Shown piece after piece: positions 1 to 64,000 of a DNA stretch of 64,000 nt. Under the pieces are notes generated by a model, which saw only the letters and a program-made list of their open reading frames with translations, was not told the origin of the DNA and did not search any database. The stretch spans positions 126,501-190,500 of the forward strand of contig CM038926.1 of the NCBI GenBank assembly GCA_021904315.1, written 5' to 3'. Source of the DNA: Sphagnum magellanicum. Lineage: Eukaryota > Streptophyta > Sphagnopsida > Sphagnales > Sphagnaceae. Position 1 is the first letter of the stretch. Each line of letters begins with the position of its first letter. Made by a program: the position numbers and the translations under genes.

Positions 1-3000
1 CAATAAAATCCAATCCCCATTTTTGAAATGGTTTTTTAGGTAAAATAGTAACCAATTTGGCCAAATTTTGTGTCAACAAGTCACCTGTTCTTTGACATTA
101 ATCATAGGTTCGACAATATTCATGAACATCTTGATTCATCATCAGCCACCATTAACCAACATCCAAGATTTTTTTCATACTAATGTTTGAAGAAAAATGC
201 CTTCCTACAACTCCTCCATGTAATTTTTGCAAAATTGTGGGCACCTATTCTGGTTGCAAAACTTGACGAAACTTGTTATCTTGTCCAAATATGTATATTA
301 CTCCTTCTTGAAGTGCAAATTAGCTTTTTGGGTTAAATATTGTCTTTAGAGGTGAAAGCACAATCAAGTATACAACAAAAGTAGCTATGAGTAGTTATAA
401 TCATGTTTTTACACATAATGCAAGAAAGTAGAATTGAAACCTTTTCGATCATTGTCAAACCATCATGGTGCACAATATTGAGTTTATAGGGTGTTGTATA
501 CAAAATTTGGAAAACTTTAAAAAACTAAAAATAGGTCAAAAGTATTTTTGAAATTAACTAATGGAATTGTGTTCAAAAATATTTTCACATTAGAAAGATT
601 GATATATTATTATTTTTACCTTGGAAGTTGAAAGTGCATACGTAAATTTTAGATGGCCATTAACTAAAAAAGTAAAAAAATTCAATATTTCATCTACTTG
701 AAGCCTACTTTGTTTCTCTGGGTAACCCAAAAAATTAAAAAAATCTACTTACATTTTTTAGAAATCTACTTTAAACATGTGATTCTTCAATATCATTAAT
801 ATAAATTCAAAGAACATGTTCATATTGATCATTAGATTAAATAATATTTAAGATTTTGATATGTTAAGGCTTGATTTATGGCTATTTAACACTTTTTTGA
901 CAAGGATCATGAAATGTACATTTGATCATGCTTTCACCCTTGGGATGTAATAAATCTTTCCAGCATCACTCCCTTTAATAGGTATTCATAAACACTATGT
1001 AACCACTCAAGTTGTAAAATAAACAAATGAGCATCACAAGTTTGATTAAGTATTCCAATAAGTTCAGTTTGATTGGGTAACCTACTCAATGCATCTACCA
1101 TTAGATGGGACCTACCAAGTTTGTATATGATTTTGAAATCATACTCTAGAAATAATAAAAGCCATTTAGTTAACCTGCCAGAAACCTATGGCTTGTTAAT
1201 TAAATACATTAAAGCCATATGGTCTACATAAAACGTGAACCTATTGCCTAATAGGTAATGCCTAAATTTGTGTAAGGCATAAACCATAGCTAAAACCTCT
1301 CTTTGTGTAATAGTATAATTTTTCTCAGCAAATTTAAACATCTTGACAAATACATAACAAGTTGATTTATTTTACCCGTTGGGTTTTGGGCCAATATTGC
1401 CCCTATTGCTAACTGAAATGCATTAGTATGAACATGAAATTTTAGTTCTTAGTTAGGATTGATGACTATAGGAGATTGAATGTATTGGTCCTTGATGTTT
1501 TTCTAAGTGGTTTGACATTCAACAATCCATTCAAACACTTGAATTTTTCTAAATAAATTGGTGATTGGTGCCATAATAGAAGCAAAATTTCTAATGAAAC
1601 ATCTATAAAACTATGCCATTCCATTGAAAACTTGAATCTCCTAGGGTGTTTTGGTATTAGCATTTTGACTAAAGCCTCTCTCTTCTTAGGATCATGAATC
1701 TTTCCTTCTTTGGAGACTATAAATCTTTAAATAGTTCCAAAACACACCATAAATGCACATTTTTCTGGATTCAAGCTAGTCCCATACTCTTTGCATTTTA
1801 AAAAACATTTTTTGAATTTTTCCAAATGAATGGACAAGTCACCAAAAATAGTAAAATCATCCAAAATGATCTTCATGAATACATCAATGTATTCATAAAA
1901 AGCTTTGATGACAACCTTTTGGTAAGTAGGTGGTTCATTTTTGACCCCAAAAGGCATTACAACCCATACAAAAGCCCCCCAAGTAATAACAAACGCAATT
2001 TTGTATTAGTCCTTCAGTGCTATGGAAATCTAATGGTATCTAGAAAACCCATCTAAAAATGTATAAACCTCATGTTCAATTATAGTGTAATAACCTCATC
2101 AGTAAAAGGTAATGGGGTAGATGCAAGCTACAATGGTTCATTTTTGTGACGAAACGATGTTTTTTCCCTGGGTACCTCTTATTCAAATGCATATGGTGAT
2201 TAATATATCCTTAAATCTACAAATTGGGACTTGGATCTAAACTAATAACTTCATTATGAAAAAAATTGTGTGGTTATTTATTGATAAAAAATTCATTTTC
2301 TAGTAATATTGGAATTTTGAAGTCAAAAAATATGGATTAATCATCTAACTAAAACATCACAAAATTAAAAAATTATATTAATTCACATTCCAAATTTGTT
2401 ATTCGGACTCAATATATAATGTAATACAAGATGATAAACTCATGTGAAAAATCTATTCTTTGAAAACCTTAATCATTTTTAATAACTAGGGACTTTTGAA
2501 TGGTTAAAATTTGACCATATTTTCATAAGTCCATATGAATTGCATTTTTGTTTGTTTTTAAATGTTTTGTCCCAAAAACATATTTTTTGAAAATTTTAAA
2601 TGGGGAATTATTTTTATGGACTTTATGGGTTTTCCTTTCAGGACTTCCAAATTTAAAAATGACATCAACTACATTAAATACAAGTTTTCACATAGATTTG
2701 GGAAGGTTTGTAGGGGATTGAACATGTATTATTCAAATATTAAAATGATAATATTTTTTTAAATAACAACCATGTCCATTTGAATCATTTTAAAGAATCT
2801 TGTATGGACTTATAAGGAGTGTAAAAATGCCAAAATTGAGCCATTTAACTATGCATCTACCCAATGGGTATGGGTCTTTTTTAATAACAACATTAAGCTT
2901 CCCAAAATCCACACAAATTTTCAATTTCCCATTTTTCTTAGGCACTACAACTATAGGTAATAACCAAGTAGCCTCTTCAACAAGCTTAATGAACCTTGTA

Positions 3001-4710
3001 ACAAGCAATTTGTCAATATCCTATTTAACAATAGTTACATAGTTAGGATTTAATTGGTACCTTGTTTGATGAATAGGTGGTATCAATGTGTCCAACTCAA
3101 TTCGATGTTGAACTATCTCAGGTGGTATACCCTTCAAACCTTTATAAGTCCACACAAAGATGTCCTTGAACTCTTTTAGCAATTCAATCAATTGATAACT
3201 AACAACAAGTTCCAGATCAATACCAATTTTTACCTATTATAGGTTTTTTTTAGAACCTAGATTTATCTTAGTCAATTATTTTTCTTCGGTGACAATCCAT
3301 CCAACAATGCAAAGATTTTGACTTTGATTCAAACAAACATCTCATCAATCTCCATTTCTCCTACTTTAGGTTGGAAAAAAGTCTTTGGTAATTGTTGTTT
3401 AAAAGTATCAAGGGGTATAGTTATCTTAACAAGTAATATATATACCAGTTCAACAAGTATATCAAATGAAAGAGGTAATAAATACACAAGTTCAACTAGA
3501 TTCAAACCTATTGATGTAGTCAAATTAATAGGTTGATCTGACCAAACTAATGTAAGGATAGTTATGGTTACTATTGAAAACAATCCTAGTTTTGTTGTAA
3601 ACATCAAATCCTCTTCTTTGTCAAATATTCTAGAATGGAAATGATCATAACAAACTAACACTTCTAAATGCTTAGTTAGTGTTCCAAGTTTCTTAGTAAC
3701 ATGATCCTAACTGTACTGGTTCCTTATATAGTGATAATATTGTTGCCCCAATCATGAGACACTTTAACATCCTTTAGCCAAGGACGGCCATGTTACAACA
3801 TGGAGTAACTAAAGTCTAACACACTACTTTGAATTATAGTGAAAGTCATTGCATGCAGAATTCCATGAACAAGAATTTTTAAATCCTTTATTAGACCTAA
3901 AGATGTGGCAATGGTTTGATTAGTCATGTAAATTGTAAGGTGTAGGTTTTGGTTTTGACAAACCTAACTACACCCTCAACTTTTCCATAATGATATTGAC
4001 TCCAAAACCACCATCTAGAAGTACATCTTCAATAAAGTTCTTCCCTACTTAAAACCTATATCATTGCCATTTAATGATCAATGGTAACTGATGCAACTAC
4101 CGAATCTAATAAAGCAGGTTTTGATGGTATCAAATTAAGAATGTAACGTTTGATATCAAGAATCATTCATAATAATTAACCCAAGTTCATGTATAATTTG
4201 GTCTCCAAGACTTGTTTACTAATATCCCTTAGGATTTTTTCTAAAATCTTCTCTGTTCTAACCTGTTTTGAAATCACAAGTTATTGATTTACATGACTGG
4301 TTTGATTATTTTCAACCAGTTGAATTGCAGTAGAATTATCAGGCAATCCAGCCCAATTATTTTACAATCACTCCTCATTGATGATGGCAAATTGTTTATT
4401 AGTCCCACCATGTTGTAGTTGTCTCATAATTTCATTAAATTAATCACGTAAACATTCTTCTCGTTGCCAATCTTCAACTCCTTTGGCTTAACCAACTCCC
4501 TTTCTTTAAACACCTATTATAACTATTGACTACAAATGGTAATATCAACTACTACATTAATTGGCACATTGTTAATTTTAGATGGTTTAGGTGTTGTCAT
4601 GACATTAGAATTAATAGGCTTAATTCTGAACATGTTTTGTACCTCAATCCTCCTAGGGCATTCTCCAAATCATTGTTCTACAATAAAACAAATTATACAG
4701 GGATAACAAA

Positions 4711-5400
4711 CACTACTACATATTGTGCCTTTTTGCGAAAGGAAAAACAAAAAACCGAAAGGGTTTGCGAAGCAAAAACAACCTGCCATATTTGCGATGT
4801 GACACACATTGCAACTTGTGGTTCACCAACCATCGCTAATATATAATGAACCTTAAATCATCGCAACACTTTTGCAACTTATACCACAACCAAAACTTTG
4901 CGACCCTCTCAGTCTCCGTGCATGCTAGCGATATTCCACAGTTCGCACCTCTTAATCATATTCACAACATCGCAAATTTAAAAATACACAAAGTATCGCA
5001 AAACACTTTGAGACTCACAAGAGATTGCAATCTTGCGTTATTCGGAGCATCACATTTTGCGTTTGAATATGTATCGCAAACCTCATCACAAATTTTTACA
5101 AAAGTTTCCGGTGTTGGACGTATCGCAAGTTGCAATGTGCGTTAGTTCGCAAAGTAGTGAAAGGGATCCTGGAGAAGGAAGTTTTGCAAAAGGTTTCGCA
5201 ATGTCATCTGATTTACCATGGCCTTTTTTAAGTTGCATAAAATCTCGGTGACATTAAGGTAGTACATGCAGTAGTGCAAAGGAGAGTTGTACAAAGTTCC
5301 TAAAGGGCCTACTCCCGAAACTATAAAGGCTGAAATTCGCTAAAGACTTTGACACAATGAACATTGTGGAGTAATATAGAACCACAAGCCTCAATGGCAA
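4711..5400. repeat. Left terminal inverted repeat and subterminal TTTGCGA-motif array of the CACTA
   Basis: The terminal repeat (about 28 bp) is followed by a dozen or more copies of TTTGCGA or its complement TCGCAAA in both orientations. Such arrays are where the TnpA-type protein binds in En/Spm elements. The motif is rare in the rest of the window except at the other end of this element and at 8680-8880. Confidence 0.85.
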
Positions 5401-5426
5401 TTTGCATAAAATTAATGAGTAGTACA

Positions 5427-6683
5427 TTATACGTGGTCATCATCCACCTCAGAGGTTGTGAGCACAACCTCTGGTTTTCCACCTAGAATAGAACGGGACC
5501 GTGGCACATATGTGACAACAAGTGACCACTCCTTTGGGTTTGGGGGATAAGGAAGATAAAAGTATTGTTCTACATGACTGGGAAAAGTAAATGGCTCTGA
5601 AGTTTGCCAATGAGATGGCTGATAACTGGTGGCAGATGTTTTTAACCGTGTGTGTCTGCACTCATCCTGAACTAAAGTGCAATTTGCACCAGCAAGGTTC
5701 ACTTTAAACCACTTGCACTTAAACACATACTCTTCAAACTTTGAATTGCATCATAAGACACCACCAAGATCTCTTCTAGCTTTCCATAATGTGGCACAAT
5801 ATCTTGAACAATATTCCTGTCATGCCGACTGCTTCTAGAGTCCTGAATGAATTGCCCTTGAACTCCACAATCAAAGGTGCGGCCCCTCTTTTCATCCAAA
5901 GTGGAAATCCTGAAATTAATATTGTGTTAGGCATTGTGAGTCAACAACTTATATGATAATAGAAACTTCATGCCCATAAAAATCATCCTAGAACATTCTA
6001 AAAAACTTGTCTGGAATGTGAAGATGAGTTAATATGCCTAATGAAATATAAAAAATAAATACCTGAAATGTCTTCCTTGTGTCCACATTGCTGAATGTGT
6101 TGTCATAACTCTCTGTGGTCCATGAACAATGGTGCGAACATCATCTGTGATCTCTGGAAAACATGATATATTTTTAAAGATAAGATAAGATCTTTTTAGC
6201 CTCCTTCCAAGATCCTGGCAAAACATTTTCCTCAGGCAGCAAGAGGCTATGACAATACTGGAAAATGTCTGACAACATAGTATTGCTTGCCTTGTGTTCT
6301 GCTTGGATGTTTAACAACCCCAGTATGGCTGCTAAACGGCTTAACCTTGCACCTTGAAAAATAGGTGTTCGAGCATGTGCCTCCGCCTCTTGCCACTGCC
6401 GTTGTCCCTGGGCAGTATGTTGATGATGTGGAACATCTGCATTGGCTCCTTCATCATGTGGGTTGCCAGACATATCATCAACTATGTCAAGTCCAAACCA
6501 GTCAACCATGAAGTCATCCATTGCTTGTTCTTGGTTTGTAGGCAGTGGTGCTTCCTGAACTGGTTGAGAAACACCTTCATCATGAGCAGACAAGTCATTT
6601 GATGAAGAATGAGTTGATGAAGAGTCTGATTTGTGTGGCATGCCCATTTCCCGATATGTTGTTCTCAACCTCCGTGGCAGCAT
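5427..6683 (-). pseudogene. CACTA TNP2-type transposase, remains of N- and C-terminal parts; catalytic core missing
   Basis: The upper part (6683-6174) encodes a run ending LLPEENVLPGSWKEAKKIL, which resembles the segment of plant TNP2 (Transposase_21 family) with LP..N.LP.S..EAKK. The lower part resembles the TNP2 C-terminal DUF4216 domain. It comprises a short exon about 6160-6065, ending TQGRHFR before a CAG|GTATTT donor, then an exon from 5899 with acceptor TTTCAG|G in matching phase reading ISTLDEKRGRTFDCGVQG and KLEEILVVSYD, and then the frame at 5726-5427 with FKCKWFKVNL and EPFTFPSHVEQYFYLPYP. In intact TNP2 several hundred residues bearing the DDE core separate these parts. Here they are almost adjacent, so an internal deletion made the transposon defective. 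The frame changes once more near 5710. Confidence 0.85.
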
Positions 6684-6850
6684 GTCTTTAGAAGGCCGAA
6701 TATTCTATGCAATACCAAATCCAGAAGATCTTAACTATATACCAAGCATAGTTGCATATTACATTATAAATAAAAAATGCCAAAATGCATGTATATAGAT
6801 ATGGTATGTTATGTTTTAAACAAAGTACATAGTTCAGAAATGGTGGAATC

Positions 6851-8001
6851 CTAACTCCACTCATAGTGTGTAAACAACTCATCTCCTGATCTGATGGTCC
6901 TAATAGCTATAACCAGGCAATGGTCTTCATGATAAGTCTGGCCATATGGTGCTGGAGGAGGTCCCTCAACAAAAACCCACTCACAATTAGCCCTACGCTT
7001 AGGATGAGTCCCCACTGTACTGTTGATGAAACCAGCAATGTTTCCAGAACGTATGGGGTCTCCATCTATCACCCTCACATCACTATGCCTCCTAGTGCTA
7101 CCAGCAAAGGTGTCCATCTCAAGAGCAAAGGTCTTCCACTCAGGATGTTGTGTGAGGATCCTGTTCCAATGTCTTCTCTTATAGATAGGCCCACCATAAG
7201 GGAACAAAGTAGGACCCTCTCTACGACATCTAGCTGAATCCTCTACAATGATGTCCTCACAAGCATATACTCCATAGCCATGCCTCTCTCCAAGTGTAGA
7301 GGTCTTAACAATCCATCGTCTACCCCAAACCACAACCTCCTCATCATAGGGCAAACTATCAAGCAACCCAAGAACTACAGGGTTCCATGATTGGATAATA
7401 TTGGCACATTTGCCAGTGAACTCACACATACCCCATCTGCCCTCAACAATAGTCCTAGCATGACCCTCACTTGGACGTTGTGCTTTGGATCGCTGGCTAA
7501 CGAAGGGCACACGTGGCCTTGCCTCATGCTGTGACTTATTGGCCTCATGAGAGGTACCAATCCCTATAGCAAATGCCTGCGAAAGTGCATTTCCTATGGC
7601 AGCTAAAACCCCTTGTGATAGAACATAGGGTGGTGGTTTCATACGGGAACCCTATTACATTCAAAAAACCACAACAAACCATGGAAGTGAAAATAGTTTC
7701 AAAGAGGATTTCATGAAAAATAACATGTATCAAAGAGGAAAAAATGACAATGGTAAATGACACTTACCACATGAGATGAAGAAGCTCCTGGAGTAAGACC
7801 ACGATGACGCCCAAATCGCTGAATGTGTTGAGCACAAACATATGACTTTTGTGAAATCTGACCAACACACTTGGTGCATTGGCAAAGCTGCCGAGGTGGA
7901 CCACGAGGAAAATGAGACACCTCTGCCTACGTATGAGCTGATGTGCCCTCATTTGAGGAGGATGAATCACTAGTGGACACAACGGAAGAAGAAGACATCA
8001 T
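6851..8001 (-). CDS. SET-domain gene carried in the CACTA (two exons)
   Basis: Exon 2 (7651-6851, 266 codons plus stop) encodes a SET-like domain in its second half. Visible motifs are the GYGVYACEDI entry, LFPYGG, GNIAGFINST followed by RRANCEW (compare GN..RF.NHS...N), and GDELFTHYEW at the end. SET domains are usually protein-lysine methyltransferases. Exon 1 (8001-7768) has a Ser-rich start and a Cys/His-bearing stretch (CQCTKCVGQISQKSYVCAQH). The junction is clean: donor GTG|GTAAGTG at 7767, acceptor TAATAG|GGTTCC at 7652, phase 0. Exon 1 read from its first ATG contains one in-frame TAG, so exon 1 is damaged or starts later. In the SET core the Arg and the NHS triad are altered (GF and NST), so activity is doubtful. 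It lies between TNP2-type pieces on the same strand and may be a captured host gene or part of a chimaeric transposase gene. Confidence 0.72.
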
Positions 8002-8122
8002 CTGTCACATTAATACAGCACAAGTGTAAGGCAAAGACCAAATTAGACTTTCAAAAATCATGTCATACAGCAATATAAACCCTTGATTACTCATAAATTG
8101 AGACAACCTAAACAAAAAAGAA

Positions 8123-9422
8123 ATGCATACCTGCATCCAATGTGGGCTCAACAATGCCTATAGGACTGGAGGAGAGCTTGATTCTGGGTGGATTGCAGAC
8201 AACATTTCCAATTCAATGTCTCAAGCAAGATACCATGACAGGATGAAGATTCGTGCTCACCTGAGAGACCTGAATGTGTACAGGAACTTGGAGAGGCCGC
8301 TTCAGTTCTCAAAAGACATCTGGAATGCCTTCTACCAGTCTGAGGTGCAGCTGAAAGCAACAAGGCAGCTGAAGGAGATCACAGAGTAGCTAGCCAAGGC
8401 CAAGAAGGCAAGAGAGTTTGGGAGGTCTGACCGTGACTTGAAGGCACTGGAGCTGAAGCTTGCTGAATGCCAATCAGTGGTGGACGAGGTTGGTGATCCA
8501 CCATTGAAGTTCCTCAAGGTAGTAGAGTGAGTGAAAATGGTTCCAAACACCACCCACAGGCTAGGGCAAGGTGGCATTCCCGGCCTCAAAGCAGCATTTG
8601 TAAGTACCCTAAACCCTCTCCTCCATTTCTTTCCTGCAAAGACTCACATGCTTGTGAGTTTCTGTCCAGTCAAACTAGATTTTTTGCGATACCTTTGTGA
8701 TGCGATACCTTTGCGATACCTTTGCGATGCGAATTGCATTGCAAAGACAAGTATATGGAGTTTTGGCCTTTTGGGTTGCGATAGTAGATGCGATGCGATT
8801 TGTTTCGCAAGCTGCTTCGCAAGTGTCAGTATGCAAAGGTCTGCGCTTCGCAAAAGTGGTCGGAGACTTGAATAGATTCTTTATGCGTTTTTTTTACCTG
8901 TTGTATTATGGGGACAGTACAAGAGGTACAAGAGGAAGATCACAGCTGCAGAAATGAATATGGGCCAGGAGCATGGCAAGGAACATCTTTTTTAAACAAG
9001 TTGATGCACTATTGGTGAGTGGGTTTGGTTGGGATTCAATTTCTGTTTGTGTTGAAATTGTTTTCATTTGAATCATGATTTTCTTTGACTAAGCTTTGCA
9101 TGTTGAAATGTAGGCATTTGAGGGTGAGAGTGAGAGCTCCAAGGGCAGCAATGATGAGGAGGAGAGAGATGAGGAGAGAGCAGGTAGCACTGCTCCCAGT
9201 GTGCTACCTGCTCCGAGTGCTACCACTAGCAGTGAACCCAGTTCATTTGCTAGTCGAAATGAAGGTTCTGTAGGGGCCAAAGATAAAGAGAATAGGGAGG
9301 AGGAGGAGGAGGGGCAGGGGGACGATGAAGAGAGGGAGGAGGATGAGTAGCCTCCCCCTCCACCAGAGAACACTAGGAAGAAAGATTCAAGGAAGAAATC
9401 CAAGAGGGGAAGGAGGTCTAGA
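8123..9422 (+). pseudogene. TnpA-like second gene of the CACTA, three exons, decayed
   Basis: The first exon (about 8123-8599) encodes a charged, probably coiled-coil protein with YHDRMKIRAHLRDLNVY, FSKDIWNAFYQSEVQ and ALELKLAECQSVVDE; it has in-frame stops after ITE and VVE. Donor TTT|GTAAGT at 8600 pairs in phase 0 with acceptor GGGACAG|TAC at 8918. The short second exon ends at the GTGAGT donor at 9015 (one 1-base slip before KQVDALL). The third exon starts at 9114, is strongly acidic (runs of Glu/Asp/Ser), and after a TAG at 9348 continues to a basic tail RKKDSRKKSKRGRRSR that looks like a nuclear localisation signal. Its place, opposite in orientation to TNP2, fits the DNA-binding TnpA/second ORF of CACTA elements. 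Family assignment is by position, not by recognised domain. Confidence 0.5.
8680..8880. promoter_or_regulatory. Internal cluster of TTTGCGA motifs within an intron of the TnpA-like gene
   Basis: At least nine TTTGCGATAC/GCGATGCGA/TTCGCAA motifs occur in 200 bp, with the same core as the element's subterminal arrays. The cluster sits inside the intron 8600-8917. It could be an internal binding site for the element's own TnpA, giving autoregulation, or a piece of a subterminal array moved inward. No CACTA terminus is present here. Confidence 0.5.
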
Positions 9423-9765
9423 TAGACAGCTACACCAGTTTCCGTAATTAATGTTACTCACATTATTTGTGAACAGTGTTTTTACACATCGCTTTTCGTT
9501 ATTAATGTTAATAACCTTAATAGCGCGTTAACATTAATACAGGCGTAATCTAAATAATGTTAATAACATTATTTAAATTGATACCTAATTAATGTTAATA
9601 AGAGAAAACTATATTTGGTTGCCAAATGATGTATAATTGCGAATGGGATGGCTTGCCACGCGGCTACGAAAATGCTACAGTTTTACATTAATATTTATTG
9701 TTGTGATGTTACGGAGGATGAAGTGCCTGATCACGCGAAACGCGGCGGAGGCAGTCTGCTGAGGT

Positions 9766-11516
9766 TTAATCGCGCAACGGGGCGTTGTCATCATGCGGAT
9801 CCAGATCCGGTATAGCAAGACCTTCGAAATGTTGACGATGTTTTTCAATGATGATTTGAAGATCGTGATTGAGTTGTTTTTCATGCCATTCTCCTATGAT
9901 GTCGAGGGACAGCCCGCAGCAAATCATCGCCTTACGGGCATAAGTCAAGCCGGTTTGATCGCGCTGCTCGTTTACCCGACGAACTGTTTCGGCAGCCATG
10001 CGCAAAAAAAACGATTTTCCGAGATTTTGCAGCGCGCCAGATCCTTCACGCCAGAGGCCATCCTTGATGGTTTTGAACTTATAGTCGTCCCAGATCTCCA
10101 TTTAGGCATCCTTGATCTTCGAGATCACAACAAATCGCACGGCTGAATCTTGTCGGTCGCGACAGCCACCAAGTAGCGAAGAGTGGCATTGCTCGCCTCC
10201 AACGCTGCATGCATGTTCCCATTACCGTCATCGTGATGGGCATTGAAGTTGTCCACAAATATCACTCTCTGCTTGGACCGATCGGCTGCATGTCCGCGGT
10301 AGTGAGCACGTGGTTCTTGGAGGTATTGTGCCCACAGCTTCTGCGTGATGAAACCCTTCTTAGTCGTCCTGTAGCAGACTCCAGGGACGTCATCGGGTAC
10401 TCCGCGAATAGGATAGCTTTCGCTGGCATTCTGGAAAATGACACATGGATTACAGATTCTTGCATGTGGCCCGCTCGTTAGCCGAATCATCAGCATCATT
10501 CCCATGCCGCCGGATACTACATCAGCATACTTGACATCATTGTCACCGCGAAATCCCAGTGTCTTGCCGTTGTCCAAGTTGACCTTGCAATGCATTTCAT
10601 CGATGTTCTCAACCAAGTTCTCATCGAGCGTACCAGCGCAAAATTCTCTCGCAAGTTGTCCGAGATGGAATGCGATTTGCTTGTCGATATGCTGTTGACG
10701 AGTAGGGCTCAGCATCAACTTGCCAGTTTGAGCTCGACCGACGATATTGTTGACCGTCTGAAAACGTTGAATCCATCTTATATCGATGCGATCAATGATA
10801 GTGGTGCCCTTGTGCTGTAGGTTGGGAGGGAAATCAGGATGATTCATCTCTACCAGGATGTCCTTCACGAGGCAAACCAGTAGCTTCGGACTGAACTTCA
10901 CGCCCATTTTGCGATAGCGGTCAAATTCGTCGATAATGAAAGGATACAGCCAATCGACCCATGGAGCCCGCTTTGGTCCTCGACAAGGGGCAGCTTTTGT
11001 GAGCACCTTCTTGGCTTTCCCCGGCTGCGCAGAGTTACAGGATACCATGTTGTCACGATCATCACAGATCTGTAGAATAGTAACACGTTTTTCCCACCAA
11101 CGTGACGACTTCATGATTGTCGCGGATGTCGTCCCTCAAAAATGCTCGAGGAACGCCTTGACGGTTCGTGCGTGCAGTCCTTTCTCCCCATTCGTTTCGT
11201 TGTCATTGATCATCCACTCAACAACTCTAATGCGAGTTTGCTGAGTTGTGATTGCGGTAGGACGTTTTCTCTTTCCCAGAGCACAAGGATTGTCGGCAAG
11301 CTGTTCGTCGACGATGACGCGATCATTGTTCGCAATAATTATCACGTCATTGGCTGCGCCATTCGGGTCCAATGGTTCGGGTGGCTCCTTTTCGTCATCG
11401 GCAGCCTGACGTTGACGAGCAACTGCACGAACAATGGGAGACGAGGAAAACACCGACAAACGTACTGCTCCACGTTGTATATCCCGTGAAGATTGAGAGT
11501 TTGACAGTGCAAACAT
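9766..11516 (-). pseudogene. DDE_1/CENP-B-type transposase of the pogo-like element, lightly damaged
   Basis: Three consecutive parts make up one transposase. The N-terminal part (11516-11136) ends in a basic, helix-turn-helix-like region around GKRKRPTAITTQQTRIRVVE. The core (11114-10125) has the DDE signatures NIDEMHCKV, IFVDNFNAHH and DKIQPCD, plus YPIRGVPDDVPGVCYRTTKK. The C-terminal part (10101-9766) reads MEIWDDYKFKTIKDG and SYARKAMICCGLS-like sequence. Parts 1 and 2 are in the same frame, separated only by one TGA (11136-11138). Between parts 2 and 3 there is one single-base frame slip and a TAA where Trp is expected. Three small lesions in about 580 codons indicate recent death. The catalytic triad itself is present. 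Confidence 0.9.
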
Positions 11517-11628
11517 GGCAAAGAGAACGCTTTCGGAGCGAGAAGGAGCTGGGGAAGCAACAGAGGTATGGGACTATCGTTGAAGAAGAAGTGTTCGAAA
11601 ATATCTGAACATATGTTAGTGCCAGCTG

Positions 11629-11890
11629 GCGCCACTCTGCAGTCTGCAACCCTTACAGCGAGCTGTAGCAGTGTAACTGCCTTCTTGTCCCAAGATCCCC
11701 CATTCCTCCATTAATGTTAATAACATTAAATGGGAACTAACATTAATTTGGTATTAACTGCGCCACTCTGCAGTCTGCAACCCTTACAGCGAGTTATAGC
11801 AGTGCAGCTGCCTTCTCGTCCCAAGATCCCCCATTCCTCCATTAATGTTAATAACATTAAATGGGAACTAACATTAATTTGGTATTAACA
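11629..11890. repeat. 131-bp tandem duplication next to the pogo right end
   Basis: Two near-identical units (11629-11759 and 11760-11890) begin GCGCCACTCTGCAGTCTGCA and end with the ATTAATGTTAATAACATTAA palindrome block. They differ at only a few bases, so the duplication is recent. Confidence 0.93.
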
Positions 11891-11911
11891 TTAATTACGA
11901 AAACCGGTGTA

Positions 11912-12617
11912 GATACCCAAGGGTTGCAAACCCTTTTACATTATAAATTTTGAAATTTTGATATAGATTTTTTTTTTGCGGCCCAAAGTGACCCAAATAA
12001 ACCTTGCTTCCAAAATAAGAATACAGTGCCATGCTCTTGCGATACATAGTGCATCTCAAAAAAATTTGCGAGTCATAATTCTTCGCAATACTACAAAAGC
12101 CAAAAGACCAATAATACCATGTCACAGACATCACTACACTTTTGGGGGTAAAATCATTCCAAAATACGTTTGTGAAATCTATGATTTCGCAAACTTTTAG
12201 CGGCATTCTGAGAATCCCAAAAAGTTTGCGTGGTTCCCGATATAAGATCTAACGCAAACTTGTTGGGATTCTCAAAATGCCGCTAAGGGTTTGCGATGGA
12301 CCTTATTTCAGAAACCGATAGACTTTTGAATCGATTCGCCAAGTCGTTGTGGCGATGGGTTTGTTGCAAATAGTTTCCGATGTAATGTCAATCGCAAACT
12401 GTATATAGAAGTAGTTACAATCGTAAAATGTTTGCGACTGTATCAAGTTCGGGAGTTGTGAAGGACTTGCGATTGTACAGGTGCGAATGTTATAGTATCG
12501 CAAAGGCTTAACAGTTTGCGAGGAGTTATGGTTCGCAAATGCGGGTTTTCGGAAACTTTTTTCTTTGTTGTTTGCGATGATATGTGGATCGCAAAATAGC
12601 CCCCTATTGTTGTAGTG
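11912..12617. repeat. Right subterminal TTTGCGA-motif array and terminal inverted repeat of the CACTA
   Basis: This mirrors the left end: about 18 TTTGCGA/TCGCAAA-like motifs, ending in the reverse-complement terminal repeat at 12617. The array begins just after the right end of the nested pogo-type element. It includes a long hairpin at 12197-12286. Confidence 0.85.
12197..12286. repeat. Long hairpin in the CACTA right subterminal region
   Basis: Two arms of about 34 bp (12197-12230 and 12253-12286), starting TTAGCGGCATTCTGAGAATC and ending in its complement, are nearly perfect inverted repeats around a 22-bp loop. Each arm carries a TTTGCG motif. Confidence 0.85.
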
Positions 12618-12874
12618 AAACATGTATTTTTCCTAATTTAATAAGTTAGGTTTTAGTTCATGTTACAAGTTTTGTAGACTTAACTATAGCGATTGGCACA
12701 ATTCGTACCTTTTTTTTTTGTTATGATAGGTCTCCATTAAATGATCGATTTTACCATGATTAGTACAGGTTAATGCTAATTTAGTTGTAACAACATGTAC
12801 TATAGGTTTAACCATTGTATAAGCCTTTGGTGTGGTTAGTAAAGCATTGTATTTCAAACTAGTAGGTCTGCTTT

Positions 12875-13823
12875 TGACGCGCTCCCAAGCTCCTTGATAG
12901 ACTCAAATGTAAGTCTAAAGTGAAAACAGCGGAATAATAAAGAATTAGGGCACGCTCCCTAGCCCATAGCACTTCGGGGCTAGAGGGGTGTGTTGGAGCT
13001 CCAAGATGGGGACTAAGAAGATTGACAAGCAACTCAAATACTCACACAAACCTACACAAACCAAACAACAAGTTGGTTAGTGCATAGCTTGAGCACTTTT
13101 GGTGCATGGACGAGCCATGGGCAAACACGGACTCACAAGACTCACCACGGCCCAAACTTGGGGGAAGCCACCACCTTCCCCCTTATAGTATAATATGTGC
13201 CAAGCCACAAGGCCAACACCCAAATGGCATTTTGTCCCAGGACTCCCAAATGGGAATCCCGAAATTCTTAAAATTAGGACTTTTACAACTTTGGAGGTCC
13301 ATAAATTTGTGTGCAGACCTTCAATTGAGATGAGGTTTGAAGTAAAGTTGTAGTCCTTGTTGAGATCTTTTCAATGATATGTGACACGCCACCTGCACTT
13401 AAGGAAATCAGAGCAATTCCTGACTTTTAGTGGTCAGGAGTCAAATTGGCAATTTGACTCCTAGCCCTTCTTTTGGCCATAACTTATGTTTAAAGTATCC
13501 AAATTGGTGATGCAAACCCATTTTAGACATCTACATTCTAAGAGATTTCCAATAATATAATGAATTCTTCAATCCAATGAGTTTTGACCCCTACAATCGC
13601 CCTCTGAAAACTCGGGAGTCCATTGGGACTCCAACTCCCACTCCAACTCCCAAAGTGGGAGCTCATTTGGGAGTGTAGGGGTTCATTCCCTCACACTCTC
13701 TTGCACTCTCGGGAGCATGAAATGTGACTCCCGGGCTCACTCTTGGCCCGCACCTTCACAAGCCCTTATCTCGGTCACGAGCCTAAGGCTTAGGGTTGTG
13801 ATAGTTTCCCTCACATACTACAA
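12875..13823 (-). repeat. Solo LTR of family B (long class), inserted in family A gag-pol
   Basis: It starts TGACGCGCTCCCAAGC and ends GGGTTGTGATA, the reverse complement of the LTR class seen at 57437-58408. The family A sequence continues on both sides. A conserved box reading CCCCCTTATAGTATA, in reverse orientation, marks the LTR's TATA region. Target duplication is not clean (GCTTT versus GTTTC), so the insertion is older. Confidence 0.85.
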
Positions 13824-16292
13824 TAGCTTCCTTGTGTTCAATTAAAGTATCTCTCCTCATACCTATAGTTGCTAATTTTAAATAAGGTAATAAACTTGCC
13901 CTAAAAACAATGGTGAGAGAAACATTTGTTGCTCTAACATGTAAACAATTTACTAGTTTCAATAAGCATTCATAGTAAAGTTCAACACATTCAATAGCTT
14001 ATTGTTGTATATTTCATAATTACATATATCCTCATCATTTTTTACAATTCTAAATTGTTTACAAAATGTTTGCTCCAATTGTTCAAAAGTACAATTTGGA
14101 TAGTCTTGAACATAGTTTTCACCCCATTCAGAAATATTATCCTTTAAAATAAAACCAAACAAGTTGTTGATGTCAACTTCCACTATTTCACCATTAGCTT
14201 TAATGGCCTTCTTGAATATTCTAATATGAGCATCAAGATTAGTGTCTGTGACATAAGTTGGATATTGTAACTTCCTATAAGGTATCTTGGTTGCTGGTTT
14301 TGATACAAGTTGCACAACAAATGGTTGATACTATGGTGGTATAAACATGTGTGGGTCAGGTACTTGCCATCCATAAAGTCCAACAAGTGGATTAAAAGGT
14401 GGTCCTCCAAGCAAATCTCCTTCGTTGAACTTCCTCTAGGTGAATCTCCAAGTTGTCCTCCATTAAATGGTTAGTGAATAAAACCTCTATGTACATAAAT
14501 TGATAAACTAACAGTAACATGTACAATGGTTGGAACTAGTGTAGTAACAAGTTGTTGAGTAAGTTGTCAGTACCTACTAGTCATTGGTTGAACCACTATA
14601 GGAAATTGATTTCCAACAAAATATGGTGTATATGTTGATGGTACAAGTTGTTCAGGTACTGGGTACACATTCCCAAGTACATAACCTATATAATTCCTAA
14701 AGATCAAATAATCAAATCCTTTTATCCTAATTGGATATGTTGGATACAAACTGGGATCTAAAAACACAAAAGAGGGTGGGTGTAGTCATACTAACATGTA
14801 CCAAAAACAGTTATAACGACTACTTAATTTTTTGAATTTTGGATTGTAAAACTAATAATAATGATATTTAGAGTATTTTTTTATAAAATGTTATTGTAAA
14901 TACATTATGTACATGTCATAAAAATTTGGAACCAATTTAATGAATGAAAAATACATACAAGTACTTTTAACCTCTTGTAACCATTGTTTTAAAACTACAT
15001 AAAAGTAGTTTAAAACAATTTTGACAATAAAAGCACAATTTGAAAATATTTTTGAATGACATATTTTTGGATATTTTTTAATATACACCTTAACATAACA
15101 GTATTAAAAAAAAAAGATTTTTAATGTTTTTTTTTAAGACGTATTTAAAAAATTCCAAAAAGATTTTAAAAATAAAACAGTGGTTTAAGGGGGCACGTGC
15201 GGCTCCTAACAAAGTGGTTGGACCCGAGTATGACATTATACCACATTGGGTATGTTGAAGTAAGTAAAATATTGGTTTTACCTAGTACAATTAGTGTAAC
15301 AAATTGTGACCAAGTTGTCTAATAGTTAACAAGTACTATGACCTATATTAGGATTAGTGGCTTGAATTCCTAATATAAACACATTTGGTATTATTGTTGT
15401 AGTGGTTGGAAGAACAAGTTGATGAACATTCATCACCTCCTCTCGTAATAATTGTCTTAATCTATCGTCAACAAATGGGTAATAATTGATCAAGTGTCCC
15501 ACATGTTAACAATATGAACAATTTATAGTTCCAACACTTTGGTTTCCTCTTAAAACTGACCGTGATGTGGAACTTGTGATCTTTCACCTAGACCAAGTAC
15601 TAATCTAACAAGCCAAGCACCTTATGGATATGTGATTCCCTGTCAAACAACTATGGGTGTTACTCAAGGTTCAACAGGTTCCAAATGTGGTATAAAAATT
15701 AATTGATTAAACAGTCTTTGGTCAATGTGATGAAGTTGCTCCAACCTGTTGAATAGGTGAAGTTATTTCATCTCCAAATTAGTGGGTACCAAATTGATGT
15801 TGGTGTTTGGTGGGTGGTTTTGAAAACTAGCAAATGTTGCAATTGGTGTAAATGCACCAATTTTGTGTAAATTGTAACGTAAGGTTATTAATTACCATGA
15901 TTGTCATATGGAAACAACTTATCAAACGGCTAAATAAGTTCATGATTATCATCATGATAAACATTCACTACCCATAACTGGGTTATTGTTCGTGGTGTTT
16001 TCTAATTATATTCTAAAAATTCTAATAACTACTCTTGACATTTTCTGAAATCAATAAGTTCTAGGAAAGCCCTTGCATTATTTTTAATATAATGTTTTTT
16101 TAGAATGACCCTTCCAAGAAGTCGGGAGTTTATAGAAGAAAAAAAAATTAAATTGGGTGCATGTTTTACTTCAAAACCGTTACACTAACCTCACCTTATG
16201 CCCAATGTTTTCAAACTAAATCAAGAAGCAGAAATTTGAATCCTAAAATTACCAAAAAAAACAAGCAAACATGAAGCAAATCAGAATTTTAA
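13824..16292 (-). mobile_element. Gag region of the left family A fossil
   Basis: Part of the family A element. A capsid-like stretch with NAHIRIFKKAIKANGE and LFGFILKDNISEWGENYV lies at about 14300-13960 and has a close match in the plus-strand copy at 48780-49030. Pro/Gln/Thr-rich linker-like sequence extends to about 15850. The region is broken at many places. Confidence 0.8.
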
Positions 16293-17206
16293 TGACGAAC
16301 TCCCAAGCTCCTTGATAGACTCAAATGTGAGTCTAAGGTGAAAACAATGGAAGGATAAGGAATTAGGGCATGCTCCCTGGTTCGCAGCACTCTTGGGGTA
16401 TAGGGCATGTTGGACCTCCGGAATGAGGACTAGGAAGAGTGACAAGCAATTCAATTACTCACACGAACCTGCACAAACCAAACAACAAGTTGGTTAGTGC
16501 GTAGTTAGAGCACTTTTGGTGCACGAATGAGCCACGGGCAAACACGGACTTAAAGACTCACCACGGCCCAAACTTGAGGGAAGCCACTACCTTCCCCCTT
16601 ATAGTATTTTCTGTGCCTAGTCACAAGGCCAGCACTCAAATGTCATTTTGTCCCAGGACTCCCAAATTAGAGTCCCAAAATTCCCGAAATTGGGACTCCC
16701 GTGACTTTGAAGGCCCATAACTTTGTGTTCAGACCTCCGATTGAAATGAGGTCTAACAAAAAAATTTAGCCCTCGTTGATAGCTTTCCAACAATATGTCG
16801 CACACCACATGCACATAAGGAAATCATGGTCATTTCCAACTTTTAATGGTCGGGAATCAAATTGGCAATTTGATTCCTGACCGTTTTTTTGGCCATAAGT
16901 TATTTCTAAATGCCCAAATGAGTCATGCAAGCCCATTTTAGATATTTATGTTCCAAGAGCTTTCCAACAATATAATGAAATATTCAACTCAATGAATTTT
17001 GACCCTTGTAATTACCCTCTGAAAATTTGGGAATCCATCGAGACTCCAACTCCTAAAGTGGGAGCTCACTTCGGAGTGTGAGGGTTCATTCCCTCACACT
17101 TTCATACAGTCTCGAGAGCATGAAATATGACTCCTAGGCTTCGCTCTTGGCCCGCACCTTTGCCAACCCTTACCTTGGTCACAAACCCAAGGCTAAGGTT
17201 ATGACA
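16293..17206 (-). repeat. Solo LTR of family B (long class), inserted next to the family A LTR
   Basis: It begins TGACGAACTCCCAAGCTCC and ends GGTTATGACA. Comparison with 46930-47040 shows the family A sequence continuing across it. The flanks TTTAA and CTCAA could be a decayed 5-bp target duplication. Confidence 0.85.
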
Positions 17207-17885
17207 CTCAAGCATGATGGCTTTTCAAACCTAATGTACTAAAACTACTAAATCAAACTAAAGATTGTGAACAAAGTCTTTTATTCCCATGAAGGTTATT
17301 CAACTTCTAAATTCTTCAACAACAAGTTCCTTTTATAACAACATGTACATACAAAAAATAACATTAATTACAAATCCTAAATTCACATGTAAACAAATTA
17401 TTAGAAGCTTGAAGAAAATTGGTTGAAGAAAATAATTCATGTTCCATAAATGAAATAATGAAACACAAAATCAAAAATGAAATCAAAAGTCTTTAAAACA
17501 AGTCTATCCTCCTAGTCTTTTACTAGCTATTTCAAAATACAAGTCATAACTGACCATTATAAACAGTCATTAGTTAGTATCTAAACTAACAGTCCCAAAT
17601 TTCAAAAAATTACACCCTATTTAGCTACTTGTTCAACTACCTATTCTGCCAAGTACATGTTCAGCAAACTACCTATTACCTAACTTCTCAACCTGTCTTC
17701 TTAACCCAATATAATATTACTTATTAGGTTTAATAACCGGTTGGGTCAATACTACAAGTTAGGTTAATTAACAGGTTTAGTAATTGGTTGGGTCAATACT
17801 ATAAGTTAGGTTAAATTTTCAACCTATTAAGTCACTTGTTACTAAATATGGGTAATAGTAAGCAAAGAGCTTCAAAGGCCAAGGG
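17207..17885 (-). repeat. LTR of family A (5' LTR of the left fossil)
   Basis: This stretch matches, in reverse complement, 46290-46990 upstream of the second family A copy, for example around the shared TTTAGTAACAAGT and GGTTTGAAAA stretches. It lies at the 5' side of the gag remnant in both copies, as an LTR should. It contains an internal tandem duplication of roughly 50 bp (about 17715-17820, unit containing TTGGGTCAATACTA). The exact outer ends were not fixed because the terminal TG/CA are not clear. Confidence 0.65.
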
Positions 17886-18599
17886 ATGATGAAGATGGTG
17901 TAACTTAATGACATAACAAATGTGCATTTTTTTAAGCATAGGAAATACCAATTTATGTCCAAATATTACCTTGAAATCTGTTTGTGCAAAAACAGATGCT
18001 AGGTCTCATGCTTTGGGTTATATTATGGTCTGGATAGGTTGGGAGTATGTTTATTTGAATTTTTATTTCAAAAGTTATCGCCAGATAGCTTGATTAGTGA
18101 GGGTCTACTAAGTTAAACCCTAAACCCTGAACCTTAATCAAAGTTTGGGTGCAACCTTATGTGACCCAAGGAAATAGTTAGAAGCATGGGCATAATGACT
18201 TTTGGGTGTCTTGATAGTTCAAAGAAAAAACTATACTGTTTTCTTCTGAATTCTTGCAAAATTTCGAGAGTTAGGCTTGTTATTGAAGCTTTGAATGTGG
18301 TTATGAGTGTGGATTTTTAGGCAAAGTTGTAGCTCTCCTTGACACCTTTCCAATGATAGGTCGCAAGCATATATAAACACAAAAATGAAACGACTGTGAT
18401 TACTAAAAGATTCAGAAAATATGGCCCAAGTTCCCCAAGGAAACATATGTTCCAAATATTTTTGCAATCATAATCATCTCATAGTAGTTTTTATATAATA
18501 TTGTGACCTATCATTAGAAAGGTCTCAAGGAGAATTACAATTGTTTAGTTGGAAACACTTCAATTAGAATTCATATGCAAAAGTTATGATCAACAAAAA
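17886..18599. other. AT-rich intergenic DNA, no feature seen
   Basis: No frame, inverted repeat or family match could be recognised here. A short ORF on the minus strand (18467-18231) has no recognisable domain. Confidence 0.5.
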
Positions 18600-18880
18600 T
18601 TTCAAACACATTTGTTCCCCAGAGAACATGGTTGCTCCCTCTGGCAACTTAAACTCTTTCCCCCCATGCACATGCTTGTTCCCCGAGGCAACATAAGCTC
18701 TTTCTTTCCCGGGGGAATTATTGTTTCTTGGGGGAAAAAAAAGTTGAAATTGCTCCCTAAGGCAACTTAAGCTCCTTCTTCCTTAAGGGCATGATTGTCC
18801 CCCAAGGGAAAAAGGTTGAAGTTGCTCCCCAAGGCAACATAAGCTCCTTCTTCCCCAAGGGCATGATCATTCAAATGTTC
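18600..18880 (+). repeat. Imperfect minisatellite, unit about 60-80 bp
   Basis: Four degenerate units share TTGCTCCCCAAGGCAACATA and AGCTCCTTCTTCCCCAAGGG. The last two are the most alike. Confidence 0.75.
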
Positions 18881-18889
18881 TTGTTTTGA

Positions 18890-19195
18890 GAATTCCTATC
18901 TTGTAGCTTATTGCTTTGAAGGTATTGGTTTTCTTTTTGTTGGGGTGGAGAAGTGTAAGTGACTATGTCCACATGTGTTGCAAGTTTCTCAAGCTTGGTG
19001 CTTTCAAGCTTCTAGCTTTCTTATTGTTTTCATTTTGAGGTGTAAGTTTTTGTTTCCACAATCTTGTAGCTTAATCAAGCTTGTTGATTTTAATCTTCTA
19101 CTTTTCTTGTTGTTAGGGCTTTGAAGTAAGTGTTTCTATTTCCACAACCTAGCTTGCAACTTGTTGCTTTCAAACATCTAGTTTTCATGTTCTGA
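18890..19195 (+). repeat. Three imperfect tandem units of about 95 bp
   Basis: Each unit carries variants of TTTCCACAATCTTGTAGCTT, a CTTGTTG(C/A)TTT block and a CTTCTA(G/C)CTTTTC block. Units are strongly diverged. Confidence 0.55.
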
Positions 19196-19494
19196 TTAGG
19201 TTCTTGATTGAGTCCCTTATAGCATGACACCCCTACAAGTACCGATAGGGTTCATGTATAAGGTCTTTATTTCTACTGGGGTGGTTTTTGTTAGGGTACC
19301 TTCTATTGTGAATGATTTTGGGTCAACCCAAGTTACTGTTTTATTGTTTATAGTGCAACTTGTTACATTACAATCCATGGTGATGGTGAATCTAATGTTC
19401 TCAACGCAGCAAAAGTTGCACATGATTAATGTGAATAATGTGCTGCAACTATTTTATTGAGTTCGTTCACCATTGGAGCCATTACTTTATGCTA

Positions 19495-20850
19495 ACCTAG
19501 CAACTAAGGAAAAGAGGAAGAAATTGATAAAAGAATGGGAAATGGGAGTTGCTTTGAATTTTTTCAAATAATTGGGCAGCAAAGCTTCCATGGGCGAAAG
19601 CTGTTGTTAATTCTAATGGGAATGTCCACATGGTAAATGTTGGTTGTGTTCATAAATGGAAGGGAAAAACAAGCTTTTGGTTCGAAAATCGACAACTTCC
19701 AAAACCATATTAGGAGTCGCAAAAGCAAAAAAAAACCTTAATTATGTTGTGGGGTAGTACTATATTGCTACAAAATGTTAACATGCAAAAGCGTTGGAAT
19801 TAATGACAATGTTGGATAGGAAATTACAGAAGCAATGCATCACATTGTGCTCACTACAACTAAAAAAACTATTTTTGCAGCAAGGTTACTTGTTATGAGT
19901 TGTGATGAAATGACAACGGTGGACAATCAATCCTGGGTTAGCATTCAGGCTTACCTTGCCCATGTTGGAAGTAGTCCACGAGCTCATCAAATTTGATCAG
20001 AATCGTGATACTTTTGTTTTTAACTTTGTGGGAGCTATGAAATCTGTTGTGTAGATCTCTAATCATCATATTATGATTCAAAGAAAATGTACATTAATTT
20101 GAAGTTCAAGTTTATCATAGACTTTGTGGTCTAGATGAATGATGGGCTATTAACAGCTTGGTGGACTAATGTGACCACTCTTATTTAAGATGTCATTTTT
20201 TATTTCCAAGGCCATAAGTACTAGATCCATTGCAAGTCCCATTATACAAGGTTGCATGCCATGTGTAGCTACTAACTTCAATTCTAAATTTGGGAGGTTC
20301 CTTAACCAACAGTTGATGAATGCTACTAAAATTATTTATCACCAGTACTAGCTAAATTTTGATGCAGACTCCACATTCCCTACCCATTTAGCCATACTAA
20401 AAGCCCAGTACTGAATTGAAAAGCAGTTTGGTGATGAGGGCTTAATGGCACTTGCCTTATTGAATGAATAAAAGTTTGGTATGGGAGCATCCCTTTTCAA
20501 GTTGACTATGATGCAAATAGTAAGTACGCTTTGGAACCTCCTTTGACGTGCAATCTTGTGATTACATTGTGGTCCAATGTGGGCTTTGTGCTTTCCTAAA
20601 GCAATGACTGTTGGAGTATATCAAGTTGGTGAAAATCTTGATTGTCATGGTTTTGGGTAGTGTGGAAGACAAGCGTAGTTTTTCAAATGTTTCTTTGATG
20701 AAATCCAAGTTCATGGACAAATTGACAAAACCATTTTGATTTGGTTGTCAAGATGTTTGCTCAAAATCACAACTCCATGGATACTTTTCCATTTGGAGAT
20801 GCAATCAAAGATTGGCAAAATAGGCCATGGAGGTATGTAGAAGATGCTTA
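19495..20850 (+). pseudogene. hAT-superfamily transposase relic (ZNF862-like type)
   Basis: Short frames in order recall a hAT-type transposase of the class annotated in plants as zinc-finger-862-like. First comes NNWAAKLPWAKAVVNSNGNV (a BED-like entry), then ARLLVMSCDEMTTVDNQSWV near 19880, then SPIIQGCMPCVATNFNSKFG near 20240 and HLAILKAQYCIEKQFGDEGL near 20390. The C-terminal block VEDKRSFSN...FMDKL is followed by a frame reading VVKMFAQNHNSMDTFPFGDA and IKDWQN near 20670-20820, as in the hAT dimerisation region. Every few dozen codons are broken by stops or frame slips, so it has long been dead. I could not fix terminal repeats or an 8-bp target duplication. Confidence 0.7.
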
Positions 20851-21626
20851 GATTGTTTTGAGCATTTAGTGTAGCATACTAGATGCCTCTAGTGTGTTAC
20901 GTTGGCAAATGCACCTTGTTTGGTTGTAGAATGTTTTGAAATCAAGTTGTAGATTTTATGCAGGCAGGTAGGTAAGCAATCATGTCAAGCTTTTTTGTTG
21001 CAGTTGCAACTTATATGAAAGCTACATTTTTTTCCAGCTCCTTCCTATGTATTGGTGTGTTATGGAGTCTACATTCTTCATTTTTGCAAGTTATTTGGAA
21101 GTTTTGTAAATTTCTATCTTTCTATAAGTGATGCAATTTATATCAATCTTTAAGTTCTTATTTTTTTATCTTTGGATTTCTATCTTTGAACTAATGTGTT
21201 GGTGTGCATGTAAGGTTTTAACATGTGTTGTATGTGTAGATCTGACTTGGGTTGCATCAAGCAAAACCCTGCAAGATTGGGGCTCAATCCCTCCCCAAGT
21301 CTTAGAGTTCTATTGCATCTATCCTAAATTTTAACCTCCTAGTTCTTCTTGTTGCCAAAACTATACACAAAACTTTATATATTTGCTAATACACCTCCAT
21401 GGATGCGGAAATCATCGTCAACATTTTTTCAATTGAAACAATCATGTAACTAGTTTATCTTATTTGGCAAAGAAAATTATCACAACAACTTCATACCATG
21501 TTTTCTTCTTTGGATGCTAGAATTGTTGCTACAAATTATGCAAATTGTCAATTGATCTTGGGGAAAAAAACAGTCTATTTACTAAAATTGCCACATATGG
21601 CCAAAATGTATAGCCAACTACTCAAC
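20851..21626. other. AT-rich DNA between the hAT relic and the next repeat
   Basis: I see nothing that can be called. A 68-codon ORF at 21128-21334 has no recognisable domain. Confidence 0.5.
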
Positions 21627-21880
21627 CTTGGGCAAATGGCAAAAATACGCTGCATATTAATGAGATATAAATATGAGGTGTATCATGATTTTGATACAAC
21701 CACTCTACATAATGGCACATATTTATACTATAGTTTATACCATAAAATATACCTTGGGCAAATGAAAAAAATATGTTGCATCATAATGTGATATAAATAT
21801 GAGGTGTATCACAGGTTTGATACAACCATCCTACACAACAACACAATTTTATATATAATAATTTATACCATAATATATAT
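21627..21880 (+). repeat. Tandem duplication with 126-bp period
   Basis: Units start at 21627 and 21753, each with CTTGGGCAAATG. They share the stretch GATATAAATATGAGGTGTAT and later a block for GATACAACCA. Divergence is about one base in eight by eye. Confidence 0.85.
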
Positions 21881-22064
21881 ATGTACATTGGATTATAGGT
21901 GTACAAAATGTATAAGCATAGGGTTGTGACTCCTAATTCACTAGTACAAATCTTGTCATTTGCAACCAATCACAATGCAAATGTGTGCAACTAGGTGTTG
22001 TTTGCAACTACACTAATTGTGTGTGCAACTACAAAATTGATACAATATAATTTTGGGCCATACG

Positions 22065-22884
22065 TGACACGCTCCCAAGTCACGGGGTGAAACCCACTTG
22101 AGGGTTTCACAAAGTCAAGTTGCGGAAAGTTGAACTTGGTAGCACGCTCCCGGCTTCCAACTCTAGAAAGGGGTAGAGGGTCGAGTTGGGAGCCCTGGGA
22201 TTAAACTAGGAAGAGGGACTAACTTAGCTCATGTGAATCTGCATCCAAAAACCACCCGAATCGGGTTAGTTTAGCATTCGGGACCCCCTTTGGTGTTGGG
22301 ACTTGCCACGGGCATTTGGACACACAAGACTCACCACGGCCCGGACTCGTGGGAAGCCACCACCTTCCCCCATATAGTATTCTCTGCGGCTGGTCGCGGA
22401 GGCTACATCCGAATGGCACAAATTCCCGGGACTCCCGAAATGGAGTCCCGAAATTGTCCCGGCGAGACTCCCGGAACTTTGAACCGCCATAACTCCCGAC
22501 TGCAGAGTTGGATCGTGACAAGGTCTAAACCAAAGTTGTAGCCCTCGTCGAGATCTTTCCAACGCCATGTCGCACGCTCAAATCGGACGTCGAGAAGAGG
22601 TCGATTCCCGACTTTTAGTGGTCGGGAATCAAATTGTCAGTTTGACTCCCGGCCCTTCTTTTGCCCATAACTTGGGCTGCAGATGTCCGAATTGCCAATG
22701 CGAGGGCATTTTCGATATTTACGTTTCAAGACCTTTTCAATGACATCAAGAACACCTCAATGCGAGGTGTTTTGGGCTTTGCTGTCGAGCTCTGAACATT
22801 CGGGAGTCCCGGAAGACTCCCAACCTCCAACTTTTTCAAGTGTTGGGCTTCACCCCCACACTTGGCCAAAGTGGGGTTGCGACA
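22065..22884 (-). repeat. Solo LTR of family B (short class) with target duplication ATACG
   Basis: TGACACGCTCCCAAGT...GGGGTTGCGACA, 820 bp, is flanked by ATACG at 22060-22064 and 22885-22889. The exact duplication and intact TG...CA show a clean solo LTR, the product of an insertion followed by LTR-LTR recombination. Confidence 0.95.
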
Positions 22885-23039
22885 ATACGGTTATGTGTGC
22901 AACTAACATGCAACTAATAGTGTACAAAATGAATACGTGTCATAAAAATCATGACCTAAGCTAATACATACCTACATTAATATACTAAATATATCTACTT
23001 AGGCTATGTATAGTAGTTTATAACTTTAGTACTAAGGTT

Positions 23040-23660
23040 AAACTCATATTACCTAATGTTACCCCAAGGCAAAACATTAACTAAACCTAGACTAAACTCA
23101 CATTAATCAAGGTTAAACTAATTATGAGGCTAAACAAACCATGGCAAAATTAATTATGAGGCTAAACAAACCATGGCAAAATTAATTATGAGGCTAAACT
23201 AACCATGGCAACACTAACTATGAAGTTAAATTAACTTTGGCTAAACTAACCATGGCTAAACTAATTATGAGGTTAAACCATGGCAAAACTAATTATGAAG
23301 CTAAACTAACTTTGGCTAAACTAACTATGAGGTTAAATTAAGTTTGGCTAAACTAACCATGGCTAAACTGACTTTGGCTAAACTAATTATGGCAAACATA
23401 ACTATGAGGCTAAATTAACTTTGGTTAAATTAACCATAACAAAATTAAATATGAAGCTAAATTGAATTTGGCTAAACTAACCATATTGGATAAACTAAAT
23501 TTGGTTAAACTAATGTTGGTTAAAATAACTTTGGCTAAATTAACTATGGTTAAACTAAATTAACTAGGGAGCTAAATTTAACTAATAATGGTTAAATTAA
23601 CATGATTAGATTAAACATGGCTAAATTAATCAATAAATTTAAACTTGTAGTTTATTTAAC
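23040..23660 (+). repeat. Degenerate minisatellite, GCTAAACTAACTATGG type
   Basis: The stretch is built of variants of GGCTAAACTAACCATGG and AATTATGAGGCTAAAC in units of about 16-33 bp, nearly exact copies at 23130-23210 and more diverged later. It lies inside the second CACTA. Confidence 0.85.
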
Positions 23661-24560
23661 TATGGTTAGTTGACCCAAAGTTAATTTACTATTTTAAATT
23701 TAACTTCTGAATTATTTTAGAAAAAATTAGTTTATCCATCATTAGTTTAGCCTTGTAATTAGTTTAACCATCTTCAATTTAGCCAAAATTATTTTAGCCA
23801 AAATTTATTTAGCCGTATGGTTAATTTAATCAAAATTAGTTTAACCCAAAAAAATTTATTATATTATTATCATTATAGTTAATCATATATAATGATTAAA
23901 AAATATTATAATTACACTTATAATTATTAATATTATTACTTACTAATGACTTGACTATTATTATTCAATAATTATTTTTATTATCCTCTTAATATTATTA
24001 TATTGTTATTAATTATGATAATATACCTATGTTTAATAGGTTACACATTCTAGCTTACAAATTTTTTGCATAGGCTATGTAATAATATTGTAGTACTATT
24101 AATTATTTATAAATAGTAAAAATAATATTGATTATATTATTATTATTATTATTATTATTAATTTTATAAATATTATTTAAATTCTATTACAATATTTTTA
24201 ATTATGGTATTACATTTGTGATTAGTAGGTTACATTAGTTAACCTATGATTACTTGTTAAAATATTTATTAATAGTGATTTAGATTACAATAATTTTAAC
24301 TAATAGGTACATTAATTGCCTATAAGTACTTTAGCCTAGGTTAATTACTAATTTAATTTATTTATTAATTTAAATGAAGTAATAATAATACAATAGTATT
24401 GATCATTAATTATTGCAAGCATTCATAATGATTAAAATGTTATTATAATTATAAATATTAACGTTAATATTTATTAACCAATTAATAATATTATCATTAT
24501 ATTATATTATTATTACCTATTAATTTTTAATACTTATGATATAATTAATTTATCTAGTAG
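23661..24560. other. Very AT-rich low-complexity DNA in the second CACTA
   Basis: Long runs of A/T with TTATTA microsatellite stretches (for example 24141-24165) and almost no G or C. No gene or structure is seen. Confidence 0.7.
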
Positions 24561-24794
24561 GTACATTATGTTAATATGCTTATTTGCATGTAAGTTGCAA
24601 CTACATTGGTTGCACTTGCAACTAAATTTTTTATCTCATATTTTTTGCCCTAGATTCCAAATGTGCACACTATATAAGTAAATGTATTTGACTTGTTCAC
24701 AAACCAAGTACCAAATGCCATTTGGGATGGGCAAATGAAAGAGGTTCAACCCTAAAGGTTAAACCCAAAAACAAAATTGGATTATTTTAAAACT

Positions 24795-24862
24795 TAGCCT
24801 ACCTACTTACCTACCTACCTCCTTACCTCCCTACCTACCTACGACCTACCTATGACCTACTT
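24795..24862 (+). repeat. CTAC/CCTA microsatellite
   Basis: Imperfect repeats of CTAC, CTTAC and CTACGAC form a pyrimidine-rich tract. Confidence 0.85.
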
Positions 24863-25521
24863 ATCTAATTAATTAAAAAATAAATAATCAATGGGCTTTT
24901 AAAATTGCCACATGTCACCACATAATTGGCCTTCATAATTGGACATGTGTCAAAATTCGATTCACATTTTATTGGATGGTCAATATATTATTAATTTATT
25001 AATAATGATGAATATTGAAATAATATTTAAGTGCCACCTATCACCATATAATTGAACTTCACAAATGAACACATGTCACCATAGGCAACCCTTGTAAAAT
25101 AATGTAAATATATGAAATATAAATTCATACCACATATACTATCCACATACATATTGTCATATGCAACTACTAATTGTGTGCAACTTGTTTTATGCAACTA
25201 TGGGGTCTAGTAGTTACATGTGTCACATGCAATTGAAAATTAGTTGCATACACAATTGCAAAATGATAGTTTTATTCTAGTGTAATGGTTACATCTACAA
25301 CTAATGGCACACAAGTGGGACTTCTTGGAAGATTTTCAAACAAAAAGTTATCCACCTCAAAGGATGGAAAAATAAGTTGTTGCAAAGTAGTCACAACATA
25401 GTTGCAAGCGTGATCAATGCCTAGAAATAGTTCTAAAAATGACCAATGATAATCGTAAATGATAATTAATTGCAGATAGTTGCAAATCTAGTGGATACAA
25501 AAACTAGGATTTCTTCTAGTG

Positions 25522-27970
25522 TATTACCTTGATTATTTTAAAGCTTCAACGATCTACCTTGCTATTTTTATTCTCTTCTCTCTTTATACCAATATTGCTT
25601 ATACCTAATAGTGAACAAGCAAGATAAAAGGGACTAGGAAATAACTACCTCCCATGGCTTTATAATACCTTTAGTGCCTTTGAATGTTGCCCCGGCAGGT
25701 CTACAAGCCCTCACAATGATTGTCCCACCTTAATTGCACTTACAAATCCTTTGGTGACACTACCTATCGTTTGTAGTACCCCAAAAAGCCTCCCCAATGC
25801 TACCTATCGTATGTTGCCACTACACTTTCTTGCGGTTGTTGTCAATTGTTTACAACAACCCCATCTATTTTGCAAACTTCAACCTTTAAGTATTCATGTT
25901 TCCCACTGCCACATATTGGTTGCTACCTTCTTGTGGCATTAATGATTTCCTACTCCAAAGACTAAAATTTAACATACATTATTATTCCCTTTTGTAAAAG
26001 AAATGTAGAATTATTATATAAAATATAGCAACACCTTATGTAAGTTAAACTAAAATATTTTCCTCATATTTTAATAGAATAAACTCACACAAAACACATG
26101 AAGGTTCTTAAACCATTTTCCATTAAAATAACCCACAAGTACAAATACATGTCCAAACTACTCCCTCCTCTTTAATGTTAGACCACACTCTTCTCCAAAC
26201 TTTGACTTCAAACTACAAACTTATCAAATGCCATAAAAATCCTCCAAATCTTCTTCTAATCTTCCTTCTCCACAAACTTACACAAGGCCCACATTAACCC
26301 CATGAAAATAGGGTCCTTATCCTAATCCTTTCTTAGAAATCTCCTAAGTGATTAGGTAGATTACACCCAACCACTCACTAACATAACTATTTAATCCCAC
26401 TAGCTTCACCCCTTGGGTAAGGGACAATAAATCTACTTAATAACTATTATTTATTAAGATGCCTATGGCAGTAACTAATTTAAATTTCTACCCCTTAACA
26501 TGGACTCTTGGCCCTTTTTTACCATAAAGGTCTATCCATTCATAGTTGAAGTTCCAAAAAAAAGAAATGATTCTAAGTTTTTTAAGGCTAAATGACATTA
26601 ACATGGAAAAAAATTTAACAGAAATTAAATAGTCCAAGATAAGATAATTCATGTGGCGATGGTGATTTTTCACACGTATGCATAATTGTGCATCAATATT
26701 TTGGTTTACAAGCAAAAACGCCAAAAATGCCAAAAAGAGCTTTTTAAATCAACTAAACATGTTTTTTACATGATTATTTCTTACACATGTGACCTCATCA
26801 AAAGCTAGAAATTTTGAATCTAATAAATATACACAACTAACTAAATGATTTTAAAAAGAAATTATTACCCTTGCAACTTTTGCTTCAAAATTTCAAGACT
26901 TTGAAATTTATATATGATTTATTTTTTTATAAAGTTGACCTAATTAGCATGTAGTTGCATAAATGGAAACATGTTTCTCTTATACACATGTTTTGAAATC
27001 AATTGCATCCTTTTATGCATTCATTTATAAAAATTGTAATATGGTCAAAACTCAAAAGGACTTTTACACATCTAATAATTATTGGATTTTCTTAAAAGCT
27101 TGTTTTTTCAATATTCCATTGTAGGAACACAATAATACACCATAGTTTAATACACCAATCACTATGAATATCTAAAATTGTCATTTGTAGTCATTTTCCA
27201 ATTAGATGTTCCTTTTGGGAACCACAATCACAAATAAGCCCATAAGTCCTAGCTCCAAATGGATAATGCAAGTCTACTTTCAATTTTTACATTTTGAGAA
27301 TTCTTGATGGTATAAAGAACTCTTAAGTTGCATAAGGTTTACCCTTACAATTTTGTCCCAAAGATTGGGACGCTCTGAGACTCCTAATGTTTTGGCCCTC
27401 TTTTTTGCCTTAGCTTATTCTTGACTCATTTTTATTTGTTTCGCCTTAGCTTTGGTTGTGGGCCCAAGGTTAAAGTCATAACAAATGCCATCCTTTGTAC
27501 TTTAGATTTTGAGGGTAAAGGTGCACAAGGCAACATGTTAAATGTCTCATTCAAATTATTTTTTGCCCAATTTTTCTTGAAGTACATCTCACATCTATCC
27601 ATTTCTTCTTTGAATCCCACAAAAGAATGCCATGCATATTGGGCTTGATAGACATTGACCTCCTCACCAAACCTCCTTGATTGGAAACCTCTTTACAAAA
27701 CATCAAGGAATTTTTTAAAGAAATTTGATTCAAATGATTTTATATAAAAATTTAAATGATTTCTAATCATTGAAAAAAACAAGCCTCCATGGAACCTTGA
27801 GAAAAAAAACTCCATCTCCTCAAGAAGTTTCGAAAAAACTAGGTCATCTTTTTGGATGTCATGAAGAGATTTATTTGAAGATATGGATTGAGTTTCTTGG
27901 GAAAGTCTAGGGATATTTATTTAGGAGAGGGATTGGTCTTTCAAAGGAGCCTTGGGGATATTTATCTAGT
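25522..27970. other. Gene-free stretch, nothing recognised
   Basis: AT-rich sequence with only short unrecognisable frames on either strand, including an 81-codon one at 26733-26488 (minus). No terminal repeats or family matches within the window were seen. Confidence 0.5.
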
Positions 27971-27977
27971 GATAGGA

Positions 27978-28034
27978 ATTGGTCTCCTTGGGGTTTCCCT
28001 TGGGACATTGATTGCAAGTCCCAAGGAGACCAAT
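27978..28034. repeat. Perfect 15-bp inverted repeat (hairpin)
   Basis: ATTGGTCTCCTTGGG (27978-27992) is answered by CCCAAGGAGACCAAT (28020-28034) across a 27-bp loop. A partial direct copy of the same unit, with GGGATATTTAT and ATTGGTCT, occurs just upstream at about 27915-27950. Confidence 0.8.
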
Positions 28035-29900
28035 CCATCTCCCTAGCTATTTAGTTGGTTGTTCAACCTAAGGAAGTGTGTGAAAGAAAACTCCATGAAA
28101 CCCACAAACAAACACAAAGAAACCAAGAAAATAGAGGCAAGATCTTACCATCCATGAGTTACAATTCATGTCAAACTCATCCCTTTCAACTTTTGTGGTG
28201 GGGAGGTCTATGAATGTTTGTAGTTAGAGGTCCAAAACAACATTATACACCTTGAAATATGTCTATAGTTAATTGCACAAAAATTCTCAATTTACCATTT
28301 GAGATCCTTGACTACGTTCATGTCCGTCCATGCTAGTCAACCAAAACTAGCAAGGGATCATACAAGAAGGCATTGGGGGGGGCATTTATCATGGCTGGTT
28401 GATCAAGGTTGTATTTGATTTGCTAGGTGGTGATGGCCTTTTATCCTCCATATTATCAGCATTCAAAGTTTCGTTTGTTGCCTTTGTCATTTCCTTGGTT
28501 ATCCTTGCTTACAATGATCTGTGTGTAGCTATCTCAATACCCTTAATTTATAGTTGTCCAAAAGGAATGGATGTGTTTGATGCCACATGACAAGTTGCGT
28601 TTGCCCCTGCACTCTTGTGTTGGTTCACTTCGCAACTCTATTCACTAGTGCCAATGCCCAAACATTCATGCTTGATTGGGCCTAGGAAGGGTGGTGGCTT
28701 AGGGAGGTGGCTAAGAGCTACAAGTTTCTTATTGGTCACAATACAAATAGGATACTCTTATGCATTCCAGATGCTGCCTCGGGGCTATGTGCTTCCCCAT
28801 GGCTTCATTGGAACAAATGCCCAACTACTCCACAAATTAAGCTATTGCAAAACCTTAGGCAACCAACCTAACCACACCATCATAAGGAAGAAAACAACAT
28901 TGACCAAGGGAACATTAGAAATTTTACATTTCTCCAAACACCCTCCCACGCCTACCTCTCATGCTTGTAGATGTCAAACCCCATTGCTTTAGTTAAATGT
29001 GAACCACACAAAGGGTGTGAATGGTAATGCAAGAAAAACAACATGATTTTGCACTTGAAACATGTTGCAAACAGGAGTTACATGCAATGAACACTATTGG
29101 ATTGTTTACTTCTCAGGTAGATTGTAGGCTCAAGCATCATGAAATGTATGGATAAAATGTTTTTCAAAAAAAATCCCCCCCCCCCCAACCCCCTCTTCCA
29201 AACTTAATATCTTACTCATTTCTTGACTGATTTGTGTTCTTCACTACTGTGGGTGTGCCCAACACAGATCTACCAGTTTTCTTTGAATTCCAGAGGCAAC
29301 CAAGCAATGCCCAAGCATTTACAACCCTCTGGTGTTCAGTTGGTGTAGTTACCCTATTCCTTCAGGTTTTGCATGAGGGAGAAAATAAAATTGAATTAGT
29401 GAGAGATCAGGCACACAAGAATACTTGCATTACCTAATCATTATTTCAAGATAGTACCAAGTCTAAAGCCTAAACCTTAAACCCTAAAATGTTGGCAACA
29501 ATTTACCAATTTGTTGACATGGGTTATGGCTTTCACAAAATAAAGAGTTGATGAAGAGTAGTGCAATTTCAAGTCAAGCCCACATAGCAATTAGTCATAA
29601 TGAATATGCGGGAGCTTGTATAGTATCTATATTTTCCACAAAGGTGTTATGGATTTTTTGAATATACAAAAATGCAGAACCTCATTTTCAGAAAATATGA
29701 AACGCTATGCCAGGTGCTAGGAACATTTGACAAGAAGCTGTGCTAGATGGATGTTTAAAGCAAATGTCTCCTCAACAAGGGAGAGCAATCTGCTTCTTTT
29801 GTTTCTACAAATTACATGCAGAATCCCCCCAGCAACTGTCCTGGGGATCTCTCCTGACATGCAATGATAATTACAGTAAAGGTACAAGCAATCTGGCAAC
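28035..29900. other. Gene-free stretch downstream of the host gene
   Basis: No recognisable coding sequence. A 125-codon frame at 28615-28992 and shorter ones lack any domain. A short C-run lies near 29176. The last few hundred bases may include 3' flank of the minus-strand gene that ends at 30165. Confidence 0.45.
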
Positions 29901-30164
29901 ATCTTGTTCATGGCAAAGTCAGTCTGACTAGAGAATGTACAACATACCATACACTCTAACAGCCCCTGCTTGCCTGTTTGCCTGCTTGCAGGTGAAGAGA
30001 TTTTCTCAAAGTCCTTTCCAAGATTGGATTGTAGAATGTCAACAGGTTAAGATGGAGAGCCTCAACCCTAAACCTCCTGAAGAAATAGGTATTGAACATG
30101 GGAAGGACAGTCCAAAAATTGAAGCACATTAAAGAACAAAAGTCACACTTTTTGGCCAATAGAT

Positions 30165-32309
30165 TTACATAGCCAACAGGTCATGTACTGCCTTGTCAAT
30201 AAATTTGGTGTCATGGGAGTTGAGGCCTGCACCTGCAAATTGACCCCACACACCGGGTATGACTCGTAGTTCTGCATTCTGCATGAACTTCACTTCATAC
30301 TCTTCATCAGCAACTGGAAAATAGAGATCCTGTGCAGCTGGCATTACAATGGCCTTCGCTCGTATCAATCCAAGAGCTTTCTCCACACTTCCATCACATC
30401 CATCAGTCAACCCAATGTTGCTGTTTTGCCAGGTCCATAGCATGTTCAGCAAGTTGTTGGGATCTCTGCGGTCCAAGAAAAATCCCTCCCAAAAGCCAAT
30501 CAAGAAGTCCTCCAGACTTGAGTAACCCATCTCCCTCCACACCTGTACCACCATAGGAAATGATCCATTAGAAACTGCAATGTGGAAAATGACAAACAGA
30601 AAAGCAGTTTGTGGACATAGCCATGGCAAAATATCTGAATGGATCTCCATGATTAGCCAGGAATAACCCACAAAGATTTCAAACAGCTTTTATAATAATG
30701 GAGCTTGTATAATAATGGATTCACTCACTGCACTTTCAACCCACAAGAAGAAGCAGTGAGAATAGCCTCAATAAATTGACACCATGAAGCAAACTGATCA
30801 AGAAAGGCCCTCCCTATTAACAGGGAAAAGCAACAGGACTGAAGAGATGTAGTAGCATGATCTACAAATAAAATGGAAGCTTCAAATTAAAGGCTTCTGC
30901 CAGACAGTCACTAGCCACGGCTAAGATATCAAACATACATAAAAGCTTGAACTCCTATGAAAAGTGAACTGGGTACATTTGACAGGGATCACAAGCTTTT
31001 TACCTCATTCCAATAGAATGCCTGAGAGAAGCCCCAGCCTGCATAGACACGAGCAACTGCCCGGAGGCCCTTTGAGGGAGTTTTCTCATACCAGCCATCT
31101 TGAAATGAACTGTCTGCTGTAAGAGCTGCCTTGACACCCTCCAGAAAAACCTGCAGCAAAACTAGGCAGAAATTGACATGATGTGCATGACAATGTACCT
31201 TTACAACCCCATATGTCTGTCTTTTGTGCAGTTGTGTGAATAAGTTCATCTTACCACAAGTTCCCTGCCGAAATATGCAAATTCTCAACAGAGCATATTT
31301 ATGTCCCATGTGTGGACAGGCACAACTTTTCCTAAATCTGGATGTCTGTTGTGTCAGAAGCTGCCAAAAATCTAACCTTTCACCTTGAACTATTCTACAT
31401 GCTTTTGGAAACTAGACTTACTAAACTGAATATCTCCAAGAATAAGCATCTACTGCAAAAGCATGGTGAATAGAAGGAAGAGAGGGACACACTGACAATA
31501 TGGTGAGGACTGATGCGAGCTGAGCCGCAGAAAGGAAGAATGCGCTCAACCATGTCAGGGAAGCTAGCAGCCCATTGGAAGGCCTGGCTGGCAGCCATGG
31601 ACCACCCAATCACCAGTTTCAACTGGTGGATTCCAAACTTCTCAGTCAGCAATTTGAACTGTGCTCGTACATTGTCCTCCAACGTCACCTGTGTTCCTTC
31701 AGCAAGTCCCCCATCAAAGACAATGATAACAACATCTGTAAGCAAGCAAAGGAGAAAGCAAATGCAAAGCATAGGCATATACAGATGGAATAAGCCCAAG
31801 GTACTGGCTTGTAGAGAAGGACTCAAATCTTATGTACGAGCAGGCATGGACTTTCCCCACAAGAAAGCTCAGATGAGAATATACATTAACTACTTCAAAT
31901 CTGTTGCCTGACAATGGGTACTGTAAGTTGGTAGGGCGGAATTAACCTTGGGAAAGCGGGCCTTATTGTAAGGTGCTGGGCAGTTGCTCGGAGATGTGGA
32001 GAGGCCATTGCCCAACATGTTAGGAACAATGATAAAGTACTTGCAAGGATCAAGTCCCATTCCAGGCCCAATGAGCCAATCATTCTCCCAATGCCTGCCT
32101 GAAAACCAGGATGGATACAATATTGCATTGCTACGTTCCTCATTCAATGTTCCCCACACCTTGTATGCCACTTTGGCCCCCCGTAGAGTCGCACCTTTCC
32201 TCAGAACAAAGTCTCCTAGATCAAACATATCAAATGCTTCTCTCTCTCCTGTTATCCAGTTGTGAAAATCAGAATCTTTTGCACTGACTGAAACAACACT
32301 CCCCATCAT
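30165..32309 (-). CDS. Homoserine O-acetyltransferase-like alpha/beta-hydrolase, four exons
   Basis: Four exons join in phase 0 with GT-AG borders: 32309-31947, 31688-31497, 31150-31004 and 30542-30165, giving 359 residues if translation starts at the double ATG at 32309/32306. Family features in order are FDLGDFVLRKGATLRG and VAYKVWGTLN, the block YPSWFSGRHWENDWLIGPGM (an oxyanion-side loop), FIIVPNMLGNGLSTSPSN, FPKVTLEDNVRAQ across intron 1, the nucleophile elbow GWSMAASQ, FLEGVKAALTAD, and PAAQDLYFP with the likely acid Asp. The place of the catalytic His reads VWGQFAG, that is Gln (codon CAA). The family includes MetX acetyltransferases, but plants make methionine from O-phosphohomoserine, so the true substrate is unknown. 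The same exons also fit as the C-terminal half of a fusion with the trihelix exons upstream. Confidence 0.92.
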
Positions 32310-32426
32310 TGTGCACACTTCCAACAGAGATTACACCAACAATTGATGTCCTGATTCTGCAAACATAGAACACTAGTTGCATGCAAGATTGGCACTCAGA
32401 ACAACCAGGATGCAGGCACAACAAAC

Positions 32427-34129
32427 CTTGTGACAATGCTCGGGGGTCAAGATGAGTTGGCACTGACATGCTGTCACTTCGGACAATCTTCCGAGGCACA
32501 CGAGTTACTGTTCGCTCAACAGGTCTTTTTCTTGAAGAAACTGCACCTCCTGATGGAGATGAACTTCCTACAGCAACTGGTGATTGGACTTTGGAGTCCT
32601 CAACTTTTGTCACGTTACTCAGTGAGATTGTTCCTGTCAGAAGATGATTAAATGGTACAAGGAATCAGGTACTCCAAAGACTGTATAAATTCATTCTCTA
32701 ACCATCAGCCAGATTCACAGATGTAACAGAAATTCATATTTTCACCTGAAACCACCACACATCTGACACACAGTAGATCAGTTCTGTTTGCAAAACCATG
32801 GACTTAGACCTACAGGCATGATACAGAAGACTAAAGTGGTACATGGCATACCAGGATTTCTTTGCATGAATTTCCAAGGACACACAGGTGTCATACTGAT
32901 GAATCTGCTGCTGGCATTAGTACAATGACAGCCAAATGCTATTAGAACTCACCAGGCTCAACTGCTTGATTCTTGTCATACCACTCCTGTAATCCTTGAT
33001 AGACCTCCTTCTGAAAATTTGGTGGCATCCGGAACGCTTTTCTTTCATCCATCGACATTTGCCAATAAGATCTCTGTCCTGATAAGATGCCACACTCACA
33101 ATCCTTCACCTTCTTAAACTCTGCAGACATGGATTCCCACTTATCCTGACATTGCTGTGCACTGCGCTGCACAAAATGTGCCCAGCAGTAGTCCTCAATT
33201 GACTGCCATTTCTCCTGTGCTGTTCTATGCTTGTCACGTGGAGCGCCTTTCCCTGCCCTAACCACATCTTCTTTCTTTGCAGACTGCAAGACCAGCATCT
33301 CTGAGACATTCCATGGCCCTTTCTTATATACTCGATCTTTCCTGTCCATCTCTGGTCCTCCTCCTGCTGCCGCACTACCTCTTGCAGGATCTACTCCTCC
33401 TACTGTTAACCCTGTGGGAGTTGAAGGGGCATCATCATCCATGGTGATTGCCTCCTCCTCCGTGCCACCTGAGTCCCGAGCTTCAGCTCCTGGATATGAG
33501 TCTTGCCTCAAGGCAACTATTACAAAACCACCAATAACAAACAAGAAATGGCAGCACAGCATTAGAGAATATACTCCGGGGCATGCTGACAAACCTGACT
33601 GCACATCTCTTTCACCTCTATGACTCTTTTCTCCTTGCCACTCCTGTACACTTTTCTGCAGCCATTGATGATCTTCGACTAAAGAAAATTTGAAGAACCT
33701 ATGCTTCCACACTTTGAAGGACTTGTTTGAGCCCATTTCTTTGAAATACGAATCCATGCTTGGCTGTGAATTTCCAAATTGCCAAGTATTGCTCTGCTGC
33801 TCAGCAGCATCATACTATTATTGCTAGCTCTTGCAGCAAAGCAAGCAAAAGAACACATTCACAAATCACCCAACAAGCTCACCTAGTTCCTGTGCCTCCA
33901 GGTCCCCATCCTCAATTCCAACAACACCACTGACAACAGCACCACCACCACCACCTCCGCCACTCGCTCCCCCCCCAATCTCTGCACCCCCTTCCTCCAT
34001 TCTTAGATCGATCTCAAGCGCTTTCCCAGCCCTGAGCTCATACTCCAATGTCTGCTGCCCAGTGTCATGGTCCCTCTGCAACAAGCTGTGGATCCCAATC
34101 TCCATCCCCCTCTTCCGCATCCAGTGCAA
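32427..34129 (-). CDS. Trihelix (GT-factor/Myb-SANT-like) DNA-binding protein exons
   Basis: Exon A (34129-33883) starts at an ATG and encodes 82 residues, including a predicted helical stretch and a poly-Gly tract. Exon C (33516-32953) carries the trihelix domain with the spaced aromatic residues GPWNVSEMLVLQ, EKWQSIEDYCW and CQDKWESMSAEFKKV, followed by SYWQMSMDERK. Exon D (32633-32427) is Ser/Arg/Pro-rich with a basic patch SSRKRPVERTVTRVPRKIV, possibly a nuclear signal. Junctions GAACTAG|GTGAGC, TAATAG|TTGCC, CCTG|GTGAGT, CTGACAG|GAAC and CACAAG|GTTTGT are all canonical and phase 1. An alternative splice end at AATCAGG would close the protein after nine more codons. Trihelix proteins bind GT-rich promoter elements; the target here is unknown. 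Confidence 0.82.
33595..33757 (-). other. Possible alternative first exon of the trihelix gene
   Basis: An ATG at 33757 opens a 54-codon frame with SFKVWKHRFFKFSLVED and QWLQKSVQEWQ, ending at the donor GTCAG|GTTTGT. It joins exon C in the same phase 1 as exon A. No acceptor just upstream would let exon A feed it in frame, so it looks like an alternative start, not an internal exon. Confidence 0.5.
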
Positions 34130-35383
34130 CTACGGAACGCGCAGACCAATCCTTTCAGAGCTCGATTTCTGATTTTGTGACAGCAAAATGGACCACAAGG
34201 TCACGAACCACCAGCGAACACCACTTCGGAAATCGAAGAGCAATCGTGTTACAAGGATGGACTAGAAAGCAAAAGGACCCAACAAACAAATTGTGCCTCA
34301 CAAATGTCCCTGCATGCGGAACGAGCGAAAGAAAACTCAGACACAACACAAAATCCTTCTCTCCACACGCAAAAGCAGTTGTAAACACCGGAAGGACTCG
34401 TGAAGTACAGCCAGTTCGGATGTTGTTCCTCGATGAGGGAGGTTCAGAGACGATTTTCTCCTTCTACGATGCTATTGTTTGTCGTCTGTAAGTAGAAGGA
34501 AGCAAGTATTCGGCAAACGAGCGATTGCTCGACGGCAGCGAGTATCTCACTTCTTGAAATTTTCGTGCAAGGATTCGCCGTTCGCCGAAATTTGTAACCA
34601 CCTCTACATGTTGAGAAAAGATTCAGGTTTCGGGGTGGCAAAAGTTCCAGCAATAGAAAATCGGTCTTTTCTTTTTTTCTCTTGGATCTAGCGAAAGCAG
34701 GAAGAAGATGGAGATTCTGGGTCGTGGACGTATATTGGGGATGTGATGGCCGGAATGGAAGTTTTGGACCGAGGAGCAAGTGTAAAACAAGAGGAGCAAC
34801 GAAGGATAAGGCAAGCAGGGCGTGAAGAGCTCGGATCGGCAGAAGAGCCAAAAGAGTGCCAGAGAACGGGCAGTCTTGGACGAACAGCAGGAGCAAGAGT
34901 AGAAAAAGCCAAGCAGACGTGAGGAGCTTGGATCTTCATCAGGAGAAGAGCAAGGAAAATAGATAGCACAAGCACAGCGCAGAAATCTGGATGCCGCCCA
35001 TTCACCTAAAACACTATAGAAGCTTCCACGCAGTAGTGCAGCCGCGGATCTAACCGCTGCCCTACAGTCTGAAGCTCTGCTCTCTCCTCACATCCACCAC
35101 TTGAGTTACTCCGATTCCAGGAGCCTCATAGATTAGTCAGAGATTTTGTGGTAGAAGACGAACACGTGAGACCGAATATCGTAAGGATTTTTGTTCCTGA
35201 GGAGACATCACGAGCACGCGCTTCATCCAATTAGATCTGCCAGGAATCCCTCACACTCCGTGCGTCTGCTGATCAGGAAAGAGCAAGGAGAATTGATCGT
35301 GTACAGCGTCAATCCGGTCGCCAACGGGTCGGGAAGAGGCGTCCGCTCCTAAAACCGCGTGTCTTCCAAACCAGCACGAGGTG
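34130..35383. promoter_or_regulatory. GC-richer 5' flank of the trihelix gene, possible divergent promoter
   Basis: This stretch has more G+C and CpG than the flanking DNA. It lies upstream of the minus-strand gene. On the plus strand a strong donor GAG|GTGAGTC at 35381 follows a CG-rich leader-like sequence (about 35040-35380), which would fit the first exon of a divergent transcript. No clear TATA box was identified. Confidence 0.4.
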
Positions 35384-35583
35384 AGTCTTTCCCTATGCAA
35401 GATTTCCGAGTTTTTCTGCTCAGGCTACTACCATTTTTCCGTCGGCAAGTATCAGGGTTTGATGTGACGGTGATTAGTTCCATGGAACCTCAAAGCAAAA
35501 CGATGTTTGCAGTAAAAGGATGTTTACAGGTGTACAGGTGCTTCTTCAAGTCCAAAGAGTTGCTTGAGGAAATCTTTTGTTTC

Positions 35584-35713
35584 AGAACCATCAAGAGATC
35601 TTTCACAGATTTCGTGTCAGAACCGTCAAGAGATCCTTCACAGCTTTTGTTTCAGAAACATCAAGAGATCTTTCACAGCTTGTGTTTCAAAACCATCAAG
35701 AGGATCTTTCACC
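35584..35713 (+). repeat. Tandem array, 35-bp unit, about 3.7 copies
   Basis: Units begin AGAACCATCAAGAGATCTTT and end TTGTGTTTC; they differ from each other at a few positions. Confidence 0.9.
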
Positions 35714-35836
35714 AGGTTGACAGCAAGTGGAGGCCTTACACAAGATTTTCATTTACCTGGAATGCAAATCTGTTTTATAAAGACTATCCATCTTGCTGTG
35801 CAAAAGTAGCCAGAGGCTGTGCAACATTTTGTAATG

Positions 35837-36172
35837 CAGCTCCTCCATGTCTGGCTTCTTCTTGGAACATTCCAATCCATTTCTGGAAGGATTGTGGAGA
35901 AATTGCAGGATCAGTGTACCCAGCTCCACCATCTCTGGCTTCTTCTTGGAACATTTCAAGCCACTTCTGGAAGGGTTGTGGAGAAATTGCAGGATCAGGT
36001 TACCCAGCTCCACCATCTCTGGCTTCTTCTTGGAATATTTCAAGCCACTTCTGGAAGGTTTGTGGAGAAATTGCAGGATCAGGGTACCCAGCTCCACCAT
36101 CTCTGGCTTCTTCTTGGAACATTTCAAGCCACTTCTGGAAGGGTTGTGAAGAAATTGTAAAGCAGGATCAGG
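35837..36172 (+). repeat. Tandem array, 84-bp unit, four copies
   Basis: Units start at 35837, 35921, 36005 and 36089 with CAGCTCCACCATCTCTGGCT and include TTCTTGGAACATTTCAAGCC. Spacing is exactly 84 in each case, and units 2-4 are nearly identical. Confidence 0.96.
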
Positions 36173-36256
36173 GTACCCACCTGAGAGAGAGTTGGCAGAG
36201 AAGCAGTTCTGCTGATGAGATTTTTCTGGACTCCCGTGTTGATGATTCCAGGCAAG

Positions 36257-36468
36257 TCCTAACCAAGTGTTGAGAAGGTCAGAGAAGTGTTCACACAAGT
36301 TTGAGTTTCAACAAATCATCTCAGGAAGAAGCAAACACTTGTTTTGTAGAGAACAAACTGTGTCCTATCCAAATGTTGAGAAGGCCAGAGAAATGTTCGC
36401 ACAAATTTGAGTTTCAACAAATCATCTCAGGAAGAAGCAAACACTTGTTTTGTAGAGAACAAAGTGTG
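36257..36468 (+). repeat. Tandem duplication, 106-bp unit
   Basis: Two copies start at 36257 and 36363. They share GAGTTTCAACAAATCATCTC and AGCAAACACTTGTTTTGTAG. Confidence 0.95.
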
Positions 36469-38280
36469 TTTTTTTTGGGGTGCCCGTTTCAGTGATTTGG
36501 ATTGTACTCTCAGAGATCTCACAAGTTCTGGCAATGCAAATTTTCTGTCCACACTCATGAGATTGACCCAACATTTGCATTCACCAGCAGATGTTGTACA
36601 CATGATGCAAATGCATCATTGAAGAGAAGAATCCCACTAATGAATCCAATCTCCAAAGTTTGAATTCTTCAATTGAAACCCATCCAATATCTCCAGTTGT
36701 ACTCAGCAGCTTCAGAGCTTTACAGTATGTGTAGATACCCATCATCACAATTCCAAGCATTCATGTCAGTAGTCCACAAAAACATTCAGTCAAATGCCAA
36801 TCCAACACAAATATTTGTAATGAAACAAATTCAAATGTAGCATGGATAAGACCTCAATAAATATGATACTATACATCAACAAAGGTACAAGTCAAAAACA
36901 AATTGCATGAAGATGGAGACCGAGTTGTGAGATTTGAGGAAAAAACTACACTCTCATTTTGAGAAGCGATGGGTTAACCACCATCATCAATAATTTACAT
37001 TCACTCTCTGCACTATAACATCGATCATGCAATGTAAGTATGTATATGAAGAGTAGAGTGAGATTTTCACATCCTTTTATTTTGCATCATCGTAGGTTAT
37101 AAAAATAGCTTAGAAAGAAGTAGGGTCAATCGCTTTTGGGTAAACTCCACTTCTTGAACAAATATACAAAACCTTTGTTGCAATTCCATGGAAGAAATAA
37201 AAACACTATATTGGGAAACCAGGTTTTCATGTGCCAAACATTGCCATGAACAACTTGTTGGGCTTTTCAAGTTGGAATGATTTTGGGTTACCAATAAAAA
37301 CCTTCTTACATCAATCATGTAATCTAAGTAAGTACCAGTGTTGGTTGGGTATCATTATTTTTTTGATACCCATCAGATTCAATTTTCACAAAATAATTTA
37401 CAAAAGGTTTCGATTTTCACTTTTTTTTTTTTTTTTAAATTATACATCAAGGCAAGGTATCAAGGTTTTTTTTTAATTTATTTGAACCGGTTCTCACATT
37501 GCTAGTTCTGATAAATTTGAAAACAACTGATTGTATTGGGTACCAATGTCTTTGAACATTAAAGATTCTAAAGAACAACTTGTTGGGCTTTCCAATTTTG
37601 GAATGGATAGGGTTACTAACTTGGAAAAAAAAAACTTCCTACATGAGCATTGAAACAAATGATTTTTTAAAAATAAATTGGTTTGGATTATTCAAATTCC
37701 AGGGATGAGTAATAGGAACTGGGATATGGGGAATTGTTTGGACTCCTTCATATGGTCGTTCATGGACCATTCCAAAGACATTTTCAGAAATAAATACCTC
37801 ATTTTCAAGCCTAACTACTTCATTTCTTTCTATATAATTACTTCCTTTTCCTATTAACTTTCATAATAACTACCTCCCACCTTTCCTAAACTACCTCCAT
37901 TTTATAAATACAAATCATTCTTTTTTCCAATCCACCAACATTGATATAAAAAAACACATGTTAATTTAAATTAAATTTGACATTGACATAAATAAATGAA
38001 AACATAAGGAAATATTAAAATAGTTGATCATCACTAGAAATATTTTTAAATTATAATAGTGCATAGTAACATGGTGACAAACTATTATAGTTTTAATATC
38101 ACCATACTGCCATATCATTGATCAATTCCCCAACAACGTTATGAAATGAGCACAGGAGTGTGAGCATGAGCTTGTCAACAAGAATGAATATATCTGAAAT
38201 ATTTTGATGACCAGGACAGAATCTTCTTAAAATATTTCTATGCCATGTAAGATTGACATGGAAAATATTTTTCCACGTTT
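36469..38280. other. AT-rich gene-free DNA
   Basis: Only short unrecognisable frames and poly-T runs (for example near 37420) are seen. An AACTTGTTGGGCTTT(T/C)CAA stretch occurs twice, at about 37250 and 37577, hinting at an old duplication of roughly 330 bp spacing. Confidence 0.45.
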
Positions 38281-38610
38281 ACATGGATGAAAGTCACAAA
38301 ATGGATGAAAATTTTAGATTAAAGTTGAACATCAATGAATTTTTTGGATAATAATTACAAGTAAATGAATTGTTTGGATGAAAATTTTGACAGGTTGAAA
38401 TGTATAGATGAAATTAATTCCAAAATAGTTATGCAAGATGAAGACCACATGTACATGGATGAAAGTTACAAAATGGATGAAATATTTGGATCAACGTGGT
38501 GCATGAATAAACTTTTGGATGATATTTGGAAGACGAATTGTTTGGATGAAACTTTCAGCTAGTTGAATGTATGGATAAAAATAATTCCAAAATGATTATG
38601 ACAAATGGAA
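38281..38610 (+). repeat. Imperfect tandem duplication, period about 172 bp
   Basis: Units start with ACATGGATGAAAGT(C/T)ACAAA at 38281 and 38453. They share GAATTGTTTGGATGAAA and AATTCCAAAAT(A/G)(G/A)TTATG. Confidence 0.8.
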
Positions 38611-38949
38611 ATTACTAGATTTGCATAATTTTCATGTCAAACTTCATCTGGGAAAAAGGGTATCAAAGGTGAAACTTGAAGGAGCTACATTATAATGTAA
38701 AAGGGTGAAACAATAACTTGTGTAAATTAAATTAAGTCACATAGCAAGTCAAGGGTAGGAAGTCCACATAATGATGGAATGGGAAAATGCTTGAAAAATT
38801 AATTAATAATGCACTACACACATCATGTTGAAGAATGTTTTTATTTATGCAACAGAATGTAGTCCAAAAGAACCAAACCCATAACAATATTATTTAATAA
38901 CTATCTAATGACATTACAACCTAATTTATGTCTAGGATTTTGGCACGAT

Positions 38950-39180
38950 CTAATAATCTATGAACCTCATTCCAGCTCCAAGATGGATAGTGGATGAATG
39001 GTTTTTTAATCCCAGAATACATGGCATATTGCAAAATGTAAAACAAGTATTTACATTACACCCATGGCCTTCATTTGCCAAGGGACACAAACATCATGGA
39101 AGAAAAATCCATGCAATTGCAAGTCGAATAATCTCTAATTGTCGCTTCATATTGCTTATAGTTTTATGGCGGTCCTAAAT
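38950..39180 (-). pseudogene. SWIM zinc-finger protein fragment (copy 1)
   Basis: On the minus strand, short frames read a CKYLFYILQYAM-type stretch and then FIHYPSWSWNEVHRLL. This matches the better copy at 45.7-46.1 kb and fits the second half of a SWIM-like CxC...CxH zinc finger. SWIM domains are common in MULE-type transposases and some plant regulators. Heavily decayed; no transposase core was seen. Confidence 0.5.
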
Positions 39181-41186
39181 CCGTCCATATCGTAGAAGAG
39201 GAATGTTTGAGAGAATTAATAATGTGGCTTCAAGAATTTGTCCCACCTCCCACTTATTTTCTTACAAAACGGATAGTTTGAACATGCTGGGATGATGAAT
39301 CTTCTTCCCATTCCTTGATTTGGGCCAAGCATCTGGATCTAATGGCTTATAGACATGGGCAAAAAGACCATTGCCAAGGAAGCTCCAAGGGGCACATGTG
39401 GACGGCTAATTTATGGGTGCAAATTTGTTGTCCCCAACTTGATTGATGAGGGGACATCTTGGCTTCTCTAAAAACAAGAATCCAACCTCCTCTAATGCCA
39501 CCACCTCAATTTGAATGAGACCTATCCCTATTTACACATGCCAAAATGAAGGCAAGACTAGTCTATCAACTGCATATTTCCTGCTTGTCCCTCCCACACA
39601 ACACAAAAGGTCATCATGACAAAACCAAAACTTATGTAACTCAATTGATACACCTTTGGGTGCAGACCAATAACCAACATAACACATAACAAGAATACCA
39701 TGATCTGTTTGCTTTGAAATGATTTTGGCTTTACAATAATATTTAATGTCTTTTTGCAACACCAAATAATGAATGTTTAATTTCAGGGGGCAACATTCAA
39801 TTCACCAAATACTATCCCCACAAATGCATTCAAGGACCTCCACACCATTGTGGGAATAATAGGAACAGGGCTGCTGGTCTCCCCCACATCCATAGTTGAC
39901 AATTAGTTGATTGGAATTGCATTGGCCACTTTCAAACTAGAGAAGTTTACATGATCATGCTAATGTGAATCTGCTTCCGACCCAAGTGGAAGGTCTACCT
40001 TATATTTGGCTAATCTAAACACTTCCTCACCTTCCAAGTGTAGTGTTTTAATGGAAAAACCAAAGCTTGATATGTAAAGTGGCAACTGCAACATCAATTT
40101 AGACTAGGTCCCTAAACTAACTAACCCTATGTAAACATAATTCATTTTTGTTTAGACCAGTCCTAGATGCACCTCCTCGTAAAAAGGCATAATACAATGA
40201 GGACTACCTAAATGCTCACACATAATCATTAGACATTGCAATATAGAAGCAAGAACCCCTCTTGCCAAATTGTTGGAACAAAATGTTATAGATTGTCTCA
40301 AATAAATTATAAGTCAACATATTAGCTTTGTCCTTTAAAGAGAATTTCTACAAGCACATAAAAGGAATGAAATTAAAATTCAGGAAGGACAAATGGAAAA
40401 TAAAATTTGAACATAGTACTCTAGAAGAACTTGCTAGTGATGCTTTTGATGAAAATTAAGTTTGACATTGCTATTGGGTTCTTGTATACCAAATTACGTG
40501 CAGTACCATGCACATACCTGAGTAGTTAAGACATATTGCAAAACTATAATCCGCTATCAGCAACAATGTAAGAATGGGAACATGCACACAAAGACATCAT
40601 TAGACAAGGATTTGGTGTAGTGTGTAATACCAAGTTTGAATACAAAAGCATCTCTCATTTTAGGCTGCTTGGTAAAAATTAATATTTGTCGTTTATATCT
40701 CCATTCTGTTTTTTTGACTCTTCAAACCTTCAAATAACTAAAGCCTTCATCATTTCAACAGACCCATAAGTCCAACAAGTAATAGTGATGATAGCTAAAT
40801 TCAATAAAGCCTTGCTAAATATTACCTTGTCGAATTTTAATAGGGTGTCTACCATAATTCAATTGGACAACTATTTCAATTTGGTAGACAAACCACCTGA
40901 TTTCAATAGGAGTATTGTCAAGAATTCTACAACTATTCATTACTCCCTATTTTGATAAACATTAATTCTTCATATTCTTAACATTATCCCCCCCTTTGGA
41001 CCTTAGTGTCCACACAAGGTCATCAATTCTTTAAGTAAGTTTATTCCTTGTGCATAACTACTAACTGGGATTAGGAGATGTCGGCTGGAGTTAAGAAGTC
41101 ATCGATATCATCATCAGAATCAACCTCTAATGCAAAACTTTCACCTAACATTATTCTTGGAAAACTTCTAATACACCTTATCCTTT
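39181..41186. other. Gene-free stretch, nothing recognised
   Basis: A 77-codon minus frame at 39765-39532 lacks any known domain. No repeat structure within the window matches this stretch. Confidence 0.45.
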
Positions 41187-41196
41187 CTATCATAAC

Positions 41197-42015
41197 TGAC
41201 GCACTCCCAAGTCCCAAGTTGAACCCACTTGAGGGTCCAACTATGTTGAGTTGCGGAAAGTTGGGACTTGAGGGGCTCTCCCAACTTCCAGCACTAAAAG
41301 GGGGTAGAGGGGCGTGCTAAAAGTCTCGAGATTAGACTAGGAAGAGGGACTAGATTATCAAGCTTGAATCTGCATCCAAAACCAACCACAAGAGGGTTAG
41401 TTAGCATTCGGGAACACCCTTGGGTGTTGGGACAAGCCACGGGCACTTTTACACACAAGACTCACCACGGCCCGGACTCGAAGGAAGCCACCACCTTCCC
41501 CCATATAGTATTCTCTGCAACTCTCCACGGGACTTGCATCCAAATGGCACTTATTCCCAAGACTCCCAAGTTGGAGTCCCGAAATTGTCCCAGATTAGAG
41601 TCCCGCAATTTTGGGAGCTCATAACTCCTGACTGCAGAGTCCGATCAAGGCGAGGTCGAAAGCAAAGTTTTATCTCTCCTCGAGAGCTTTCCAACGCCAT
41701 GTTGCACTCTTGAATCGGACCTCGGAAAGAGGTCGATTCCTGATTTTTAGTGGTCGGGAGTCAAACTGCCAATTTGACTCCCGGCCCTTCTTTTGCCCAT
41801 AACTTGGGCTGCAGATGTCCAAATGGCTCTTGCAAGGCCATTTTGGACATTTGCTCTTGAAGACCTTTCCAATGACATAAAGAACACACCAAGGCGAGGA
41901 GATTTGACCCCTCAAATTGTCTTCTGAGTTTTCAGGAGTCCTAGAGGACTCTAAGTCTCCACTTTTGGGAGTGGGAGTTGCATTCTCCCACTTTGCCCAA
42001 AATGGGGTTGCGACA
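41197..42015 (-). repeat. Solo LTR of family B (short class) with target duplication ATAAC
   Basis: TGACGCACTCCCAAGTCCC...GGGGTTGCGACA, 819 bp, is flanked by ATAAC at 41192-41196 and 42016-42020. It is inserted a few bases into an older LTR of the same superfamily. Confidence 0.95.
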
Positions 42016-42769
42016 ATAACCCTAACACTGAGTTTGCGACTGAGTGTGAAGTGTAAGGGCCCATAAGGCCAAGAATGTGTTTAGGTGCAAAACACACTCT
42101 CACAAATGGGGGAGAGTGCAAAGGATGAAGCCCAATGACTCCCAATTGCACTCTCACTTTAGGAGTTACGAATGTTCAAGGCCCTAGTTGGAAAGGCAAA
42201 CAAACATCAAATTGGGCCCCTAGGATACCATTAGAAAGGTCTTGAAGCGTAGATGCTTAAAGTGCCCTCGAATTATTCATTTAGATTTGATTTGCATGGA
42301 TTGTGATCAAAAGAAAGAGTAGGAGTCAAATTGAGAATTTGACTCCTGACCACAAATCCCTTGAAAGCAAGGGTCAAATGAACTTTGATTAGGGAGTGTT
42401 ATTTTTTTTGGTAAGATCTTTTCAAGGGATATAAAATATTCCCTTACATTCTCAAAAAAATTTCATTTGAAAAAGATATGAACATCCAAAGTTTTGGGAC
42501 AACAAGAGTCCCAGGGAAAAGTGACATTTGGATGTAGTCTTCGCAAAAAGGCATAGAGTATACTATAGAGAGGGAGTGGTGCCTCCGCCCAATGGTTGTG
42601 GGTTGTGTAAAACTTGTGCTTGAAGTTGTCCCTACTAAATTCATCACACCACTTCCATTCAACTTGCATTAACCGCCTTCTTTTCTTGGTTGTGCAAGTT
42701 GACATCATCTTGAGCTCTTGCTTGTGAGTTCATCCTAGTCCCATCTTGGAGCTCCAACATGCCCTCCTA

Positions 42770-42793
42770 CCCCCCCCCCCCCCCCCCCCCCCC
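42770..42793 (+). repeat. Poly-C run of 24 bases
   Basis: An uninterrupted C run sits exactly where other B LTRs have a short CGCCCCTCTACCCC-type stretch. It is either slippage expansion or an assembly artefact. Confidence 0.9.
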
Positions 42794-43659
42794 TTGAAGT
42801 GTTGTGAATTAAAAAATGTGCCCCAACTTTCTTTTTCTTCCATTGTTTCAATTTAAAACCAACCTTTGGGTCTCTTGAGGAATTTGGGGCACATCACTTT
42901 CCAAGAACCAATGGATGCGACAAGCATTGTTGAAACTCATGTGGCATTACACTCCTCAAGTTCCTTTGAAGCTACTTTACTAAATGGTATGTTCTTAAAA
43001 TGGTAGCCCATAACGTCGTTGGGTTCCTTCCGAGATGTGCTTGGGCCACATGTAGATTTGGTCCTTTTGTTGTGCAACACTAAGCGATCAATGTCATTAC
43101 TTCCTTTAATATGTCCTTGAATGCACAACTCTCCGGTAGATCTTCTAGTCTCTACACCCACTATTATGTCTCCATGGAATCCTCCTTCACCTTTTTTTCA
43201 ATCATATGCACCCAGACAACCCATGAAATGTTCCAACACACTATAACCACAACTATCGTTAAAAACGATATAGTGACAAAAAATATTGTATGTTCAATAC
43301 TCACGAAATTCCCTATCATGTATCTTCCACATATGTGCAAAATCTTCAATGAAGATTCTGGCATTGAACATAGGTGGAACAAATCCTATCGAAAGACATG
43401 TTTATAGGCGATAAATGAAGTAATACCCTTCTTGGATGAGGAATGATCGGTAGGGTATACTCTAACTCCTTCAAAATATGTAGTATGTCACTCAAACAGC
43501 ACGATTTCAACCTAACAACTTCTACATTAGATGTTGGTGGAACAATTCTTATTCACTCGTTACAGATAGGAAATCACACGCAACTCCGATAATGTTCTGT
43601 CATGGGAGAATGTTATCATGGTGGAGAATCTTCAAGTGGCTATTCTGAAATCCTATCCT

Positions 43660-44990
43660 TCCCCACACTATCACCCTCGTTGTGATATTCTCCCCACTCT
43701 TGCCACCCTCCACCTGTTCCTTCCTTCCAATCTATTTACAAATTTAATAACTAACATTTTGGGCATAACATCTTGATCTTCCTCCTCTCCCTTTATCTTT
43801 GTGCCCTCGGATTCTTCTCGCTCCTTAAGGCTTACGTGTGCTACATTAAGTTGCATTGCCATATCTTGCTCCTTTTAATAATACAACTGCACCATCAACA
43901 ATCGAATTTCGGTAAGGACTATTAAAAGTTCCTCACCTTGGTTTTAATCCAGCAATTGATCGAAAAGAACAGCCTTAGCTGACTACTCCAATGCTAGCAC
44001 CTTCCATTTAATTTAACATCTTACTTAACCTTTGCTTCCTTTTGTTAGGTTATTTCCTTCTTTCTGGCACTTGCAAGTTAAATCTACTTTTCCGAACCTT
44101 GATTTTTTTCCAACAAAATCTTATCACACGTTTCATTAGCTTGCATAGTGCTTTGTTTTTGTTCTTTGAATAGTTGTACCTCTACCTCAAAATTTAGGCA
44201 CTTGGCGTGCCAAGTCTCTTTCTTAATCTACATTTCAAGGAATTTTTGTTCAACTTGCTTCAAGCACCCCATCACCAATTCCATTTCCTCTTTATGTTCA
44301 ACAAATGTTGTGGTCAACATTTCTTCATGTCAAACTACTACATTCTTCATCTCCTCCACCACTTGGGTGAATGTGTTATCTATAATTGCACAGTTCTACT
44401 ACTCCAACCTTCAAAGTCTCCTTTACTTCCCTCTCCTCCACTTGGGTTTTTTCCAACATATGTTGAGTCTCATGGAGTTCTTGATCCAATTGTCTCTAAA
44501 TAAATAAAAGACCTGCATTATTCTTCTCCCATTTTTGTTTGTGGGCTTCAAACTTAAGGGAATCAATATGGTGCTCAACGCACTTTCACTCATACAATAT
44601 TATGCCCTACAAATGCTCCAATTCCAAGGAAGGCTATCAGATTCTTTTCGCATAGGACCACTTCACATCCCTCATTTTCTTAGTTGATGCATGAACCAGT
44701 TCTACAAGTTGTACCTCCATGGAATCCTTAAGCTTTGCAAAATACTTTACTCCCCTTCCTTTTTTGTAATAATCAAATGCAAAGAGAAAGCCATATTCAA
44801 CATCACTTGGTTGGGTAAGGCCTATTTCACCTTCACGAACAAACCCTAGTGCTCCATATTCAACAGGCATGCTTGCCAAATCCGGTCGGATTACTTCGTC
44901 TACATGTCCACTAGTGGTATGCATGCCAACACCGATTGGGTCACAAGGACTGGTTTCAAATTCAGCTAGACTTCATTTGGGTCGCCTATG
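43660..44990 (-). pseudogene. Relic of a coiled-coil protein gene, family unknown
   Basis: A frame at 44924-44637 encodes 95 residues (with VEYGALGFVREGEIGLTQPS and YYKKGRGVKYFAKLKDSMEV). Downstream on the same strand, short frames are rich in Glu, Lys, Gln and Leu (for example QLDQELHETQHMLEKTQVEE near 44470 and LKEREESEGTKIKGEEEDQD near 43800), as in a long coiled coil. Stops and frame shifts are frequent. I do not recognise the family; it may be a transposon accessory gene or an old host pseudogene. Confidence 0.4.
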
Positions 44991-45126
44991 GAATTTAGCA
45001 AATGAGTCAATGAGCTAGTGAACAAGTGAGTGTGAGTAAGAAATAATCTTTTTAAATATTCCATGCCACATCAAGGAATATTCCCAATATATTCTTCTAC
45101 CACATTGAATCAACATATGACATGGT

Positions 45127-45158
45127 AAAATATTCCACGCCTTGTCTTGGAATATTTT
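45127..45158. repeat. Short perfect hairpin
   Basis: AAAATATTCCA (45127-45137) and TGGAATATTTT (45148-45158) form 11-bp arms. Related AATATTCC stretches surround it (45050-45180). Confidence 0.75.
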
Positions 45159-45709
45159 GCCATGCCACATACATTATTTGTTGGGGGAATCAACAATGAT
45201 TTATTGACTCTAAACATATTATCATTCTTGGTGCAACCAATGCTCCAAGTATCTAAGGCTCTTATACAATACCTTCAATATTTTCAAAACTATTGAAATG
45301 ATGAAAACCTACATGAGTGAAAAATATTTGATGAATTTAAACTAATAAATATATTAGTTATTTGACAAACATGTGCTATAATGGTAATAGAATAAGACAA
45401 TATACATGAAAACACATTATGACTATCAATGGGTTTATTACGAATAAAATGTATAAAATTTTATCAAGTCACATACTTTGATGCCACACCCCAAGTGTAT
45501 AATCATTAAAACAAAAGAACATATACATCTCATAAGAACAATTGAAATAATACATATTGGAGAAAAAATTGTTTAGTCGTAACTAAAAAAAAAACTTCGT
45601 ACATACTAGAGGCAATTATAACAAGCTTGATGAATGAAAAAACACAATTTATTCGAAATAGATACAATTATTATGTATTATCACAAGAGTCCAAAGGCAT
45701 TAGAGCATT

Positions 45710-46115
45710 TTAACAAACATTGGACTTCATCCCAACTCCACATGCAGTAATGAATTCACTCTTTTGTGAGCCCACATAACATAATCGTCTCCAAGATGTG
45801 ATAAACATGTTTACATTGCACATACGCCCCATGGGCACCCAAAGAACTTGCCAACATTTTGACAAAATAGACACATGAACATCCATGGAAATTACCAATA
45901 GTGACGTCATATTGGTTGTCATCAAAAAGAATATTGTAAATTTGTGCATACCTGGGTGGTAGGACATCAATAGTGAGGAAAACAATGCATTGGAGAAGTA
46001 ACCTGCTAGTTTCCCAATTGTTCGTGTGTTGTTGTGTTATTTTGAACACGAAAGGTCTTCTCACCTTCTGGCCACCATGAATTATAGGCCAACAACTTGC
46101 ATTAGATGGCCTCAC
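45710..46115 (-). pseudogene. SWIM zinc-finger protein fragment (copy 2)
   Basis: A 119-codon frame contains YDVTIGNFHGCSCVYFVKML followed by QCKHVYHILETIMLCGL, that is a CxC...CxH SWIM zinc finger. Upstream in the frame is PFVFKITQQHTNNWETSRLL. SWIM fingers bind DNA or protein and are typical of MULE transposases and FAR1/FHY3-like proteins. The frame begins and ends without exon signals I can trust, so it is a fragment. It shares its C-terminal region with the fragment at 38.95-39.18 kb, on the same strand. Confidence 0.65.
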
Positions 46116-46289
46116 AAGGCTATGACGACAAGCACATCAAAATTGCTTAAATTAGAAGATTGAAAGCCAAATAAACTTTGAGCGTTGTTTCTACGCAGGC
46201 AGTCAAACGAAAACCCTACCTTTTTTAGAATTGTTACTTCCTTTTGGGTCAAGTTAGTACCTTCTTGGATGGACCATAAAGTTGGAATT

Positions 46290-46990
46290 ATAAGCTTATT
46301 ACCCAAATTTAGTAACAAGTTGATAATATAAGCAGGTTATTAAACTTAACAAGTGTCATAACTTATTATTTAACCTAACCTATAGATTTAACCTAAGCAG
46401 TTAACTAAACCTGGTAGGTAATGATTGGGTTAAAAAGATAGGTTGACATGTTAATCAATAATAAGTAATCAGTAGAACCTGTACTTGACAGAACCAATAG
46501 TTAGACAAGTAGTTAGGCAAGGTGTATTTTTTGAAATTTTGAACTGTTAGTCTAGTTACTAACTAATGATTATTTATAATGTTCAATTATGACCATTGTA
46601 TTTTGAATTGGCTAGTATAAAACTAGGAGGACAAACCTATTGAGGGACTTTTGGATTTCATTCATGATTATGTGTTTCATTCTTCAATTATGGAACATAG
46701 ATCATTTTTCTTTCAGCCTATTTCCTTCAAGTTTGAACAATTTGTGTACATGTTAATTTAGGATTTGTAGTAGTTTAAGTTTTAGTTTGTGTGTTATATG
46801 TACATATTGTTACTTTAGGAACTTGTTGCTAAAAAATCCAAAGGTGAATTAACCTTAATGGGAATTGAAAAACCTCGTTAACATTTGGCAATCACGTTGT
46901 GGATCAAAATTCAGAAGCAATCACACTTAGAATTTTTGGTTAGATTTAGTAGTTTATTATATTAGGTTTGAAAAATGATCATGCTTCAAA
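46290..46990 (+). repeat. LTR of family A (5' LTR of the second copy)
   Basis: It matches 17207-17885 in reverse complement. It precedes the gag region of the plus-strand family A copy. Exact termini are uncertain. Confidence 0.65.
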
Positions 46991-49337
46991 TTCTAATTTG
47001 TCACATGTTTGCTTGTTTTATGTAAACTTTAAGATTCAAATTTCTGATCTTGATTTCATCTAGAAACCTTAGGAATAGGGTGAGGTTAATGCAGATCTTT
47101 TTAAGATAAATAGGCGCCTAATCTATTAGAAGAATTTTTATACAAACTTTTGATTATTAGGAAAGGTTGTTTTTTATAAAAAAATCTATTATTCAAAAAT
47201 AATGCAAAGGTTTTCCTAGAACCTATTGATTTTAGAAAATGTTAATAGTAGTGACTAGAAGTCTTAGAAAATAATTAAAACAGGTCAGACATCAACCTAT
47301 TTAGAAACATGCACAAGAACAAGATGAACAACAAAAACAACCTATGGGAAATGAACCTATGAATGCACCAAACACGAATGCAACACAAAGGGGAGAAGTC
47401 AATAAACATCAAAATGTAGCAAAACTAGTTGTGCAAAGAGACCCTATAGTGCTCTCAACCATTCATAAAAAACACCACGAACAATAACCCAACTGAAGGT
47501 GGCGAGTGTTCAAAATGATGACAATGATGAACTTGTTTAGCCATTTGATGAGGTTGTATATGTTCAACAACCATGGCAATCTGCAACAAGTTACAATCTA
47601 CCCAGAACTAGTGCATCTACACCAATTACAACATCTATTGGTTTTGAAAACCAATTATCACATATATACCAACATTCATTTGGTACTTACTAATTTGGAG
47701 ATGGAACAATTTCACCTATTCAACAAGTTGGAGTAGCTTCGTCATGTTGACCAAAGACCGTCTAATCAATTAGTTTTTGTACCACATGTAAAACCTATTG
47801 AACCTAGAACAACACCCACAGTTGTTTAACAAGGAGGTTTTTATCCACAAGGCACTTGGCTAGCAAGATTAGTACCTGGTCCAAGTGAAAAATCACAAGT
47901 TCCACATCACAAACCAATTTCAAGAGGAAACCAAGGTGTTAGAATTGTAACTTATTCATATTGTTATCAAATGGGACAATGTTCAATCGTTGCCCATTTG
48001 TTGATGATAGATTAAAACTTAGGGAGGAGGTGATAGATGTTCATCAACCTGTTCTTCCAACCACTACATTAGCAATACCCAATGTGTCTATATTAGGAAC
48101 TCAAGCCATGAATCCTAATATAGTTCATACAATAATACCAATTAACTATCAGACGACCTAGTCACAACCTATTACACTAATTGTATTAAGTAAAACCAAT
48201 ATGCTACCTATTTCAACATACCTAATGTGGTAAAACATCATACGCCCTTTTGTGCCTTTAGATCTTAGTTTGTATCGAGCAAATCCAACTAGAACTAAAG
48301 GATTTGATTCCTCAATCTTTAGGAATTATATTGGTTATGTACCTAGGAATGTGTACCTAGGAATGTGTACCTAATACCTGAACAATCTGTTGTACCACCA
48401 GCATATATACCATACTCTGTTGGCAATCAGTTTCTTACAATGGATCAACTATTGACTAATAAGGATAAACAACCCATTCAACAACCTATTACTACATCAA
48501 TGCCAACCAATGTACATGTTACTACTAGTTTACCAATTCATATACCCAAAGGTTCTGATCACTAACCACTAGATGGAGGACATCCTAAAGATTCACCTAG
48601 AAGAAGTTCACTTGGAAAAGACCTACTAGGAGAGCCACCCTTCAATCCACCTATTAGATCTTTTGGATGGCCAACACTTGATCCACATATGTTTATACCA
48701 CTACGGTATCAACCACTTATTTTGCAACCTATTTCAAAACCAGCCACCAAATTGCCATATAGGAAGTTATAATACCCAACCTATGTCAAAAACACTGATC
48801 CAAATGCTCACATTAGAGTATTCAAAAAGGCCATTAAAGCTAATGGTGAAACAATGGAGGTTGACATCATCAACCTATTTGGTTTTACTCTCAGGGATAA
48901 TATCTCTGAATGGGGTGAAAACTATGTTCGAGACCATCCAAACTGCATTTTTGAAAAGTTGGAGCAAGCATTTTGCAAAAAATTCAGAATTATAAAGAAT
49001 GATGAGGAGGTCTACATGCCATTGCATAACATATGACAACAAACCGCCGAATGTGTTGAGGTTTATTATGAACGTTTGTTGAAATTAGTTAATTGTTTAT
49101 AGGTTAAAGTAATAAATGTTTCTCTCACCACTATTTTCAGGGCACGTTTATTACCTTACCTAAGATTAACAACTGTAGGTATGAAGAAAAATACTTTAAT
49201 CGAAAACAAAAAAGCTCATATAGTATGTGAGGAAAGTGGACACGTTAGTTTGAATTACAATGTTTTACTAACCACACCAGAGGTTAATGTAATAGTTAAA
49301 CTTGTAGTATTAACTGTTACAGTTAAATCAACATCAA

Positions 49338-51025
49338 TGACATGATCCTTAGCTCCTTGATAGACTCAAATGTAAGTTTGAAGTTAAAATAACGAAAAAA
49401 CAAGGAGTTGGGTGCACACTCCCTAACTTGTAGCACTTTGGGGGTAGAGGGGCATGTTGGAGCTCCGGGATGGGACTAGGAAGAATGACAAGCAATTAAT
49501 CACTCACACTATCACAACCCTACTTAGAGGGAGTGTGAGGATGAAATTCACACTCCCGAAATTGGGACTTGGGAGTCCTTTGGGACTCCAAAAATTTCAG
49601 AGCCCAATTACAAAGGCCAAAACACCTTGCATTGAAGTGTTATTTATATCATTAAAAAGCTAGCGATATGTAGATGTCGAAAATGGCCTCGCATGGGCCA
49701 TTTGAACATCTGCAACACAAGTTATGGCAAAAAGAAGGGTCGGGAGTCAAATTGGCAATTTGACTCCCGATCACTAAAAGTCAAGAATCGACCCGACCTT
49801 GGTGCATGCAAGTGGAGTGCGACACACCATTGGAGAGCTCTCGAGGAGAGCTACAAGTTTGCTTTAGACCTCATATCAATTAGAGGTTTGAACAAAGAGT
49901 TATGATCACAAAAATCTCGGGAGTCCAAATCGGGACAGTTTCGGGACTCCTCCTTGGGAATCCCAGGACAAAAAGCCATTCGGATGTGGGTGCCGCGAAG
50001 AGGCACAGAGTATATTATATGGGGGAAGGTGGTGGCTTCCCTCGAGTCCGGGTCGTGGTGAGTCAAATGAGTCTAAAGTTGCCCGTGACTTGTCCTAACA
50101 CCAAGGGTGCTCCAGAATGTGAACTAACCAACTTGTTGGTTGGTTTGATGCAGGTTCGAGTAAATGAATAGCTTGTCACTCTTCCTAGTCCCATCCTTGA
50201 ACTTCAGCACGCCCCTCTACCCCTTCTAGTGCTGAGAGCTGGGAGCGTGCCCTAAGTTTTTCACAATTGTGCTATGTGAATAAGTTAGACCCAACTTGGG
50301 TCTAACTAAGGACTTGGGAGTGCGTCACACACGGACCTACACAAACTTAACAACAAGTTGGTTAGTGCATAGTTGGAGCACTTTGGGTGCTAGGACGAGC
50401 CACGAACAAATTTGGACTTACAAGATTCATCACGGTTTGAAATTAGGGGAAGCCACCACCTTCCCCTTTATAGTATAATTTGTGGTTAACCATGGGACCA
50501 ACATCCAAATGGCATTTTGTCTCGGGACTCCCAAGTTGGAGTCCCGAAATTTCCAAAGTTGGGATTCTCGCAAGTTTGGGGGGCCCATAACTTTGTTTGT
50601 AGACCTTTGATTGAGATGATGTTTGAAGTAAAGTTGTAGCCCTTGTCGAGGGCTTTTCAATGGTATGTTTCATGCCACCTTTATGCAATGAAATCAGGGT
50701 GATTCCTGACTTTTAGTGGCCATAACTTGTGTTTTTAGGTGTTCAAATGGGTCATGCAAGCCCATTTCACACATCTAGAGTTTTTCAATGATACAAGGAA
50801 TGTCTCAATCCAATGAGTTTTGACCCTATAATTACCCTCTGAAGATTCAAAAGTCCATTGGGACTCTAACTCTCAAAATGGGAGTTCATTTAGGAGTGTG
50901 AGGGTTCATTCCCTCACACTCTTTTGCATTCCTAGGAGCATGAAATGTGACTCCCAGGCTTAGTCTTAGCTTGCACCTTTGCAAATCCTTGCCTTGGTCA
51001 CGAGCCCAAGGCTAGGGTTGTGATA
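49338..51025 (-). repeat. Solo LTR of family B (long class), itself split by another B LTR
   Basis: It starts TGACATGATCCTTAGCTCC and ends GGGTTGTGATA; flanks ATCAA (49333-49337) and ATTAA (51026-51030) look like a 5-bp target duplication with one change. Without the inner LTR and its duplicated 5 bp its length is about 865 bp. Confidence 0.88.
49510..50327 (+). repeat. Solo LTR of family B (short class) inserted in an opposed B LTR; target duplication CACAC
   Basis: TATCACAACCCTAC...GGGAGTGCGTCA, 818 bp, is flanked by exact CACAC at 49505-49509 and 50328-50332. The outer LTR resumes at the next base on the far side. Confidence 0.94.
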
Positions 51026-52426
51026 ATTAACATGTATTAATTGTGGTAAAACTAGTCATTCAGTGGAAACCTGTCATAACAAGAAAAGAGAGGTACAAGT
51101 TGTACCAATTGCTATAATTAAGTTTACAAAACCTATAGTAGGAACAAAAACCCAACCTATTAAATAAGGAAAAATACATGCTTGTTATCCATGTATAATT
51201 TGTTCTAACATAGAACATAGATCCAAAGAATGCCCCAAAAAAATTAAAGTACATAACATGTTCAGAACTAAACTTATTAGTTTTAATGCCACGACAACAC
51301 CTAAACCATTTAAAATTGACAATGTGTTAGTTAATGTAGTAATTGTTATTACCATTCGCAATCAATAGTCAAAACAATAGGTGTTCAAGGAAAGGGAGCC
51401 AATTTAAACTAAAGGGGCTAAAGAATGGCAACAAAAGGAACGTCTACAATATTCTTTCATTGAAATTGTTAAACGGCTACAACAAAGTGGGGCTAAAAAA
51501 CAACTTGCTACTATCAATGAAGGTTCCTTACAGAGTAATTGGGTTGGAGTACTTGATAATTTAACCATGTCTCAACCAATTGTAAGCAATCAAATCGGTG
51601 TAGTGAATAAGCAACTTGTCATTTCAGAACAAATTATTACAGAGAAGACATTAGAAATTTTTTAAAGAAATATTAGTAAATAAGTTTTGGAAACCAAATA
51701 TATATTAGACTTGGGACAATTATTGTGAGCGATCCTTGATATTTTTAACCCAATACCATCAAAACCTATTTTACCAAAACCGGCAGTTGAATCAGTTACC
51801 ATTGATCATTAAATCACAATAATATAGGTTCAAGTAAGGAAAAACTTCATTAAAGATGTGCTTTTAGATGGTGGTTTTGGAATTAATATTATTTTGAAAA
51901 AATTGAAGGTACATTTAGGTCTATCAAAACCAAAACCCGCACCTCATAACCTACATATGACTAATCAAACCATTGCAAAACCCTTAAGTTTGATTAAAGA
52001 TCTTAGAATTCTTGTTCATGGAATTCCCTATGCAATGACTTTTATTGAAATTCATAGTAATTTGTTAGACTCCAGCTACTCTATGTTGTTAGGTCGTCCT
52101 TGGCTAAAAGATACTAAAATGTCTTATGATTAGGGCAACAACACTAATACTATACAAGGAGCTGGTATAGTTAGAACCATACCTATTACAGAAACTTGGA
52201 GCACCAACCAAACGTCTAAAAGTATTAGCTTGTTGTGATTTCCATTCTGGAATATCTAACGAAGAAAAGGTTTATCAATTCTTCACATATTCTTCCGCAT
52301 CCTCTTTCAAGTTGGGCCAATAGTAGGACTTTTTGAAGAATGTGGTGGTGCGCTTTGCACCACCATGGCCCGCAAGGGGCCTATCATGACATTCCTTCAA
52401 AGGCACGTCCCTTAACCTCCCTTTTG

Positions 52427-53359
52427 TGTCGCAACCCTAGCCTTGGGCTCGCGACCAAGGCAAAGGGCTTGCAAGGGTGTGAGCCAAGAGGATCCCGGGA
52501 AGTCACATCACATACTCCCGGGAGTGTAAGAAAGTGTGAAGGAGTGTGAGGGAGTGTGAGGGAGTGAACATTCACACTCCCAAGGCAACTCCCACTTTGG
52601 GAAATGGAGTCCCAGTGGACTCCCGAAACTTTAGAGAGCGATTGCAGGGGTCAAACCTCTATGTCTTATGACGTTTTTTATATCATTGGAAATCTCTTGA
52701 AGCGTAGATGTCTAAAATTGGCTCGCATTGCTCATTTGGACATCTGAAACACAAGTTATGGCCAAAAGAAGCGCCGGGAGTCGAATTGCCAATTTGACTC
52801 CTGACCACAAAAAGTCTAGAATCGACCCGATTTACTTAGCTTTAGGGGGCGTGTCACATATCGTTGGAAAGCTCTCGACAAGAACTATAACGTTTCTTTA
52901 GACCACATTGCGATCCGAGGTCTACTCGCAAAGTTATGGGGCTCCAAAGTCGCAGGAGTCCCGTTTGGCGCGATTTCAGGACTCCCACTCGGGAGTCCCG
53001 AGAAAAATAGCCATTTGGATGTAGCCTCTGTGGAGAGCTGCAGAGTATACTATAAGGGGGAAGGTGGTGGCTTCCCCCAAGTCCGGGCCGTGGTGAGTCT
53101 TGTGTGTCCATGTTGCCCGTGGCTCGTCCTAGCACCAAGGGTGCTCCAACTATGCACTAACCACTTTGTGTGGGTTGTGTGTAGGCCCGTGTGAGTGAGT
53201 GAAGCTTGTCAACTCTTCCTAGTCCCATCCCAGAGCTCCAACACGCCCCTCTACCCCTCAAAGTGTTGTGAGCTAGGGAACGTGCTCCGACTCCTCCTTC
53301 TTCCGTTGTTTTATACTTGGGCTCACATTTGAGTCCTTCAAGGAGTTAGGAGTGCGTCA
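52427..53359 (+). repeat. Solo LTR of family B (long class) inside a B integrase region; target duplication TTTTG
   Basis: TGTCGCAACCCTAGCC...GGAGTGCGTCA, 933 bp, lies between exact TTTTG copies at 52422-52426 and 53360-53364. Integrase-coding sequence of the host element resumes on both sides, matching 62400-62560. Confidence 0.95.
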
Positions 53360-55851
53360 TTTTGGGACATAGAGCCGATTTTGCTTATACCACAATAGTC
53401 CATTTTGAAAGTGGAAGTGGGACTTGATCCCCTTTTGAATGTCTTGCTTCCTTTCCTTAACAAACTCATCACGACGGCTCCAAAGTCGAACTTCCTTTTG
53501 GAATTGTGTTTCCCCCACATACACCACTTTAAGTTGGTGTTTTCGTCTTAAGGCATCGGGCACCACGTTTTCCTTCCCGGGCTTGTGCCGAATGTCCCCA
53601 TTGAACAAGGCCAATGTGTCTTGCCATCTCACTTGTTTTCATGACAACTTTGGTTGGGTGCCAAAATACTTCAAGGTCACATTGTCGGTTCACACCACCA
53701 CATCCTTGGAGCCTATGTAATGGCCCCAAGTCTTGAGACACCATATCAGGGCCCACATTTCCTTCTCATGGGTTTGCCACCTCCGTTCAGTGTCACTCAA
53801 CTTTTTGCTTTCAAAAGCCACCAGCCTACCATTTTGCACTAGGATTCCTCCTATGGCAAAGTCGGACGCATCGGAATGGATCTCAAAATCCTTGTCAAAA
53901 TCGAGCACCTTCAACACAGGCACTTTCACCACAATGCCTTTCAAGGTTTCGAAGGCCTCCTTGCATGCCTCCTTCCATTCATAAGTCCCGGATGACTTCT
54001 TCAAAAGGTTTGTCAAAGCTGTGACTATCTTTGCAAAGTTCCTGATGAACTTGCGATAATAGGACGCCAATCCTAAAAAGGATCTTAAGGCGGGAACCGA
54101 CCTAGGCGGTTCCCAATCCAAAATTGCCTTCACCTTGTGGTCATCCATTTTCAAACCTTCTTGGGTGATCTTATGCCCAAGGAAGTCCACTTCTGAGGCT
54201 CCAAATTCGCATTTCTCAAACTTGGCATATAACGTGTTTTCCCTCAACCTTTGGAACACCTTTCGAAGGTGTCCTACATGCTCCTCCATGGAGTTGTTGT
54301 AAACCAAAATGGCGTCTATGGACAACCATAAAGTCATCAAGCCACTTTCAGAAAATGTCATTCATGAGAGTGCAAAATGTGGCGGGTGCATTAGTGAGCC
54401 CAAAAAACATCACCAAGAATTCATAAGAACCATATCTTGTGCGACAAGCAATTTTTCTTCATCCCCTTGTGCAATTCGAATTTGGTAATACTCGGAACGT
54501 AGGTCAATCCTACTAAACATTTTGGCTCCCGAAAGTCGATCAAACAAGTCATCAATCCGAAGCAATGGGTATTGATTTTTCACCGTCACTTTGTTGAGGG
54601 CTTTATGATCCACAAACATCTTCAAAGTCCCATCCTTATTGTGAACAAAAAGGACGGGAGCCTCGTATGGTGATTTGCTAGGCTTCATGTATTGCTTTGC
54701 GAGGAGTTCTTCGAATTGAACCTTAAGCTTTTAAAACTCCTCATGATTCATTCGATATGGGGCCTTGGCGGGAGGTGCCACTCTCGGCATCACTTCAATC
54801 GCATGGTCAACTTATCTTCTCGGGGGCAACTCATCGGGCAACTCTTCGGGCATCACATTCGAAAATTCCTTTAACACTTGCTTGATGCACTTGTGAAGGT
54901 TCACCACCTTGGTGGCCTCCTTTGGTTCAAACTCATCTAACACCCACAACAGGCCATAGCCTCCCACACATTATCTTTCCAAGGTCTTTCCCAACATCAA
55001 ATGGATGGTGGTCCCACCCACACTAGGCACTTCATGTGCCTTCACTCGCACGATCCCATTTTTGGATAGGATTCTAACTAGCCTATAGTGCCTTTCTATG
55101 AGCACATTGTTACGTGAGATGAGTTCCATTCCCAAAATGCAATCCATTCCGCCTAAGGTGGAAACTAACAAGTCCACCTTGCCTCTCCAATTCCCCAATT
55201 GGAGAGGCACATCTTTTGCTTGTAACTTGGTGGGATGGGGAATCCCATCTGCAAAGTGCACCTCAATGGGTGCCTTGAGCTCCTCCAACGGGAGCTCCAT
55301 TCTTTCGGCACTTTTTTGGGTTATGAAGTTGTGGGAAGCCCATGTGTCCAAAAGACATAACATTTTTCGCTTAGAAATCTTACCCTTTAAGAAAATAAGG
55401 CGATTACATTCACCTTGGGCTAGGTTGGCGGTAAGGGCAATTACTTTAGAAGCCCCATTCCCCAGTTTGGGTTTGGGGCAATCCTTGGAATAATGTCCCA
55501 CTTCCTTGCAATTGAAACACGCTCCTTTTGGTTTCCCACTAACATCCCCCTTGGGTTGGTTCCCTTTGAAAGGAGCCCCCTTCTTAACAAAATTTCCTTT
55601 GGGTTTGAAACCCGAGCCTTGGAATTGTTTGGGCTTTTCCCCCTTGGCGGTGTCTTGGACTCGGTTCCATTCCCGTTCATGGCGTGCCTTCTTGTGAGGG
55701 AACTTGCTATCCCTTTTGAATCCAGACTTCTCACCCCGTCCCACATCCGAAAAGCCTTCCACTTTCATGATGGCTTTAGTTAGTGAAGCGGGCCAATTCT
55801 CTTCAAGCTTACGCTTGGCCCAAGTTAGAAGCCCATCACAAAGTGGCACAC

Positions 55852-56691
55852 TCGGGAGTAGGAAGAGTGACAAGCTATTCACTTGAACCTGCATCAAACC
55901 AACCAACAAGTTGGTTAGTTCACATTCTATAACACCTTTGGTGTTAAGACAAACCACGGGCAACTCTGGACTCATTTGACTCACCACGGCCCGGACTCGG
56001 GGGAAGCCACCACCTTCCCCCATACAATATACTTTGTGCCTCTCCGCGACACCCACATCCAAATGGCTTTTCTTTCCCGGGACTCCTGAGTGGGAGTCTC
56101 AAAATCGTGCCAGTTGGGACTCCCGCGACTTTGGAACCCCATAACTTTGCAAGCAGATCGCAAATTGAAATGCAGACTAAAGCAAAGTTGTAGCTCTTGT
56201 CAAGAGCTTTCCAACGGTATGTTGCACGTCTTCTGCAGCTAAGTAAATCGGGTCAATTCTTGACTTTTTCTCGTCGAAAGTCAAACTGGTAGTTTGACTC
56301 CCGGCCTTTCTTTTGCCCATAACTTGTGTTTCAAATGTCCAAATGAGCAATGCAAGCCCATTTTAGACATTTACGTTCTAAAAGTTGTTTTTAATAATAT
56401 AAGGAACGCCACAAGCCATTGAGTTTTGACTGCTGAAATCGCTCTCTAAAGTTTCGGTAATCCACCATGACTCCATCTCCCAAAATGGGAGTTGCCTTGG
56501 GAGTGTGAAGGTTCACTCCCTCGTACTCCCTCACACTTTCTTACACTCTTGGGAATAATTAATGTGACTCTCGGGCTTCTTCTTGGCCCGCACCCTTGCG
56601 ACCCCTTTACCTTGACTCTCGGGCTTCCTCTTGGCCCGCAACCTTGTAACCCCTTTGCCTTTGTTACGAGCCCAAAGCTAGGGTTGCCACA
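55852..56691 (-). repeat. Partial 5' LTR of the minus-strand B element (long class)
   Basis: It ends GCTAGGGTTGCCACA at 56691 and includes the TATA-region block (CCCCCATACAATATAC) and the GTTGGTTAGTTCACATTC stretch. It abuts gag-coding sequence directly. Confidence 0.8.
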
Positions 56692-57436
56692 ATAGTGTAT
56701 CATAACTAGTTTGGAACATACGTGTCAAGATCTCAAGGAGTAACATGTAACTGCCCATATAGAATTTGAGAAGGAAAAGCAAAGTTTTACTACCCAAATC
56801 CAAAATTGGAAGGGTTAATATGAGACAACCAAGGTACAATTGAATAAACCTAGCCCCATTCTACCTATTAGAATGAACAACAGGTTGAAAGAGTTTGAGG
56901 AATTATTGTTAGACAATACCTTATTCAAGATGTAAAACCAAGCCTTGGGAGATAGGAACCCCAAGTGGAAGGAGTGGTGGCAAATTGTTTAGGAATTCAC
57001 AAAAGAACAAATTCAGGACAATACGGAATTGGCTTGATTTGATGAACAAAGTTATCAATTCGAGTTGCAATCCTACCAAACTACTTTCCTTAATTTCAAG
57101 TATGAACCACCGAATTTTGTGTCTATGGAAATTGGAACCAATAATAGAGTTCTAGCAATGCCATCTATGGTGTAACCTGTTACTAAACCAGTTAGTCCAC
57201 TAAGAGGTGGTACAAGTTTAGAAATCATACCCTTATTTGTTCAAACTTTTACTATACCTATTCTAGTAACCACTATTGTCAGTCAACTTATGGAAAGTAG
57301 TGAAAGATGTAACAAGAAACAAAATGAACCTGTTAGTCCTATATATACCATATTGGATAGTAAATTAAAGTCTTTGGAATTTTTATCTACTAATGTACCT
57401 TTGACCCCACACTAGATAGGTATTGGTCAAGAAACT
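56692..57436 (+). other. Decayed coding sequence, probably a further piece of the family A copy
   Basis: Plus-strand frames such as FTKEQIQDNTELAWFDEQSY and KPVSPLRGGTSLEIIPLFVQ recall retroelement linker regions. The stretch lies between two B elements, both of which seem to be inserted in the family A copy. No diagnostic domain is present, so the assignment rests on position and base composition. Confidence 0.4.
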
Positions 57437-58408
57437 TGTCACAACCCTAGCTTTGGGCTCGCAACCAAAGCAAAGGGGTTACAAGGTTGCGAGCCAAGAG
57501 GAAGCATGGGAGTCAAAGCAAAGAGGTCGCAAGGGTGCGGGCCAAAAAGAAGCTTAGGAATCGCATCACATACTCCCGGGAATGTAAGATAGTGTTATGG
57601 AGTATGAGGGAGTGAATCCTCACACTCCCAAGGCAACTCCCACCTTAGGAGATGGAGTCCCGGTGGACTTCCAAAACTTCAAAAAGCAATTTTGGCAATC
57701 AAAACTCAATGACCTATGATGTTCTTTATATCATTGGAAAGCTCCTAGAACGTAGATGTCTAAAATGGGCTTGCATTGCTCATTTGGACATCTAAAACAC
57801 AAGTTATTGCCAAAAGAAGGGCTGGGAGTCAAACTGCCAATTTGACTCCTGACCAAAAAAAGTCAAGAATCAACCCAATTTACTTAGCTGCAGAGGACAT
57901 GCAATATATTGTTGTAAAGCTCTTGACGAAAGCTACAACTTTGTTTCAAATCGCATCTCAATCCGAGGTCTGTTCACAAAGTTATGGGGCTCCAAAGTTG
58001 CGAGAGTCCCAACTGGCACGATATCAGGACTCCCACTTGGGAGTCCTAAGAGAGAAAAGCCATTTGGATGTGGGCTCTGTAGCCAGCCACAGAGTATACT
58101 ATAAGGAGGAAGGTGGTGGCTTCCCCCAAGTCCGAGCCGTGGTGAGTCTAGTGTGTTCGTGTTGCCCATGGCTCATCTTAGCACCAAAGGTGTTCCAACT
58201 ATGCACTAACCACTTTGTGTGGGTTATGTGCAGGCTCGTGTGAGTGAATGAAGCTTGTCAACTCTTCCTAGTCCCATCCCAAAACTCCACCATGCCCCTT
58301 TACCCTTCAAAGTGTTGTGAGCTAAGGAGCATGCCCCGACTTCTCCCTCTTCCATTGTCTTCTATTTGGACTCACATTTGAGTCCTTCGAGGAGTTGGGA
58401 GTGCATCA
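57437..58408 (+). repeat. 5' LTR of the plus-strand B element (long class)
   Basis: TGTCACAACCCTAGC...GGAGTGCATCA, 972 bp. It contains AGTATACTATAAGGAGGAAG (TATA region) near 58095. It is followed after two bases by the primer-binding site, which proves its orientation and the nature of all related solo copies. Confidence 0.93.
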
Positions 58409-58410
58409 CG

Positions 58411-58423
58411 TGGTATCAGAGCT
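58411..58423 (+). promoter_or_regulatory. Primer-binding site for initiator tRNA-Met
   Basis: TGGTATCAGAGCT begins two bases after the LTR end; TGGTATCAGAGC is the classical tRNAi-Met complement used by many plant LTR retrotransposons. Confidence 0.93.
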
Positions 58424-59697
58424 CTGAGAGAGCTCGATTCATTTATTGGGGAGTTCCGATGGCACCCAAGAGGACTTGCAAGGTAGTTCAAAAGACCATG
58501 GTGGAAGAACCCACCCAAGACTCGGATGTTCCACCATAAGCCATAAGGGGGGAAGAACAAAAAGGATCCCAAAGGTGAGGAAGACCGTGATAGCCATGAG
58601 AACCATGAAAATGAAGAGGAGCAACCAAATACAATCCACTTCACCTCCGAACAATTGGAGGTCCTACTCAAAATCAATAGGCCCGATTTCAATGAATTGG
58701 TTGCGGTCCTCAAGGGAGGATCATCCAAAGGGGTGGAGTTCAAGCCCGCTAAGCCTAGGAATTTTGATGGGGCCCGAGATCCAAAGGTTGTGGATGTTTG
58801 GCTTGCGAAAATGGAAGATTACCTTCATGTCGCCAAGGTTGGTCGGCACTTAGCTGTGGAACTTACCCAATCCTATTTGAAGGGCTATGATTCCACATGG
58901 TGGAGGATGATGAGGCAAGAGGAAGGGAAGACCCATAGCTACTCATTGGAATTCTTCAAGGAGCGTATTGAGTTGAAATTCATTCCCAAGAATTCCGACT
59001 ACATTTCGAGGTGCAAATTTTGTGACCTTGTGAATGCAAACAATGACAACTTGCATCAATATGTGGGGGCTTATTCCGAACTCATGCTTGAAATTAAGCA
59101 TATGCATGAGTTAGACCGGGTGTGCCACTTTGTGATGGGCTTCCAACTTGGGCCAAATGCAAGCTTGAAGAGAATTGGCCCACTTCACTAGCCAAAGCCA
59201 TCATGAAAGTGGAAGGCTTTTTGGATGTGGGACGAGGTGAGAAGTCCGAATTCAAAAGGGATAGCAAGTTCCCTCACAAGAAGGCACACCATGAAGGGGA
59301 ATGGAACCGAAGCCAAGACACCTCCAAGGGGGAAAAACCCAAACAATTCCAAGGCTCGGGTTTCAAACCCAAAGGAAATTTTGTCAAGAAGGGGGTTCCT
59401 TTCAAAGGGAGCCAACCCAAGGGGGATGCTAGTGGGAAACCCAAAGGAGCGTGTTTCAATTACAATGAAGTGGGGCATTATTCCAAGGATTGCCCCAAAC
59501 CTAAACCGGGGAATGGGGCTTCTAATGTAATTGCCTGTACTGCCAACCAAGCCCAAGGTGAATGTAATCACCTTATTTTCTTAAAAGGTAAGATTTTTAA
59601 GCGAGAAGTGTTATGTCTTTTGGACACAGGGGCTTCCCACAACTTCATAACCCAAGAAAGTGCCGAAAGAATGGAGCTCCCGTTGGAGGAGCTCAAG

Positions 59698-60505
59698 TGT
59701 TGTAACCCCACTTTGGGCAAAGTGGGAGAATGCAACTCCCACTCCCAAAAGTGGGAGACTTGGAATCCTCCGGGACTCTTGAAAACTCAGAAGACAATTT
59801 GAGGGGTCAAATCTCCTCGCCTTGTTTACGTTATTTATGTCATTGGAAAGGTCTTCAAGAGTAAATGTCTAAAATGGCCTTGCATGAGCCATTTGGACAT
59901 CTGCAGCCCAAGTTATGGTCAAAAGAAGGGCCGGGAGTCAAATTGGCAATTTGACTCCTGACAACTAAAAGTCAGGAATCGACCTCTTTCCGAGGTCCAA
60001 TTCAAGAGTGCGACATGGCGTTGGAAAGCTCTCTTTGAAGGCTACAACTTTGCTTTAGACCTCGTCTTCATTGGACTTTGCAGTCGGGAGTTATGAGCTC
60101 TCAAAGTTGCAGGACTCCAACCCGGGATTACTCCAACTTGGGAGTCTTGGGGAAAAGTGCCATTTAGATGTAGTCCCCATGGAGAGCTGTAGAGAATACT
60201 ATATGGGGGAAGGTGGTGGCTTCCCCCGAATCTGGGCCGTGGTGAGTCTTGTGTGTAAAAGTGCCCGTGGATTGTCCCAACACCCAAGGGTGTTCCCGAA
60301 TGTGAATGGTTAGTGGTTGGTTTTGGATGCAGAATCAAGCTTGATCTTCTAGTCCATCTTCCTAGTCTAATCCCGGGACTTCTAGCACGCCCCTCTACCC
60401 CTCTTTAGTGCTAGAAGTCGGGAGCGCCCCTCAAGTCCCAACTTTCCACAACTCAACATAGTTGGACCCTCAAATGGGTTCAACCCGGGACTTGGGAGTG
60501 CGTCA
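59698..60505 (+). repeat. Solo LTR of family B (short class) in the protease region of a B element; target duplication TCAAG
   Basis: TGTTGTAACCCCAC...GGGAGTGCGTCA, 808 bp, lies between exact TCAAG copies at 59693-59697 and 60506-60510. The intact copy of this region at 55.2-55.3 kb shows the uninterrupted sequence. Confidence 0.95.
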
Positions 60506-63285
60506 TCAAGGCACCCATCGAGGTGCACTTTGCAGATGGGATTCCCCATCCCACTAAGTTACAAACAAAAGATGTGCCTCTCCAACTTGAGAATTGGAGA
60601 AGCAAGGTGGACTTATTAGTTTCCACCTTAGGGGGAATGGATTGCATTTTGGGAATGGAATTCATCCCACGTAACAATGTGCTCATAGAAGGGCACAATA
60701 GGCTAGTTAGGATCCCATCCAAAAATGGGATTGTGTGAATAAAGGCGCATGAAGTGCTTAGTGTGGGTGGGACCACCATCCACTTGATGTTGGGAAAGAC
60801 CTTGAAAAGAGAATGTGTGGGAGGCTATGGCCTGTTGTGGGTGATGCGGGTGTTAGATGAGTTTGAACCAAAGGAGGCCACCAAGGTGGTGAACCTCCAC
60901 AAATGCATCAAGCAAATGTTAGAGCAATTCTTGGATGTGATGCCCGAAGAGTTACCCGATGAGTTGCCCTCGAGAAGACAAGTTGACCATGCGATTGAGG
61001 TGATGCTGAGAACGGCACCTCCCGCCAAGGCCCCATATCGAATGAATCATGAGGAGTTTAAAAAGCTTAAGGTTCAACTCGAAAAACTCCTTGCAAAGTG
61101 ATACATCAAGCCTAGCAAGTCACCATACGGGGCTCCCGTCCTTTTTGTTCACAATAAGGATGGGACTTTGAAGATGTGTGTGGATTAGAGAACCCTCAAC
61201 AAGGTGACAGTGAATAATCAATACCCTTTGCCTCAGATTGATGACTTGTTTGATCGACTTTCGAGAGCCAAAGTGTTTAATAGGATTGACCTACGTTCTG
61301 GGTATTACCAAATTCGAATTGCACAAGGGATGAAGAAAAAACTACTTGTCGCACAAGGTATGGTTCCTAAGAGTTCTTGGCGATGCCTTTTGGGCTCACG
61401 AACGCACCCGCCACATTTTGCACCCTCATGAATGACATTTTCCGAGAGTGGATTGATGACTTTGTGGTCGTCTACATAGACGACATTTTGGTTTATAGCA
61501 ACTCCATGGAGGAGCATGTAGAACACCTTTGAAAGGTGTTCCAAAGGTTGAGAGAAAACAAGTTGTATGCCAAGTTTGAGAAATGCTAGTTTGGAGTCTC
61601 GGAGGTGGACTTCCTTGGGCATAGGATCACCCAAGAAGGTTTGAAAATGGATGACCACAAGGTGAAGGCGATTTTAGATTAGGAATCACCTAGGTCGGTT
61701 CCCGCTTTAAGATCCTTTTTAGGATTGGCTTCTTATTATCGCAAGTTCATTAAGAACTTTACAAAGATAGTCACACCTTTGACAAACCTTTTGAAAAAGT
61801 CATTCGGGACTTATGAATGGGAGGAGGCATGCAATGAGGCCTTTGAAACCTTGAAAGGCCTTTTGGTGAAAATTCTTGTGTTGAAGTTGTTCGATTTTGA
61901 CAAGGATTTTGAAATCCATTCCGATGCGTCCGATTTTGCCATAGGAGGAGTCCTAGTGCAAGATGGTAGGCCGGTGGCTTTTGAAAGCAAGAAGTTGAGT
62001 GAAACTGAGCGAACATGGCCAACCCATGAGAAGGAAATGTGAGCCCTGATACATTGTCTCAAGACTTGGGGCCATTACATAGGCTCCAAGGATATGGTGG
62101 TGTCGATCGATAATGTGACCTTGAAGTACTTTATCACCCAACCAAAGTTGTCATGAAAACAAGTGAGATGGCAAGACACATTGACCTTGTTCAATGTGGA
62201 CATTCGGCACAAGCCTAGGAAGGAAAACGTGGTGCCCAAAACCTTAAGTCGAAAACACCAACTTAAAGTGGTGTATGTGGGGGAAACAAAGTTCCAAAAG
62301 GAAGTTCGACTTGGGAGCCGCTGTGATGAGTTTGCCAAGGAAAGGAAACAAAACATTCAAAGGGGGATCAAGTCCCATTTCCACTTCCGAAATGGACTAT
62401 TGTGGTATAAGCAAAATTGGCTCTATGTCCCAAAAAGGAGGTTAAAGGATGTGTTTTTGAAGGAATGTCATGATGGGCCCCTTGTGGGCCATGGTGGTGC
62501 AAAATGCACCACCACATTCCTCAAGAAGTCCTACTATTGGCCCAACTTGAAAGAGGATGCAGAAGAATACGTGAAGACTTGCTTGACTTGCCAACAAAAC
62601 CGAGTACTCAATAAGAAGCAAGTCGGATTGTTGTGACCATTACCCATTCCGGAAGTGTCGTGGGAAAGTCTCTTCATGGATTTCATGGTGAGTTTGCCAC
62701 CATCAAGGGGGTTTGATGCAATCATGGTTGTGGTGGATCGATTTAGCAAGATGGCACACTTCATTCCCACCAAGGAAAGTGCCACGACCCAAGAGACGAG
62801 AAGGTTGTTCTTCACCCACGTGTTCAAGTATCATTGCCTCCTAAAGGACATTATGTCGGACCAAGACCCGAAGTTCACAAGCAAGTTTTGGAGAGCCTTG
62901 TGAAAGTGCATGGGGTCGGAGCTCAAGATGAGCACCTCATTTCGACCCCAAACGGATGGACAAACCAAAAGGGTGAACTCAGTGATCCAACAATTCCTAA
63001 GGAATTATGTGGTGACGGATCAACAAGATTGGGTGGACCATTTGGAGTTGGCCGAGTTTTGTTACAACAATTCGGAACATTTGGCAACGGGGGCCACCCC
63101 CTTTCAAATGGTGACAAGCAAGTCACCAATTGTGCCCACAACTTGGGTTGGGTAACCTCCAAGTGATGCGAATGAGGAAGTACCCATGGTCACACAACTT
63201 GATGAAGAGAGGCGGCGCTTATGGGAAATGGCCAAGGCCAATCTTGAGAAGGCACATAAAAGGGTGAATCAATTTTTTATCCTCG

Positions 63286-63615
63286 ATCCCTATAGTCGGC
63301 ATTGACTATAAGGTCTCTAAAAACTTAAAATCTTCTTTTGAAGTGTTTTTTTACATTGTTTTAGTTGTAAATTTCTTGTGGGTTTGATTTCATAGCCCCA
63401 ACACCATATAGTCAATGATGATTATAGAGGAAAATCCTTTTGAATCTTTAAAAGATATCATTTTTCTTCCCTCAAATGTTTTTTATCATCTCTCTGTTTC
63501 ATTTAATGCTCAAAATCCTTATAGTCGACATTGACTATTAAAAGTTTTATCATTAGTATCAATAATGTTTTTACAATTGAATTTTTTTTTGTCAATGGTC
63601 GACATTGACTATAAG
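63286..63615 (+). repeat. Four spaced copies of a TATAGTC...GACTATA palindrome
   Basis: CCTATAGTCGGCATTGACTA (about 63289), a diverged form at about 63410 (TATAGTCAATGATGATTATA), TTATAGTCGACATTGACTAT (about 63519) and a form with GGTCGACATTGACTATAAG (about 63596) recur at intervals of roughly 75-120 bp. Each can fold into a small hairpin. Function unknown. Confidence 0.7.
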
Positions 63616-63836
63616 ACCAAATGCTCAAAAACATTCCCTTTTTTGTATCACCTCCTCGATACTATCTCTAGTTTTTTCATTTTCATGCATTGTCATTTTT
63701 TTTTCTATCTATAAGGGATAAATCTGTACTCTTGTAACTAGATGATTATCTCCCATTTGTGTAATCACAGGGGAAGTCTAACTACTAAAAGACCATAGAG
63801 GTAATTCAACGTTAAAATAAGCTGAATACTTTGGAG

Positions 63837-64000
63837 GTTTTGGACAAGTATAAAATCCTCTCGAAGAATAAAGTGAGGATGAATATCCCTTTGTGTCAAC
63901 TCTTGACCATGCCAATTGTCAAGCCAACTTTGAAGATTGACATGCTCAAGATGGAGCATGCATTTTTCACAAGTTATCGAGACGGTGAGAAGGCGTTTTA
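63837..64000 (+). other. Open frame entering from the right edge, family unknown
   Basis: From 63837 to the window end a frame reads EVLDKYKILSKNKVRMNIPL and then KPTLKIDMLKMEHAFFTSYR without a stop. A possible splice acceptor (AATCACAG) precedes it at about 63770, but two stops lie between. It has coding-like composition and may be a gag-like or other element gene continuing to the right. No family is recognised. Confidence 0.4.

Follow-up and report, generated by a model that had tools for sequence, protein, structure and literature searches.

Predicted Gene and Its Position

The stretch of DNA analysed here, referred to as the window, comprises 64 kb of contig C20 (C20:126501-190500), and positions within it are used throughout. 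On its minus strand, seven exons rebuilt from the DNA give one stop-free frame for a predicted protein of 688 amino acids, in which a trihelix DNA-binding domain is followed by an alpha/beta-hydrolase, both exceeding the Pfam gathering cut-offs within the joined protein. The six introns all have GT-AG borders and the phases at the exon ends are 1,1,1,0,0,0, which confirms the exon structure given in the preliminary description of this DNA. The single frame of 691 residues reported there is indeed continuous, but its length is 688 residues when counted from the first ATG at 34120, because three of the codons counted lie upstream of this ATG; the open frame itself begins at 34129, just after a stop.

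Exon 1 (33883..34120) starts at this ATG, encodes a Gly-rich N-terminus and has its best codon score in the reading frame. Exon 2 (32953..33516) carries the trihelix (Myb/SANT-like) domain; the choice of its acceptor is not unique, with 17 stop-free in-frame candidates for intron 1 found within 33882-33450, and 33516 is the one giving the protein length described earlier. A Ser-rich basic linker (RKRP...VPRK) is encoded by exon 3 (32427..32633), which is coding-like in frame and, in the own-genome search, matches only itself. The next intron (32288..32426), at which the two parts are predicted to be joined, separates exon 3 from exon 4 (31947..32287), where the linker continues into the N-terminal part of the hydrolase, as seen from the frame, the family match and the alignment. 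The remaining hydrolase lies in exons 5 (31497..31688), 6 (31004..31150) and 7 (30165..30542), the last of which ends with the stop.

Trihelix Part and Its Missing Tail

The trihelix domain PF13837 was found at product residues 147-233 with an E-value of 2e-10 in the joined protein, and a second profile run with the trihelix part gave 9e-11 and 42.5 bits against a cut-off of 27. This part also matches the GT-1 domain of the PDB (2ebi) with an E-value of 0.002. The earlier call of a trihelix DNA-binding domain is therefore borne out, and by its domain the gene is a trihelix (GT) transcription factor with predicted DNA binding.

The trihelix query yielded 46 matches in its own genome, pieces of the gene itself included. 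The three nearest paralogs, inspected over 8.5-9.9 kb each, show 53%, 54% and 44% identity to the window gene, and all three possess a C-terminal exon with many charged residues; this tail has no Pfam match and, in our own reading of its residues, looks coiled-coil-like. No hydrolase was found within 2.1-2.9 kb past the tails of these paralogs, where the search gave one chance-level match (E 0.10). A tail profile was built from the three nearest paralogs and was run on 13 paralog loci, among which the short locus L010 stops before its tail, read instead in L025. Three further loci, none of them used in building the profile, contain the tail at E <= 4e-11. Matches in another four are weak (E 0.003-0.02), and none was detected within the 1.5-kb flanks of L015, L020 and L021. 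The tail is to be understood as a feature of a local subfamily and not of the whole trihelix family. A domain tree of 14 rows gives no resolution as to the sister paralog of the window gene.

In the 64-kb window neither the profile (lowest E ~4) nor tblastn (lowest E 0.43) gives a significant match to the tail, and the gene is thus without the tail of its relatives, having the hydrolase in the tail's place. An insertion of the hydrolase into a trihelix intron, with the tail persisting farther downstream, was considered as well and was rejected, as no significant tail match exists in the window.

Probable Sex Chromosome and the Published Trihelix Gene

Contig C20 has a length of 4,721,453 bp within a genome of 438,994,042 bp. 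A published assembly of Sphagnum divinum is 439 Mb, and its small chromosome 20 is the sex chromosome, shown to be V (PMC9946827); C20 is likely to be this chromosome. For the size of chromosome 20 that paper has two figures, 4.7 Mb in one passage and, specifically for S. divinum, 5.4 Mb elsewhere (PMC9946827), and the latter value, set against the 4.7 Mb of C20, counts against the match. Monoicous individuals map to chromosome 20 too (PMC9946827), and therefore the term male-specific would apply only to species with separate sexes.

Two annotated transcription factors, a mini-zinc finger and the trihelix Sphfalx20G007700, are described on chromosome 20 of S. angustifolium (PMC9946827). The measured expression of Sphfalx20G007700 is correlated (r > 0.8) with that of kinases lying under a growth QTL of chromosome 10, and the gene is one of the two chromosome 20 factors possibly acting on sex-specific growth of Sphagnum at low pH (PMC9946827). 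In the genome of the window, one of nine ZF-HD matches lies on C20, and of at least 129 trihelix matches (150 of the 201 candidates scored) one lies there, namely the gene described here; one factor of each kind agrees with the published pair on chromosome 20 of S. angustifolium and speaks for the identification of C20. Sphfalx20G007700 is the only trihelix named for chromosome 20 in the available text of that paper, and the window gene, being the sole trihelix match on the matching contig among the 150/201 candidates scored, is probably its counterpart. The available text of the paper makes no mention of a fusion, and the word "hydrolase" occurs 0 times in its main text (PMC9946827).

Hydrolase Part: Family and Catalytic Residues

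The hydrolase matches the NCBIfam family NF005757/PRK07581 from end to end (residues 25-358 on positions 6-338 of a 339-position profile) with 509 bits against a cut-off of 332 and an E-value of 4e-153; Abhydrolase_1 is found in the joined protein at 2.8e-10, and the closest solved structures are PDB 5d6o and 5e4y. The domain had been called a homoserine-acetyltransferase-like hydrolase. The alpha/beta-hydrolase fold is real, but the MetX label is loose and NF005757/PRK07581 describes the domain better. An active MetX homoserine O-acetyltransferase was rejected, as both equivalog models stay below their cut-offs (TIGR01392, 144.7 against 500; NF001209, 138.7 against 331).

A first bacterial scan gave one relative from seven stretches, in a Saccharothrix deserti record; among 296 genomes from the phylum to which this species belongs, 18 match at E <= 1e-60. 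The 24 loci aligned are all drawn from this one phylum. Thirteen of them are 61-72% identical to the moss hydrolase (12 over 332-343 residues and one over 285), another shows 65% over 179 residues, and ten show 39-45%. We infer a horizontal acquisition of the domain from bacteria, for which the bacterial relatives compared come from one phylum. Bacterial contamination is unlikely, because three introns interrupt the hydrolase.

The alignment with the 24 relatives places the nucleophile elbow, GWS(151)MA(153), in exon 5, and Asp306 together with Gln335 (CAA, 30242-30240) in exon 7. Ser151 is kept in 24/24 relatives and Asp306 in all 23 with a letter at that place, and both are present in the moss protein. 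The His found at position 335 in 23/23 relatives with a letter there is Gln in moss, and the Gly of the elbow, present in 24/24 relatives, is Ala153, so neither the complete Ser-Asp-His triad nor the GxSxG elbow was found in the moss domain. Position 335 is presumably that of the catalytic His, judging by where it falls when aligned to 5d6o and by what is usual for this fold. The moss hydrolase departs from its relatives at 14 of the 100 columns conserved at >= 90% and is therefore not perfectly conserved. The replacement His335Gln makes it probable that catalytic activity of the domain is lost or weak.

Decayed Copy and Constraint

Only one other copy of the hydrolase was found in this genome, a decayed fragment on C16 (chromosome 16), which starts at exon 6, covers exons 6 and 7 and contains stops. 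No second intact fusion or hydrolase was found in the genome at E <= 0.001; weak hydrolase matches exist on C17 (E 0.26) and C4 (E 0.71), and the junction DNA is present a single time. The exons of the window gene and of the C16 copy are 84-88% identical and the intron between them 74%, with the same residue given by 127 of 163 alignable codons. The C16 copy may have split off before any fusion took place, and it keeps His (CAC) where the window gene reads CAA, a difference resting on one assembled base.

Amino-acid changes were polarised in exons 6-7, exons 4-5 with Gly153Ala lying outside this comparison, and the reference consisted of 12 of the 24 relatives (the close yet divergent L049, the partial L051 and ten distant loci were left out). 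Over the 163 codons, the decayed branch accounts for 28 changes and the branch of the window gene for one, H335Q, with 7 unresolved; the binomial probability of 1 versus 28 is ~1e-7. Because of this imbalance, exons 6-7 appear constrained in the window gene while the catalytic His is lost, thus suggesting the pattern of a pseudoenzyme.

These data also bear on the idea that the locus is decaying debris of a sex chromosome, where a truncated trihelix gene adjoins an inactivated hydrolase and yields no functional product. Chromosome 20 is indeed under relaxed purifying selection (PMC9946827), the catalytic His is altered and the C-terminal tail was not detected in the window, but a stop-free frame of 688 codons, the ratio of 1 to 28 resolved changes over 163 codons and the measured expression of the S. 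angustifolium trihelix (PMC9946827) make this explanation hardly probable at all.

Junction between the Two Parts

The acceptor GTTGTTTCAG at 32288, on which the preliminary description based its key splice, is present and with the donor GTTTGT forms an intron of 139 nt with 37% T; the peptide predicted across the resulting junction is ...ALSQVSAK.... The same donor can be joined to a rival acceptor, TTTGCAG at 32357, through an intron of 70 nt. In this case, the trihelix protein would end in ...LSQESGHQLLV at a TAA (32333-32331), which shares its frame with an ATG of the hydrolase at 32309, the two being 21 nt apart. A segment of 69 nt (32288..32356) is thus disputed, being part of the intron in the fusion and carrying the stop and the ATG in the alternative.

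By composition this segment is intron- or UTR-like. Its T content is 33%, compared with 20-26% in exons 2-4 and 32-39% in four introns, and its codon score of -0.14 (stop omitted) lies slightly under that of each of the 665 windows of this length in the fused coding sequence, the minimum of which is -0.11; it falls within the range of introns, although the same introns served as background. Such values support a non-coding nature of the 69 nt and fit an intron or a short UTR alike. On both sides the fusion frame gives the best codon scores, with 0.33 for exon 3, a value only about level with the 95th percentile of random windows (0.321), and with 0.27 for the opening 24 codons of exon 4, a score that is self-trained in part.

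It is possible that two genes or a bicistronic mRNA are present, the splice to 32357 ending the trihelix and the hydrolase being produced from ATG 32309 by means of an internal promoter, leaky scanning or reinitiation. The acceptor at 32357 is closer to the donor and richer in pyrimidines (12 in the last 20 bases versus 8 at 32288), the ATG at 32309 is in frame and preserves the entire hydrolase, and the 69 nt are also compatible with a short intergenic UTR. Moreover, readthrough transcripts of Arabidopsis show intergenic splicing at 158 of 271 readthrough loci (PMC9768141). On the other hand, a spacing of 21 nt between the two open reading frames implies overlapping transcripts, the second reading frame of bicistronic mRNAs is rarely translated in Arabidopsis (PMC9768141), and the seven codons MMGSVVS have a slightly negative score of -0.1, an argument of little weight. 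In our opinion, this arrangement has an appreciable but minor chance of being correct. A second gene starting at 32309, named earlier as the competing reading, would have its in-frame ATG only 21 nt after the trihelix stop.

Both acceptors preserve one frame and the stop sits inside the segment between them, which would also suit a tandem-acceptor switch, whereby one donor is joined either to 32357, giving a plain trihelix protein, or to 32288, giving the fusion, and the stop-bearing 69 nt decide between the products. Retention of the frame is expected by chance in one case out of three, however, and the isoforms are predicted from sequence, so we consider such a switch improbable.

A gap of 21 nt is too short for distinct UTRs plus a promoter unless these overlap, which makes one transcription unit the simplest interpretation, and we infer that the splice from 32427 to 32287 is used. 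The fusion proposed in the preliminary description is supported in part by the compatible frame, the missing tail, the spacing of 21 nt and the intron-like character of the 69 nt, with two genes or a bicistronic mRNA as the less probable arrangement.

Proposed Explanation and Comparison with Known Systems

Summarizing the data, it may be suggested, with a probability of roughly 0.55, that the locus is one gene of the V (male) chromosome, in which a trihelix factor that lost its tail splices into a complete PRK07581 hydrolase and gives a predicted protein of 688 amino acids. The whole case is built on the genome sequence alone. According to this explanation, a trihelix gene on the V chromosome would have lost its C-terminal coiled-coil-like tail, and its mRNA would be spliced from 32427 to 32287 across to the bacterial-type hydrolase. 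The DNA-binding protein would thereby gain a folded non-catalytic hydrolase domain in place of the tail, and this domain would be retained for ligand binding and/or dimerisation. By analogy, such a protein could act as a metabolite-responsive DNA-binding regulator, as proposed for BZR1-BAM7/8, with catalysis lost as in GID1. We favour a putative pseudoenzyme-tailed transcription factor, the fused product of which could be a regulator sensing a small molecule.

A more far-reaching version, in which a V-borne one-protein switch with a horizontally acquired, His-less hydrolase uses a GID1-like pocket to control DNA binding and underlies sex-specific expression in Sphagnum, seems rather unlikely to us. 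The loss of the response to GR24 in a His-to-Ala mutant of DAD2 counts against a sensing role, also as it is assumed in the main explanation (PMC3531792).

If the proposed explanation is true, the moss gene adds to the BZR1-BAM proteins another plant transcription factor with a built-in pseudoenzyme, this time sex-chromosomal and with a domain of bacterial type, and it raises the concrete question of whether a small molecule controls a V-linked trihelix factor. The probable linkage to V and a constrained hydrolase with a lost catalytic His, neither being part of the preliminary description, increase the interest of the locus. Its novelty is at the same time smaller than was claimed there, since transcription factors with enzyme tails have precedents. 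The statement that no case had been described is too strong for a DNA-binding domain joined to a metabolic fold in general, because BZR1-BAM7/8 exist (PMC6394054), and holds for a trihelix joined to a hydrolase as far as the available sources go. No report of this fusion was found in the literature on horizontal gene transfer in mosses, trihelix fusions and Sphagnum trihelix genes, taken without supplementary files, and the available texts of PMC10463551, PMC13047068 and PMC12711439 contain nothing about it.

Among the systems compared, the NF005757/PRK07581 hydrolases (5d6o, 5e4y) are matched over the full length with Ser151 and Asp306 kept, whereas the moss domain differs by His335 -> Gln, Gly153 -> Ala, three introns and the predicted fusion. 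As in proteins of the BZR1-BAM type, both domains were found in one open frame of the predicted gene. BZR1-BAM7/BAM8 are not known to be sex-linked. They are nuclear transcription factors of plants whose beta-amylase domain has decayed and for which metabolite sensing was suggested, and the predicted moss gene resembles them in combining a DNA-binding domain with a metabolic-enzyme-like domain whose catalytic residues are decayed, whereas their DNA-binding family is BZR1, their fold is that of beta-amylase and they are conserved in most flowering plants (PMC6394054). The gibberellin receptor GID1 is an alpha/beta-hydrolase said to lack the active-site His, as the moss domain does, and the positions of its Ser and Asp touch the ligand; unlike the predicted moss protein, it is kin to hormone-sensitive lipases, works via DELLA proteins and has no DNA-binding domain fused to it (PMC3531792).

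Hydrolase copy and upstream DNA

A decayed copy of the hydrolase part of the predicted trihelix/hydrolase fusion was found by sequence alignment on another contig of the same genome, C16, within C16:12472000-12481000 (about 3886-2636 in the coordinates of that locus, minus strand). This copy begins at exon 6, contains stops and carries an insertion in exon 7, and the codon of the catalytic His is retained.

Upstream of exon 1 of the trihelix gene lies a divergent neighbour (34889-35430, plus strand), which is possibly degenerate. A short way upstream of the gene, there is also an open frame of 306 codons (35353-36273, plus strand), for which a Pfam search gave no match at E <= 0.001. Comparison of 34889-35430 with a stretch of contig C17 at about 15.678 Mb gave 64% identity over 596 aligned positions, and the C17 stretch contains an open frame of 186 codons.

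Other frames and the ZF-HD match

The minus strand of the window includes open frames with matches to a SET domain (6851-7651; PF00856, 1e-5) and to DDE_1 endonuclease (10125-11135; PF03184, 3e-5), the latter being transposase-like. Fragmented retrotransposon-like open frames were recognized by domain matches at 53690-56098 (minus strand) and 58547-59802 (plus strand), the matched domains being reverse transcriptase/RNase H, aspartyl protease and gag. Such pieces fit a repeat-rich sex chromosome, as expected.

The only ZF-HD match of the window's own contig, C20, inferred to be the V sex chromosome, is located at C20:2530516-2530641 and probably corresponds to the mini-zinc finger that has been described as V-linked in S. 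angustifolium (PMC9946827).
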